Below are positions 1 through 53,867 of a stretch of 53,867 nt of DNA, in pieces (the stretch's first letter is position 1; each line of letters begins with the position of its first letter). The stretch covers positions 1-53,867 of the forward strand of contig CANQPU010000013.1 of the NCBI GenBank assembly GCA_947625815.1, given 5' to 3'. The DNA comes from an uncultured Oscillospiraceae bacterium (GTDB lineage Bacteria > Bacillota > Clostridia > Oscillospirales > Oscillospiraceae). The position numbers were made by a program, and so were the translations under genes. Under the pieces are notes generated by a model. That model saw only the letters and a list, made by a program, of their open reading frames with translations, did no database searches and had not been told where the DNA came from.

Positions 1-2286
1 AAGGGCTACATCTACAAGGGCAAGAAGCCCGTCTACTGGTGCCCCCACGACGAGACGGCCCTGGCCGAGGCGGAGATCGAGTACGCCGAGGACCCGGTCA
101 CCACCATCTTCGTCAAGTTCCGGGTGAAGGACGACCTGGGGAAGCTTGCCGGGATCGCGCCTTTGGACAACATCTACTTTGTCATCTGGACCACCACCAC
201 CTGGACCATCCCGGGGAATCTGGCCATCTGCCTGAACCCCGGCTACGACTACACCCTGACCCGCGCCTCCAACGGCGAGGTCTACATCATGGCCAAGGAG
301 CTTGCCGAGTCCGTCCTCAAAAAGGCCGGGCTGGAGGCGACCCAGGTCCTGGCCACCTTCAAGGGCTCCGATCTGGAGCTGATGACCGCCCAGCACCCCT
401 TATTTGACCAGACGAGCCTGGTCATCCTGGGCGACCACGTGACCCTGGACGCCGGCACGGGCTGTGTCCACACGGCCCCGGCCTACGGCGCGGACGACTT
501 CTTCGTCTGCCAGAAATACCCCCAGATCCCCTCCGGGCGCGATCTGGTGGTCAACGTGGACGACTCCGGCCGCTTCACGGCGGACGCCGGGAAGTACCAG
601 GGCCTCAGCGTCCTGAAGGCCCACGAGCCCATCTACAACGACCTGGTGGCCTGCGGGGCGCTTTTGGCCAGCGAGAACATCACCCACTCCTATCCCCACT
701 GCTGGCGGTGCAAGAACCCCATCATCTTCCGGGCCACCGACCAGTGGTTCTGCTCCGTGGACGCCTTCAAGGAGGACGCGGTAAAGGCCGCCGAGGCCGT
801 CACCTGGCTTCCCGACTGGGGCCGGGAGCGCATCGCCTCCATGATCCGGGAGCGGGCCGACTGGTGCATCTCCCGTCAGCGCCACTGGGGCCTGCCCATC
901 CCGGTCTTATACTGCAAGGAGTGCGGCAAACCCATCTGCACGCCGGAGACGATCGAAAAGATCTCCGCCCTCTTCCGGGAAAAGGGCTCCAACGCCTGGT
1001 TCGAGCTGGACGCCGACGAGCTGGCCCCGGAGGGCTTCACCTGCCCGGAGTGCGGCTGTCATCACTTTGAGAAGGAGACGGACACCCTGGACGGCTGGTT
1101 CGACTCCGGCTCCACCCACATCGCCTCCATGGAGCTGGACGCCCCCGGCTGCTGGCCCGCCGACCTCTACATGGAGGGCAACGACCAGTACCGCGGCTGG
1201 TTCCAGTCCAGCCTGCTCACCGCCGTGGCCGTCAAGGGCGCCGCGCCCTACCGGACCGTCCTCACCCACGGCTGGACGGTGGACGGCGAGGGCAAGATCA
1301 TGCACAAGTCCCTGGGCAACGGCATCTCCCCGGAGGACATCGTCAAAAAATACGGCGCGGACCTGGTGCGTCTCTGGGCCGCCAGCGCCGACTACCGCAA
1401 CGATATGCGCTGTTCGGAGAACATCTTCAAGCAGCTCTCCGACAAGTACCTGAAGATCCGCAACACGGCCCGGTACATCCTGGGCAACCTTACGGGCTTC
1501 GACCCGGATGCCCCCGTGGCCTTCGCCGACATGCTCCCGCTGGACCAGTGGGCCATGGTGCAGCTCAATGCCCTGGTGGAGAAGTGCCTCGCCGCCTATG
1601 AGCGCTACGAGTTCCACGCGGTGACCTACGCCGTCCACAACTTCTGCGTGGTGGAGATGTCCAGCTTCTATCTGGACATCATCAAGGACCGGCTCTACTG
1701 CGACGCGCCGGACAGCCTCTCCCGCCGCAGCGCCCAGAGCGCCATTTACGCCATCCTGGACGCCATGGTGCGGCTGCTGGCCCCCATCCTGGCCTTCACC
1801 TCCGACGAGATCTGGCAGGCCATGCCCCACGACAGGAGCGCCAACGGCCTCCACGTCATGCTCAACGACATGCCCGCCGTCCACCCGGAGTACGTCTTTG
1901 ACGAAGCCGAGGCCCGGCGCTGGGAGAAGCTCATCGCCCTGCGGGCCGACGTGCTGAAGGCCCTGGAGCTCAAGCGCGCCGATAAGTCCATCGGCAAGCC
2001 GCTGGACGCCGCCGTGACGCTCTACGTGTCGGAGGCGGCCCGGGCGGATCTTGAAAAGCTGGCGGGCCTGGATCTGGCCCAGATGTTCATCGTCTCCCGC
2101 GTCACCGTGGTCTACGGCGAGGGTGAGGGGCCGGCGGGCGAGAGCTTCCCCGGCGTCACCGTGGACGTCAGGCCCTGCGAGGAGCCCCGGTGCGCCCGGT
2201 GCTGGACCCGCGGCGAGAGCGTCGGCGAGGATCCGGATCACCCCGATCTCTGCCACCGGTGCGCCGAAGTGGTCAGGAGCCTGTAA
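1..2286 (+). CDS. ileS: Isoleucyl-tRNA synthetase, C-terminal part (5' end outside window)
   Basis: This cytoplasmic class I synthetase charges tRNA-Ile and edits mischarged valine. The frame is open from base 1, so the N-terminus with the HIGH motif is missing and about 761 codons remain. What is visible is the editing insertion, the DGWFDSGSTH segment of the catalytic core, the KMSKS loop in the variant form MHKSLGN near codon 434, an anticodon-binding helical domain, and a C-terminal zinc knuckle with two Cys-x-x-Cys pairs (CARC and CHRC). It is followed after about 100 bp by lspA, a common clostridial arrangement. Identity is certain. Only the true start lies outside the window. Confidence 0.97.
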   Translation, partial: KGYIYKGKKPVYWCPHDETALAEAEIEYAEDPVTTIFVKFRVKDDLGKLAGIAPLDNIYFVIWTTTTWTIPGNLAICLNPGYDYTLTRASNGEVYIMAKELAESVLKKAGLEATQVLATFKGSDLELMTAQHPLFDQTSLVILGDHVTLDAGTGCVHTAPAYGADDFFVCQKYPQIPSGRDLVVNVDDSGRFTADAGKYQGLSVLKAHEPIYNDLVACGALLASENITHSYPHCWRCKNPIIFRATDQWFCSVDAFKEDAVKAAEAVTWLPDWGRERIASMIRERADWCISRQRHWGLPIPVLYCKECGKPICTPETIEKISALFREKGSNAWFELDADELAPEGFTCPECGCHHFEKETDTLDGWFDSGSTHIASMELDAPGCWPADLYMEGNDQYRGWFQSSLLTAVAVKGAAPYRTVLTHGWTVDGEGKIMHKSLGNGISPEDIVKKYGADLVRLWAASADYRNDMRCSENIFKQLSDKYLKIRNTARYILGNLTGFDPDAPVAFADMLPLDQWAMVQLNALVEKCLAAYERYEFHAVTYAVHNFCVVEMSSFYLDIIKDRLYCDAPDSLSRRSAQSAIYAILDAMVRLLAPILAFTSDEIWQAMPHDRSANGLHVMLNDMPAVHPEYVFDEAEARRWEKLIALRADVLKALELKRADKSIGKPLDAAVTLYVSEAARADLEKLAGLDLAQMFIVSRVTVVYGEGEGPAGESFPGVTVDVRPCEEPRCARCWTRGESVGEDPDHPDLCHRCAEVVRSL

Positions 2287-2310
2287 ATCCCCTGGACAAT
2301 CAAACAGACG

Positions 2311-2369
2311 GTCAAAAAAGGCCATCCGGCCTTTTGACAGGGAAAATGAGGGCAGCGAGGGCTGCCCTC
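2311..2369 (+). terminator. Two hairpins between ileS and lspA
   Basis: The first hairpin (2311-2338) pairs GTCAAAA/AAGGCC with GGCC/TTTTGAC around an ATCC loop. It closely resembles the last stem of the multi-stem elements at 21.8 and 41.5 kb. The second (2348-2369) pairs GAGGGCAG with CTGCCCTC. Neither ends in a clean T-run, so partial termination or mRNA processing between ileS and lspA is more likely than a full stop. lspA shows no obvious separate promoter. Confidence 0.5.
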
Positions 2370-2388
2370 ATGTGTCAGAGGTGCTTTT

Positions 2389-2889
2389 ATGCTCTATCTT
2401 CTCCTCGCCGCCGCGTGCTGCGCGGCGGATCAGCTCCTGAAAAAATGGGTCGTCGCCCACATCGCCCTTGGCGGGACACGGGACTTCATCCCCGGCGTCC
2501 TGGGGCTCACCCACGTGCGGAACACCGGCATGGCCTTCTCCCTGCTCTCCGGGCACACCTGGGTCCTGACGCTGATCTCCGCCGTCGTCGCGGCGGCGCT
2601 CGTCTATTTCATCCTTCGCGGGAAGCTCCCCCGCTGGGAAAAGGCCATGCTGGCCCTGATCCTTGGCGGCGCGGTGGGGAACCTGATCGACCGGGCCTTT
2701 TTGGGGTATGTGGTGGACATGTTCCGCACGCTCTTTGTGGATTTCGCCGTGTTCAACCTGGCCGACAGCTTTATCGACGTGGGGGCGGCGGTGTTCTGCG
2801 TGCTCTATATCGTCCGCGCCTTCCGGGAGGAACGGGCCAAAAAACAGGCCGGGGAGGCCAGCCATGAAGGCGACGCTGACAGTCACTGA
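2389..2889 (+). CDS. lspA: Lipoprotein signal peptidase (signal peptidase II)
   Basis: This membrane aspartyl protease removes signal peptides from diacylglyceryl-modified prolipoproteins. The 166-aa product has four hydrophobic segments. It carries the family signatures ADQ near residue 13, NTGMAFS at 45-51, GNLIDR with catalytic Asp101, and FNLADS with catalytic Asp126. The length matches the family. The ATG follows an AGAGG-like ribosome site about 8 bases upstream. The 3' end overlaps the pseudouridine synthase start by 26 bp, which implies translational coupling. The lspA-rluD pair is conserved widely in Firmicutes. Confidence 0.96.
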   Translation: MLYLLLAAACCAADQLLKKWVVAHIALGGTRDFIPGVLGLTHVRNTGMAFSLLSGHTWVLTLISAVVAAALVYFILRGKLPRWEKAMLALILGGAVGNLIDRAFLGYVVDMFRTLFVDFAVFNLADSFIDVGAAVFCVLYIVRAFREERAKKQAGEASHEGDADSH

Positions 2890-3766
2890 CCCCGGGCGCG
2901 TGGACGCGCTCCTGGCCGCGGCCATGCCGGAACTCTCCCGTGCCTTCGTCCAGAAGCTTTTGGAGGAGGGGCGCGTCACCTGCCGGGGAAGGCCGGTGAA
3001 GAAGAGCTTCCGGCCGGAGCCGGGGGACGAGCTGACGCTGGACATCCCGGAGCCGGAGCCATTGGAGGTCGCGGCGGAGGAGATCCCGCTGGACGTGGTC
3101 TATGAGGACGCGGACGTCATCGTCGTCAACAAGCCCAAGGGCATGGTGGTCCACCCGGCCCCGGGCCACGCCGGCGGGACGCTGGTCAACGCCCTGATGG
3201 CCCACTGCGGCGCCGACCTCTCCGGGATCAACGGGGTCCTGCGGCCCGGTATCGTCCACCGCATCGACAAGGACACCTCCGGCCTTCTCATCGCCGCCAA
3301 AAACGACGCGGCCCACAGATTTCTGGCCGCGCAGCTTGCGGACCACACCCTCTCCCGGACGTATGAGTGCGTGGTCCTCGGGAACCTCCGGGACGACAGC
3401 GGGACCGTGGACGCGCCCATCGGGCGGCACCCCACGGACCGGAAGAGGCAGTGCGTCACGGACAAAAACGGCCGCTCCGCGGTGACCCACTGGCGCGTTC
3501 TGGCCCGTTTCCCGGGATATACCCATGTGGAGTGCCGGCTGGAGACGGGCCGGACCCATCAGATCCGGGTCCACATGGCCCACATCGGCCACCCCATCCT
3601 GGGCGATACCGTCTACGGGGCGAAAAAGCCCGTCCCGGGCCTGGAGGGCCAGTGCCTGCACGCCCGGAAACTGCGCTTTATCCACCCGGACGGCCGGGAG
3701 CTGGAGCTGGAGTGCCCCCTGCCGGATTATTTTGAAAAGGTCCTGGAAAAGCTGGGGAGGCTGTGA
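2864..3766 (+). CDS. RluD-type 23S rRNA pseudouridine synthase
   Basis: This enzyme isomerises uridine to pseudouridine in 23S rRNA. The 300-aa product has an N-terminal S4 RNA-binding domain (about residues 10-70) and the RluA/RluD catalytic domain. The signature HRIDKDTSG contains the catalytic Asp135, and the C-terminal GRTHQIRVH motif is also present. The frame stays open further upstream, but the ATG at 2864 has a GGGGAGG site 6 bases before it and gives a standard-length protein, so it is chosen. It overlaps lspA. The exact target uridines cannot be read from sequence. Confidence 0.94.
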   Translation: MKATLTVTDPGRVDALLAAAMPELSRAFVQKLLEEGRVTCRGRPVKKSFRPEPGDELTLDIPEPEPLEVAAEEIPLDVVYEDADVIVVNKPKGMVVHPAPGHAGGTLVNALMAHCGADLSGINGVLRPGIVHRIDKDTSGLLIAAKNDAAHRFLAAQLADHTLSRTYECVVLGNLRDDSGTVDAPIGRHPTDRKRQCVTDKNGRSAVTHWRVLARFPGYTHVECRLETGRTHQIRVHMAHIGHPILGDTVYGAKKPVPGLEGQCLHARKLRFIHPDGRELELECPLPDYFEKVLEKLGRL

Positions 3767-3790
3767 CCGATCCGCGCTTTTGACAAAGAA

Positions 3791-3840
3791 ACTCCCCCGG
3801 TCCGCGGGTTTTCCGCGGACCGGGGGAGTCGTTTTTTTCT
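3791..3840. terminator. Strong hairpin terminator shared by convergent genes
   Basis: A perfect 17-bp stem (3791-3807 with 3813-3829) has a GTTTT loop, followed on the plus strand by G and seven T residues. It ends the lspA/rluD transcript. On the minus strand it sits directly after the stop codon of the SLH protein gene, with a weaker T-rich tail. The same hairpin is repeated at 11166-11204 after the second SLH gene. Confidence 0.9.
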
Positions 3841-4386
3841 TTATTCGCCGCTGATCTGCCGGTATTTCGTCAGGACCTTGGCCAGCTCACTGCGCTGGGC
3901 CTTCCCGGCGGGATCGAAGCTCCCGTCGCCACGGCCCTCCAAAATGCCGTTCATGCCGCACCAGGCCACCGCCTCGCGGGCCCAGTCGTTCACCTTCGCG
4001 GCATCCGTAAAGGCGGACTGGAACATCCAGGCGCCGGTAAATCCGCCGCCGCCCAGCTCCTTCTCGTACCGGTAGAGCATAGTGGCCATCTGCTCCCGGG
4101 TGATCGGGTCGTCCGGCCCGAAGGCGTTGTTCCCGTAGCCGTCCACGATCCCCTCGCTGCTGGCCCAGCGGATCGCCTCCGCGTACCACGCCTCCTCCGA
4201 GACGTCGGTATAGATCATGAGGTAATCGACCACCGGCGTGCCGCTCATGTTCCACAGGACCGTCACCATCTCGGCCCGGGTGACGATGCCGTCGGGGACG
4301 AAGCTGGTGGGCGCTTTGCCGTGCATGAGGCCCTGGGTGATCACGTAGTCGGTGTAGGGGTGATACCAGGCCTTCACGTCAAGGTC
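3791..4386 (-). repeat. Direct repeat copy 1: SLH anchor coding region plus terminator
   Basis: This 596-bp stretch matches 11166-11760 in the same orientation. By eye there are four substitutions (two adjacent near 3872-3873, one at 4322, one at 4345) and one missing T in the terminator tail. It covers the terminator and the last roughly 180 codons of each SLH protein. Similarity drops abruptly at AAGGTC, so the boundary is sharp. Near-zero synonymous divergence indicates recent duplication or ongoing gene conversion. Confidence 0.95.
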
Positions 4387-7300
4387 GGTGAACCTCCTGG
4401 ACGGGCAATCCGCGCCGCCGTCGCAGGTCTTGAGCTTGAACGCGGCCTTTACCGTCACGCCGCCGGAGGGCATGGTGAAGGTGTACGTCCCGTCGCCGTT
4501 GTCGGTGACAGCCACGGCCTTGCCGCTCCGGTCGGTGACGGTGAGGGTGTCAAGCACATAGCCCTCGTCCGGCTTCACGGTGAGGGTCACCTTGCCGCCG
4601 GTCTCAGCATAGGCGGGGCTGGCGGTCACGGCGCCGTGCTCCGGCTCGGTCACGGTGGTGGAATAAGTGGAGGGAGCAGGAGGCGTATACGTCGTGCCGC
4701 GGGTGATGTTGATGGTGTAGGTTTGGGTCACACCGCTCACGGAGCAGGTAATTTCGACCCTGTTGACGCTGTTGTCAATAAGGTTAAGCTCGTATTGGGC
4801 GCTGGTCGCATTGCCGCTGATCAGGGTCTCGCCATTTAACTCAACCGTTATATTATTCACCAGCGAGGCTGTTCCCGCTGTATCGACATTGAGTGTAAGG
4901 CGCTCGACGTCGCTGCCCACAGTGGCGGTATAGGCGTCCTCCCCAGGGGTAAAGGCGATGTTCATGTCCACAGGACTGCCCGCGTTGTCAAGCTTAATGT
5001 CCTTAACGCCAGGCACTCCCTCAAAGGTAAAGGGAGAATTGCCCTCGTGGAGGTTGACGTAGGTCACGGTATTGTCATTTGCGACCTTCAAATACTGTGT
5101 ATAGATCTTTTCCACGCCGTTGCTGTCGGTATGGGTGTGCGTGGCACGGATCCATTCGCCCGGCTTGCCCATCAGATTTGTCACCGGCACAACGATGTAG
5201 GTCGCTTCGGTGCTCTCATACTCCGTCCAGCCCTCCGTGTCGCCCGGTTCCATAACGACGGCGTTCTGGGTTCCGCTTCCTCCGTCTAACCTGACAGCAT
5301 CCGGGTCTGCCGTGGTGGAGGCGACAACGCGGAACTGGTACTCAATGTCAAGCTCCAGCTTGCCGGTGTTCAGTCCAGTCTCTTCGTAGCTTGTTACCTG
5401 GATATTTGCCCTCGTCTGGATATGACGGTAAATTTCGCCGGAGGCGGTGACGCCGGCCGCCGCAAGGGTGGTTTGCAGTGCCGTCTCGTTGTACTTGGTG
5501 CCGCTGCCCTCCTGGGCGACGCGCCGGAGCATTTCTTCCTGGGCCGCCGGGGTCATTTCGATCTCAAGCTTGTTCGCATGGCTGTCATACTGGGTAGAGG
5601 TTTCAGAACTTACAACCGTTACCGAATCCCCGATGACGGTTTTGCCGGTGGCGTTTTCGATCACGAACGCGGCGCTGACATAGACCGTGGACACTCCGTC
5701 AGGCATGGAAAAGGTAAATGTGCCGTCCCCGTTTGAGGTGATCTGCTCACTGCTCAAGGAGTGCTTCGTGCCGTCCTCGTCGTAATAGTATACGGAGGGC
5801 TTCTCACCGGCCATGCTGCTGCCGGAATTGGGCGTGACGGTGACGGTGACTTCACCGCTGACGGAATAGGCGTTGTCGGTGCCGGTGATGGCATCCGCAT
5901 TATCGCCGGTGATCGACACGGTGCCACCGGTGGAAGGCTCCACATAGACGACGCCGTTGACAGTGACGGTGACGCTGGCGGTCTTGGTTCCGTCATAGTC
6001 AGACGTGCAGGTGACTGTGGCGGCGCCGGTCTTAAGGCCGGTGATCACGCCGTTATCCACGCTGACGATGTCCTCTTTCCCTGCTTCTACTGACCAGGTG
6101 ACGGCCTTGTTGGCCACGGTGTCCGGGGTGAAGACGGGCGTAACTGTGGCGGTGCCGTTTACGTGGAGGGAGACCTCCGTCTGATCAAGAGCCAAGTCTT
6201 CGAGGTTCGCGGAGACGGTAGCCTTCAGCGCGTTTGATCCAATGGTAAAGGAGCTGAGCTTCGCCTGTACGTCTTTGGCGGCCTGGAGCATATCGGTCAG
6301 GGTCATGTTTTCGCCGCCGTATTTGTTGAACCACGTTTCATCGTAGGCCAGCAGATAGCGAATGAACTCGTCGGCGGTGAAGTCGGCCTTATCGGTTTCC
6401 GTTCCCTTGCTTGCATCGTGGGCCTGAGTGAAATCCATGTGACCGGTGACGGTCACGCCGGTGCCGTTGATCTCGCCGGTGAAGCCGTCCACCGCCTTGG
6501 TGGGGATCTCAATGCTCATCTCACCGGAGCTGTATTCATCCCAGTCAAAGTCGATGGTGAACTCCTTGGCGCCCTCAAGCTTGGCATTGATCGTATAGGA
6601 GCCGTCCTCGTTTTTCGTCCCGTTGGCCTTATCGGACGTAAGGGCCACCTCATCGATCTCTATGCCGGTGATCTTCAAGGACGCGCTTCTGATGGTGATG
6701 GTGGTATAACCATCCTCGTCCGCCGCGGGAACGAGGTGGTCGTCCAGCTTCACGTCCACATCAAGATCCGCGAAACTCGCGTTATCTACGGTCTTGAAAT
6801 AGGCGCTGCCCCTTCCCCAAGGCATATCTGAGGAGCTGAACAGGTCGGAGAATTGAAGCTTCACATCATACGTGATCAACCTGTCCACGCCGGTGATAAC
6901 GGTTTCGGTTGTAAAGTATTCGGTGGTCTTCTGGGAGAGCTGTACGCCATAAGTATTGCTATCGCCATTTATGCTGTATGTCTTGAGCAGCGGCACATCG
7001 GGAATGGTGGACGGGTCGGCGGCGGTCAGGGTGGGGAGCTCCTTCCAGTCCGCCTTAAGGGTCGTGGCGGCGCTGGGGGTATACTCGCCGTAGAGGGTAT
7101 CGACCGCGACATCCTCCTGTCCGTCAACCTTCCAGCCATTGAACTCGTAGTACTTGCCGTCATTGCCTATCGCCACAAAGCTCACCACGGGATAAAATAC
7201 CTCATTTGTTGTGGCCTGTGTATATGGGTCCATAGACAGATTTCGGTGCTGGGCCAGATGAGGCAGCGCGACACTTTCGCCCTGCATGACACTGACAGTC

Positions 7301-8034
7301 AGATTGCTCAGATCTACTTTATTTGCCTCCGCGGTTTCATCCAAAGTCTTGTCAGTAAAATACCCATAAGTATAAAACTTCGGGTCATCGCCTTCCTGCT
7401 TAATGAGGTTCAGATAACTCTCATCTTGAGGCACGGTGAAATAACTTAAGGAGTACGGCGCTTCCCATGGGCCGTATCTATCATTTAATTCATACTTTGC
7501 GATAACAGGATAAACCTTGGTCACGCCCTCCGGGCCGGAGAAATCATAGGTAACAACAACTTGCTCTACTTTCTTATAAATGAGGGAAATAACAATACGA
7601 TTTTTGTTATTACCCGTATTCTCTTGGTCGCCCTCAGTAAAGGTGTGCGTTATGACATTGCCATTATCTTCAAATTTTATGATGTCCTCTCCAGTGGCAG
7701 ATTCACTAATCTTCCGATTACTCCCTTTGAAGACAACGCCATAACAGACGTAAAAATCACCATTTGCTTCCAAGGTATCTGTCGGCCTGTGAACGGTCAC
7801 CTTACCGTTTGTCATCTCCGACCGATCGACAATACCATAAGTTTCATTAGTAAAAGCGTTGTAAAAACCCGCATCATCTTTTAATTCCGTGAAAGTACTA
7901 TTTTCATATGTATAACAAGAGCCTGAAATATTTTTTATTTCAATCGCTTCCTCCGCATACACGACAGTCGGAACGAGTGCAAGCAACAGCAAAAGCGATA
8001 GCATCAACGCCATTGGTTTCTTAAATATGCGCAT
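3841..8034 (-). CDS. Large secreted cell-surface protein with three SLH domains
   Basis: The predicted 1397-aa protein starts with a signal peptide (MRIFKKPMALMLSLLLLL, cleavage near VVYA). The ATG at 8034 is chosen because AGGTGG-like GGAGG lies 5 bases upstream and the signal peptide begins there, although the frame extends 19 codons further. Visible domains are: an InlB-like region near residues 280-350; a Big_2 bacterial Ig-like domain (about 615-698) with the VTWSVEAG core; a cadherin-like beta-sandwich domain (about 1015-1118); a flexible repeat (about 1125-1195); and three SLH repeats (about 1215-1397) that should bind pyruvylated secondary cell-wall polymer. It probably forms an operon with the GLUG protein upstream and so lies under the invertible promoter. 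The 5' part is A/T-richer than the housekeeping genes. Adhesion or coat function is inference. Confidence 0.9.
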   Translation of the reverse strand: MRIFKKPMALMLSLLLLLALVPTVVYAEEAIEIKNISGSCYTYENSTFTELKDDAGFYNAFTNETYGIVDRSEMTNGKVTVHRPTDTLEANGDFYVCYGVVFKGSNRKISESATGEDIIKFEDNGNVITHTFTEGDQENTGNNKNRIVISLIYKKVEQVVVTYDFSGPEGVTKVYPVIAKYELNDRYGPWEAPYSLSYFTVPQDESYLNLIKQEGDDPKFYTYGYFTDKTLDETAEANKVDLSNLTVSVMQGESVALPHLAQHRNLSMDPYTQATTNEVFYPVVSFVAIGNDGKYYEFNGWKVDGQEDVAVDTLYGEYTPSAATTLKADWKELPTLTAADPSTIPDVPLLKTYSINGDSNTYGVQLSQKTTEYFTTETVITGVDRLITYDVKLQFSDLFSSSDMPWGRGSAYFKTVDNASFADLDVDVKLDDHLVPAADEDGYTTITIRSASLKITGIEIDEVALTSDKANGTKNEDGSYTINAKLEGAKEFTIDFDWDEYSSGEMSIEIPTKAVDGFTGEINGTGVTVTGHMDFTQAHDASKGTETDKADFTADEFIRYLLAYDETWFNKYGGENMTLTDMLQAAKDVQAKLSSFTIGSNALKATVSANLEDLALDQTEVSLHVNGTATVTPVFTPDTVANKAVTWSVEAGKEDIVSVDNGVITGLKTGAATVTCTSDYDGTKTASVTVTVNGVVYVEPSTGGTVSITGDNADAITGTDNAYSVSGEVTVTVTPNSGSSMAGEKPSVYYYDEDGTKHSLSSEQITSNGDGTFTFSMPDGVSTVYVSAAFVIENATGKTVIGDSVTVVSSETSTQYDSHANKLEIEMTPAAQEEMLRRVAQEGSGTKYNETALQTTLAAAGVTASGEIYRHIQTRANIQVTSYEETGLNTGKLELDIEYQFRVVASTTADPDAVRLDGGSGTQNAVVMEPGDTEGWTEYESTEATYIVVPVTNLMGKPGEWIRATHTHTDSNGVEKIYTQYLKVANDNTVTYVNLHEGNSPFTFEGVPGVKDIKLDNAGSPVDMNIAFTPGEDAYTATVGSDVERLTLNVDTAGTASLVNNITVELNGETLISGNATSAQYELNLIDNSVNRVEITCSVSGVTQTYTINITRGTTYTPPAPSTYSTTVTEPEHGAVTASPAYAETGGKVTLTVKPDEGYVLDTLTVTDRSGKAVAVTDNGDGTYTFTMPSGGVTVKAAFKLKTCDGGADCPSRRFTDLDVKAWYHPYTDYVITQGLMHGKAPTSFVPDGIVTRAEMVTVLWNMSGTPVVDYLMIYTDVSEEAWYAEAIRWASSEGIVDGYGNNAFGPDDPITREQMATMLYRYEKELGGGGFTGAWMFQSAFTDAAKVNDWAREAVAWCGMNGILEGRGDGSFDPAGKAQRSELAKVLTKYRQISGE

Positions 8035-8060
8035 AAAAACCTCCACATATACTATTACTA

Positions 8061-8096
8061 TTGCGATGGCATCATTTTTAGATGATGCCATCGCAA
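8061..8096. other. Long perfect hairpin between the two surface-protein genes
   Basis: A 15-bp perfect stem (8061-8075 with 8082-8096) has a 6-base loop and lies in the 74-bp gap between the GLUG protein stop and the SLH protein start. On the minus strand no T-run follows it, so it is not a typical terminator. It probably acts as an mRNA stability or processing structure, or attenuates expression of the distal gene. Confidence 0.7.
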
Positions 8097-8108
8097 TGAA
8101 ATCAAAGT

Positions 8109-9812
8109 CTACTCATCGGATGACGTGGCATCGAAATTAAAATAGACTGCCTGAGTAAAAGTTGAATCGGCTAAATCGTCCGCCAAATTCCAATATTTCT
8201 CATTAAAGCCTAGATCAGCAGCAGCATCACCTGTGGAACTGTTGGCGTTCCATATGCAATCCGTTATTGGCCTACTCTGCGGATTTCGCCCATAAATTTC
8301 ACCGCATGTTGTCCAACAGTGAGTAACATTACTGGCCTCCAACGGAGTTGCTACAATTCCGCCGTTATAAAGGAACGCGCCCAAATCCTCGTCGCTTTCT
8401 ATTGTATAACAGTCGCTAATATCACTGTACGACTGGGCGGCGATGCCTCCGGCGTTGACAAGTCCATTCACAGCGGTGTTGGATACCGAGCAGTATTTAA
8501 TGATCGTTATGAAGGTGAATCCCACAAGTCCGCCGGCGTTCCGTCCGTTAACGGTGCTGTTGGTGACTTGAACGTTCTGGATAAGCGGGCGCTGCGCTGT
8601 CGGCGTGTCTCCGCTGTTGGCGGAAATGGAGCCAGCCAGAACGCCCGCGTTCTGGGCGTACTGCACCGTAATGTGGTCAAGGTTCAGGTTCGCGATGATC
8701 TGTCCCTGCCCGATTTCAGCAAACATGCCGGCGTTGTCTCCACTGGGTGCGAAGATAGCCCCGGTGATCGTTTTGCCGCCGCCGTCAAAGTTGCCCTTGT
8801 AGGAAATGGCCGTAAAGGTCCTGTTCTCGTCCGTGTAACCGGAAAAGTCGAGGCTCGTGCCAAGCACGACCCTTCTCCCGGCGTCCACGACGCTCGCCTG
8901 ACTTGCGAAAGTCCTGAAATCCTGTTCGTCCTCAATGGTGACGACCATTTGGGTCTGATCCGCAAGTGCCTTGGCGAAATCGTCCTCCGTAGTGGACGTA
9001 TACAGCGCGTACACGGTCATATCGCCGGTGACAGTGTAATTTGCGGGGACTTCTGTTGTGTAAGACGGATCCTCATACCAGCCTTCAAACCTAAGTGTAT
9101 CAAAGGTTGGCGCCTCCGGGAATGTGATGGTGGAACCCTTGGGCGTTTTCCACACATATGTCTCGCCGTTGCACTCATAGGTAACATTGACGATCTCCAC
9201 ACCGGGGCCGCCCTCGCGCATATAGACGTTGAAGTTATCGGTGTTGAGGATTATGTTGTTGATGAGGCTCGGCTCGCCGGTCGTCTGGGATACGGCGGAA
9301 CCGGCCGGGATCACCACGGGATTATAAAGGTTATGCGCCACCGTGAATAGATTTCCGCCCAGATACTCGAGCGCTTGAGTGCTGCCGGACCACATGATAT
9401 GATCGGTTGTAGTCATTTCAAGACTGTAATCCTCATCGTTGAAGTTAATCGTTCCCGTGACAATGTTCAGGTTCAGGAAAACGCTGTTGCCTTCAACGGA
9501 TGACACGTACATGGCTCCCCTCGGTACATCGGGGCCGGGGTTATAAATGCCATCGGCCTCCGTAAGGTCCGGGGATACCACAAAGTCTACGGTCTCATTG
9601 AAGGTCACAGTAAAAGTGAGTCCCGCAATGGACGTATCGCCCGGAACGACCATTATGCCGTTCTCAGACTCCGATGTGCTGTATAGTACGTCGTCAACTG
9701 TGATTGAGAAATTCGCTACATAAGGCCCCGTTCCCTCCTGTGCCAGCGCCGCCGGCGCCAGCGTCAGCAGCATGGCAACCGCCAGTACCGCTGAAAAGAT
9801 CTTGCGTTTCAT
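8109..9812 (-). CDS. Secreted GLUG/InlB-repeat surface protein
   Basis: The 567-aa product has a clear signal peptide (MKRKIFSAVLAVAMLL, cleavage after ALA) and no SLH, LPxTG or transmembrane anchor. Residues about 207-270 form an InlB-type beta-grasp repeat, recognised by FEGWYEDPSY and the following TVYALY. Residues about 327-494 look like a right-handed beta-helix of GLUG-type repeats (NFDGGGKTITG, NAGGLVGF, NAGGIAAQS). The ATG at 9812 is preceded by CAGGAGG at 5-base spacing. It is the first gene after the invertible segment and probably shares a transcript with the SLH protein downstream, which might tether it. Its ligand is unknown. Confidence 0.88.
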   Translation of the reverse strand: MKRKIFSAVLAVAMLLTLAPAALAQEGTGPYVANFSITVDDVLYSTSESENGIMVVPGDTSIAGLTFTVTFNETVDFVVSPDLTEADGIYNPGPDVPRGAMYVSSVEGNSVFLNLNIVTGTINFNDEDYSLEMTTTDHIMWSGSTQALEYLGGNLFTVAHNLYNPVVIPAGSAVSQTTGEPSLINNIILNTDNFNVYMREGGPGVEIVNVTYECNGETYVWKTPKGSTITFPEAPTFDTLRFEGWYEDPSYTTEVPANYTVTGDMTVYALYTSTTEDDFAKALADQTQMVVTIEDEQDFRTFASQASVVDAGRRVVLGTSLDFSGYTDENRTFTAISYKGNFDGGGKTITGAIFAPSGDNAGMFAEIGQGQIIANLNLDHITVQYAQNAGVLAGSISANSGDTPTAQRPLIQNVQVTNSTVNGRNAGGLVGFTFITIIKYCSVSNTAVNGLVNAGGIAAQSYSDISDCYTIESDEDLGAFLYNGGIVATPLEASNVTHCWTTCGEIYGRNPQSRPITDCIWNANSSTGDAAADLGFNEKYWNLADDLADSTFTQAVYFNFDATSSDE

Positions 9813-9897
9813 AAAACTACCTCCTGTTCATTCATAATAGAAATCCAAGGAAATACATGTTCGTCTGCGGCCCGCAATCCTCCTTCCTCAAGGCCGT

Positions 9898-9915
9898 TTA
9901 GGACAAAATTTATCT
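9898..9915 (+). repeat. Left inverted repeat of the switch
   Basis: TTAGGACAAAATTTATCT is the exact reverse complement of 10139-10156. Two mismatches and a further matching TGT follow on the inner side. The outer flanks do not match. A perfect 18-bp pair across 223 bp is not expected by chance. Confidence 0.92.
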
Positions 9916-9934
9916 TCTGTCCCGTTCGTCCAAC

Positions 9935-9943
9935 AGTATAGCA
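9935..9943 (-). promoter_or_regulatory. Possible weak extended -10 promoter facing the surface operon
   Basis: On the minus strand TGC-TATACT (9943-9935) fits an extended -10 element, but no good -35 lies 16-18 bases upstream. It might give basal expression of the GLUG gene in the present orientation. A similar extended -10, TGA-TACAAT, faces right at 10130-10138. Confidence 0.4.
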
Positions 9944-10057
9944 CTTGGCGCTGTCGAAAAAGCGCGAACGGGGGCATTTTTGGACACAGCAATCAGGACC
10001 GGCAAATATTTTTGTTTTGCGGTCCTGGTTGTTGTGCAAATTTTTTGTAATATGTGC

Positions 10058-10086
10058 TTTACATTTCCAATCTGACGTGATAAAAT
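10058..10086 (+). promoter_or_regulatory. Strong sigma-A promoter inside the switch, facing right
   Basis: TTTACA (10058-10063), a 17-base spacer and TAAAAT (10081-10086), with TGA just before the -10 (extended -10). A short stem (CGGGCA/TGCCCG, 10097-10112) lies at the predicted transcript start. In this orientation the transcript would run through the right repeat, antisense to the recombinase. After inversion it would drive the surface operon. Confidence 0.8.
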
Positions 10087-10138
10087 CTGTCTATATCGGG
10101 CAACGGTGCCCGCGCTTGGGTTTTATGTATGATACAAT

Positions 10139-10156
10139 AGATAAATTTTGTCCTAA
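10139..10156 (-). repeat. Right inverted repeat of the switch, overlapping the recombinase stop codon
   Basis: AGATAAATTTTGTCCTAA contains the TAG stop codon of the recombinase (10153-10155 on the minus strand) plus one base of its last sense codon. Both repeats carry the same bases, so crossover within them leaves the recombinase reading frame intact in either orientation. Confidence 0.92.
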
Positions 10157-10989
10157 CTCACAAGCCCCAGCCGGTCAAGCACCTTGGCGTGTTCCGCGCC
10201 GGTGGAAATGAGGTAGATCCGGGTGGTCTCGATGGAGCTGTGACCCAGGACGTCCGCAAGCTTTGCGATGTCGCGGGTAACGCGGTAGAACATCCGGGCG
10301 AACAGATGACGCAGATTGTGGGGGTAGACCTTTCGCGGGTCTACCCCCGCTTTTTTGCACACGGACTTCATCTCCGCCCAGATCTGCCCGCGGGTCAGGG
10401 GCTTGCCTTTGGCCGTGAGGAACAGCGCCCCGGAGGTGATCTTCTGCTGTCCGGCGTACTTGAGAAGCTTCCGGCACAGCTTGCCCGGGAGCATGATGAC
10501 CCGGATCTTCCCCTTGAGGGAGATCTGCGTCCGGCCCTCCCGCGCCGCCTCCACGGTGATATACTGGACCTCGCTGACCCGGATGCCGGTGGAGCAGATG
10601 GTCTCCATTAAGAGCGCCAGCCGGGGCTTGCCGCCGGCGGCGGCCAGGAGGCGGTCGTATTCCTCCCGCGTCAGCTCCCGGCTCTGATCCCGAAACACCC
10701 GCCGCTGGAGCCGCAGGGCACGGACCCGGCAATCCTCCCGGCCCAAAAACCGCAGGAGGGCGTTCACTGACGCCACCATGGAATTGACCGTGGTGGGGGC
10801 GTAGCCTTGCGTCACCAGCCCGTCCCGCCACGCGGCCACGGCGTCCTTTGTGACGGGCGCGCCGCCCATGTGCGCGGCAAAGCATAACGCGTCCCGGAGA
10901 TACTTCTCCACCGTCCCCGCGCTCTTTTCCTCCTGCCGCAGATAGGCGGCGAAAAGCTGTAAGTGTTCCTTTTGCATGATTTGTTCCAT
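10153..10989 (-). CDS. Tyrosine recombinase, predicted invertase of the adjacent switch
   Basis: The 278-aa product has an N-terminal SAM-like core-binding domain (about residues 5-85) and a C-terminal catalytic domain. The full tyrosine-recombinase set is visible: Arg in STGIRVSE, Lys in LKGKIRV, H-x-x-R in HNLRHLF, His in LGHSS, and nucleophile Tyr in TTRIYL. The ATG at 10989 has AGGAGG 8 bases upstream; a second Met lies 4 codons in. It has no linked excisionase, phage or conjugation genes. It touches the inverted repeat at its 3' end, so its likely job is to invert the 9898-10156 segment. A generic XerC/D-like role is less likely because the protein is short and not in a xer context. Confidence 0.9.
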   Translation of the reverse strand: MEQIMQKEHLQLFAAYLRQEEKSAGTVEKYLRDALCFAAHMGGAPVTKDAVAAWRDGLVTQGYAPTTVNSMVASVNALLRFLGREDCRVRALRLQRRVFRDQSRELTREEYDRLLAAAGGKPRLALLMETICSTGIRVSEVQYITVEAAREGRTQISLKGKIRVIMLPGKLCRKLLKYAGQQKITSGALFLTAKGKPLTRGQIWAEMKSVCKKAGVDPRKVYPHNLRHLFARMFYRVTRDIAKLADVLGHSSIETTRIYLISTGAEHAKVLDRLGLVS

Positions 10990-11004
10990 GACCGCGTCCT
11001 CCTG

Positions 11005-11029
11005 TAAAATAGGTAATGACCTTATTTTA
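11005..11029. promoter_or_regulatory. Imperfect palindrome over the recombinase promoter/leader
   Basis: TAAAATAGGT and ACCTTATTTTA form an inverted repeat with one bulged A and a 4-base centre, directly upstream of the ribosome site. On the minus strand the outer arm contains TAAAAT, which could serve as the -10. It looks like an operator for autoregulation or a protein-binding site, but no binding protein can be named. Confidence 0.5.
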
Positions 11030-11165
11030 CCCGAAAAGACGCAAAATTTACCTGCCGTCGGCGGGGCCGCCGTCGGAGCGCAATGGGCTTGTTCCGGAAG
11101 GGTGCAGCGGGTCCACGTACTCCTTAATGCGCATCTGATCTGCCAGCCCGGCCTCTCACAAAAAA

Positions 11166-11212
11166 ACTCCCCCGGTCCGCGGGTTTTCCGCGGACCGGGG
11201 GAGTCGTTTTTT
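11166..11212. terminator. Duplicate hairpin terminator after the giant SLH gene
   Basis: The stem 11166-11182 with 11188-11204 is identical to that at 3791-3829, and is followed on the plus strand by six T residues. On the minus strand the stem is followed by six T residues (11161-11166 complement), giving a proper terminator for the giant gene just after its stop. Confidence 0.88.
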
Positions 11213-11760
11213 CTTTATTCGCCGCTGATCTGCCGGTATTTCGTCAAAACCTTGGCCAGCTCACTGCGCTGGGCCTTCCCGGCGGGATCGAAGCTCCCGT
11301 CGCCACGGCCCTCCAAAATGCCGTTCATGCCGCACCAGGCCACCGCCTCGCGGGCCCAGTCGTTCACCTTCGCGGCATCCGTAAAGGCGGACTGGAACAT
11401 CCAGGCGCCGGTAAATCCGCCGCCGCCCAGCTCCTTCTCGTACCGGTAGAGCATAGTGGCCATCTGCTCCCGGGTGATCGGGTCGTCCGGCCCGAAGGCG
11501 TTGTTCCCGTAGCCGTCCACGATCCCCTCGCTGCTGGCCCAGCGGATCGCCTCCGCGTACCACGCCTCCTCCGAGACGTCGGTATAGATCATGAGGTAAT
11601 CGACCACCGGCGTGCCGCTCATGTTCCACAGGACCGTCACCATCTCGGCCCGGGTGACGATGCCGTCGGGGACGAAGCTGGTGGGCGCTTTGCCGCGCAT
11701 GAGGCCCTGGGTGATCACATAGTCGGTGTAGGGGTGATACCAGGCCTTCACGTCAAGGTC
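11166..11760 (-). repeat. Direct repeat copy 2: SLH anchor coding region plus terminator
   Basis: This is the partner of 3791-4386, in the same orientation and 7.4 kb away. The two copies flank the invertible switch, the recombinase and most of the first SLH gene. Similarity between the proteins continues more weakly upstream into a shared GRSG...VAVTDNGDGTY repeat domain. Confidence 0.95.
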
Positions 11761-14700
11761 CGGGTAGGCCTGGGACGGGCACGTCTCAAACTCCGCGTTC
11801 ACGGTCACGTCCTCGGCGGGCATGATAAAGCTGTATGTGCCGTCGCCGTTGTCCGTCACCGCCACCGTTCCGCCGCTTCTGCCGGTGACGCTCAGCGTCT
11901 TCAGGTCATAGCCCTTCCCGGGCTTGACCGTGAGGATCATGCGGCTCCCTCTCAGCGCGTAGCTCCGGTCGGAGGTCACCTCTCCCTTGGCCGTCGCCTC
12001 CGGGAGCACTACCCGGTGGGTCCCCTGGTCCTCGCCGCTGTCCTGATACCAGGTCAGCACGTAGGTGGAGTAATATCTGGCGTGGAGCACTAAGGCCGCG
12101 CCGTCGGAGATCACCTCCAGATACTCCCCGTCCGCGTTCTCCTGGGTGGTGATGGTGTGCATCTCTATCTCCGTCTCGCCGGTCGCGGGGTCGCTGACCT
12201 CATGGAACCGGTAGATCGTGTAGCTCGTCTTCCCCTGCAGCTCCGGAGGCAGGTGGATCACGGTGGGGATGGGATTTTGGGTGTCGTGGATCTCAGTTCG
12301 ATTGGATGTCCCCCTCCGCTCCGTCACGGTCTTTGTGAGGCCCAGATCCAGCACCATGCCGATCCGGTCCTGGGACACGGGGATCTCGGGGGCGTCGGCG
12401 GGCGCGGTCCCGTTTTCAATGCTCATCCGGAACTCCACCGTTCCGCCGTCCGCCACCGTGGCCGCGTCCGCGGCGGTGTAGATCTCGCCGTCCACCTGGG
12501 CCGTGAGGCTCTCGATACCCGCCACCGCGGTGATGCCGGAGGCCACCTCCACCACGGTATTCAGGGCGCCGTCGGGCAGGATGTATTCGCCCGTCACGTT
12601 TTCGTCCGTTATCTCCACCAGGAAGGTCTTGACGATCTCGGCGGAGCCGTCGTGATAGCGGATCACCAGGTTGTAGAGCCCGGGCGTCAGGTACTCAAAG
12701 CTGAACCGGCCGTCGCTGTCGGTGTCAGCCTCCGCCACGTCCTCCGCGCCCTGCGTCAGGGTCACGTCGGCGCCGTGGACGGGCGCGCTCCCCTGCATTA
12801 CCCGGCCGCCCACGCTGTATGTGTTCTCGATATCCAGCCACAGGGCCTTGAAGATCACGTCGGCGGCCGGCATGTGGAATTCCTCGTTGGGCTGATAGGT
12901 GATGCCGCCGTAGCTCCAGCCTCTGAAGAGGCTGCCCGGACGGGTCATGTCGTAGGACGTGCCGTCCGCGTTCCGGCCGGAGATCGCCGGGAGGATCACC
13001 GTCTGATTGGCGAAGAGGCCCTCCAGGGCCGCGGGCCCGACGCCGCCCTCATAATCGGGATCGAAGACGACGGTGTGGGTCTGGATGCTCTCCGGGTCGT
13101 CGGTGAGCACCAGCTCGCCCACCAGGTGGAAGTCGCCGTCCCCGGTGGCGGCGTGCCGGTAGTTTCCGTTGCCGATCTTCACCCAGATCTCATATTCGCC
13201 CGCCTCGGAGGGGGCCGCGTCAAGGATCTGCTCGTTCTGCCTGTACTGGATCTCCACGGCCAGGTCGCTCAGCGTGATCCTGGTCCCGGCGGCGGGATAG
13301 CTTTCGTGCACGGCCGTGTCGGGCGTGGTGGCCACCTCGCCCCAGGCCGCCCGGAGCGTCACGCTGTCGGGCAGGTCGTCCGTGATGTCCCAAATGTTGT
13401 CGCCCACGGTAAAGGTCACAGGCGCCGCGACGATGTTCATCGTCTCGGTATCGTCCTCCACGGTGTAGTTGCCGGCGCGGGTGCCGTAGAGGCTCACCGT
13501 CACCTGATATTCTCCCACGTCGGAGCCGTCGGTCACGGCGTAGGCCAGCAGGGTGCCGCGATAGGCCGCGGGACCGCCCGCGGGCACGGTGGGCGTATCG
13601 TCCCGGTCGTCGTGGAAGGCGTTGAGGACGCTGACGTTGGGGTGCATGGGGTGCGCGTGGTAGACGTAGTTCAGGTGGGACCAGCTCACGCGCACCGCGT
13701 AGGGCTCCACCGTGATCTCGCCGATCTTCAGGGTGCGCGCCTCGCCCTGGCCGCTGAAAACATAGTTGTAAATACCGTCCTCCGTGGGAGTGAGGGTCAC
13801 CCAGATCTCATAGGTCCCCGCGTCGCGGATCTCCAAGATCGGGTCCTCGGTCACGCTGTCTCCATTGGCGTCCTTTACCCGCTTATAGGTGACGGTGAAG
13901 CCGTTGGTCTCCCCGGCCGCGATGGCGGTCGCCTCGCCGGAGGTCTGCGCCACGTTGGCGGTGTGGGTGTAGCTGTCGTAGGTCATGGTCAGCGCGATAT
14001 CCGTCCAGACCTCGGGGGTGGAGTCCGCCGCGACGGTGTAGCCCGTGGGGTTGGGGTCTTCGTTCGTCTCGCCCCTGGCTTCCCATTCCTCCTTGACCTC
14101 GCTGCCCACGGTGAAGCTCACCGGGGCCGGGGCGATGGTGTATGCCTGCGTCCCGGCGTCGGGCAGGGTGTAGTTGACCGGATCGGTCAGGGCCGCCCGG
14201 GCGGTGTAGGACCCGGCGTCGGTCTTGTCGCCGTCGGTGACGGTGACTTCGCAGGGGTGTCCCTCCACCTGGTTCGTCACCTCGGCGGTGACGCTGACGG
14301 GTCGGCCGGAGTAGGTGGCGGTGAAATCCCCGCCGCCGTTCAGCTTCCACTCAAGCGTTACCTCAAGTTTGCCGATTTTTGCGGAGGTAGGCTGATTTTT
14401 CAGCTCCGTCGTGGTCAGCTCATAGTTGTCGCCCCAGCTGCCGGTCAGGGTAATTCTTGTGACGTTGACGGCCTTGCTCTCCCCGGCGGTGCAGTCCACG
14501 AAGTTGAAGATCCCCTCCGCCTCGGGCGACTCCTCCAGCACCGCGCCGGTGAGCGTGACGGTCCCCGTGGTGGCCGTTTCGCCGTTGAACGCTTCGATGT
14601 CCGCCACGGTCCCCACCGCGGGCGTCAGCTTCGCCTTTTTGACGGTGATGGTGACGGTCGTGCTCAAGGTCGTTTCAACAAAGTTTTTCTTGTCGTTGAC

Positions 14701-17700
14701 GGTGGGCGTGAATTTCACGGTGTACGGGGTCGTCCCGCTGTCCGTTTTAACGGTGGGGTGCGTCGCGTCGGGCGTCCCGTCCCACGACCAGGTGCCCTCA
14801 ATTTGAATATCGGTGCCCTGGATCTTGGCGGCGCCGTCAAGCGTGCTGGCGCTCAGCGCGTCGCCGTAGGTGATGTCGGAGCCGGAGACCTCAAGGGTCA
14901 GCGAAACCGTTTTGATGGTCAGCTTCCCGGTCAGCTTTTCCTCGCGGGTCCCGTCGCCCTGATTCTTGAATTTGAAATTGTCGTTACTGAGCTTCACCCA
15001 GATGTCGTAGGTGCCGGCGTCGGTCTTATTTGCGGCGCCGCCGGTGCTGTCGGAGCTCTCACTGTCGGTGTAGACTACGGTGTAACCGTCTTCAGGTATG
15101 GTTACCTCATCCGCGTTCTGCGTCACCGTGGCTGTGTGGGCCTGGGTGTCGTAATCGACGCTGTTATTCGTCACCGTGAAGCTCACGGGGGCCTTGGCGA
15201 TGGTGACCGTCACGTGAGTCTTGGCGCTGTCGTTGTGGTTGTTGTCGCCCTGGACATAGTACCACACGTAGTACGTCCTGGCGTCGGTCCCGGTGGGGAT
15301 ATTGGCGCTGAACGCATCCTCCCCCGGCGCACTGCTCTCGCTATCGCCCAGCGCGTACATCATCGTACCGTCCTCGGTGCTGCCCGCTTCCACCAGCGCC
15401 TGCGGATTGCCCGTGTAGGTGAGGCTATTCGTCGTCGGCGCAGTAACTGTAACATCTATCTTTTTGATGGTGACAGCCTGTGTGGGATCGTCCGGAAGCT
15501 TGTAGTTGTCCTTGGCCGCGCCGGTGAGCTCGGTGGCCGTGGCGGTGTAGCTCCCGGCGTTCGTGGCGGTGGCGTCATACGGGCCGGCGCCGGCGCCGGT
15601 GTTGGGCTTCACCTCCACCTTCACTTCAACAACGTCGCTGTTTTTCTTGTTGGTGACCGTCGCTGTGACGGTGTGGGGGCCGCCGGTGTAGTCGATTTCA
15701 AACGTGGTGTCACTGTCCAGCTTCCACTCAAGTTTGACCTCCAGCGGACGGATGGTGACGCTCCCCGAAAGCGACTTGCCGCTTTCGCTTCCCGCAACGC
15801 TGTAATACTTCGCGTCGCCGTCGTCATTGATGCTTACCTCGGTAAGATCGACCTTATCATACGTGTCCGCGTTCGCGCTGGTCAGATTGCCGGTGGCGGT
15901 GAGGGTCACGCTGTCGCCCGTCACCAGGTTGTCGGGCGAAAGGCTGACCTCGACTTTTGTTGTGCCGTCATAGTCCCTGCTTATCGCGGTGACGGTGTAG
16001 GTGAGGGTCCTGGGCGTTACGGTCACGGTCGCCGTGCCGGTGCTGCCGCTGATGTTGCCGTTCCCGGCATACTGGGCGGTGACCTGGGTGGCGCTGCCAC
16101 TGCCAAACAGGGCCTGCTGCTTGGCTCGATCTGTGCCTGGGATCGTCAGCGTCCATGTGCCGTTGTTATCCGGTGTTCCGGCGCCGAGGGGGGTGCCCCC
16201 CGCATTGAAGTTCACCGTGCCGGTGATGTTGCCTTTTTCCTCAACACCGACAGAATCCACCGTCGCCGTCAGCGTAATGTCGCTGCCGTAGGTGGGGGTA
16301 TCGCCGGCGGACACCGTCACCGTGGACCCGGCGCTGTTGATGGTATAGGTCTGCTCCGCGTTTTTCAGCGTATAGTTGTTCGCGCGTTCACCTTCAATCG
16401 TCGCCGTGGCGGTATATGCCTCGGTTTTCGCGGCGGTCGCTTGGCCGCCGGTGACTTTGACGGTGACATTCTCCTCATCGCCGCTCGCGATCTGGCCTTC
16501 GGCGAGGCTGGCGGTGACGTTATGGGCGTTGCCGTCGTATGTAATATTGAAGGTATCCCCCTCGTCGAGCTTCCACGTCAGCGTGACCTCTTTTTTCCCG
16601 ATCTCAACGGTGATGCTTTGGGGCGTGGTGTCGTTGTGGTTCGTGTCACCCGCGACGTAATACCAGACCGTATATGTTCCGGCGTCCTTGCCGGTAATAT
16701 CGGTGTAATCATCTTTCCACGCTACATCGCCATCGGGCTGGGCCGAATTGTCCTTCTCGCCCACATAATACTTCATATCGCCGCCGGTGGCGGTGCCTGT
16801 GGTCTGGATAAGCCCCTGCTCCGAGCCGGAGTAGACAAGGTCGCTCATGCCTGTGGGCTGGGCCGCGCTGCTGCCGGCCTTGACGATCTCCACCGTAACG
16901 TCGGTCGGATCTTTGGCCGTATAGTACTTGGCGTGGTCTCCTTTCAATGTGACGGTCACAGTGACCTTTATGCCTGTGCCCACGTTCACGCTCTCAGCTT
17001 CGGCGGTGAAATCGGCCTGCACGTCTGTGTCGCCGGACACAAGACCCTCAGGCTCACTCAGGGTGCCTTTGACAGTTTGCGTCTCATCGTAGGTCTTTGT
17101 TTCCGGCGTAAACGTGAACGTCAGTGTCTTTTTCTGTACGGTCACGGGCTTTTCTGCGCTGGTCGTCTCGGCGATATTGGTATCTCCGCTGTATGTGGCG
17201 GTAATGTTGCGGTTTACGCCGGTCTCCCCGAACAGGGCGTGCTGCAAACTCGTATCGTTGGCGCCGATCGTAAGCGTCGCCGTGCCGCCCGTAACGGTTT
17301 GCGCGGTGCCGATATCAACGCCGTCCACTTTAAATTGCACCGTGCCGGTGAAGTTGCCGGAAGGAATGCTGCCGGAGTTCACCGTGGCGGTCAGGGTGAC
17401 CTGGTCGCCGTAGGTGGGGCTTTCCTTGTCCACATCCACCGTCACCGTGGGCGTGGCCGGGGTGATGGTATAGGAGTGCATGGAATTCTCCAGATTGTAG
17501 TTCTCCGTGCCCGTACCCTGAAGGGTAGCCGTAGCCGTATAGGTGGAACCATCGGACTTCACGTTAGTCTCTTGGCCACCGGAGACGGAGACGGTAACTT
17601 CATCGCCACCCACGATCGCGCCTTCGGGGAGGGTGGCGGTGACATTCTTTGAATTGCCGTCGTAGACCAGGTCACCGTCGTCCCACGTCAGCGTCACGGG

Positions 17701-19215
17701 CTTTGGCGCGATTTTGACCTCAATGTTTTGGGGCGTGGTGTCGCTGTGGTTCTCGTCGCCCACGACCTTATACCAGACCGTGTAAGACGTGGCGTCCTTG
17801 CCGGTGGGGACGACTTCGCTGTACTCACCGTCTTGTGTAGTGCTGTATTCAAAGTGTCCGCCATTGGGCGTGCCGCCGGTCACAAGCGGCTGCTCCGATC
17901 CGTTATAGGTCGGGTTTGCGGACGTGGGCGCAGCCGTTGCAACGGCCGCGGTCTTATTGATCGTCAGCGCGTTCTCGAATGTCTTTTTGGCGCCGTCGGA
18001 ACTACCGTCAATCGTAAAGTTTTTCTGGCCGTCAACGGTCAGCTCCACGATCACGTCATAGGTGCCGGCGCTGGCCGGGGTTTCCAGCTCGTCGCCCGAA
18101 CCGTCGTGCAGCTTGTATTTGACGGTGTAATTCCCCGCGTCCGCCGTTTTGCTTTCGCCGTATGTCGCCGTCACGGTGGCTTGGATGTTGGAATCTCCAA
18201 AATTAAAGGTGCCGCCGGTCACTTCCACGGTAAGCGTCGCCTTGGCGATCGTGATGTTGGGAATCTGCACGGGGGTGCTGTCCGCGTAGTTGGTGTCGGT
18301 CGCCACGGCCTTGTACCACACGGAATATGTGCCGGCGTCGGTCTTTGTGGGCGCCGTTGTAGAATAACTGCCGGTTTGCTCTTCGCTGTACTGGAACTCG
18401 CCGTTGTCTGGAGCTGTACCGCCGGTCACCAGCGCTTGCGCCTCGCCATTGTAAGTAAGGTCTGACGCGGCTTGGGGCGGGGTATCCACGGTAAGCGTGG
18501 CCGGGGCGATCGTGACCGTGCCCGCCTTTGTTGCAGGCACATCCGCGTAGGTCGCGCTGCCGGTGGCCTTATAGTAGATGTCGTAAGTACCGGCATTTTG
18601 GGCGGTGACATCCTCATGGCTGGTTTTCCAGTCGCCGTCATTCGGCTCCGTAGCGGTTGTTACGGCCGCGTACTGAACCGTACCGTCATAGCCATTCGTA
18701 TCCACGCTCTGGATCAACTGCTGCGGGGAACCGTTATACGTCAAAGCGCCGGCCGGCGTGACGTTGATCGTTGGCGTCGGCTTGCTGCCGTTGTTAACGG
18801 TGAGCGAGTAGTATTCAGGACTATCAGCAGCTGTTACGCACAGATAAAGGGTCACGCTGGACGCGCCGCCAAAAGAAATGGTGACTTCCTCGGCCGTGAT
18901 CGGAGTGCCGCCGCTTTCTATTGATCCGCTGTCTAGGCTGTATTTCACTGTTTCTTCGCCTGTTACGGTGGCTTGGATCGTAAAGCTCTCGACATACTTC
19001 GTCAGCGTTTTCGCCTCAAGCTGCACCGCCGCATCTGCGCTCTCCCCACCTGGCTCGGTAAGCTGAATAGCAGGGATCTCGCTCCCCTCCGCAGTCAGTG
19101 TCAAAGTCACTCCGTCGGCCGCCGCCACAGACAGCGCCGTCTCGGGCGCCAGGGCGAGCACCATGCACGCGGCCATGACAAAGGACAGGATTCTTTTCAC
19201 ACTCAGCTTTTTCAT
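11215..19215 (-). CDS. Giant Ig-like/MBG-repeat surface protein with three SLH domains
   Basis: The predicted 2666-aa protein begins with a signal peptide (MKKLSVKRILSFVMAACMV, cleavage near SVAAA). The ATG at 19215 has GGAGG 7 bases upstream and is preferred over the 50-codon upstream extension of the frame. Residues about 170-1990 are tandem beta-sandwich repeats: MBG/YDG-like modules (LTYNGxxQxLV ... DAGTYxVWYK) alternating with Ig-like group 3 modules (PTYGDQVTLTATV). Residues about 2045-2125 resemble an InlB repeat. Residues about 2133-2205 form a carboxypeptidase-regulatory-like domain (GGRVMQGSAPV). The three SLH repeats occupy about 2480-2666 and are nearly identical to those of the first SLH protein. 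It is a rod-like adhesin or coat component by architecture. The ligand is unknown. Confidence 0.9.
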   Translation of the reverse strand: MKKLSVKRILSFVMAACMVLALAPETALSVAAADGVTLTLTAEGSEIPAIQLTEPGGESADAAVQLEAKTLTKYVESFTIQATVTGEETVKYSLDSGSIESGGTPITAEEVTISFGGASSVTLYLCVTAADSPEYYSLTVNNGSKPTPTINVTPAGALTYNGSPQQLIQSVDTNGYDGTVQYAAVTTATEPNDGDWKTSHEDVTAQNAGTYDIYYKATGSATYADVPATKAGTVTIAPATLTVDTPPQAASDLTYNGEAQALVTGGTAPDNGEFQYSEEQTGSYSTTAPTKTDAGTYSVWYKAVATDTNYADSTPVQIPNITIAKATLTVEVTGGTFNFGDSNIQATVTATYGESKTADAGNYTVKYKLHDGSGDELETPASAGTYDVIVELTVDGQKNFTIDGSSDGAKKTFENALTINKTAAVATAAPTSANPTYNGSEQPLVTGGTPNGGHFEYSTTQDGEYSEVVPTGKDATSYTVWYKVVGDENHSDTTPQNIEVKIAPKPVTLTWDDGDLVYDGNSKNVTATLPEGAIVGGDEVTVSVSGGQETNVKSDGSTYTATATLQGTGTENYNLENSMHSYTITPATPTVTVDVDKESPTYGDQVTLTATVNSGSIPSGNFTGTVQFKVDGVDIGTAQTVTGGTATLTIGANDTSLQHALFGETGVNRNITATYSGDTNIAETTSAEKPVTVQKKTLTFTFTPETKTYDETQTVKGTLSEPEGLVSGDTDVQADFTAEAESVNVGTGIKVTVTVTLKGDHAKYYTAKDPTDVTVEIVKAGSSAAQPTGMSDLVYSGSEQGLIQTTGTATGGDMKYYVGEKDNSAQPDGDVAWKDDYTDITGKDAGTYTVWYYVAGDTNHNDTTPQSITVEIGKKEVTLTWKLDEGDTFNITYDGNAHNVTASLAEGQIASGDEENVTVKVTGGQATAAKTEAYTATATIEGERANNYTLKNAEQTYTINSAGSTVTVSAGDTPTYGSDITLTATVDSVGVEEKGNITGTVNFNAGGTPLGAGTPDNNGTWTLTIPGTDRAKQQALFGSGSATQVTAQYAGNGNISGSTGTATVTVTPRTLTYTVTAISRDYDGTTKVEVSLSPDNLVTGDSVTLTATGNLTSANADTYDKVDLTEVSINDDGDAKYYSVAGSESGKSLSGSVTIRPLEVKLEWKLDSDTTFEIDYTGGPHTVTATVTNKKNSDVVEVKVEVKPNTGAGAGPYDATATNAGSYTATATELTGAAKDNYKLPDDPTQAVTIKKIDVTVTAPTTNSLTYTGNPQALVEAGSTEDGTMMYALGDSESSAPGEDAFSANIPTGTDARTYYVWYYVQGDNNHNDSAKTHVTVTIAKAPVSFTVTNNSVDYDTQAHTATVTQNADEVTIPEDGYTVVYTDSESSDSTGGAANKTDAGTYDIWVKLSNDNFKFKNQGDGTREEKLTGKLTIKTVSLTLEVSGSDITYGDALSASTLDGAAKIQGTDIQIEGTWSWDGTPDATHPTVKTDSGTTPYTVKFTPTVNDKKNFVETTLSTTVTITVKKAKLTPAVGTVADIEAFNGETATTGTVTLTGAVLEESPEAEGIFNFVDCTAGESKAVNVTRITLTGSWGDNYELTTTELKNQPTSAKIGKLEVTLEWKLNGGGDFTATYSGRPVSVTAEVTNQVEGHPCEVTVTDGDKTDAGSYTARAALTDPVNYTLPDAGTQAYTIAPAPVSFTVGSEVKEEWEARGETNEDPNPTGYTVAADSTPEVWTDIALTMTYDSYTHTANVAQTSGEATAIAAGETNGFTVTYKRVKDANGDSVTEDPILEIRDAGTYEIWVTLTPTEDGIYNYVFSGQGEARTLKIGEITVEPYAVRVSWSHLNYVYHAHPMHPNVSVLNAFHDDRDDTPTVPAGGPAAYRGTLLAYAVTDGSDVGEYQVTVSLYGTRAGNYTVEDDTETMNIVAAPVTFTVGDNIWDITDDLPDSVTLRAAWGEVATTPDTAVHESYPAAGTRITLSDLAVEIQYRQNEQILDAAPSEAGEYEIWVKIGNGNYRHAATGDGDFHLVGELVLTDDPESIQTHTVVFDPDYEGGVGPAALEGLFANQTVILPAISGRNADGTSYDMTRPGSLFRGWSYGGITYQPNEEFHMPAADVIFKALWLDIENTYSVGGRVMQGSAPVHGADVTLTQGAEDVAEADTDSDGRFSFEYLTPGLYNLVIRYHDGSAEIVKTFLVEITDENVTGEYILPDGALNTVVEVASGITAVAGIESLTAQVDGEIYTAADAATVADGGTVEFRMSIENGTAPADAPEIPVSQDRIGMVLDLGLTKTVTERRGTSNRTEIHDTQNPIPTVIHLPPELQGKTSYTIYRFHEVSDPATGETEIEMHTITTQENADGEYLEVISDGAALVLHARYYSTYVLTWYQDSGEDQGTHRVVLPEATAKGEVTSDRSYALRGSRMILTVKPGKGYDLKTLSVTGRSGGTVAVTDNGDGTYSFIMPAEDVTVNAEFETCPSQAYPDLDVKAWYHPYTDYVITQGLMRGKAPTSFVPDGIVTRAEMVTVLWNMSGTPVVDYLMIYTDVSEEAWYAEAIRWASSEGIVDGYGNNAFGPDDPITREQMATMLYRYEKELGGGGFTGAWMFQSAFTDAAKVNDWAREAVAWCGMNGILEGRGDGSFDPAGKAQRSELAKVLTKYRQISGE

Positions 19216-19438
19216 GGAAAAACCTCCGATCTTGTCTCCATAGGATCGCTCATGTCCGCCGGAGCGGACATGATTCGACAAAACGTCGAGCTGCTTTGCC
19301 GCGGAGCCCGTCCGGAAAGGGGCCCGCGGATACATTGATACATATACATTATAATACAACTTCAAAAAAATGGCGTTCTTTTTTGTGCGCTAAAACGTCT
19401 CATTTGGGGTAATCAAACGGGACGCAAGAAAAAGAGAG
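19216..19438. promoter_or_regulatory. Divergent upstream region of the giant gene and the two-component operon
   Basis: On the minus strand an A/T-rich patch (19337-19367) with TATAAT probably carries the promoter of the giant gene, leaving a leader of about 120 bases. That leader holds a perfect 9-bp hairpin (19251-19259 with 19264-19272) and a small CGAC/GTCG hairpin. Two copies of AAAACGTC (near 19278 and 19393) might be regulator half-sites. No inverted repeat matching the switch is present. Confidence 0.45.
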
Positions 19439-19467
19439 TGGACTTTCGCGCCGGAACGTGGTATATT
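19439..19467 (+). promoter_or_regulatory. Promoter of the LytTR two-component operon
   Basis: TGGACT (19439-19444), a 17-base spacer and TATATT (19462-19467) lie 29 bases upstream of the response-regulator ATG. The -35 is weak, consistent with activator dependence. Confidence 0.6.
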
Positions 19468-19495
19468 GTCATTTAAGAAGAAAGGGGGAGGCGCC

Positions 19496-20239
19496 ATGGC
19501 AGACAGACTGCGCATCGCCGTTCTGGACGACGACCGGGCCGAGCTGGACCGGGTCCGCCGGGAGCTGGAGGCGCTGGGGGAGACCGGCGCGGAGGTCTTT
19601 TCCGACGCGGAGGCGCTTCTCCGCGCCGCCGGGGAAACGCCCCCCTTTGACCTGGCGTTTCTGGACATCTACCTCCCCGACGGGACCGGCATCCAGGTCT
19701 CGGAGGCGCTTCGCCGGATCAGTCCGGGCACGGACCTGGTCTTCATCACCACCAGCCTCGACCACGCCGTGGACGCCTTTCGCCTCCAGGCCCTGCATTA
19801 CCTGGTGAAGCCCGTCTCCCGGGAGGATCTGGCGGAGGCCCTCCGGCGCCGGGAGGCGGCCGGGAGCGCGCCCCGTCCCTCCCTCACCCTCAGCGTCAAC
19901 CGGGAGAGCCACCGGGTCTATCTGGATCAGATCGTCCACATCCAGTCCATCCGCCACGCGGTGGAGGTGACCCTTACCGACGGCCGGTGCCTCCGGGTCT
20001 GGACCCCTCTCTCGGAGCTGGAGCATATGGTGGACGGCAACTTCCTCAAGATCAACCGCGGCGTCATCGTCAACATGAATGAGATAACCAGCATGGATCT
20101 GGAGACCTGCTCGCTGTCTGACGGCTCCGTCCTGCCCGTGAAGCAGAAGGACCGCGCCGTCATAAGGCGGCAGTACAACGACTTCCTCTTCCATGAGCTG
20201 CACCTTATGACCGCGTCAAAAAGGGGTGACAGGAAATGA
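19496..20239 (+). CDS. LytTR-family response regulator
   Basis: The 247-aa product has a receiver domain with the acidic pocket Asp11-13, phosphoacceptor Asp57 in FLDIYLPDGTG, and the switch Lys in YLVKPVS. It is followed by a LytTR DNA-binding domain (about residues 128-240, with IQSIRHAVEV and FLKINRGVIVN). LytTR regulators often control surface, toxin or peptide-signalling genes. The ATG at 19496 has AAGGGGGAGG 5 bases upstream and is chosen over an in-frame codon 30 bases earlier. Its stop overlaps the kinase start (ATGA), so the pair is co-translated. It is divergent from the giant SLH gene, which is a reasonable but unproven target. Confidence 0.92.
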   Translation: MADRLRIAVLDDDRAELDRVRRELEALGETGAEVFSDAEALLRAAGETPPFDLAFLDIYLPDGTGIQVSEALRRISPGTDLVFITTSLDHAVDAFRLQALHYLVKPVSREDLAEALRRREAAGSAPRPSLTLSVNRESHRVYLDQIVHIQSIRHAVEVTLTDGRCLRVWTPLSELEHMVDGNFLKINRGVIVNMNEITSMDLETCSLSDGSVLPVKQKDRAVIRRQYNDFLFHELHLMTASKRGDRK

Positions 20240-21606
20240 CCTGTGGGATCTATCTTGTGGAGGTCGCCGGGTTTTTCGGCCAGTTTTTCCCCTGCGCCGT
20301 CATGTGCTTCGTCCCCTTCGACGACGACAAGCTGAAAATACGCAAGCGCGCCCTGTTCCTTTTACTGACTCTCTGCGTCCTCGCCGTCTCCGCCCTTTTC
20401 CCCCTGGCGGCCCATCTCGCCACGACTCTCAAGGTCATGATACACATCGCCGACTCCTACATGCTCCTTACTGTCGTCCTCTCCGTCGTGGCCTACGGTG
20501 TCCTCGTTCGGGAAAATCATATGAAGAAGCTGCTTGTTATCTACATAGTCATCTTCTACGCGGCCCTTATATTCTGGCTGACGAATCTTGTCGGGACGAT
20601 CCTGGACCCGTTCTTCCCCCGCTTTAACGGCGCCTTGACGGTCTACCTCCCCAAACATCTTGCGTTTTACCTCCTGTCCTATGTGACTGTTTTGCCGGTG
20701 TTCGTGATCTTCCTCCGCCGCTATGTATCCTCCTTTTTGCGCGAGATCGAGCCTGAGCGCATGAGGCGCGAATTCCGCTGTGCCACGATCTCCACCATCG
20801 CCTTTCTCATCCTCATGATGTCCGCCCACATGCTTTTCAACGTGTACGAGTACAACTTCCTGTTAAATTCCATACTTCTCTTCCTCGTGCTGAATCAGGC
20901 CATTATGTACTGGATGATAGTCACCAGCGCCGTGAACCGCTCCCGGGAGGAGAACGCCCTTCGGGCGGTGCAGGCCCAGAAGCTCCAGTACGACCGGATC
21001 TGCGCGGATATGGAGCGCGCCGCGCGCCTGCGCCACGATATGCGCCACCACTGGAATTATCTGTACGTCCTGGCGCAGGACGGGGACCTCTCCGGGCTGA
21101 AAAAATACCTGGCCGCCCTGACCGAGCAGACGGGCCGCCGGGAGAGCGAGGAATTCTGCGAAAATCCCACCGTCAACGCCCTTTTGCAGTATTACGTGGG
21201 GCTCGCCCGGGACGAGAAGATCGCCTGCTCCGTGGCCGCCCGGTGCGGGGAGCTGGACGTTCTCCCCGAGGATCTGACGGTGATCATCGGGAACACCCTG
21301 GAAAACGCCGTCGCGTCCTGCCGCAGGGCCGGCGGGGACGCGTCCATCGCCGTGGCCGCCGGCGTCCTGCACGGGGCCTTTACCTTTGAGGTCTCCAACA
21401 CCTGCTCCGGCGTGAACCTGGCCGCGGGCTTCCGGAACACCGGCGATTTCCTGCCCGCCGCGGCCTTCCTCAGCACCCGGGAGGGCGGCGGTCGGGGCAT
21501 CACGGGCGTCGCGGAGCTTGCCGCCAAGTACCTGGGCTCCGCCTCCTTCAAATTCGACAGCGGGACCCGCACCTTCACCACCCGGGTGATCCTGAACCGG
21601 GTCTAA
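20236..21606 (+). CDS. Membrane sensor histidine kinase (AgrC/GHKL type)
   Basis: The 456-aa product has about six to seven hydrophobic segments in residues 1-235, then a short coiled linker and the phosphoacceptor His267 in RLRHDMRHHW. The GHKL ATPase domain shows the N-box IIGNTLENAV and the G-box GGGRGITGV. No extracellular sensor domain is visible, so ligand sensing would use the polytopic membrane part, as in AgrC-like peptide receptors. No precursor-peptide or AgrB-like gene is linked here. It overlaps the response regulator by 4 bp and forms a two-gene operon ending at the terminator 21620-21658. Confidence 0.92.
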   Translation: MTCGIYLVEVAGFFGQFFPCAVMCFVPFDDDKLKIRKRALFLLLTLCVLAVSALFPLAAHLATTLKVMIHIADSYMLLTVVLSVVAYGVLVRENHMKKLLVIYIVIFYAALIFWLTNLVGTILDPFFPRFNGALTVYLPKHLAFYLLSYVTVLPVFVIFLRRYVSSFLREIEPERMRREFRCATISTIAFLILMMSAHMLFNVYEYNFLLNSILLFLVLNQAIMYWMIVTSAVNRSREENALRAVQAQKLQYDRICADMERAARLRHDMRHHWNYLYVLAQDGDLSGLKKYLAALTEQTGRRESEEFCENPTVNALLQYYVGLARDEKIACSVAARCGELDVLPEDLTVIIGNTLENAVASCRRAGGDASIAVAAGVLHGAFTFEVSNTCSGVNLAAGFRNTGDFLPAAAFLSTREGGGRGITGVAELAAKYLGSASFKFDSGTRTFTTRVILNRV

Positions 21607-21619
21607 TACTTATAATTAA

Positions 21620-21658
21620 GGCCCGGAGGCTTACGCCTCCGGGCCTTTCTGCTTTTCA
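21620..21658. terminator. Terminator after the sensor kinase
   Basis: An 11-bp perfect GC-rich stem (21620-21630 with 21635-21645) and a TTAC loop are followed by TTTCTGCTTTT on the plus strand. It closes the two-component operon. Confidence 0.85.
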
Positions 21659-21673
21659 AAAACTCAGTTTTAA

Positions 21674-21841
21674 TTTTTTTCCGACGGCATGTACGTCGGA
21701 AAAAATCCCTTTTGTCGCCCAAGTGTGCCCCATGGCGCGCGCAGGGCGACAGCAGGAAGACCCGGCGTGAATTCCGCAGAATTCACGCCGAGTCTTCCGC
21801 ACGTTCCCTTTGTCGAAAAAAGGCCGCAGGCCTTTTTGACA
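21674..21841. repeat. Multi-stem intergenic element, copy A (full)
   Basis: Four consecutive stems occur: (1) 21675-21686 with 21694-21705 around a GCATGTA loop; (2) an outer stem TGTCGCCC/GGGCGACA (21713-21720 with 21744-21751) enclosing a GUGUGCC/GGCGCGC helix; (3) a 19-bp stem with one mismatch (21755-21774 with 21779-21798); (4) AAAAAGGCC/GGCCTTTTT with TGTC/GACA at its base (21811-21841). It fills the gap between the convergent sensor kinase and ricT genes. Copies B and C are at 41.3 and 36.4 kb. Stem 4 could terminate ricT transcription on the other strand. Confidence 0.8.
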
Positions 21842-21845
21842 GTTT

Positions 21846-23063
21846 TTATTCTCCCCGGTTCTCCTTCTCCTGACCGCCGCGGGGGCCCTGACGGCGGGGG
21901 TTCCGGCGGGCGGAGGACTGCTGCTGGGGCCGCTGCTCGGAGGCGCCCTGCGCCTCCCGGGACTGCTGGGGGCGGCCGTCGCGGCGGCGGTTCTGGTCCT
22001 GTCTGTCGCCGGACTGGCGGCGGGAGGCGTCCTGACGGGGCTGGTTCCGGCGCTGGCCGTTGTTCCGGCGCTGGTTCTGGTTCTGCCGCGGGGCGCCCTC
22101 GGTCCCCGCGCCCTCCTGGCGGGGGGCGTCCTTCTGCTCGCCGGAGCTCTGGGCGCGCGGCTCCTCCGCGCGGCGGAGGCGCGGCTGGGGCTTCCGGGGC
22201 GCCTCGATCAGGCCCTCGGCCAGGGCGGCCAGATATTCCGCCCTCTTGGCCTTGCCGCCGAGGACGGTGACCTCCGACGCCTCAAAGGTCTTCACCGCCA
22301 TATCGCTCTGGTCCTCCAGACGCACCCGGACGGTGCCCTTCAGGAGGTTCACGTCCACCACCGTGCCCTTGCCGGCGGGGGTGTCCACGAAAGCGTCGGT
22401 CTTGGGGACGCTCTGCACCAGCTCCTCATAGGCGTCCTGCTCGTACTTGAGACAGCACATCAGCCTCCCGCAGGAGCCGGAGATCTTGGTCGGGTTCAGG
22501 CTCAGCCCCTGGGTCTTGGCCATTTTGATGGACACGGGCTGGAAATCGTCCAAAAACTGGGCGCAGCAGAAGGGGCGGCCGCAGATTCCCAGTCCCCCCA
22601 GCATCCGGGCCTCGTCCCGGACGCCGATCTGGCGCAGCTCGATGCGGGTCCGGAAGATGCCCGCCAGGTCCTTCACCAGCTCACGGAAGTCCACCCGGCC
22701 CTCGGAGGTGAAGAAGAAGAGGATCTTGGAGCCCTCGAAATTGTACTCAACGTCTATCAGCTTCATGTCCAGGCCGTGCTTGGCGATGCGCTGGCGGCAG
22801 ATCTCCATGGCCTCCCGCTCCCGGCGGCGGTTCTCCTCGAACCGGCGCACGTCCTCCTCGGTGGCCAGGCGCTCCACAGGCCTGAGCGGCGGGTGGACGG
22901 CGTTCTCCTCCACCTGATGGTTGCCGGAGACGCACTCGGCGAACTCCAGCCCCTTGGCCGTCTCCACCACCACGTTGTCGCCCTTGGCGATGGTCAGGCC
23001 GTTGGGGTCGAAATAATAGACCTTCCCTTTATTTTTGAATCTCACACTGACGACTTCCGTCAA
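21846..23063 (-). CDS. PSP1-domain protein, RicT/YaaT-like, with a long basic tail
   Basis: The 405-aa product carries the PSP1 domain (about residues 1-265), including the Cys-rich motifs CGRPFCCAQF and CGRLMCCLKY that in RicT help bind iron-sulfur clusters. In Bacillus RicT acts with RicA and RicF to control RNase Y processing and sporulation. From about residue 275 to the end the protein is a low-complexity Arg/Gln/Asn/Gly tail, probably RNA-binding or disordered and longer than in the family norm. The start is TTG, with GGAGAGGAG 9 bases upstream; no ATG fits. It follows holB after 47 bp, as in Bacillus. Confidence 0.88.
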   Translation of the reverse strand: MTEVVSVRFKNKGKVYYFDPNGLTIAKGDNVVVETAKGLEFAECVSGNHQVEENAVHPPLRPVERLATEEDVRRFEENRRREREAMEICRQRIAKHGLDMKLIDVEYNFEGSKILFFFTSEGRVDFRELVKDLAGIFRTRIELRQIGVRDEARMLGGLGICGRPFCCAQFLDDFQPVSIKMAKTQGLSLNPTKISGSCGRLMCCLKYEQDAYEELVQSVPKTDAFVDTPAGKGTVVDVNLLKGTVRVRLEDQSDMAVKTFEASEVTVLGGKAKRAEYLAALAEGLIEAPRKPQPRLRRAEEPRAQSSGEQKDAPRQEGAGTEGAPRQNQNQRRNNGQRRNQPRQDASRRQSGDRQDQNRRRDGRPQQSREAQGASEQRPQQQSSARRNPRRQGPRGGQEKENRGE

Positions 23064-23110
23064 ATTGACTCACTCCTCTCCGGCGGTCCCGCCGAATCTG
23101 AAAACGCTTG

Positions 23111-23884
23111 TTATTTCCTGCACAGTCCCGCCAGCAGCAGCCCCGCGATATGGGCCGCGCTGACGTTCACGGCGCTCATTTTGTCGCATTTGTCCAGAAG
23201 CTCCACCACGCTCTCCACGGCGTCGGCGGACAGGTCCCCGCCGGCGTATCGGGCCAGCGCCAGCCGCCTGAGCTCCGCCGTGAACTCCGGCAGCTCCTCC
23301 CGGCCCAGCTTCTCCACCGGCAGCAGGGCGCGCGCCAGCGCCGTGTTGTTCCCGGCCGCCGCCGCATCCAGCACAGCCGCGGCGGGGGTCTCCGTCCCGC
23401 CGGGGCCGCCCGGCCGCTCCGGGGCCAGGTTGACCGTCTCGCACCGGGACCGCACCGTATCCAGGAGCCTCTGGGGGTTGTCCGCCAGCAGGATGAACAC
23501 GGCGTGGGGGGGCGGATCCTCTAAGATCCGGAGCATGGCGTTCTGCGCCTGGGGGTTCATGGCGTCGGCCTCGCGGATGACGAAGACGCTGTGTCCCGCC
23601 TCGTTGGGCATGACGGCGGCGCGGCCGCGGACCCCGCGCATGGAGTCCACCGAGTGCTCCCGGCCGGTCTTGTCCACGAATTCGATGTCCGGGTGGACGT
23701 CCCTCTGGGCCTTGACGCAGTCCCGGCACGCCCCGCAGGGCGCGCCCGACGGGGCGGAGCACACCGCCGCGCGGGCGATGAACCGCCCCGCGGCCTCGCG
23801 GGCCCCGGAACTGCCGCCTGTGACGATATACGCGTGAAAGAGCCGGCCCGCGGCCAAGCGGGCCCTGAGGTCGGATAGCTCCAT
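23111..23884 (-). CDS. holB: DNA polymerase III delta' subunit
   Basis: This clamp-loader subunit is part of the complex that places the DnaN sliding clamp on DNA. The 257-aa product has the zinc-binding Cys cluster (CSAPSGAPCGACRDC), the DPPPHAVFIL segment and the SRCETVNL sensor motif. It is shorter than typical HolB (about 330 aa) through a reduced C-terminal collar domain. Two ATGs are possible. The one at 23884 has GGAGG at 7-base spacing, whereas the one at 23888-23890 would be only one base from it. It is in one operon with DUF1846 upstream and ricT downstream. Confidence 0.88.
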   Translation of the reverse strand: MELSDLRARLAAGRLFHAYIVTGGSSGAREAAGRFIARAAVCSAPSGAPCGACRDCVKAQRDVHPDIEFVDKTGREHSVDSMRGVRGRAAVMPNEAGHSVFVIREADAMNPQAQNAMLRILEDPPPHAVFILLADNPQRLLDTVRSRCETVNLAPERPGGPGGTETPAAAVLDAAAAGNNTALARALLPVEKLGREELPEFTAELRRLALARYAGGDLSADAVESVVELLDKCDKMSAVNVSAAHIAGLLLAGLCRK

Positions 23885-23930
23885 GGTCATGCCTCCGCGG
23901 AGCGTCCGTGCCGCTCCGCCGGTCCGTTTC

Positions 23931-25415
23931 TTATTTGTGATACAGCTTGTTCGTCTCGTAGGCCGGCTCGCAGGTCACGTTGCAGCCCAGCTTCTTGAGG
24001 AGGTTCTCGTCCACCTGCGACAGGATCACCGTGGAGTGGACCTCGCTGCCCCCCAGCTTCTCCAGCTGCTGCATCGCCGTCTCCGCCAGGGGATTGGTGA
24101 CGGCGCATATGGACAGGGCCAGCAGGACCTCGTCCGTATGTAATCTGGGGTTCACGTTGCCCAGGTGGTTGACCTTCAGGTCCTGCACCGGCTCCAGGAT
24201 GCTGGGGGACAGGAGGCGGATCCTGTCGTCGATGCCGCCCAGGGCCTTCAGCGCGTCCAGGAGCATGGCGCTGGTGGCGCCCATGAGCTTGGAGGTCTTG
24301 CCCGTGACGATCCGCCCGTCGGGAAGCTCGATGGAGGCGGCGGGCTCCCCGGTCTCAGCGGCTTTTTTCAGGGCCTCGGCCCTGCCGGGCCGGTCCTCCA
24401 CCGCGGTGCCCACGGCGTTCATCAAAAGCTTTATCTTGTCCGCCTCCGCCCCGCCGGACAGGCCCCTGGCCCGGGCACAGCAGGCCGCCAGATAGCGGCG
24501 CACGATCTCCCGCCGGCTGGCCTCCTGACAGGCCTCGTCGTCCACGATGCACAGGCCCGCCATGTTGACGCCCATGTCCGTGGGGGACTTATAGGGGCAC
24601 TCCCCGCCGGACAGGCGCTTGAAGAGCGCCGAAAGGACGGGGAAGGTCTCCACATCCCGGTTGTAGTTGACGGCCAGGGCCCCGTATGCCTCCAGGTGGA
24701 AGGGGTCGATCATGTTCACGTCGTTCAGGTCCGCCGTGGCGGCCTCGTAGGCCACGTTCACCGGGTGCTTCAGGGGCAGGTTCCAGATGGGGAACGTCTC
24801 AAACTTGGCGTACCCGGACTGGATGCCCCGCTTGCCGTCGTGATAGATCTGAGAAAGGCAGGTGGCCATCTTCCCACTGCCGGGGCCCGGAGCGCTGACG
24901 ACCACCAGGGGCCGGGACGTCTCGATGTAGTCGTTCTTCCCGTAGCCCTCGTCGGAGACGATCATGTCGATGTTGGCGGGGTAGCCCTCGATGGGATAGT
25001 GGCGGTAGACCCGGACCCCCAGGGACTCCAGCCGCTTCTGGAAGGCCTCCGCGGCGCTCTGACCGGCAAACTGGGTGATGACCACGCTCCCCACGTAGAG
25101 GTCAAAGCTGCGGAAGGCGTCGATGAGCCTCAGCACGTCCAGGTCGTAGGTGATGCCGTAGTCGCCGCGGACCTTGTTCTTCGCGATGTCCCCGGCGCTG
25201 ACGGCGATGACGATCTCCGCCTTGTCCCGGAGATTGGCCAGCATCTTGATCTTGCTGTCCGGCTCAAAGCCGGGGAGGACGCGGCTGGCGTGATAGTCGT
25301 CAAAAAGCTTTCCCCCGAACTCCATGTAGAGCTTCCCGCCAAACTGGGCGATCCGCTCGGCGATATGTTCGGACTGGAGCTTCAGGTATTTTTCGTTGTC
25401 AAAGCCGGTCCTCAT
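23931..25415 (-). CDS. DUF1846 (UPF0371) family protein
   Basis: The 494-aa product matches the DUF1846 family along its whole length, with recognisable segments such as KLYMEFGGKLFDDYHASRVL near the N-terminus, PGPGSGKMATCLSQ and DPFHLEAYG. The PGPGSGKM stretch resembles a nucleotide-binding loop. It is a soluble cytoplasmic protein with no signal peptide. Biochemical function is unknown to me, so none is assigned. The ribosome site is poor (GGGGG, 9 bases upstream) and a TATATA -10 lies about 20 bases before the ATG. It heads a minus-strand operon with holB and ricT. Confidence 0.85.
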   Translation of the reverse strand: MRTGFDNEKYLKLQSEHIAERIAQFGGKLYMEFGGKLFDDYHASRVLPGFEPDSKIKMLANLRDKAEIVIAVSAGDIAKNKVRGDYGITYDLDVLRLIDAFRSFDLYVGSVVITQFAGQSAAEAFQKRLESLGVRVYRHYPIEGYPANIDMIVSDEGYGKNDYIETSRPLVVVSAPGPGSGKMATCLSQIYHDGKRGIQSGYAKFETFPIWNLPLKHPVNVAYEAATADLNDVNMIDPFHLEAYGALAVNYNRDVETFPVLSALFKRLSGGECPYKSPTDMGVNMAGLCIVDDEACQEASRREIVRRYLAACCARARGLSGGAEADKIKLLMNAVGTAVEDRPGRAEALKKAAETGEPAASIELPDGRIVTGKTSKLMGATSAMLLDALKALGGIDDRIRLLSPSILEPVQDLKVNHLGNVNPRLHTDEVLLALSICAVTNPLAETAMQQLEKLGGSEVHSTVILSQVDENLLKKLGCNVTCEPAYETNKLYHK

Positions 25416-25548
25416 AAGCCAACCCCCAAATCTATATATAGTAGGCCACCCTCTATTTTACCTTTTTTCATGGGGATTAGTCAATAGAAAACATACGTCT
25501 TTGAAAAAAACATTCAAAACGCCGGCTCCGCGGGGCCGCGCCTTTTTG

Positions 25549-25577
25549 TTGACAATCCCCCGCGTCCGCAATATAAT
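25549..25577 (+). promoter_or_regulatory. Perfect consensus sigma-A promoter for the HD hydrolase-mnmA operon
   Basis: TTGACA (25549-25554), a 17-base spacer and TATAAT (25572-25577) match the consensus at all twelve positions. Transcription would start near 25584, which rules out the in-frame ATG at 25584 as the start codon and supports 25614. Confidence 0.85.
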
Positions 25578-25613
25578 AGGAGGATGACATATCGATTTCC
25601 GGGAGGGATCCGC

Positions 25614-26171
25614 ATGATACCGACGCCCGAGGAGGCATACGAGATCACGAAAAAATACAACATCGGCGACTTCCACCTCTCCCACGCCCGCATCGTGGGG
25701 GACGTGATGGAGTGGTACGCCAAAAGCCTTGGCTTCGGGGCGGAGGCCGATTACTGGAAGGCCGTGGGCATCCTCCACGACGTGGATTTTGAGCTCTACC
25801 CGGACCGGCACTGCCAGATGGCCCCGGAGCTCCTCCGGGAAAACGGCGTGGACGAGAGCCTCATCCGCGCGGTGGTGAGCCACGGCTACGGCATCTGCTC
25901 GGACGTAAAGCCGGAGCGCACCATGGAAAAGGTGCTCTTCGCCGCCGACGAGCTGACCGGCCTTATCGGGGCCGCGGCCCTCATGCGTCCCTCCAAGAGC
26001 GTGGACGACCTGGAGGTCAAGTCCGTCAAGAAGAAATTCAAGGACAGGAAATTCGCCGCCGGGTGCGACCGGGACGTGATCCTGCGGGGCGCCGAGGACC
26101 TGGGCTGGACCCTGGACGAGCTCATCGAAAGGACCATCCTGGCCATGCGGGAAAGCCCCAACGTGCCATGA
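25614..26171 (+). CDS. HD-domain hydrolase
   Basis: The 185-aa product has an HD metal-dependent phosphohydrolase fold: His in FHLSHARIVGDVM, the His-Asp doublet in GILHDVDFE, a further His in VVSHGYG and Asp in FAADELTG. The substrate is unknown; nucleotides or phosphorylated metabolites are usual for the family. The start at 25614 has GGGAGG 8 bases upstream and lies downstream of the predicted transcription start. The stop overlaps the mnmA ATG (ATGA), so the two are translationally coupled, which hints at a role in tRNA or nucleotide metabolism. Confidence 0.86.
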   Translation: MIPTPEEAYEITKKYNIGDFHLSHARIVGDVMEWYAKSLGFGAEADYWKAVGILHDVDFELYPDRHCQMAPELLRENGVDESLIRAVVSHGYGICSDVKPERTMEKVLFAADELTGLIGAAALMRPSKSVDDLEVKSVKKKFKDRKFAAGCDRDVILRGAEDLGWTLDELIERTILAMRESPNVP

Positions 26172-27241
26172 ACGGCCGCGTCCTGGTGGCCATGAGCGGA
26201 GGGGTGGACTCCTCCGTGGCCGCCTTTCTCCTCAAAAGCCGGGGCTTTGACTGCGTGGGCGTCACCATGCGGCTCTTTGACAACGGGCTTTTGGGGCTTG
26301 AGGGCGAGAGCACCTGCTGCTCGGTGGACGACGTGGAGGACGCCCGGTCCGTCTGCGCGCGGCTGAACATCCCGTTCCTGACCCTGGATCTGTCGGCGGC
26401 GTTCAGATCGTGCGTCATCGACCGGTTCGTCTCCGAATATCAGCGGGGCCTGACGCCCAACCCCTGCATCGAATGCAACCGATCCATGAAATTTTCCCGC
26501 CTGCTGGACTACGCCCGCTCCGTGGGCTGTGACCGGCTGGCCACCGGCCACTATGCCCGGCTGGCGGAGACGGCCTCCGGCATGGAGCTCCGGAAGGCCG
26601 CGGACCCCGGCAAGGACCAGAGCTACGTGCTGGCCCAAATCCCTCACGAGCGGCTCCGCCGCGTCCTTTTCCCCCTGGGGGAGCTGACAAAGGACGAGGT
26701 GCGGGCGGTGGCGGAGCGGGAGGGGTTCGTCAACGCCCGGAAAAAGGAGAGCCAGGACATCTGCTTCGTGCCGGACGGGGACTATCTCCGCTTTATGGAG
26801 CGGTACACCGGCCAAAAGAGCGAGCCCGGGCCGCTTTTGGACGAGTCCGGCCGGGTCCTGGGCGTCCACCGGGGCGCCGCGGGCTACACCGTGGGCCAGC
26901 GCCGGGGCCTGGGCGTCGCCGCCGACCGGCCCCTCTATGTGAAAAGCAAGGACATGGAGAAAAACACCGTCACCGTGACGTATGAGGAGGGGCTCTACGC
27001 CCGCTCCTGCCTTGTCGCGGACATGAACTGGCTGACGGACGCCCCGCTCCCCCTGCGGTGCGCGGCAAAGACCCGCTACCGGCAAAAGGAGCAGCCCTGC
27101 CGGGTCCGGCCGGGCGGGGCGTATACGGAGCTGCTCTTCGACGAGCCCCAGCGGGCCCTCACCCCCGGCCAGACCGCCGTGCTCTATGACGGGGACCGGG
27201 TTTTGGGGGGCGGAACGATCGTCGTCGCGGAACACGCTTAA
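26168..27241 (+). CDS. mnmA: tRNA-specific 2-thiouridylase MnmA
   Basis: This enzyme thiolates the wobble uridine 34 of Lys, Glu and Gln tRNAs using sulfur relayed from a cysteine desulfurase. The 357-aa product has the PP-loop SGGVDSS near residue 9, the catalytic Cys in NPCIECN, the second Cys in SQDICF, and the GKDQSYVL and TVGQRRGLGV motifs. The length is typical. The ATG at 26168 overlaps the HD gene stop. No cysteine desulfurase gene is linked here. Transcription should come from the consensus promoter at 25549. Confidence 0.96.
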   Translation: MNGRVLVAMSGGVDSSVAAFLLKSRGFDCVGVTMRLFDNGLLGLEGESTCCSVDDVEDARSVCARLNIPFLTLDLSAAFRSCVIDRFVSEYQRGLTPNPCIECNRSMKFSRLLDYARSVGCDRLATGHYARLAETASGMELRKAADPGKDQSYVLAQIPHERLRRVLFPLGELTKDEVRAVAEREGFVNARKKESQDICFVPDGDYLRFMERYTGQKSEPGPLLDESGRVLGVHRGAAGYTVGQRRGLGVAADRPLYVKSKDMEKNTVTVTYEEGLYARSCLVADMNWLTDAPLPLRCAAKTRYRQKEQPCRVRPGGAYTELLFDEPQRALTPGQTAVLYDGDRVLGGGTIVVAEHA

Positions 27242-27247
27242 CCTTTC

Positions 27248-27274
27248 CCCCACGCAATCAGAGATTGCGTGGGG
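27248..27274. terminator. Hairpin after mnmA (GGGGACCCC family)
   Basis: A 12-bp perfect stem (27248-27259 with 27263-27274) and AGA loop are followed by ACCCCATAATTTTTG. The T-run is offset, so termination is uncertain. The outer arm CGTGGGGACCCC is shared in reverse with the hairpin at 53534-53566, where the inner stem sequence differs. Confidence 0.5.
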
Positions 27275-27335
27275 ACCCCATAATTTTTGCGGAACCGGCT
27301 TGATTTTCCCCACGATCAATAATGAGGTAAAACAT

Positions 27336-27911
27336 ATGAGCTACAACTTTTTCGCCCTGATCTCCCGCATGAAGAACATCGACCGGTGGGCGCTGATGCG
27401 CAACGCCGACCGGGAGAACGTGATGGAGCACAGCCACATGGTGGCGGTGCTGGCCCACGCCCTGGCCGTCATTCGCCGGGACATTCTGGGCGTCCCCTGC
27501 TCCCCCGACCGGGCCGCCGCCGCCGCGCTTTTTCACGACGCGCCCGAGATCTTCACCGGCGACATGCCCACGCCCGTCAAGTACCACGACCCGGAGATGC
27601 GCTCCGCGTACAGCCGGGTGGAGGAGGCGGCCGTCACAAGGCTCGTGAGCGGCCTTCCCCGGGCCATGCGGCCGGAGTACGACATGCTCCTGCGGGACGA
27701 GGGCGGCGTCCGGGACCTGGTCCGGGCGGCCGACAAGCTCTCGGCGTACATAAAGTGCGTGGAGGAGCTGAAGACCGGGAATCTGGATTTCAAATCGGCG
27801 GCCGGCTCCACCCTGGAAAAGCTCCGGGCCATGGGCATGGCGGAGGTCGATTATTTCCTGGACAACTTTATGGAAGCCTTTGAAAAGACCATCGATGAGC
27901 TGAGTGTTTGA
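27336..27911 (+). CDS. YfbR-like 5'-deoxynucleotidase
   Basis: The 191-aa product is an HD-domain protein of the YfbR type, which dephosphorylates deoxynucleoside monophosphates. Motifs seen are RWALMRN, EHSHMVAVLAHAL, ALFHDAPEIFTGDMPTPVKY and the late Asp in RAADKLSAYI, in the family order and spacing. The ATG at 27336 follows ATGAGG by 8 bases. It is close to the ACT-domain gene (13 bp gap), with which it is probably co-transcribed. Confidence 0.9.
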   Translation: MSYNFFALISRMKNIDRWALMRNADRENVMEHSHMVAVLAHALAVIRRDILGVPCSPDRAAAAALFHDAPEIFTGDMPTPVKYHDPEMRSAYSRVEEAAVTRLVSGLPRAMRPEYDMLLRDEGGVRDLVRAADKLSAYIKCVEELKTGNLDFKSAAGSTLEKLRAMGMAEVDYFLDNFMEAFEKTIDELSV

Positions 27912-27924
27912 GGGGGTTTATACT

Positions 27925-28194
27925 ATGAAAGCGATCGTCACGGTCATCGGAAAGGACACGGTGGGCATCATCGCCAACGTCTGCTCCATCCTGGCCCAGA
28001 ACGGGGTCAACGTGCTGGATATCTCCCAGACCGTCATGCGGGAGTATTTCACCATGATCATGCTGGTGGATACCGCCGGGTGCCGGGTGGATTTCGCCGA
28101 GCTGGCCGACATCCTCAAAAAGGACGGCGCGGAGCACGGACTGGATATCCGCATCCAGCGCGAGGACATCTTTGAAGCCATGCACCGCATATGA
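27925..28194 (+). CDS. ACT-domain regulatory protein (UPF0237)
   Basis: The 89-aa product is a single ACT domain (VTVIGKDTVGIIANV) of the GcvR-like UPF0237 group, which binds small ligands such as amino acids. The ATG at 27925 has GAGGGGG 8 bases upstream. It lies 9 bp before the PFL-family gene. This ACT plus PFL pair recurs in many bacteria, which suggests the ACT protein senses the metabolite handled by its partner. Confidence 0.88.
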   Translation: MKAIVTVIGKDTVGIIANVCSILAQNGVNVLDISQTVMREYFTMIMLVDTAGCRVDFAELADILKKDGAEHGLDIRIQREDIFEAMHRI

Positions 28195-28203
28195 GGTCAC
28201 GCC

Positions 28204-29553
28204 ATGATTACCACAAGTGAGATTCTTGAGACCATCGACATGATCAGCCAGCAGCACCTGGACATCCGCACCATCACCATGGGCATCTCCCTCCGCGACT
28301 GCGGACATCCGGAGGTCCGGGTCTGCTGCGACAGGATATACGACAAAATAACCGGCGCCGCCAGGGACCTGGTCAGGATTGGGGAGGACATCGAGCGGGA
28401 ATTCGGCATCCCCATCGTCAATAAGCGCGTCTCCGTGACGCCCATAGCCATCGCCTGCGAGAGCTGCGAGACGGAGGATTACGTCCCCTTCGCCGAGGCC
28501 ATGGACCGGGCGGCCCGGGAGATCGGCGTCAACTTCATCGGCGGCTTCTCCGCCCTGGTCCAGAAGGGCTTCACCGTGGGCGACGAGCGCCTCCTCCGGT
28601 CCATCCCGGAGGCCCTCCGGGCCACGGAGCGGGTCTGCTCCAGCGTCAATGTGGGCTCCACCCGGGCCGGCATCAACATGGACGCCGTGGCCCTGATGGG
28701 GAAGATCGTCAAGAGGACCGCGGACCTCACCGGCGGACAGGGGTGCGCCAAGCTCGTTATATTCTGCAACGCGGTGGAGGATAACCCCTTCATGGCCGGG
28801 GCGTTCCACGGCGTGGGGGAGCCTGAGTGCGTCATCAACGTGGGCGTCTCCGGCCCCGGCGTCGTCCACAACGCCCTCAAAAGGTGCGCCGGCCGGCCCC
28901 TGAACGAGGCCGCCGAGATCATCAAAAAGACCGCCTTCCGCGTGACGCGCATGGGCGAGCTGGTGGCGCAGGAGGCCTCCGCCCGCCTGGGCGTGCCCTT
29001 CGGGATCGTGGACCTGAGCCTGGCGCCCACCCCCGCCGTGGGCGACTCCGTGGCGGATATCTTAGAGGAGCTGGGCCTGGAGTCCGTGGGCGCCCCCGGC
29101 ACCACGGCGGCCCTGGCGCTCCTCAACGACGCCGTGAAAAAGGGCGGCGTCATGGCCTCCTCCAACGTGGGGGGCCTCAGCGGGGCCTTCATCCCCGTCT
29201 CCGAGGACGCCGGCATGATCCGGGCCGCCGCCGCGGGCAAACTGACCATCGAAAAGTTGGAGGCCATGACCTGCGTGTGCTCCGTGGGCCTGGACATGAT
29301 TGCCCTCCCCGGGGACACCTCCGCCGAGACCGTCTCCGCCATCATCGCCGACGAGGCCGCCATCGGCATGATCAATCAGAAGACCACCGCCGTCCGGGTC
29401 ATCCCCGTGCCGGGAAAGACCGTGGGGGATTTCGTGGACTTTGGGGGCCTTCTGGGCCGCGCCCCCGTCATGGCGGTCAACCCCGCGTCCCCCGCCGCGT
29501 TCATCGAGAGAGGCGGCCGGATCCCGGCCCCGCTCAACAGCCTGAAAAACTGA
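28204..29553 (+). CDS. PFL family protein (UPF0210/DUF711)
   Basis: The 449-aa product belongs to the DUF711/UPF0210 family, whose fold resembles pyruvate formate-lyase. Visible family blocks are [40 protein letters not shown] and [19 protein letters not shown]. The reaction is not established to my knowledge. It is cytoplasmic, of full length, and ends before a strong terminator. Its stable pairing with an ACT-domain gene suggests amino-acid-linked control. Confidence 0.9.
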
Positions 29554-29565
29554 AAACCCCCCTTC

Positions 29566-29598
29566 GGGCGGACTTTTTGTCCGCCCTCTTTTTCTTTT
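29566..29598 (+). terminator. Terminator after the PFL-family gene
   Basis: An 8-bp stem GGGCGGAC/GTCCGCCC (29566-29573 with 29579-29586) with a TTTTT loop is followed by TCTTTTTCTTTTT. It separates the upstream operon from dnaA. Confidence 0.88.
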
Positions 29599-29618
29599 TG
29601 CCGGCACGCAGAAAAGCC

Positions 29619-29647
29619 TTGCAAAACGGGGGAAAAAATGATATAAT
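29619..29647 (+). promoter_or_regulatory. Promoter of dnaA
   Basis: TTGCAA (29619-29624), a 17-base spacer and TATAAT (29642-29647), with TGA before the -10, lie about 70 bases upstream of the dnaA ATG. No clear DnaA box lies in this leader. Confidence 0.7.
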
Positions 29648-29718
29648 AAGGGGTACTGTATGATGCCGGTAAATTGCCTTTTTCAGGATATTTGCGTTGT
29701 GGGAAAGGAAGAAAAAAG

Positions 29719-31017
29719 ATGAATTCTGTCGATGATATATGGGCCCGCGTCCTGGAGCTTATGGGACAGGATCTCACCCCGGTGGCGATCAACACCTGGT
29801 TCGACGAGTGTCGGATTGCCTCCCTCTCGGAGAACAGCATGACGCTCCTCATCCCGTCGGACTTCAAGCGCGGCGTGGTGGAGACCCGGTTCATGCCCGC
29901 CGTCAAAAAGGCCCTGAGTCAGCTCTTCGCCGGGGAGATGGACGTCTTCCTTGTGGGGGAGGAGCCGGAGGCCCGGTCCGCCGACACCTCCGTCCCGGAC
30001 CCGGACGAGTATACCTTTGAAAAATTCGTGGTGGGGCCCTCCAACAAGTTCGCCCACGCCGCGTCCCTGGCGGTGGCCGAGGGCCAGACCCGGGATTACA
30101 ACCCCCTGTTCATCTACGGCGAGTCGGGCCTGGGCAAGACCCACCTGCTCTACGCCATCCGCCACAAGGTGGCCCGTCTCCACCCGGAGTACAACATCGT
30201 CTTCGTCCGGGGCGGGGACTTCATGAACGAGCTGATCACCGCCATCCAGACCGGCAAGAACGTGGAGTTCCGGGAGAAATACCGCAGCGCCGACCTGTTC
30301 CTCATAGACGATATCCAGATCGTCGCCGGCAAGATCTCCACGCAGGACGAGATGTTCCACACCTTCAACACCCTCCACGAGGCCCACAAGCAGATGGTCT
30401 TCACCTCCGACCGGCCCCCCTCTGAGATGCCCACGCTGGCCGACCGCCTGCGGACCCGCTTTGAATCCGGCCTTTTGGCGGACATCCAGCCCCCGGATTT
30501 TGAGACGCGCGCGGCCATCGTCCGCAACAAATCCACCAAGCTCGGCCTGATTCTCCCCAACGACGTGGTCAACTATGTGGCCGAGAACATGACCTCCAAC
30601 GTCCGTCAGTTGGAGGGCGCCGTCCTGAAGATCCGGGCCCAGCGGGACCTGATGGACGCCCCCATCACCGTCGCGGTGGCCTCCCGGGTCCTGAAGGACA
30701 TGTTCCGGGAAAAGACCTCCTTTGTCCCCACGCCGGAGGACGTCATCAACGAGACGGCCCGGTATTTTTCCATCACCCCGGAGGACGTAAAGGGCCAGCG
30801 CCGCACCCGCAACACGGCCCTCGCCCGGCAGATCGCCATGTACGAGATCCGCATCCTGACCAACCTCTCTCTTCAGGACATCGGCAACATCTTTGAGGGC
30901 CGGGACCACACTACGGTCCTCTCCTCCATCCAGAAAATCGAGAAAAACATGGAGTCGGACCCGGAATTTGCCCAGCAGATCCGGGACATCACCGCCAACA
31001 TCAACTCCATGAAATGA
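29719..31017 (+). CDS. dnaA: Chromosomal replication initiator DnaA
   Basis: DnaA binds 9-bp boxes at oriC and melts the origin. The 432-aa product has the N-terminal DnaB-interaction domain (residues 1-85), a short linker, the AAA+ domain with Walker A GESGLGKT (134-141) and Walker B LFLIDDIQ (about 193-200), and the C-terminal helix-turn-helix with the signature GRDHTTVLSS (about 394). The ATG at 29719 has GGAAAGGAAG upstream and gives the standard N-terminus. dnaN follows after the origin-like gap. Confidence 0.97.
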   Translation: MNSVDDIWARVLELMGQDLTPVAINTWFDECRIASLSENSMTLLIPSDFKRGVVETRFMPAVKKALSQLFAGEMDVFLVGEEPEARSADTSVPDPDEYTFEKFVVGPSNKFAHAASLAVAEGQTRDYNPLFIYGESGLGKTHLLYAIRHKVARLHPEYNIVFVRGGDFMNELITAIQTGKNVEFREKYRSADLFLIDDIQIVAGKISTQDEMFHTFNTLHEAHKQMVFTSDRPPSEMPTLADRLRTRFESGLLADIQPPDFETRAAIVRNKSTKLGLILPNDVVNYVAENMTSNVRQLEGAVLKIRAQRDLMDAPITVAVASRVLKDMFREKTSFVPTPEDVINETARYFSITPEDVKGQRRTRNTALARQIAMYEIRILTNLSLQDIGNIFEGRDHTTVLSSIQKIEKNMESDPEFAQQIRDITANINSMK

Positions 31018-31241
31018 CTTTTTCAACAGCTTTTTTCTTAATTTCTGTGAACTTCTGTTCAAAACTCAAGAGGTCCGAAACGGCTTGTTGAAACTTATCC
31101 TGCTTTTCCACCGCGCCCCTTTCCCGTTTTTTCCCGGTTTTCAGGGGTTTTCCTGCTTTTCCACATATTTTTGTACTACTACGACGACCACTAAAAATAT
31201 ATACTGTCTATCTTTATATGACAGAGAACGGAGAGATCAAA
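31018..31241. other. oriC: Probable replication origin (oriC, dnaA-dnaN gap)
   Basis: This 224-bp A/T-rich gap contains DnaA-box-like nonamers TTATCCTGC (31095-31103), TTTTCCACC (31104-31112) and TTTTCCACA (31157-31165, one mismatch from TTATCCACA). Ten bases after the last box come six in-phase triplets CTA CTA CGA CGA CCA CTA (31176-31193), then AAAATATATACTG. This is the arrangement of box, DnaA-trio array and A/T-rich unwinding region known from Bacillus oriC. Two trios deviate at the middle base. The dnaN promoter probably overlaps this region. Confidence 0.7.
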
Positions 31242-32357
31242 ATGAAATTTTCCTGTGAAAAAGCGGACCTGGCCGCAGCCGTCACCATCGCCTCCCGGGC
31301 CGCCGCGGCCAAGAGCGCCGTCCCCAGTCTGGAGGGACTGCTCATAGAGGCCGGCTCCGACATCATCGTCACGGGATTCGATCTGAAGACCGGCATACGC
31401 TCCACCATCAAGGCGGACGTGACGGAGCCGGGGAGCGTGGTCATCAACGCCCGCCTCTTCGGGGACATCATCCGCAAGCTGCCGGACGACGTCATCTATC
31501 TGTCCGTCAACGAAAAATATATGATCAACATCCGCTGCGCCATGAGCGAATTTGACATCATGGGCATCTCCGCCGAGGAATACCCGGACCTCCCCAGCGT
31601 GGACTACCAGAACTCCGTCTACATGAAGGAGCGGGACATCAAGGCCATGATCGCCGAGACCAACTTCGCCGTCTCCGACAACGAGGCCCGGCCCATCCAT
31701 ACCGGCGCCCTCTTTGAGGTGGAGAACGACATCCTCACCGTCGTGGCAGTGGACGGCTTCCGTCTGGCCCTCCGCCGGGAACGGGTGGCCAAAACGGAGG
31801 TCGGAAAGGTCTCCTTCGTCGTTCCGGGGACCGCTCTCTCCGAGGTGGAGAAGATCGCCGGGGACTCCGAGGACCTGGTGAAGATCACCCTGGGCTCCAA
31901 GCATGTCATGTTCACCCTCGGTCCCAATATGCTCATCTCCCGCAGACTGGAGGGAGAATTCCTCAATTACCGCAACTCCATCCCCCAGACCAGCAAATAC
32001 AGCATCGAGCTGAGCCGACGGGACCTTATCAACACGGTGGAGCGCGTATCCCTGATCATCAACGAGAAATTCAAGAGCCCCATCCGCTGCGCCTTCGGGG
32101 ACAACGTCCTGCGGGTCTCCACCGCCACCACCCTGGGCAAGGCCGTGGACGAGTGCGGCGTCTCCGGCGACGGAGAGGGTCTGGAGATCGGCTTCAACAA
32201 CCGCTATATCCTGGAGGCCCTGCGGGCCGCCCCGGCGGACAGTGTGCGGCTCCAGCTTTCCACCAGCGTCTCCCCCTGCGTCATCGTCCCCACCGACGGA
32301 AGCAAGAACTTCCTCTACATGATCCTGCCCGTGAGGCTCAGAGCCAATGAAAATTAA
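31242..32357 (+). CDS. dnaN: DNA polymerase III beta subunit (sliding clamp)
   Basis: The 371-aa product is the ring-forming processivity clamp. Three repeated clamp folds are visible, with family segments such as ISSRAAAAKSAVPSLEG-like N-terminal sequence, AVDGFRLALRRE and the C-terminal YMILPVRL. The ATG at 31242 has GGAGAG 6 bases upstream and matches the usual MKF start; an in-frame ATG 24 bases earlier lacks a ribosome site. Its 3' end overlaps the S4 gene by 11 bp. Confidence 0.96.
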   Translation: MKFSCEKADLAAAVTIASRAAAAKSAVPSLEGLLIEAGSDIIVTGFDLKTGIRSTIKADVTEPGSVVINARLFGDIIRKLPDDVIYLSVNEKYMINIRCAMSEFDIMGISAEEYPDLPSVDYQNSVYMKERDIKAMIAETNFAVSDNEARPIHTGALFEVENDILTVVAVDGFRLALRRERVAKTEVGKVSFVVPGTALSEVEKIAGDSEDLVKITLGSKHVMFTLGPNMLISRRLEGEFLNYRNSIPQTSKYSIELSRRDLINTVERVSLIINEKFKSPIRCAFGDNVLRVSTATTLGKAVDECGVSGDGEGLEIGFNNRYILEALRAAPADSVRLQLSTSVSPCVIVPTDGSKNFLYMILPVRLRANEN

Positions 32358-32592
32358 GGTCGAAGCCCACCGGAAAGAACCGGAGCCCGTCCCCATCTCC
32401 ACGGAATACATCAAGCTCGACTCCTTCCTCAAATTCGCCAACGCCGCCGAGTCCGGCGGCATGGCCAAAGCCCTCATCGAAAACGGCGAGGTCACAGTGA
32501 ACGGGGAGGTCTGCGCCCAGCGGGGCAAAAAGCTCCGCCCCGGGGACAGGGTGAGGCTCCACGGGGACGCCTACGTCGTCACGGAGGCATGA
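32347..32592 (+). CDS. yaaA: S4-domain RNA-binding protein YaaA
   Basis: The 81-aa product is a minimal S4 domain (KLDSFLKFANAAESGGMAKALIENGEVTVNG), the YaaA/RlbA type found between dnaN and recF throughout Firmicutes and implicated in ribosome assembly. It overlaps dnaN by 11 bp and recF by 4 bp, so it is translated within the dnaN-recF operon. Function beyond RNA binding is by family only. Confidence 0.92.
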   Translation: MKIKVEAHRKEPEPVPISTEYIKLDSFLKFANAAESGGMAKALIENGEVTVNGEVCAQRGKKLRPGDRVRLHGDAYVVTEA

Positions 32593-33692
32593 TGTTCATT
32601 GATTCCATAAAGCTCCAGGGATACCGGAATTACAGGGACGCGGAGGCCCGGTTCAGCCGGGAGATCAACGTCATCTCCGGGAAGAACGCCCAGGGGAAGA
32701 CCAACCTTTTGGAGGCCCTCTACGTCCTCTGTGCCGGCCGGAGCTTCCGGGCCCGGTCGGACAGGGAACTCATGGGCTTTGACGCGGACGGCACGCGCAT
32801 CGAGGCCCGGGGACAGTCCGGGGACCGGGATAAGCACGTGGAGCTGATCCTCCGCCGGGGCCGGCGCCGGGAGATGCTCGTCAATTCCGTGAAAATGAAA
32901 ACGGCCCAGGCCTTCTCCGGCTCCTTCGCCGCCGTCCTCTTCTGTCCGGAGGACCTGAACCTCATCCGCGGCTCCGCCGCCGAGCGCCGCCGGCTTTTGG
33001 ACCTGTGCATCAGTCAGCTCCGCCCCCGCTACGCCGATGCCCTCCGGGAATATACCAGGGCCTGCGAGAGCAAGACGCGTATTTTGAGGGACGCGGGGGA
33101 GAGGCCCTCCCTCTTAGAGCTCCTTGACGACTATAACCACCGCTTGGCGGAGCTCTCCGCCGTCCTCATCCACTACCGGGCGGCCTTTGTGGAGCGCCTG
33201 GCCCCCGAGAGCGCCAGGATCCACGCAGATTTTTCCGGGGGCGAGAAGCTCCGCGTTAAATACGCCACCGTCAGCACCGTCACCGACCCCCTGCGGCCCC
33301 CGGCCCAGCTCCTCCCGGAGATATTGGCGCACCAGGCCGCCCACCGCGACGCCGAGCTGGCCTCGGGGCTTGTTCTCACCGGCGCCCACAAGGACGATTT
33401 GGAGATCGAGATCAACGGCTCCCCGGCGCGCGCCTTCGCCTCCCAGGGACAGACCCGCACCGCGGCGCTCTCCCTGAAGCTGGCCGAGCTGGAGATCCAC
33501 CGCCAGAGCCTGGGCGAGTATCCGCTCCTGCTTCTGGACGACGTCCTCTCGGAGCTGGACGCCTCCCGCCAGGACTTCATCCTGAACCGCATCGGCGGCG
33601 GCCAGGTGTTCATCACCTGCTGTGAGGATGAGAAGGTGGCGAAGCGCACCGGCGGCAGGGTCCTGACCGTGGAGAACGGCACGATCATCTGA
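32589..33692 (+). CDS. recF: DNA replication and repair protein RecF
   Basis: RecF loads RecA at gaps together with RecO and RecR. The 367-aa SMC-like ATPase has Walker A GKNAQGKTN (about 34-42), the signature region with AAERRRLLDLCI, and Walker B LLLDDVLSELDASR near residue 318. The start ATG at 32589 overlaps the yaaA stop; the next codon is also ATG. Length and context are canonical. Confidence 0.96.
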   Translation: MMFIDSIKLQGYRNYRDAEARFSREINVISGKNAQGKTNLLEALYVLCAGRSFRARSDRELMGFDADGTRIEARGQSGDRDKHVELILRRGRRREMLVNSVKMKTAQAFSGSFAAVLFCPEDLNLIRGSAAERRRLLDLCISQLRPRYADALREYTRACESKTRILRDAGERPSLLELLDDYNHRLAELSAVLIHYRAAFVERLAPESARIHADFSGGEKLRVKYATVSTVTDPLRPPAQLLPEILAHQAAHRDAELASGLVLTGAHKDDLEIEINGSPARAFASQGQTRTAALSLKLAELEIHRQSLGEYPLLLLDDVLSELDASRQDFILNRIGGGQVFITCCEDEKVAKRTGGRVLTVENGTII

Positions 33693-33708
33693 ACACGGAG
33701 GTCTTTTC

Positions 33709-33969
33709 ATGTATCTGCATCTCGGACAGGACAGCGTCATCCGGGAAAAGACCCTCATCGGGATCTTTGACCTTGACAACACCACCTCCTCAAAGATAAC
33801 CCGCGAATTTTTGAATAAGGCCCAGCGTGAGGGGCGGGCCGTGTCCGTCTCGGACGATCTGCCCCGGGCCTTCGCCCTCACCGAGGAGGACGGGCGCTCC
33901 ACCGTGTATCTGACGCTCCTCAGCTCCCAGACCCTGTTCAAAAGGGCCGCGGACGGGGAATGGATTTGA
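33709..33969 (+). CDS. remB: RemB-like regulator (DUF370)
   Basis: The 86-aa product is a DUF370 protein. In Bacillus, RemB (YaaB) occupies the same place between recF and gyrB and is linked to extracellular-matrix gene control; the related RemA is a DNA-binding octamer. Family segments MYLHLGQDSVI, IFDLDNTTSSKIT and SVYL-like VYLTLLSSQTL are visible. The ATG follows ACGGAGG by 8 bases. A role in surface or matrix regulation here is inferred from the family. Confidence 0.88.
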   Translation: MYLHLGQDSVIREKTLIGIFDLDNTTSSKITREFLNKAQREGRAVSVSDDLPRAFALTEEDGRSTVYLTLLSSQTLFKRAADGEWI

Positions 33970-33993
33970 ATATCGCCGATCGGAGGAAAAGTT

Positions 33994-34419
33994 ATGTCCA
34001 AAAAGAAAATTGACGTTGAACCCATCGAAATGATCTGGTCCGACAGGAAGCGCCACCTTGGTATGCCCCTGAGCTTTACAAAATTCAGCCTCAGCGACGA
34101 CCGCCTTTTTGTTGAGCAGGGCCTTTTGAACCTCCAAAGCGAGGAGGTCCTTCTTTACCGCGTCCGGGACATCGAGCTGAAAATGACCCTGTGGCAGCGG
34201 ATCTTCGGCGTCGGCACCGTCTGTCTCTCCTCGTCGGACACCTCCGCCCCCCACGTTGAGCTCCGGAATGTCAAATCCCCCCGGGAGGTGAAGGAGCTCA
34301 TCCACAAAAAGGTGGAAAAGGCCAAGAAGGAGCGGCGCGTCCGTCCCATGGAGATGGTGGACGGTGCGACCGACCGGGACGACGACCCCGACGACGGGTT
34401 CGACGATCTCGACAACTGA
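33994..34419 (+). CDS. Small bacterial PH-domain protein
   Basis: The 141-aa product resembles a single bacterial pleckstrin-homology (bPH_2-like) domain: SDRKRHLGMPLSFTKFSLSDDRLFVEQGLL, then VLLYRVRDIELKMTLWQRIFGVGTVCL and VKSPREVKELI. It lacks the usual transmembrane helices and ends in an acidic Asp-rich tail. It sits between remB and gyrB, in the same orientation with 24- and 30-bp gaps, so it belongs to the dnaA-gyrA cluster. Function is unknown. Confidence 0.82.
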   Translation: MSKKKIDVEPIEMIWSDRKRHLGMPLSFTKFSLSDDRLFVEQGLLNLQSEEVLLYRVRDIELKMTLWQRIFGVGTVCLSSSDTSAPHVELRNVKSPREVKELIHKKVEKAKKERRVRPMEMVDGATDRDDDPDDGFDDLDN

Positions 34420-34449
34420 TCATACAGCTTTTCATGGAGGCATTATCGC

Positions 34450-36399
34450 ATGGCAGACATTACCGAAGCAAACGACATCACCGGCAAGATCACCGAAGAA
34501 TATGACGCCAGCCAGATCCAGGTCCTGGAGGGACTGGAGGCCGTCCGGAAGCGTCCGGGCATGTATATAGGCTCCACCAGCTCCTCCGGCCTCCACCACC
34601 TGGTCTATGAGATCGTGGACAACTCCATCGACGAGGCCCTGGCCGGCTACTGTGACCACATTAAGGTCACCATCAACCCGGGCAACACCATCACCGTGGT
34701 GGACAACGGCCGCGGCATCCCCGTGGACATCCAGCAGCAGACGGGCAAGAGCGCCCTGGAGGTGGTCTTCACCGTCCTCCACGCCGGCGGCAAGTTCGGC
34801 GGCGGGGGCTACAAGGTCTCCGGCGGGCTCCACGGCGTGGGCGCCAGCGTGGTCAACGCCCTCTCCGAGTGGCTGGAGGTCCAGGTCCACAAGGACGGGA
34901 AGATCTATGAGATGAAGTTTTCCCGCGGCGACATCACCGAGCCCCTCACCGTGGTGGGGGAGACGGACCGGACCGGCACCACCGTCACCTTCAAGCCGGA
35001 CCCGGAGATGTTCGACGACACGGTCTACGACTACGAGATCCTCCACAAGCGTATGCAGGAGCAGGCGTTTTTGAACGCGGGCCTGCGCATCCGCATCGAG
35101 GACGACCGGGGCGAGGAGCCGGTCTTTGACGAGATGCACTACGAGGGCGGCATCCGCCAGTTCGTGGAGTATCTGAACCTCCACAAGACGCCCCTGGGCG
35201 CCGACGTGGTCTATATGTCCGGCGGCCGGGAGGACTCCATCGCCGAGATCGCCTTCCAGTATAACGACGGCTACAACGAGATGCTGGTCTCCTTCGCCAA
35301 CAACATCCACACCCCCGAGGGCGGCATGCACGAGACGGGCTTCAAGACGGCATTGACCCGAGTGCTCAACGCCTACGCCGTCAAGATCGGTCAGCTCAAG
35401 GGCGACGACAAGCTCTCCGGCGAGGACTGCCGGGAGGGCCTGACCGCCGTCATCTCCGTGAAGCTGACGAACGCCCAGTTCGAGGGCCAGACCAAGGCCA
35501 AGCTGGGCAACGCGGACATCCGCTCCCTGGTGGACTCCATCGTCTCCGAGCAGCTGGAGATCTACCTGGAGGAGAACCCGGCCTTCGGCAAGACCGTCAT
35601 CGAAAAGGCCCTGACCGCCAACCGCGCCCGGGAGGCCGCCAAAAAGGCCCGGGAATCCGTCCGGCGCAAGACGGGCCTGGAATCCGGCCAGATGCCCGAC
35701 AAGTTGCAAGACTGCAACGAGCGGGACCCCAGCCTCTGTGAGATCTACATCGTGGAGGGCGACTCCGCCGCCGGCTCGGCCATCCAGGGCCGGGACAGCC
35801 GCTTCCAGGCGATCCTGGCCATGTGGGGCAAGATGCTGAACGTGGAGAAGGCCCGGGCCGACAAGATCTACGGCAACGACAAGCTCTACCCCCTCATCGT
35901 CGCCCTGGGCGCCGGGATCGGGGAGGAGTTCAACATCGACAAGCTCCGCTACCACAAGATCATCATCATGGCCGATGCCGATGTGGACGGCGCCCATATC
36001 CGCACGCTGCTCCTCACCTTCTTCTTCCGCTATATGCGCCCGCTCATCGAAAACGGCTACGTCTACTCCGCCGTGCCGCCGCTTTATAAGCTGACCCGCG
36101 GCAAGCAGCAGCGGGTGGCATACTCCGACGAGGAGCGGGACCGGATCTCCGGCGAGATGCGGGGGGACAATCCCAACGCCAAGGTGGACATCAACCGCTA
36201 TAAGGGCCTGGGCGAGATGGACCCCCACGAGCTGTGGGAGACCACCATGGACCCGGAAAAGCGGACCCTCCGGCGCATCACCCTGGACGACGCCGTGGCC
36301 GCGGACCAGATCTTCACCGTCCTCATGGGCGAGGAGGTCGAGCCCAGAAAGGCGTGGATCGAGGAGAACGCCCAGTACGCGGTGAATCTGGACTATTGA
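34450..36399 (+). CDS. gyrB: DNA gyrase subunit B
   Basis: This is the ATPase subunit of the type II topoisomerase that introduces negative supercoils. The 649-aa product has the GHKL ATPase site ([35 protein letters not shown]), the transducer domain, and the TOPRIM metal site EGDSAAGSA with [13 protein letters not shown], then the C-terminal GLGEM and YLDY-like segment. The ATG has TGGAGG 8 bases upstream. gyrA follows after 202 bp that contain a structured repeat. Confidence 0.97.
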
Positions 36400-36409
36400 T
36401 CAAGCTGGC

Positions 36410-36537
36410 TTTGAAGCCCTGTCGGGCTTCAAATGCCAATGGGAAATTGCCGGTCCCCTGCGCGCACGCCCCTTTGGGGCGCACACTGCGGGGACCTAAA
36501 AGGGAATTTTTCTGACGTACATGCCGCCAGAAAAAAG
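36410..36537 (-). repeat. Multi-stem intergenic element, copy C (partial, reversed)
   Basis: Read on the minus strand, this matches copies A and B: stem 1 TTTTTCTG/CAGAAAAA (36507-36514 with 36528-36535) around a GGCATGTACGT-containing loop, the conserved AAAATCCC-like joint (AATTCCCTTTTA), then outer stem GGTCCCC/GGGGACC (36452-36458 with 36490-36496) enclosing GCAGTGT...GCGCGCA. Stems 3 and 4 are absent. Instead a 10-bp hairpin TTTGAAGCCC/GGGCTTCAAA (36410-36433) lies on the gyrB side. Confidence 0.75.
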
Positions 36538-36601
36538 ATCGATTTCTTCCCCGCCGCGGCGGGAGCCGCGATGCTTTTAATAAAGGTTACGAGGTTAGCT
36601 T

Positions 36602-39146
<2,545 letters not shown>

Positions 39147-39154
<8 letters not shown>

Positions 39155-39587
39155 GGTCACGGTCTACACCGACGGGGCCTGCTCCGGCAACCCGGGCCCC
39201 GGCGGTTGGGCGGCGATCCTGACGGCGGGGGAGCACGAGAAGGAGATCTCCGGCGGGGAGCCGGAGACCACGAATAACCGGATGGAGCTGCTGGCCGTCA
39301 TCTCCGCCCTGGAGCTGCTCAAGCGCCCCTGCCAGGTCACGCTCTACACGGACTCGCAGTATATCGAAAAGGCCGTCAACCAGGGCTGGCTGCGGTCCTG
39401 GAAGGCCAAGGGCTGGCGCCGCCGGGGCGGGGAGCTGCGGAATATCGAGCTGTGGCAGCGCCTTGACGGCCTTTTGGCCCGGCACGACGTGACCTTTCGC
39501 TGGGTCAAGGGCCACGCAGAAAACGACCGCAACAACCGCTGTGACGCGCTGGCCGTCGCGGAGCGGGAAAAATTCCGCTCCGCCTGA
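39147..39587 (+). CDS. rnhA: Ribonuclease HI
   Basis: RNase HI cuts RNA in RNA-DNA hybrids, such as R-loops and primer remnants. The 146-aa product has the four acidic catalytic residues: Asp in [14 protein letters not shown], Glu in NNRMELLAV, Asp in LYTDSQY and Asp in NNRCDALA. The basic protrusion WKAKGWRRR is also present. ATG 39147 matches the family N-terminus; a GTG three codons upstream with GGAG at 10 bases is possible. It overlaps gyrA by 8 bp. Confidence 0.94.
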
Positions 39588-39617
39588 GCATCTATCATTT
39601 TTTTGGAGGTCATCCCA

Positions 39618-40502
39618 TTGAAAAACACCATCTTCCGCGGCGTCGGAACGGCGCTGGTCACTCCCATGAACGAAAGCGGCGTGGACTATCCTGCCCTGAA
39701 AAGGCTCCTCGATTTTCAGCTTGACGGCGGCGTGGACGCGCTGATCGTCTGCGCCACCACCGGCGAGGCGCCGACCCTGACGGACGAGGAGCACGTCGAG
39801 GCGATCCGCTTCACCGTGGAGCATGTGGCCGGCCGCGTGCCCGTCATCGCCGGCACAGGCTCGAACTATACCGATCACGCCGTGGAGATGAGCGTCAAGG
39901 CCAAAAACGCCGGCGCCGACGGGCTTTTGTGCGTCACGCCCTACTACAACAAGTGCACCCAGAAGGGCCTGACCGCCAGCTTTTACAAGATCGCCGACGC
40001 CACGGACCTGCCCATGATCGTCTACTCCGTCCCCTCCCGCACCGGCGTGAAGATCATGCCGGAGACCTGCGCGGAGCTGGCGAAGCACCCGAATATCGTG
40101 GGCATCAAGGAGGCCACCGGCGACATGGCCACGGTGGTGGAGATCCGCGCCCGGTGCCCCGATTTCGCGGTGTGGTCCGGCAATGACGACATCGCCGTAC
40201 CCGTGATGGCCATGGGGGGACAGGGGTGCATCTCCGTATTTTCCAACATCCTCCCCGCCCAGGCCCACCGGATGTGCGCGCTGGCGCTGGAGGGCGACTT
40301 CCGGGCCGCCGCGGCCATGCAGTGCCGGTTCAAGCCCCTGATGGACGCCCTATTCTCCGAGGTCAACCCCATCCCCGTGAAGGCGGCCCTGGCCGCCATG
40401 GGCCTCATCGAGGACTATCTGCGCCTGCCCCTGACGCCCATGGAGGACGGCCACCGGGCAAAACTGCTGGAGCTCATGAGAGCGGAAGGACTGAAGGTAT
40501 GA
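39618..40502 (+). CDS. dapA: 4-hydroxy-tetrahydrodipicolinate synthase
   Basis: DapA condenses pyruvate and aspartate semialdehyde, the first committed step of the lysine/diaminopimelate and dipicolinate pathways. The 294-aa TIM barrel has CATTGEAPTLTDEEH, the catalytic Tyr in TPYYNKCTQKG, and the Schiff-base Lys in VGIKEATGD. The start is TTG at 39618 with GGAGG 8 bases upstream; this gives the standard length. It overlaps dapB (ATGA). In a spore former the product also feeds dipicolinic acid synthesis. Confidence 0.95.
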   Translation: MKNTIFRGVGTALVTPMNESGVDYPALKRLLDFQLDGGVDALIVCATTGEAPTLTDEEHVEAIRFTVEHVAGRVPVIAGTGSNYTDHAVEMSVKAKNAGADGLLCVTPYYNKCTQKGLTASFYKIADATDLPMIVYSVPSRTGVKIMPETCAELAKHPNIVGIKEATGDMATVVEIRARCPDFAVWSGNDDIAVPVMAMGGQGCISVFSNILPAQAHRMCALALEGDFRAAAAMQCRFKPLMDALFSEVNPIPVKAALAAMGLIEDYLRLPLTPMEDGHRAKLLELMRAEGLKV

Positions 40503-41233
40503 TGAACGTACTCGTCTACGGCGCCCTTGGCCGCATGGGCAGCATCGTGGTCAACAAGGTGGAGGAGGCGGAGGACCTGGTCCTCTCCTCCGCCGTGGAT
40601 ACATATTCCCGGGGCGGCGCGGTGCTGAAGGACCTGGCCGACGTGGCGGAGATCCCCGACGTGGTCGTCGATTTCAGCCACCACACCCTGACCCCGGCCC
40701 TTTTGGACTGGTGCGTCTCGAAAAACGTCCCCCTGGTCCTGTGCACCACCGGCCACGACGGGGCGGAGCGCGCCGCCATAGACAGGGCCGCCCAGAGGAT
40801 CCCCGTCTTTTTCTCCGCCAACATGTCCATGGGCATCGCGGCCCTGGCCGACCTGGCCAGACGGGCCGCCGCCCTTTTCCCGGAGGCGGATATCGAGATC
40901 GTGGAGGCCCACCACAACCGGAAGCTGGACGCCCCCAGCGGCACCGCCCTGATGCTGGCGGAGGCCATCCGCCAGGTGCGCCCCGGGGCGGTCCCGCACC
41001 CCGGCCGCTCCGGCCTTGGCAAGCGGGACAAAAACGAGATCGGCATCCACGCCGTCCGTATGGGCGCCCTTCCCGGCACCCACGCCGTCCTCATCTCCAC
41101 CGACAGCCAGACCCTGACGCTGAAGCACGAGGCCCACGACCGGGCCCTCTTCGCCGACGGCGCCCTGGATGCCGCCCGCTTTTTGGCGGGCAGGCCCGCC
41201 GGCCTCTATGACATGTCCTCCCTGGTGAAATAA
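40499..41233 (+). CDS. dapB: 4-hydroxy-tetrahydrodipicolinate reductase
   Basis: DapB reduces the DapA product using NAD(P)H. The 244-aa product has the N-terminal dinucleotide fold VYGALGRMG, the catalytic HHNRKLDAPSGTA segment and the C-terminal sheet domain. Two adjacent ATGs (40499 and 40502) are possible; the first overlaps the dapA stop. It is the last gene of the dapA-dapB unit. Its last four codons and stop are duplicated just downstream (41247-41270). Confidence 0.95.
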   Translation: MMNVLVYGALGRMGSIVVNKVEEAEDLVLSSAVDTYSRGGAVLKDLADVAEIPDVVVDFSHHTLTPALLDWCVSKNVPLVLCTTGHDGAERAAIDRAAQRIPVFFSANMSMGIAALADLARRAAALFPEADIEIVEAHHNRKLDAPSGTALMLAEAIRQVRPGAVPHPGRSGLGKRDKNEIGIHAVRMGALPGTHAVLISTDSQTLTLKHEAHDRALFADGALDAARFLAGRPAGLYDMSSLVK

Positions 41234-41270
41234 CAAAGCAAGGGCACTGGTGAAATAATTAAGCAAGGGC
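41222..41270 (+). repeat. Tandem duplication of the dapB 3' end
   Basis: CTGGTGAAATAA followed by twelve more bases (41222-41245) is repeated at 41247-41270 with two mismatches. The duplicate includes the last codons and the stop and is non-functional. Confidence 0.85.
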
Positions 41271-41294
41271 GCGGATCTCAGATCCGCGCCCTTT
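41267..41294 (+). terminator. Terminator after dapAB
   Basis: An 11-bp stem GGGCGCGGATC/GATCCGCGCCC (41267-41277 with 41281-41291) with a TCA loop is followed by TTTCGG. The T-run is short, but the stem is very stable. Confidence 0.75.
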
Positions 41295-41319
41295 CGGCTT
41301 GTAAAAAAACGTTTTAATA

Positions 41320-41493
41320 TTTTTTGCAGGGACATGCGCCTTGCAAAAAATCCCTTTTGTTTTGCGCAGTGTACGGCCCGCGGGCCGTGCGCGCAGCAAA
41401 ACAGCAGGGGGAACGGGCCAATATTCCAATTTTGGCCCGTTCCCCCGCACGTTCCCCTTGTCGGGAAAAGGCCGAATGGCCTTTTCCCGACAA
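41320..41493. repeat. Multi-stem intergenic element, copy B (full)
   Basis: Four stems occur in the same order as copy A: (1) TTTTTTGCA/TGCAAAAAA (41320-41328 with 41342-41350); (2) outer stem TGTTTTGC/GCAAAACA (41358-41365 with 41396-41403) enclosing GCAGTGT...GCGCGCA; (3) a 15-bp stem 41407-41421 with 41432-41446; (4) a perfect 16-bp stem 41458-41473 with 41478-41493. Stem sequences differ from copy A while pairing is kept. Conserved joints are ATCCCTTTTGT, ACAGCAGG and CCGCACGTTCCC. It lies between convergent dapB and mfd. Stem 4 is 9 bp from the mfd stop. Confidence 0.82.
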
Positions 41494-41502
41494 AAGCATA
41501 GG

Positions 41503-44500
41503 TTATGCCGTCTTATAGTCCCTCACGAAGGCCACGGCGGCGTTCAGGGGCCGCTCGCCCTCCCGGAGCTTCAGGGAGATGGCGGGCTTCACGCCGGCCT
41601 CGATCTTCACCCGGCCCTTATATTTGGGCAGGGCATAGAGCCGGCTGACGCGCTCCATCTCAAAGTCCCGGATGGAGAAGATGAGGCGCCCGGCCTTCTG
41701 GGCGATCTCGGAAAAGCCCGTATCCGATGCCTCGCCCCGCAGGAGGGCGATGTGGATCAGGGCGTTCACCTCCGCGGGGGGATCGCCGAACCGGTCGATG
41801 AGCTCGTCGGTCATGTCGTCGGCGTCCTCCTCGCTGCGGATGTGGGCGATGCGCCGGTAGAGATCCATCCGCTGCTCCGCCGACTTCACATACGCCTCCG
41901 GGATGTTGGCCGAGACCGCGAGATCCGCGGAGCACTCGGGCTTTTCGGGGGCGCGCTCGCCCTTTTCCTCGTGGACGGCCTCCTCCAGGAGCTTCAGGTA
42001 CATGTCATAGCCCACGCTCATGATGTGCCCGGACTGCTCCGCGCCCAGGATGTTCCCGGCGCCCCGGATCTCCAGGTCCCGCATGGCGATCTTGAACCCG
42101 GAGTTGAACTCCGCGAATTCCCGGATGGCCGACAGCCGCTTTTCCGCCACCTCGCTCAGGACCTTGTCCCGCCGGAAGGTGAAATAGGCGAAGGCGCGGC
42201 GGCTGGAACGGCCCACCCGCCCCCGGATCTGGTGGAGCTGCGCCAGACCCATCCTGTCCGCGTCCTCGATGATCAGGGTGTTGACGTTGGGGATGTCGAT
42301 GCCTGTCTCGATGATGGTGGTGCAGACAAGGATCTGGATGTCCCCGGTCTGCATGGCCTCCATGACGGCCCCCAGGTGCTCCTCGTCCATCTTCCCGTGG
42401 GCCACGGCGATGCTGGCGCCCTCCATCAGCTCCCGGATCTTCATGGCCGTGCGTTCGATGTTGTCCACCCGGTTGTGGAGGTAGTAGACCTGCCCGCCGC
42501 GGCTGAGCTCCCGCCGCATGGCGTCCGCCAGGACCCCCCAATCGTGCTCCATCACATAGGTCTGCACCGGCTGCCGGTCCGACGGCGGCTCCTCGATGGT
42601 GGACATGTCCCGCACGCCGGACAGGGCCATGTTCAGCGTCCGGGGGATGGGCGTGGCCGACAGCGTCAGAACGTCCACCTGCCGGGCCAGCTCCTTCAGG
42701 CGCTCCTTGTGCTGGACCCCGAACCGCTGCTCCTCGTCCACCACCAGAAGGCCCAGCTTTTTAAAGCGCACATCCTTCTGCAAAAGCTTGTGGGTCCCGA
42801 TGACGATGTCCACCGTCCCGTCCTCCAGACCGGCCAGGGTCTTTTTCACCTGCGCCGGCGACCGGAAGCGGCTCAGGACCTCGATGCTGACGGGGAAGCC
42901 GTCGAACCGCCGGGCCGCCGTCTGGTAGTGCTGCTGGGCCAGAACCGTGGTGGGCACCAAAATGGCCGCCTGCCGGCCGTCCATGACGCACTTCATCACG
43001 GCCCGCAGGGCCACCTCCGTTTTCCCGTACCCCACGTCGCCGCACAAAAGCCGGTCCATGGGCACGGGGTCCTCCATGTCTGCCTTGATCTCCCGGATGG
43101 CCCGCAGCTGGTCGTCCGTCTCCTGATATTCAAAGTTGTCCTCAAATTCCCTCTGCCAGGGCGAGTCCGGCGAGAAGGCGTGGCCGGTGGCCTTTTGCCG
43201 TTCGGCCTGGAGCTTCAAAAGCCCGTCCGCCAGGTCCTTCACCGCCGCCTTGGCCCGGGATTTCGCCCGCGCCCAGTCGGTCCCGCCCAGCTTGGAGAGC
43301 TTCACCGGCGCGTCCTCCCCGCCGCCGATGTATTTTGACACCAGGTCCAGCTGCGTGGCGGGGATGTAGAGGCTGTCGGTGCCCGCGTAGGCGATCTTGA
43401 TATAGTCCTTCATGGCTCCGTCGATCTGGCGCTTCACCATCCCGGCGAAGCGCCCGATGCCGTAGACCTCGTGGACCACCAGATCCCCCACGCCAAGATC
43501 GGTGAAGCTGTCCAGCTTCTGCCGGTTGGAGGGGAGCTTCCTCCGGGCCTTCCGGCGGAAAAGCCCCCGGGTCATCTGCCCCTCGGTGATCACCGCCAGT
43601 CTCATCCCCGGGTATTCCAGCCCCGCGGAGAGGTTCCCCACGGCGATCACGCACGCCCCGGGATCCGGGAGAGCGGACAGGTCAAAATCGTAGGCCGTGG
43701 CGACGCTCCTGCCCTCCAGGAATTCCTTGAGGATCTCCGCCCTCCGCTTGTCCCGCACCAGGACGACGACCCGGTAGCCGGACTTTTTGTAGTGGGCGAT
43801 ATCGCCGGCCGCCGTCTCCAGGCTCCCGCCGTAGCTGGGGAGCTGCTTGGCCGTGAGGGACGCCAGCGTTTTGGGCCGCAGGGGGTACTGGCTCTGGGTG
43901 AAGCTGGCCATCATCACCACCGGGCAGTCCGCCAGCCGCTCCACCGCCGACTCCCAGGGCTCCAAAAACCGATCCGGCTCGCCCTCCGTCACGTTGGCCT
44001 CCCGGAGGCCCGTCAGGTCCTGGGCCAGCTGGAGGGTCACATTTTTGGCCCGCTCGGTGAGCCGCGAGGGCTCGCACATCACCACCACCGTCTCCGCCGG
44101 CAGGTAGTCCACCGCGGAGGACGGCGCGTAGAGCAGGTCCAGATACCGGTCCGACGCGGGCAGGCCCCGCCCCTCCCGGAGGCGGGCGATGTCCGCCCCG
44201 ATCCCGTCCACCAGCTCCCGGCTGACGCTCCTTTTCCGGGACAGCCGCCTGGCGTACTCCTCCATCCGCCCGCACAGCCCCTCCGGCCCGCCGTCGGCGG
44301 AGGCGGCGGCGCTCTCCCGGGCGGGCAGGATCAGGCACTCCTCCGCGTTTTCCGAGCGCCGCTGGGACGACACGTCGAAAAACCCCATGGAGTCCACCTC
44401 GTCCCCCCAGAACTCGCACCGGACGGGCTCGTCGCAGGCGGGGGAGAACACATCCAGGATCCCGCCCCGCAGGGCGAACTGGCCCGCGCCCTCCACCTGC

Positions 44501-44994
44501 TCGGTCCGCTCGTAGCCGGCCCGGATGAGCCGGCCCGTCAGCTCGGCCAGATCGACGCTCCCGCCCGCCTTCAGCCGGACGGCCATCCCCTCCAGCAGCT
44601 CCGGCGGCATGGTCCTGGTCATGAGGCCCTCGGGCGTGGCCACGACGATGGGCCGCTCCCCGGTGAGGAGCGTGTGGAGCACGGAGATCCTGGCCCGCTC
44701 GGCGTCCCGGGAGACGCCCTCGGCATTATAAAAGACAAAGTCCCGGCCGAAAAGCCGCGCCGGCTCCGTGCCGGTAAAGGCCCGCAGATCCTGGGCCATA
44801 CGGCCGGCCTCCCCCTCGTCGGCGCACAGCACCAGCATCGGCCGGCCCGTCTCCAGATAGACCGCCGCCGCGGCGTGGGCCCGGGGCAGCGCCCCCGCCC
44901 CGGACAAAAGCGCCGGGCACCTGCCGGCGTCGATGGCCGTGAGCACCCGGCGGACCGGCTCCTCATTGACGATGGATTTAGTAAGAATTTCCAT
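41503..44994 (-). CDS. mfd: Transcription-repair coupling factor
   Basis: Mfd removes RNA polymerase stalled at DNA lesions and recruits UvrA. The 1163-aa product has the UvrB-like N-terminal modules, the RNA-polymerase-interacting domain (GDLVVHEVYGIGRFAG, near residue 490), and the RecG-like translocase with Walker A GDVGYGKTEVA, the DEEQ box (VVDEEQRFG), LSATPIPRTL and the TRG motif. It ends in the C-terminal TRCF domain. The start ATG at 44994 has AAAGG about 7 bases upstream. Length is normal. It is the last gene of the minus-strand block and may be read from upstream genes. Confidence 0.97.
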   Translation of the reverse strand: MEILTKSIVNEEPVRRVLTAIDAGRCPALLSGAGALPRAHAAAAVYLETGRPMLVLCADEGEAGRMAQDLRAFTGTEPARLFGRDFVFYNAEGVSRDAERARISVLHTLLTGERPIVVATPEGLMTRTMPPELLEGMAVRLKAGGSVDLAELTGRLIRAGYERTEQVEGAGQFALRGGILDVFSPACDEPVRCEFWGDEVDSMGFFDVSSQRRSENAEECLILPARESAAASADGGPEGLCGRMEEYARRLSRKRSVSRELVDGIGADIARLREGRGLPASDRYLDLLYAPSSAVDYLPAETVVVMCEPSRLTERAKNVTLQLAQDLTGLREANVTEGEPDRFLEPWESAVERLADCPVVMMASFTQSQYPLRPKTLASLTAKQLPSYGGSLETAAGDIAHYKKSGYRVVVLVRDKRRAEILKEFLEGRSVATAYDFDLSALPDPGACVIAVGNLSAGLEYPGMRLAVITEGQMTRGLFRRKARRKLPSNRQKLDSFTDLGVGDLVVHEVYGIGRFAGMVKRQIDGAMKDYIKIAYAGTDSLYIPATQLDLVSKYIGGGEDAPVKLSKLGGTDWARAKSRAKAAVKDLADGLLKLQAERQKATGHAFSPDSPWQREFEDNFEYQETDDQLRAIREIKADMEDPVPMDRLLCGDVGYGKTEVALRAVMKCVMDGRQAAILVPTTVLAQQHYQTAARRFDGFPVSIEVLSRFRSPAQVKKTLAGLEDGTVDIVIGTHKLLQKDVRFKKLGLLVVDEEQRFGVQHKERLKELARQVDVLTLSATPIPRTLNMALSGVRDMSTIEEPPSDRQPVQTYVMEHDWGVLADAMRRELSRGGQVYYLHNRVDNIERTAMKIRELMEGASIAVAHGKMDEEHLGAVMEAMQTGDIQILVCTTIIETGIDIPNVNTLIIEDADRMGLAQLHQIRGRVGRSSRRAFAYFTFRRDKVLSEVAEKRLSAIREFAEFNSGFKIAMRDLEIRGAGNILGAEQSGHIMSVGYDMYLKLLEEAVHEEKGERAPEKPECSADLAVSANIPEAYVKSAEQRMDLYRRIAHIRSEEDADDMTDELIDRFGDPPAEVNALIHIALLRGEASDTGFSEIAQKAGRLIFSIRDFEMERVSRLYALPKYKGRVKIEAGVKPAISLKLREGERPLNAAVAFVRDYKTA

Positions 44995-45024
44995 TTATTT
45001 GCCTTTTCACTCCACGCCGAAAGG

Positions 45025-45045
45025 CCCCGATGCGCCGCATCGGGG
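45025..45045 (-). terminator. Possible terminator between rsmG and mfd
   Basis: A perfect 9-bp stem CCCCGATGC/GCATCGGGG (45025-45033 with 45037-45045) lies in the 92-bp gap. On the minus strand it is followed only by CCTTTC, so termination would be partial. Confidence 0.45.
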
Positions 45046-45086
45046 GTATTCGACGGTATTTTACTTGATGGGTCGGAACGCGGCCC

Positions 45087-45794
45087 TTACAGCGCCCTTT
45101 TCTGGATCGCCGCCCAGCGGCGGGGGTAGGCCGCCGGGGTGGGGGCGGTCTTCTCAACGATCACCACCCGGCGGCGGATGTCTGTCCCTGGTATGGTGTA
45201 TTCCCGTATATCAGCAAGCCTACCGCCCAGCTTTACAAGGGCGGTCTCCGCCTCCGCGATCTCGCTGTCCGAGTCCGCGGCCTTCATGGCTAAAAAGTGA
45301 CCGCCCACCTTCACAAAGGGCATACACAGCTCCGCCAGGGAGTTGAGCCTTGCCACCGCCCGGGACACGGCCACGTCAAACCGCTCCCGGTACTCAGGCG
45401 CCCGGCCCAGCTCCTCCGCCCGCCCGCACAGGCAGACGCAGGGCAGGCCCAGCCTCTCCGTCAGCTCCGCCAGGAACGCCACCTTTTTCTCCGTGGCGTC
45501 CAGAAGCGTCAGGTCAAGGCCCGGCTCGGCCAGCTTCAGCGCCAGCCCCGGGAGCCCCCCGCCGGTGCCCACGTCCACCACCCTTTTTCCAGACAGAGCG
45601 GCGTATTTCAGCACCGCCAGGCTGTCCAGAAAGTGGAGACGGGCCGTCTGCTCCTCCCCCTCGATGGCGGTCAGGTTGAACTGACGGTTCGCCTTCGAGA
45701 GCGCGTCGTAATAGGCCCGGTATCGCTCCGGGGCCTCCTCAGGCAGGCAGATGCCGAGGGCGTTGGCGCCCCCGGCAAGGATCTCCTCCAGCAT
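45087..45794 (-). CDS. rsmG: 16S rRNA (guanine-N7) methyltransferase RsmG
   Basis: RsmG (GidB) methylates G527 of 16S rRNA with S-adenosylmethionine. The 235-aa product has the SAM-binding motif VVDVGTGGGLPGLALK, LLDATEKKVAFL, and the GRAEELG and AVSRAVARLN segments. It begins one base after the mscL stop. The gene often lies near parAB at the origin, as here. Confidence 0.95.
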   Translation of the reverse strand: MLEEILAGGANALGICLPEEAPERYRAYYDALSKANRQFNLTAIEGEEQTARLHFLDSLAVLKYAALSGKRVVDVGTGGGLPGLALKLAEPGLDLTLLDATEKKVAFLAELTERLGLPCVCLCGRAEELGRAPEYRERFDVAVSRAVARLNSLAELCMPFVKVGGHFLAMKAADSDSEIAEAETALVKLGGRLADIREYTIPGTDIRRRVVIVEKTAPTPAAYPRRWAAIQKRAL

Positions 45795-45795
45795 C

Positions 45796-46236
45796 TTATT
45801 TCTTCTGGGCCAGCAGGTCGCGGATCTCGGTGAGAAGCTTCTCCTCGGCGCTGGGCTCGGGGGGCGCCGCGGGGGCGGCGGCCGCCTCGGCCTCCTGCTT
45901 CTTCTTCAGCTTGTCGGAGGCGGAGTTGAAGGCCTTCACGATGCAGAACACCACCAGGGCCAGGATGATGAAGTTGATGACCGCGGAGATGAAGTTGCCG
46001 TAATTGAGGGTGTTGGGCGCGGCGTCCGCGGCCACCTTGTAGAAGGTGGGGAGCGTCAGGGTCATGGACGAGAAGTCCACGCCGCCCAGGAAGATGGAGA
46101 CGATGGGCATGATCACGTCGTTGGTCAGGGAGGTGGTGATAGTGCTGAAGGCGCCGCCGATGATGACGCCCACGGCCAGACCCAGGACGTTGCCCTTGTT
46201 GATGAACGCTTTGAATTCCGAAAAGAACTTCTTCAT
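45796..46236 (-). CDS. mscL: Large-conductance mechanosensitive channel
   Basis: MscL opens under membrane tension to release solutes during osmotic downshock. The 146-aa product has the N-terminal amphipathic helix (KKFFSEFKAFINKGNVLGLAVGVIIG), the pore helix with the Gly/Ala pattern, a periplasmic-loop equivalent, a second membrane helix (ISAVINFIILALVVFCIVKAF in part) and an Ala/Glu-rich cytoplasmic bundle. AGGAGA lies 8 bases before the ATG. Confidence 0.95.
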   Translation of the reverse strand: MKKFFSEFKAFINKGNVLGLAVGVIIGGAFSTITTSLTNDVIMPIVSIFLGGVDFSSMTLTLPTFYKVAADAAPNTLNYGNFISAVINFIILALVVFCIVKAFNSASDKLKKKQEAEAAAAPAAPPEPSAEEKLLTEIRDLLAQKK

Positions 46237-46265
46237 GTGCTTTCTCCTTTATGTATTCCGGCGGC

Positions 46266-46553
46266 TCACGCCTCCGGCTCCGCGGAGGCGTCCTCCACGG
46301 TGATGCCCTCGCCGGTCTCGGCCTCCTCACCGCAGCAGCAGCACTCATCGACGCTTGTGCACCCCTCGTCCTTCTGGAGCGCGGGGAGGAGCTTCACCTC
46401 CACCAGCCTGTCGTCGCCGTTTTTGGTGCAGGTCACCTTCCAGGTGGCGGACGTGACGACCACCTTGCCGGTCTCCTCGTCCTTCTTGACGCTGTACGGC
46501 GTGACGGCCGCCAGGGCGGCTGCGCCTAACAGGACCTTCCAAATCGCTTTCAT
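46266..46553 (-). CDS. Small Cys-rich protein with N-terminal membrane segment
   Basis: The 95-aa product starts with a short hydrophobic helix (AIWKVLLGAAALAAVTP) that could be a membrane anchor or signal. A beta-rich middle follows (KVVVTSATWKVTCT), then the motif CTSVDECCCCGEE and an acidic Glu/Ala tail. GGAGG lies 7 bases upstream of the ATG, supporting expression. The run of four cysteines suggests metal binding or redox activity. I do not recognise the family. It lies between serS and mscL, in the same orientation. Confidence 0.7.
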   Translation of the reverse strand: MKAIWKVLLGAAALAAVTPYSVKKDEETGKVVVTSATWKVTCTKNGDDRLVEVKLLPALQKDEGCTSVDECCCCGEEAETGEGITVEDASAEPEA

Positions 46554-46582
46554 AATGGTTCCTCCTTATATAAATTTAATTT

Positions 46583-47893
46583 TTATACCTTTTTTGCCTT
46601 CTCCAGCCGCTCCTTGCCGCCCATGTAGGGGCGCAGGACCTGCGGGATCCGGACCGATCCGTCGGCGGAGAGGTTGTTCTCCAAAAGGGCGATGAGCATC
46701 CGGGGCGGGGCCACGCAGGTGTTGTTGAGGGTGTGGGCAAGGTAAACTTTCCCATCCTCTCCCTTGATCCGGATCTTCAGCCGCCGGGCCTGGGCGTCGC
46801 CCAGGTTGGAGCAGGAGCAGACCTCAAAATACTTCTGCTGACGGGGGCTCCAGGCCTCGATGTCGCAGGACTTGACCTTCAGGTCCGCCAGGTCGCCGGA
46901 GCAGCACTCCAGCTGTCGCACGGGGATGTCCAGGGAGCGGAAGAGCTCCACGGAATACTGCCAGAGCTTCTCGTACCAGTCCATGGACTCCTGGGGGCGG
47001 CAGACCACGATCATCTCCTGCTTCTCGAACTGGTGGATGCGGTAGACGCCCCGCTCCTCCAGGCCGTGGGCGCCCTTCTCCTTGCGGAAGCAGGGGGAGT
47101 AGCTGGTCAGCGTGTGCGGCAGGGAGCTCTCGGGGATGACCTGGTCGATATACCGGCCGATCATGGAGTGCTCGCTGGTGCCGATGAGGTAAAGGTCCTC
47201 GCCCTCCAGCTTATACATCATGGCGTCCATGTCCGACTGGCTCATGACGCCCTCCACGATGACCCCGTGCATCATATAGGGCGGGATCATGTAGGTGAAG
47301 CCCTTGCCGATCATAAAGTCCCGGGCGTAGGCCAGCACGGCCTCGTGGAGCCGGGCGATGTCGCCGATGAGATAGTAAAACCCGTTCCCGGCCACCCGTC
47401 TGGCGCCGTCCAGGTCGATGCCGTTGAAGCTCTCCATGATCTGGGTGTGATAGGGGATCTCAAAATCCGGCACGCGGGCCTCGCCGAAGCGCTGGACCTC
47501 CACGTTGTGGCTGTCGTCCGGGCCGATGGGCACGGACGGGTCGATGATCTGGGGGATGCGCATCATGACGGACCGGAGCTCCTGGGCGTACCGGTCCTCC
47601 AGCTGCTCCAGCTCCGTGAGTCTCTCCCCGTCGGCCTTCACTTCGGCCTTGATCCGCTCGGCCTCCGCGGCCTTGGACGGGTCCTTTTTGGCCTGCCCCA
47701 TGAGCGCGCCGATCTGCTTGGAGAGGGCGTTCCGTCTGGCCCGCAGGTCACTGGCCTCGTTGATGGCCGCGCGGTTGAGCCGGTCAAGCTCCGCCGCCCT
47801 GTCCACCAGGGGCAGCTTCTCGTCCTGAAATTTCTTCCTTATGTTCTCCCGCACAAGCTCCGGGTTCTCCCGGATGAGCTTAATGTCGATCAC
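46583..47893 (-). CDS. serS: Seryl-tRNA synthetase
   Basis: This class II synthetase charges tRNA-Ser. The 436-aa product has the N-terminal coiled-coil arm (about residues 30-105), motif 2 (SPCFRKEKGAHG), the serine-binding region, and motif 3 (NNTCVAPPRMLIALLENN). The start is GTG at 47893, overlapping the stop of the small membrane protein gene (GTGA), and gives the usual MIDIKLIRENPE N-terminus. No T-box leader is possible because upstream DNA is coding. Confidence 0.96.
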   Translation of the reverse strand: MIDIKLIRENPELVRENIRKKFQDEKLPLVDRAAELDRLNRAAINEASDLRARRNALSKQIGALMGQAKKDPSKAAEAERIKAEVKADGERLTELEQLEDRYAQELRSVMMRIPQIIDPSVPIGPDDSHNVEVQRFGEARVPDFEIPYHTQIMESFNGIDLDGARRVAGNGFYYLIGDIARLHEAVLAYARDFMIGKGFTYMIPPYMMHGVIVEGVMSQSDMDAMMYKLEGEDLYLIGTSEHSMIGRYIDQVIPESSLPHTLTSYSPCFRKEKGAHGLEERGVYRIHQFEKQEMIVVCRPQESMDWYEKLWQYSVELFRSLDIPVRQLECCSGDLADLKVKSCDIEAWSPRQQKYFEVCSCSNLGDAQARRLKIRIKGEDGKVYLAHTLNNTCVAPPRMLIALLENNLSADGSVRIPQVLRPYMGGKERLEKAKKV

Positions 47894-48162
47894 GGCTCGA
47901 TCCCTCCGTTTATCCTTTCGTTGATGGAAAGGCCCGGCTCCGGGCCGGCCTCGTCCAGATACCCGCTTTCCCCGGGCAGGACAGCGGTGCTGTGCTGGTG
48001 GATGGCATAGGAGAGCAGTATGAGCGCCAGCGCCGCCACAAACAGGATCACCGTATAGAGGATCACCGACAGCTCCCGCTTTTTTGAGGCGCCGGGGCTG
48101 GTGTCCCGGACCTCCTTCTCCGGCGCCGTGTCCGGCGCGTCACTTCTTTTGTTCAGCTTCAT
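47890..48162 (-). CDS. Small single-pass membrane protein, unknown function
   Basis: The 90-aa product has a charged N-terminal 30 residues, one strong membrane helix (LSVILYTVILFVAALALIL in part) and an external C-terminal tail. It overlaps parB by 23 bp and serS by 4 bp, so it is embedded in the parA-parB-serS transcript. GGAG lies a few bases upstream of the ATG. No family is recognised. The topology and position are reminiscent of small accessory proteins, but no role can be assigned. Confidence 0.72.
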   Translation of the reverse strand: MKLNKRSDAPDTAPEKEVRDTSPGASKKRELSVILYTVILFVAALALILLSYAIHQHSTAVLPGESGYLDEAGPEPGLSINERINGGIEP

Positions 48163-49042
48163 CTATCTCCAACTCCGACTTCATGGTTTTGAGCGCTCGC
48201 CGGAGATATTCAAAATCCCGGTCGCTGTAATAATCCAGGGTGATCTTCCCGCAGTCCCGGCCGGCGGCAATGGCGACCTTCCGGCCCAGCGTCTCGGTGA
48301 GGTCCCGCTCCACCTCGGCCACGTAGTCCACCCCGTCGGGCCCCAGACGGTAGTTCTTCTTCTGCCGCGGCGCCTTCCCGGCCTCGCCGAGGAGCCGCCT
48401 GATGTTGGCGCCGATCTCCCGGACGGACATGTCCCGCTCCACGGCCAGCGCGGCCAGCCGCTCCTGCGCCCCGGTGTCCCTCAGCTCCAAAAGCGCCTTG
48501 GCCTGACTGGTGGAGAGCTTGCCCTCCTCGCAGTACGCCAGCGCTTTTGGCGCCAGCCCCAGCAGCCGTATGGCGTTGGCTATGGCCGGGCGGCTTTTTC
48601 CCACCCGTTCCGCCACCTGCTCCTGCGTCAGGCCGTACCGGGCCATCAGCATCTCGTAGCCCCGGGCCTCCTCCACGGGATTCAGATCCTCCCGCTGAAG
48701 ATTCTCGATCAGCGCCAGCTCGGAGGCCTCCCGGTCCGAGACGTCCACGATGTTCACCGGGATCTCCGTGAGCCCCGCCATCCTGGCCGCCCGCCAGCGC
48801 CGCTCGCCGGCGATGATCTGATAGTATCCGCCGTCGGCGGCCCGGACCGTCACCGGCTGGATCACCCCGTGCTCCCGGATGGACTGGGCCAGCTCCTCCA
48901 GCTTCTCCTCGTCAAAGACCGTCCGCGGCTGGTTGGGGCGCGGCTCGATCTTCGCCACGGGCAGACGGGTCAGACCGTCCTCGCGGGCCATGGTGTCCTC
49001 CCCCAGGAGGGCGCCCAGGCCGCTTCCCAATCCCTTCGCCAT
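48140..49042 (-). CDS. parB: Chromosome-partitioning protein ParB (Spo0J)
   Basis: ParB binds parS and spreads as a CTP-dependent clamp to organise origin segregation. The 300-aa product has the N-terminal ParA-stimulating region, the CTPase motifs RPNQPRTVF and GERRWRAARMAG, a helix-turn-helix (LTQEQVAERVGKSRPAIAN) and a C-terminal dimerisation domain. It starts immediately after the parA stop. Two parS sites lie about 1 kb upstream. Confidence 0.96.
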   Translation of the reverse strand: MAKGLGSGLGALLGEDTMAREDGLTRLPVAKIEPRPNQPRTVFDEEKLEELAQSIREHGVIQPVTVRAADGGYYQIIAGERRWRAARMAGLTEIPVNIVDVSDREASELALIENLQREDLNPVEEARGYEMLMARYGLTQEQVAERVGKSRPAIANAIRLLGLAPKALAYCEEGKLSTSQAKALLELRDTGAQERLAALAVERDMSVREIGANIRRLLGEAGKAPRQKKNYRLGPDGVDYVAEVERDLTETLGRKVAIAAGRDCGKITLDYYSDRDFEYLRRALKTMKSELEIDEAEQKK

Positions 49043-49816
49043 TTATTTCACCGCCCCTTTCCCGTTTCTCTCCATGATCTCCCTGGCAAGGGCCGTGTAC
49101 GCCGCGGCCCCTTTGGAGCCCGGGTCATAGGCCATGACCGGCTTGCCGTGGCTGGGGGCCTCCGACAGCCGCACGTTCCGGGGGATCACGGTCCGCATGA
49201 CCTTGTCCCGGAAATATTTCTTGACCTCCGCCGCCACCTGCATGGACAGGTTGGTCCGGCCGTCGAACATGGTCAGGACCACGCCCTCGATGTCCAGCTC
49301 CGGGTTGAGCTTCCTTTTGATGAGCCGGACGGTGTTCATCAGGTCCGAGAGCCCCTCCAGGGCGAAATACTCGCACTGCACCGGCACCAGGACGGTGTCT
49401 GCCGCCACGAGCCCGTTCAGCGTCAGCAGCTCCAGGGACGGCGGGCAGTCGATGAGGATATAGTCGTAGGCGTCCGCCCTGGCGCGGAGGGCCTTTTTCA
49501 GTATGTATTCCCGCTCCGGCAGCTCCACCAGCTCGATCAGCGCCCCGGACAGGGCCTTGTTGGAGGGGAGCAGGTCGCCGAATTTCGTCTTCACCGTACA
49601 TCCCGCCGGGTCCGCCGCGCCGATCAGCACGTCGTAGGTGCCCGCCCTGACCCGGTTCTTGTCCACCCCCATGGCGGAGGTGGCGTTCCCCTGGGGGTCG
49701 GCGTCCACGAGCAGGACCCGCCTGCCCTCCCGGCACAGCGCGCAGGTGACATTGACGGACGTGGTGGTCTTTCCCACGCCCCCTTTTTGATTGGCGACCG
49801 CGATGATCTTTCCCAT
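49043..49816 (-). CDS. parA: Chromosome-partitioning ATPase ParA (Soj)
   Basis: This Walker-type ATPase works with ParB in origin segregation and, in Bacillus, modulates DnaA. The 257-aa product has the deviant Walker A KGGVGKTTT (about residues 10-18), switch motifs DADPQGNATSAMG and DCPPSLELLT, and the C-terminal Ala/Arg helix. The ATG at 49816 has GGAGG 6 bases upstream and gives the typical MGKIIAVANQKGG start; the frame opens further upstream only with TTG. Confidence 0.96.
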   Translation of the reverse strand: MGKIIAVANQKGGVGKTTTSVNVTCALCREGRRVLLVDADPQGNATSAMGVDKNRVRAGTYDVLIGAADPAGCTVKTKFGDLLPSNKALSGALIELVELPEREYILKKALRARADAYDYILIDCPPSLELLTLNGLVAADTVLVPVQCEYFALEGLSDLMNTVRLIKRKLNPELDIEGVVLTMFDGRTNLSMQVAAEVKKYFRDKVMRTVIPRNVRLSEAPSHGKPVMAYDPGSKGAAAYTALAREIMERNGKGAVK

Positions 49817-49874
49817 GTCACCCTCCGCTTCCGCTGTCAACGCTGATGCAGGATCAAATGTAAGGCCCGCATGT

Positions 49875-49998
49875 GCGGATATTATACCACAAAATCAGAG
49901 TTTTGTGGTATAATCGCCATGTCCCGCGGTTCCGCCCGCAGGGCGGGAGCGGGACGGCTTGAAATCAAATATAATATCCGCAACGCGGATATTATACC
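49875..49998. promoter_or_regulatory. Palindrome cluster in the parA leader
   Basis: Two perfect palindromes lie here: 49881-49894 with 49901-49914 (14-bp arms, ATTATACCACAAAA) and 49970-49981 with 49985-49996 (12-bp arms, TATAATATCCGC). The 12-mer GCGGATATTATA occurs three times (49875 and 49985 on plus, 49970 on minus). TATAAT motifs face both ways. This could be an operator for autoregulation and/or a multi-promoter region. Confidence 0.65.
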
Positions 49999-50019
49999 CC
50001 AATCCCGTCCTCATTTCAA
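49991..50019 (-). promoter_or_regulatory. Promoter of the parA-parB operon
   Basis: On the minus strand TTGAAA (50019-50014), a 17-base spacer and TATAAT (49996-49991) form a good sigma-A promoter. The -10 lies inside the 12-bp palindrome. The leader to parA would be about 165 bases. Confidence 0.72.
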
Positions 50020-50066
50020 TAACAATCTGAAAATCTTTCCCGCAAATGTGGAGCTTCTCCTTGAAT

Positions 50067-50082
50067 TGTTCCACGTAGAACA
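50067..50082. other. parS: parS site 1
   Basis: TGTTCCACGTAGAACA differs by one base from perfect symmetry and fits the ParB-binding consensus. It lies 250 bp upstream of parA. Confidence 0.88.
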
Positions 50083-50190
50083 TTCCGTTTCCACCCAAAA
50101 CAGCAAGGGAGACGGGCAAAAATCGGGACCCCGCCCCGGTTTCCCCGCGCCCCTGCCCAAAAAAGCCCGTCTGCTCCTTTCGGGGGCCAA

Positions 50191-50206
50191 TGTTCCACGT
50201 GGAACA
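50191..50206. other. parS: parS site 2
   Basis: TGTTCCACGTGGAACA is a perfect 16-bp palindrome and a consensus parS. It lies 20 bp beyond the gpr stop. Confidence 0.93.
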
Positions 50207-50226
50207 TTGGCCCCGCGGCCCCGCGG

Positions 50227-51120
50227 TCAGCCCAGGAACATGTCCACGTCCTCCACGGTCAGGCCCTCGTGGAGGGCCAGGTCGATGGCGTAGCCCACCA
50301 GGCGGGAGATGGCGGCGGCGTCGGAGTCGATCTCCCGGGGGGTGACGATCATCCCCCCCGCGCTTTCGCGGAGGGCGTCGGCATCCAGCGAGGCGCCCGC
50401 GGCGCCGGCCAGGTCCAGGGCCAGGGTGGCGGCGTCCACCACCGTGGGTACGCCCAGGGCGATGACCGGCACGCCCAGGGTCTCCCGGGACAGGGCGGCC
50501 CGGGCGTTGCCCACGCCGGAGCCGGGGACGATGCCGGTGTCCGCGATCTGAACGGTCCGGCAGAGCCGCTCCACGCTGCGGGAGGCCAGGGCGTCCACGG
50601 CGATGACGGCCGCGGGCCGGATCTGGCGGACCAGCGCGCCGACGGTGTCCACGCTCTCGACGCCGGTGGTGCCCAGCACCCCCGGCTCCACCACCGCCAC
50701 ACTGCCAAAGCCCTCGAACTGCTGGGGGCAGGACTCCCGGAGGTGACGGGTGACGAGGACGTTCTTCACCGCCAGGTGGCCCACCGCGTCCGGCGTTATG
50801 GCGGGGTTGCCCAGACCCGCCACCAGCACGGTGCCGGTCACATCGCCCAGCAGCTCCCGGAGGGACCCGGCCACGACCCCGACGCCGTCCCGGAAGGAGT
50901 CGTCGTCCCGGCGGAGATACCGGCCCAGCTCCACGGTCACGTATTTTCCGATGGGCTTGGACAGCGCCCGGGCCGCCTCCTCGGTGCGGACGTTGACGGT
51001 GACGACCGGGAAGCCCGCCCGGGTCTCCTCCTCCTCGTCCACCCCCGGGAGGGCGTCGGGGTTCTCCTCGCTCCATATTCTTTTTGCCTCCATGGCCAGA
51101 TCAGAACGGCGTGAAAGCAT
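50227..51120 (-). CDS. gpr: Germination protease GPR
   Basis: GPR degrades small acid-soluble proteins when a spore germinates; it is made in the forespore as a zymogen. The 297-aa product shows the family blocks RSDLAMEAKRIW at the N-terminus, VLVAGLGNPAITPDAVGHLA, PGVLGTTGVESVD, and TGIVPGSGVGNARAALS. Its presence is the strongest evidence that the organism forms endospores. The ATG has a G-rich ribosome site 7 bases upstream. GGAATA about 45 bases upstream could be a sigma-G -35, but its -10 partner GATATAG is weak. Confidence 0.94.
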   Translation of the reverse strand: MLSRRSDLAMEAKRIWSEENPDALPGVDEEEETRAGFPVVTVNVRTEEAARALSKPIGKYVTVELGRYLRRDDDSFRDGVGVVAGSLRELLGDVTGTVLVAGLGNPAITPDAVGHLAVKNVLVTRHLRESCPQQFEGFGSVAVVEPGVLGTTGVESVDTVGALVRQIRPAAVIAVDALASRSVERLCRTVQIADTGIVPGSGVGNARAALSRETLGVPVIALGVPTVVDAATLALDLAGAAGASLDADALRESAGGMIVTPREIDSDAAAISRLVGYAIDLALHEGLTVEDVDMFLG

Positions 51121-51210
51121 CCAATACCCCCTATATCTTGTGGTTTTGATGTAGTATTCCCACTAAAACGGAAAAAGTGCGGGAATCCCATAAAAATTTA
51201 AAAAAAACAC

Positions 51211-51239
51211 TTGCCAATTTGACAGAATCATGATAAAAT
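51211..51239 (+). promoter_or_regulatory. Promoter of rpsT
   Basis: TTGCCA (51211-51216), a 17-base spacer and TAAAAT (51234-51239) with TGA before the -10 lie about 60 bases before the ATG, which has AGGAGG upstream. Confidence 0.72.
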
Positions 51240-51300
51240 ACCATTCCGCACGGTTAGTCGAGAAGATAACAGTGACTTTATAGGAGGAGGTGGCCAAAGA

Positions 51301-51561
51301 ATGCCCAATATCAAATCTGCGAAGAAGCGCGTCCTGATCGGCGAAGTCCGTAACGCCCGCAACAAGGCCGACAAGTCCGAGCTCAAGACTGTCCTGAAGA
51401 AGTTTGACGCCGCGGTGGCCGGTGGTGACCGCAAAGAGGCCGAGAGCGCCTATAAAGTTGCCGTCAAGACTGTTGACAAGGCGGCCGCGAAGGGTCTTAT
51501 TCATAAGAATAACGCCGCTCACAAAAAGAGCAGCATCGACCTGAAGCTCGCCAACATGTGA
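51301..51561 (+). CDS. rpsT: 30S ribosomal protein S20
   Basis: The 86-aa basic product has the S20 signature MPNIKSAKKRVLIGEVRNARNKADKS in segments and the C-terminal HKNNAAHKKS motif. It binds 16S rRNA early in 30S assembly. It is a single-gene unit with its own promoter and terminator, divergent from gpr. In many Firmicutes gpr and rpsT are likewise neighbours. Confidence 0.96.
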   Translation: MPNIKSAKKRVLIGEVRNARNKADKSELKTVLKKFDAAVAGGDRKEAESAYKVAVKTVDKAAAKGLIHKNNAAHKKSSIDLKLANM

Positions 51562-51577
51562 TCGAGCCAACAAAAAA

Positions 51578-51601
51578 ACGCCGGGGTCATCCGGCGTTTT
51601 T
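51578..51601 (+). terminator. Terminator after rpsT
   Basis: ACGCCGG/CCGGCGT (51578-51584 with 51591-51597) with a 6-base loop, followed by TTTTCTTT and preceded by seven A residues. Confidence 0.88.
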
Positions 51602-51689
51602 CTTTAAGCGCGTCCCGGCGATTTTCCCGGGGCCGGCGGACGGGTAGGCGAGCGCATACCCTTGAGACGACAGATAAGGGGGGAGCCGC

Positions 51690-52253
51690 GTGAATCTTTT
51701 TGAAATAGGGATCCTGGACTTCATCCAGGAGCATCTGCGCACCGGGTTCGGGGACCTCTTCATGTCCCGGATCACGGTCCTGGGCGACGGGGGGATCCTG
51801 TGGATCGCGCTGACGCTGGTGCTGCTGCTCATACCGAAGACCCGGAGGGTGGGGCTTTGCTGCGCCGTGTCGCTGCTCATCGACCTGGCGCTGTGCAACG
51901 GCCTCATCAAGAACTTAGTGGCGCGAACGCGGCCCTATGTGGTGAACCCGGACGTGGTGCTGCTGATCCCCAAGCCGGGGGAGTACTCCTTCCCCTCGGG
52001 CCACGCGGCGGCGTCCTTCACGGCGGTGGGGGCCCTCTACTTCAACCGGTCCAGGCTCTGGATTCCGGCCTGCGTGCTGGCGGTGATCATCGGGTATTCC
52101 CGGCTTTACCTGTATGTCCATTACCCCACCGACGTCCTCTTCGGCGCGGCCTTCGGCATCCTGTTCGGCTTTCTGGGCACCCTTCTGGTGCGGAAGGCCG
52201 GGGAGCTCATGGAAAGAAGGCGGGCGAAGAAGAGCGGCGACCGGGAAAAGTGA
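51690..52253 (+). CDS. PAP2-family membrane phosphatase
   Basis: The 187-aa product has five or so membrane helices and the three phosphatase motifs: KNLVARTRPY (KxxxxxxRP), PSGHAAAS (PSGH) and SRLYLYVHYPTD (SRxxxxxHxxxD). The family dephosphorylates phosphatidate or undecaprenyl pyrophosphate at the membrane; which substrate applies is open. The start is GTG with AAGGGGGGAG 4 bases upstream. It stands alone between rpsT and rplM with its own terminator. Confidence 0.9.
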   Translation: MNLFEIGILDFIQEHLRTGFGDLFMSRITVLGDGGILWIALTLVLLLIPKTRRVGLCCAVSLLIDLALCNGLIKNLVARTRPYVVNPDVVLLIPKPGEYSFPSGHAAASFTAVGALYFNRSRLWIPACVLAVIIGYSRLYLYVHYPTDVLFGAAFGILFGFLGTLLVRKAGELMERRRAKKSGDREK

Positions 52254-52276
52254 AGAAGCAGGAGAATTTTCAGCGG

Positions 52277-52304
52277 AAAACGCCCCGATTTCGGGGCGTT
52301 TTTT
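52277..52304 (+). terminator. Terminator after the PAP2 phosphatase
   Basis: A 12-bp stem AAAACGCCCCGA/TCGGGGCGTTTT (52277-52288 with 52291-52302) is followed by further T residues. It should work in both directions. Confidence 0.87.
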
Positions 52305-52422
52305 CTGTGCGCGCGGGGCGGAAAATTTTCATTTGCCATCGGAGATATCAAGAGATAATCAAAGAAAACAGGCGAAAATCAAAGAACGCGAACCGGTATT
52401 TAAAAATTCTCAAAAATAAATG

Positions 52423-52451
52423 TTGACACCGGAGGGGGATTGTGCTATAAA
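52423..52451 (+). promoter_or_regulatory. Promoter of the rplM-rpsI operon
   Basis: TTGACA (52423-52428), a 17-base spacer and TATAAA (52446-52451) preceded by TGC. The leader is about 48 bases with TGGAGG before the rplM ATG. The gap 52305-52422 upstream is A-rich and shows no gene. Confidence 0.82.
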
Positions 52452-52505
52452 AATAAGGCGCGTTGAACGTAAAAAAATCAAATTTATCATATCTGGAGGA
52501 ACAAA

Positions 52506-52937
52506 ATGTCCACTACACTCGCTAAAAAGGAGACCGTTTCCCGTAAATGGTACGTCCTGGACGCGGCGGGCAAGCCCCTTGGACGCACTGCCGTCAAGGC
52601 CGCGACGCTCCTGCGCGGAAAGCACAAGACCGACTACACCCCCAACGTTGACTGCGGCGACTTCGTCATCGTCATCAACGCCTCCAAGGCCGTTCTCACC
52701 GGCAAGAAGCTGACCGACAAGTATTACCGCCATCACAGCGGCTGGATCGGCGGGCTCAAGGAGGTCCAGTACTCCAAGATCATGGCCGAGCGCCCGGAAT
52801 TCGCCATGACCGAGGCCGTCAAGGGGATGCTGGCCAAGAACTCCCTGGGCCGTGAGCAGCTCACCCGCCTGCGCGTCTACGCCGGCGAGGAGCACAAGCA
52901 TGAGGCCCAGAAGCCGGAAGCCTGGACCCAGGAGTAA
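52506..52937 (+). CDS. rplM: 50S ribosomal protein L13
   Basis: The 143-aa product shows WYVLDAAGKPLGRTAVKAA, LRGKHKTDYTP and VKGMLAKNSLGREQLTRLRVYAG, all L13 hallmarks. It is an early 50S assembly protein. It is followed after 14 bp by rpsI, the universally conserved partner. Confidence 0.97.
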   Translation: MSTTLAKKETVSRKWYVLDAAGKPLGRTAVKAATLLRGKHKTDYTPNVDCGDFVIVINASKAVLTGKKLTDKYYRHHSGWIGGLKEVQYSKIMAERPEFAMTEAVKGMLAKNSLGREQLTRLRVYAGEEHKHEAQKPEAWTQE

Positions 52938-52951
52938 GGAGGTACTGAAGA

Positions 52952-53356
52952 ATGTATACATCCAAGAAGCCCTATATGTACGGCACCGGCCGCAGGAAGT
53001 CCTCCGTGGCCCGCGTCCATCTCTTCCCCGGCGGGACCGGCAAAATCACCGTCAACGGCCGGGACGTGGAGGAGTATTTCGGCCTTGACACCCTCAAATA
53101 CATCGTCCGTCAGCCCCTGAACGCCGTGGGTCTGGTGGGCAAGGTGGATATCGAAGCCACCGTCACCGGCGGCGGCGTGTCCGGCCAGGCCGGCGCTGTC
53201 CGCCACGGCATCGCCCGCGCCCTCCTGGAGGTCGATGAGAGCTACCGCGCCCCCCTGAAGGCCGCCGGGTTCCTCACCCGCGACCCGAGGATGAAGGAGC
53301 GCAAGAAGTACGGCCTGAAAGCCGCCCGTCGCGCGCCTCAGTTCAGCAAGCGCTGA
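52952..53356 (+). CDS. rpsI: 30S ribosomal protein S9
   Basis: The 134-aa product has [12 protein letters not shown] near the N-terminus, [14 protein letters not shown], and the invariant C-terminal tail [16 protein letters not shown] that reaches the ribosomal P site. GGAGG lies 8 bases before the ATG. The last 18 codons are repeated 269 bp downstream with only synonymous changes, so this gene's 3' end may have been swapped by an integrative element. Confidence 0.97.
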
Positions 53357-53372
53357 GTGTTGCGATCCGTTC

Positions 53373-53403
53373 AAAAGTGCCGCCCGCTGGGCGGCACTTT
53401 TTT
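53373..53403 (+). terminator. Terminator after rpsI
   Basis: A 13-bp stem (AAAAGTGCCGCCC with GGGCGGCACTTTT, 53373-53385 and 53389-53401) with GCT loop is followed by more T residues. Confidence 0.9.
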
Positions 53404-53567
53404 GCGCCGTACTTCTGCGCTCCTGGGCCTCATTGCAAATGGGGCGGCGCGATAAGCGCCGTACAAGCGTTTTGCCGAAGGCAAAACCTTGGCGCAGGGC
53501 GGATTCACTCCGCCCGAGCAAGACAAATTTGAGGGGTCCCCACGAAAGGCCGGGCCTTTCGTGGGGC
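53404..53567. other. Hairpin-rich spacer between rpsI and its ghost 3' end
   Basis: No gene is visible. Three hairpins stand in series: GTTTTGCC/GGCAAAAC (53469-53476 with 53480-53487), GGGCGGA/TCCGCCC (53497-53503 with 53509-53515), and a 14-bp near-palindrome (53538-53551 with 53553-53566) that abuts the ghost copy. The last shares its outer arm (GGGGTCCCCACG) in reverse with the hairpin at 27248. Confidence 0.65.
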
Positions 53568-53625
53568 GCGCAAGAAGTACGGCCTCAAAGCCGCACGTAG
53601 AGCGCCGCAGTTCTCCAAGCGCTGA
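53568..53625 (+). pseudogene. Ghost copy of the rpsI 3' end
   Basis: Positions 53568-53630 match 53299-53361 at 56 of 63 bases. They include the last 18 codons and stop of rpsI and five bases beyond. All seven differences inside codons are synonymous (for example CGC versus AGA, AGC versus TCC). No start or upstream coding sequence exists. A second terminator follows. This fits an attachment-site remnant or a gene-replacement scar. Confidence 0.88.
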
Positions 53626-53640
53626 GTGTTCATCTGTCTC

Positions 53641-53674
53641 AAACGCCGCCGGAGCTTCATCCGGCGGCGTTTTC
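53641..53674 (+). terminator. Terminator after the ghost rpsI end
   Basis: A 13-bp stem (AAACGCCGCCGGA with TCCGGCGGCGTTT) with GCTTCA loop is followed by TTTC. It might be the original rpsI terminator. Confidence 0.82.
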
Positions 53675-53739
53675 GCGGTCCGGCGGTCCGCCCGGAGGAA
53701 AAAGGCGAAGAAAGGCGCAAACTTTTCCCGCGAAAGCAC

Positions 53740-53769
53740 TTGACGAATCCCCGGCGGGTGTGTTATTAT
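53740..53769 (+). promoter_or_regulatory. Promoter of the initiator tRNA
   Basis: TTGACG (53740-53745), an 18-base spacer and TATTAT (53764-53769) with TG before the -10 lie about 17 bases upstream of the tRNA. Confidence 0.7.
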
Positions 53770-53786
53770 AAAAAAGCACCGGATAT

Positions 53787-53862
<76 letters not shown>

Positions 53863-53867
53863 TGAAA

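Follow-up and report, generated by a model that had tools for sequence, protein, structure and literature searches.

Gut invertons, as they are known from PhaseFinder and Jiang 2019, reportedly consist of short inverted repeats that flank a promoter near surface genes, often in the vicinity of an invertase gene. In the accessible part of PMC11892184, inverton group 139 (33 invertons, 32 of them from Clostridia) is tied to tyrosine invertase group 35, and a quoted member of this group spans 257 bp by its coordinates. According to the accessible part of PMC5903667, signalling and chemotaxis genes, not surface genes, are the commonest neighbors of invertible sites in Clostridia, so that a family of switches beside surface genes, such as the one described here, would not be the rule in this group. 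In C. difficile, short inverted repeats are located upstream of the surface protein gene cwpV and the DNA is flipped by a tyrosine recombinase (PMC2784873, in part), and pdcB has an invertible promoter (PMC9286219, in part); both arrangements resemble the one described here. In C. difficile, the recombinase RecV serves both cwpV and the flagellar switch from a distance (excerpts of PMC5903667 and PMC2784873). In the fim system of E. coli (fimE – fimS – fimA), the recombinase gene adjoins the invertible element of 314 bp and is co-oriented with it (PMC9993118, in part), which is also the arrangement found here.

The window, i.e., the whole stretch of 53,867 bases that was analyzed, very probably contains a self-contained phase switch, in which an adjacent recombinase flips a 259-bp promoter segment and an antisense terminator stops the transcript of the OFF state. 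The features of the locus are as follows:

11215–19365, minus strand: large upstream SLH gene
11165–11205, minus strand: terminator-like hairpin between the upstream SLH gene and the recombinase gene, near-identical to the one at 3790–3830
10153–10989, minus strand: tyrosine recombinase, 278 amino acids, intact frame (integrase domains, structural homologue)
10318–10356, plus strand: intrinsic-terminator-like hairpin HP1 (14 pairs, T6), antisense in the recombinase gene (z −6.8, shuffles)
10139–10156, minus strand: recombinase-side inverted-repeat arm, overlapping the recombinase stop codon
10058–10086, plus strand: predicted invertible promoter TTTACA-17-TAAAAT with extended −10 box (consensus match and conservation)
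9985–10047, plus strand: hairpin with T-run behind the promoter, within the segment (z −5.3, conserved in relatives)
9898–9915, plus strand: gene-side inverted-repeat arm, 18 bp perfect, extending to 9920 at 91%
8109–9812, minus strand: secreted GLUG/Listeria-Bacteroides repeat protein, first gene of the operon (ribosome site 9820–9825)
3841–8091, minus strand: SLH surface protein, second gene of the operon (likely start ATG 8034 after GGAGG, by eye)
3790–3830, minus strand: strong terminator-like hairpin at the end of the operon

The recombinase (10153–10989) would bind the two dyad sites that end the segment and exchange strands within their 7–8 bp centers. In the OFF state, which is the orientation as drawn, transcription from the promoter would run into the recombinase gene from its 3′ end until halted by the antisense terminator located there. 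In the ON state, the GLUG–SLH operon would be transcribed from the promoter, its mRNA starting with a leader of about 150 nt, and the hairpin behind the promoter would close off transcripts of the recombinase gene. The cells of a population would differ in the GLUG–SLH pair of surface proteins.

On the minus strand, the order of elements is SLH gene, hairpin, recombinase gene, segment, GLUG gene, SLH gene, and hairpin. The first-pass annotation of this DNA had named a complete tyrosine recombinase on one side of the segment and a GLUG exoprotein gene followed by an SLH gene on the other side, and all three were recovered. The recombinase has an intact frame of 278 amino acids with matches to both integrase domains and aligns to a XerC-like protein of known structure over residues 5–268; the GLUG and SLH genes occupy 8109–9812 and 3841–8091, respectively. 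The positions assigned by eye to R, K, HxxR, H, and Y are presumably those of the catalytic residues. A putative signal peptide (by eye) and an AGGAGG ribosome site were found for the GLUG gene. The recombinase gene is adjacent to the switched gene and co-oriented with it, and it is probably transcribed on its own, because it is preceded by the hairpin at 11165–11205. An identity as housekeeping XerC or XerD was rejected, since the scores (98.4 and 107.5 bits) are far under the curated equivalog cut-offs (335.15 and 329.6, respectively). An Rfam search gave no match within 8000–11500. The near-palindrome TAAAATAAGGTCATTACCTATTTTA (window 11005–11029), located between the upstream hairpin and the ribosome site of the recombinase gene, could be an operator. 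Between the GLUG and SLH genes (window 8060–8097), there is a 16-bp perfect hairpin without a T-run, a possible processing or attenuation element.

The locus has one recombinase; five other matches in the genome are 29–31% identical and lie on other contigs, and a single such module was found in this genome. When the genome was searched for the recombination site, only the two arms fitted exactly, and two further sites appeared at three mismatches, versus three in a reversed-pattern control. An action on several distant elements in the manner of RecV was rejected, because extra sites were no commoner than in the control; action on sites unlike the arms would be compatible with this search.

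The perfect 18-bp inverted repeat (9898–9915 and 10139–10156) enclosing 223 bp, which had been noticed from the sequence before, was confirmed, and the whole segment spans 259 bp (10156–9898). The description of the region as non-coding holds in part: the right arm covers the recombinase stop codon (10153–10155), so the repeat is partly coding. Since the outer letters are identical in the other arm, the end of the recombinase gene would stay intact upon inversion. Over 23 nt (9898–9920 and 10134–10156), the arms are 91% complementary. The repeat flanking this short segment exceeds chance. Among the perfect inverted repeats of the entire window with 20–400 nt between their arms, it ranks first in length, and Markov simulations of the 348-bp intergenic stretch reached 14 bp in 2 of 3000 runs and 16 bp in none of the 3000. 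By analogy to the relatives, the crossover center is predicted to be TTTATCT (9909–9915 and 10139–10145); the centers of the two arms are identical in 7 of 8 nt.

The near-consensus promoter with extended −10 box was found where it had been proposed, on the plus strand at 10058–10086 (TTTACA, 17 bp, TAAAAT, with TG ahead of the −10 box). Four promoter-like matches were present in 3 kb with 1.2 expected, so that a single match is weak evidence; the window promoter coincides with a well-conserved stretch when 18 hand-picked related segments are aligned. With the promoter on the plus strand and aimed at the end of the recombinase gene, the surface operon is in the OFF state in the orientation shown. 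This agrees with the earlier reading that the promoter points away from the surface genes and that inversion would yield a leader of about 150 bases, as the start after inversion would lie near 9961 by arithmetic. The promoter, whose activity is predicted, can face the downstream gene from within the segment.

In the 18 segments (of 20 listed) that were aligned on the promoter strand, a hairpin with a T-run is located immediately behind the promoter. Its cells were paired in 75.4% of cases versus 34–45% when the pairing was slid, and 24 cells had changed on both sides compared with 13.3 for the shuffles, 1 of 500 of which reached this value, with no excess in doubly changed pairs (7 vs. 6.8) or in further pair types (20 vs. 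24.2) in the same segments. After inversion to ON, this hairpin could end transcripts of the recombinase gene ahead of the promoter; in the OFF orientation, the T-run belongs to the other strand. A noisy scan of the OFF orientation revealed no terminator on the strand of the segment that runs from the recombinase gene to the surface gene, and the OFF state may therefore leak.

It is very unlikely that the locus is the remnant of a former switch that is now locked in the window organism. A sequence alone cannot prove activity, and a single such module was found in the genome; however, the recombinase frame is intact, the arms are perfect over 18 bp including the center, and the promoter and both hairpins are present. 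The recombinase and promoter of the window are presumably active, and the transcript ends given here are predictions.

The order of recombinase, repeat, and promoter recurs in many modules of related genomes. Within the genus, 32 of 34 genomes had a match at E ≤ 0.001, a count that also covers distant recombinases, and at least 20 of the 34 matched at ≥40% identity among the matches listed. The genus set comprised 76 places among the matches listed plus the window (77; short fragments left out, and the broken genes G019:C92 and G009:C105 each taken as one contig span). G024 contributed 16 of these places and G018 contributed 15. Of the 65 genus modules (counting the window) with a stop codon and no less than 330 nt of sequence after it, 63 have a repeat that starts next to the end of the recombinase gene; all 64 genus repeats found span 188–344 bp. 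Of 250 sampled genomes of the family, 66 had a match at ≤1e-40, covering 42 of 106 genera. Outside the genus, the best 80 places were taken (fragments and one with an in-frame stop left out), and the repeat was found in 58 of 69 modules with enough sequence, spanning 222–417 bp. No repeat was detected in 13 of the 134 testable modules under the settings used. The 32 loci named by sequence are mostly from Oscillospiraceae MAGs, a few being labeled Clostridia, and include Pseudoflavonifractor sp. An85 and Candidatus Oscillibacter excrementavium. In Pusillibacter faecalis MM59, the recombinase gene, a 20-bp repeat, and an SLH gene are arranged in the order of the window. The MM59 plasmid pMM59_01 (L256; 504 kb, typed as conjugative) holds a cassette with an SLH gene, and such switches may thus move between strains.

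Generic integrase profiles match the recombinase, as they would for a prophage or plasmid integrase whose repeat is an attachment site or a terminator artefact. This origin is extremely improbable, though: all 128 of 128 matched phage records remained below 60% identity, and a single one of 521 plasmid records reached 60%, namely a 504-kb replicon with the same recombinase–repeat–SLH order. Moreover, the gene order recurs next to surface genes. In the viral contigs scanned for the promoter core, no copy was detected.

A comparison of related genomes for a flipped segment had been suggested as a check on the first-pass annotation, and homologous segments were indeed found in both orientations. 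Assigned by promoter direction, 47 genus segments were OFF, 10 ON, and 7 unassigned (n = 64), and 23 segments from other genera were OFF, 16 ON, and 19 unassigned (n = 58); these calls rest on the promoter consensus, describe the orientation in the assemblies, and, coming from related modules, should not be read as independent. Among 2016 pairs of genus segments, 20 matched at >65% only when one was reversed and 84 only in the same sense. In the clearest case, L095 and L099 from one genome, the segments are 97% identical when flipped versus 47% unflipped (downstream flank 93%, recombinase DNA 94%). The segments of L124 and L125, which are opposite in orientation, are 79% versus 49% identical. 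The inner half-sites are exchanged in L095/L099 and L146/L147 and the outer half-sites unmoved in L124/L125, a pattern pointing to strand exchange in the center of the repeat in these relatives. The 8-nt center is the same in both arms of 55 of the 60 modules with a full center, the window being one of the five exceptions; in 3 of 64 modules, no half-site was recognized. Between modules, the center is shared in 7.7% of comparisons, with 26 distinct centers. As the modules were selected for a repeat, the match within pairs is partly built in, and the spread between modules is the informative part.

In 9 of 153 modules with a stop codon, the contig ends within 30 nt after the recombinase stop, L091, L105, L219, and L248 being among those that end exactly at the dyad end. 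Contig ends at the arms are expected if the reads hold both orientations; near-identical paralogues could also cause them. The parts of the cassette, their conservation, the two orientations, and the position of the crossover can be followed in the aligned relatives, which, judged from these alignments, underwent inversion in the past and occur in both orientations. By analogy to the relatives, the segment would also invert in the window organism, giving a heterogeneous surface coat. For L120/L123 versus L147, the downstream flanks are 95% identical, the segments 92–93% when flipped, and the recombinase DNA 64%; cassettes may exchange recombinases.

The downstream gene was named for 56 genus modules, with a preference for ribosome sites and hydrophobic starts that biases the set towards secreted proteins. 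By a pilin motif, 24 of the 56 were set apart, and all 24 match the Pfam prokaryotic N-terminal methylation motif. Their starts are shared and the remainder is divergent; 11 of the 24 are from G018. The pilin-like cassettes in L110–L147 (e.g., L128, L129, L132, L133, and L136 in one genome) suggest a switchable pilin repertoire. Of the other 32 genes, 31 were scanned (the long L113 protein was left out), with SLH domains in 13 and Ig-like, cadherin-like, or repeat domains in others; there were also one DegT-type aminotransferase, one Wzz protein, and one protein with the methylation motif. Some of these genes do not encode surface proteins, e.g., a helicase. For the most part, the genes downstream of the switches encode SLH or secreted proteins or are pilin-like. 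The gene right after the segment in L102 and L107 is a frame of 279–282 amino acids with approximately 32% identity to the recombinase, which hints at a recombinase cascade. Since some genomes hold many copies of this compact cassette of recombinase, flipping promoter, and surface gene, one lineage could show many coats.

What appears new in this family is a terminator-like hairpin antisense in the recombinase gene, which shows compensatory changes in relatives, is rare in controls, and is absent in some members. In the window, HP1 is located 198 nt from the gene end and is predicted to end an OFF-state transcript of approximately 264 nt. It exceeded 200 dinucleotide shuffles (z −6.8), and none of 1000 synonymous-codon shuffles was as strong. 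An antisense terminator-like hairpin of ≤−12 kcal/mol is present in 71 of 73 genus genes, compared with 17 of 73 on the sense strand. In a panel of 35 of these 73 genes, chosen to avoid near-duplicates, at most 3 of 60 synonymous shuffles per gene were as strong in 26 genes for the antisense strand and in 5 for the sense strand. For the controls, the corresponding values on the antisense strand were 1 of 15 for distant tyrosine recombinases and 2 of 29 for other ORFs; on the sense strand, they were 2 of 15 and 5 of 29. Outside the genus, the antisense counts were 37 of 58 modules with a repeat and 14 of 22 without a repeat in view, and the sense counts were 6 and 2, respectively; contig ends truncate some of the 22.

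The commoner antisense hairpin, HP2, ends approximately 287 nt from the recombinase gene end. In 39 genus rows, its cells were paired in 90.4% of cases versus 40–52% when slid. For 80 distinct versions out of 93 rows, 87% were paired versus 82% in shuffles, and 47 cells were doubly changed versus 12 (0 of 500 as high); the shuffles ignore relatedness among the sequences, and these values are not probabilities. Among the genes that keep 13 or more HP2 pairs (n = 74), lysine in the T-tail is encoded by AAA 99 times and by AAG 36 times, compared with 466 and 805 times in the remainder of these genes. Of the 93 rows, 74 form at least 13 of the 15 pairs, and 13 form no more than 11. HP2 is lost or weakened in the window (7/15), L072 (9/15), and L090 (9/15), and these three have the strongest hairpins at 198 nt. 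L114, also among the 13 HP2-poor rows, has a weaker hairpin at this position, and no strong substitute was found for L108, L213, L218, L219, L228, and L229, which lost HP2. Across 39 relatives, HP1 showed no covariation: pairing was 67.9%, and its number of doubly changed pairs was matched in 388 of 500 shuffles. Covariation thus supports HP2 only, and the support for the window's own hairpin comes from the shuffle tests.

Below about 57% identity, HP2 is mostly gone, and some of these relatives have hairpins elsewhere. The recombinase gene of P. faecalis MM59 has HP2 (0 of 200 shuffles as strong); in Monoglobus, the antisense terminator was not beyond chance (94 of 200 shuffles as strong). 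Tandem hairpins, at about 198 and 287 nt, occur in a number of modules. In many, not all, pilin-linked recombinase genes, the antisense terminator is located about 50 nt from the gene end; the two divergent recombinase classes place it differently (approximately 198/287 nt vs. 50 nt). Some members with a repeat have no strong antisense terminator. Overall, the antisense terminator in the recombinase gene seems to have been kept by evolution, and its function is predicted.

With regard to this function, the chances are about even that the hairpin serves only as a shield, blocking read-through of the recombinase gene and its promoter. The recombinase would then stay expressed, the cell could switch back, and no regulatory antisense RNA would be involved. 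The window's repeat arm abuts the stop codon, so that a fixed stop signal is hardly possible outside the gene, and the tandem hairpins look as if halting transcription mattered. A shield leaves the lean towards OFF in the genus assemblies (47 of 57 assigned) unexplained; assembly choice or shared ancestry may account for it, and the lean is weaker in other genera (23 OFF vs. 16 ON). A state-dependent feedback would explain such a lean, and we consider it possible with a probability clearly below one half. The OFF-state RNA, antisense to the recombinase 3′ end, would lower the recombinase level and stabilize OFF; in the ON state, without this RNA and with the mRNA end defined by the hairpin behind the promoter, ON would decay faster. 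The promoter–hairpin core and the antisense terminator are both conserved, both recombinase classes have antisense terminators despite their different places, and recombinase mRNA ends that depend on the orientation have a precedent in fim (PMC9993118, in part). On the other hand, the orientation seen in an assembly says little about switching bias, an antisense RNA at the 3′ end need not reduce expression, and repeat-bearing members without a strong antisense terminator exist. Tentatively, and with a greater chance of being wrong than right, the phase switch may have two outputs: the OFF promoter would make the antisense RNA of approximately 264 nt, recombinase expression would depend on the state of the switch, and a family of up to 16 cassettes per genome would control the repertoires of S-layer proteins, pilins, and other surface components, each cassette being an independent switch that biases itself.

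The first-pass annotation had compared the switch with clostridial systems in general. This likeness calls for caution: pdcB and the fim switch of E. coli are closer than cwpV, the inverted DNA of which is without a promoter and which does not have recV nearby (PMC2784873, in part), whereas the modules described here have their own adjacent recombinase. Group 139 of PMC11892184 may already include some loci of the window family; in contrast to this family, the accessible part of that paper describes no antisense terminator for gut invertons. A literature search, with most subscription papers outside its scope and others seen in part, yielded no antisense terminator in an invertase gene and no mention of the window family by name, which does not prove novelty. 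The fim element combines the promoter of surface genes with a terminator acting on the recombinase mRNA (PMC9993118, in part); the window segment has a promoter and, behind it, the hairpin with a T-run as a putative terminator. The fim terminator is Rho-dependent (accessible part of PMC9993118), and fim uses two recombinase genes and host factors, whereas the window family usually has one recombinase per module and many modules in some genomes. Unlike in this family, no antisense terminator beyond chance was detected in fimB and fimE (152 of 200 and 71 of 200 synonymous shuffles as strong, respectively). Provided that the antisense terminator functions as proposed, the standing question of how a switch sets its own ON/OFF bias becomes accessible to tests in a simple system. 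The window switch works most like fim and belongs to the broad group of invertible-promoter switches; it is distinct from fim in that each cassette has a dedicated recombinase, in how many cassettes occur, and in the antisense terminator.
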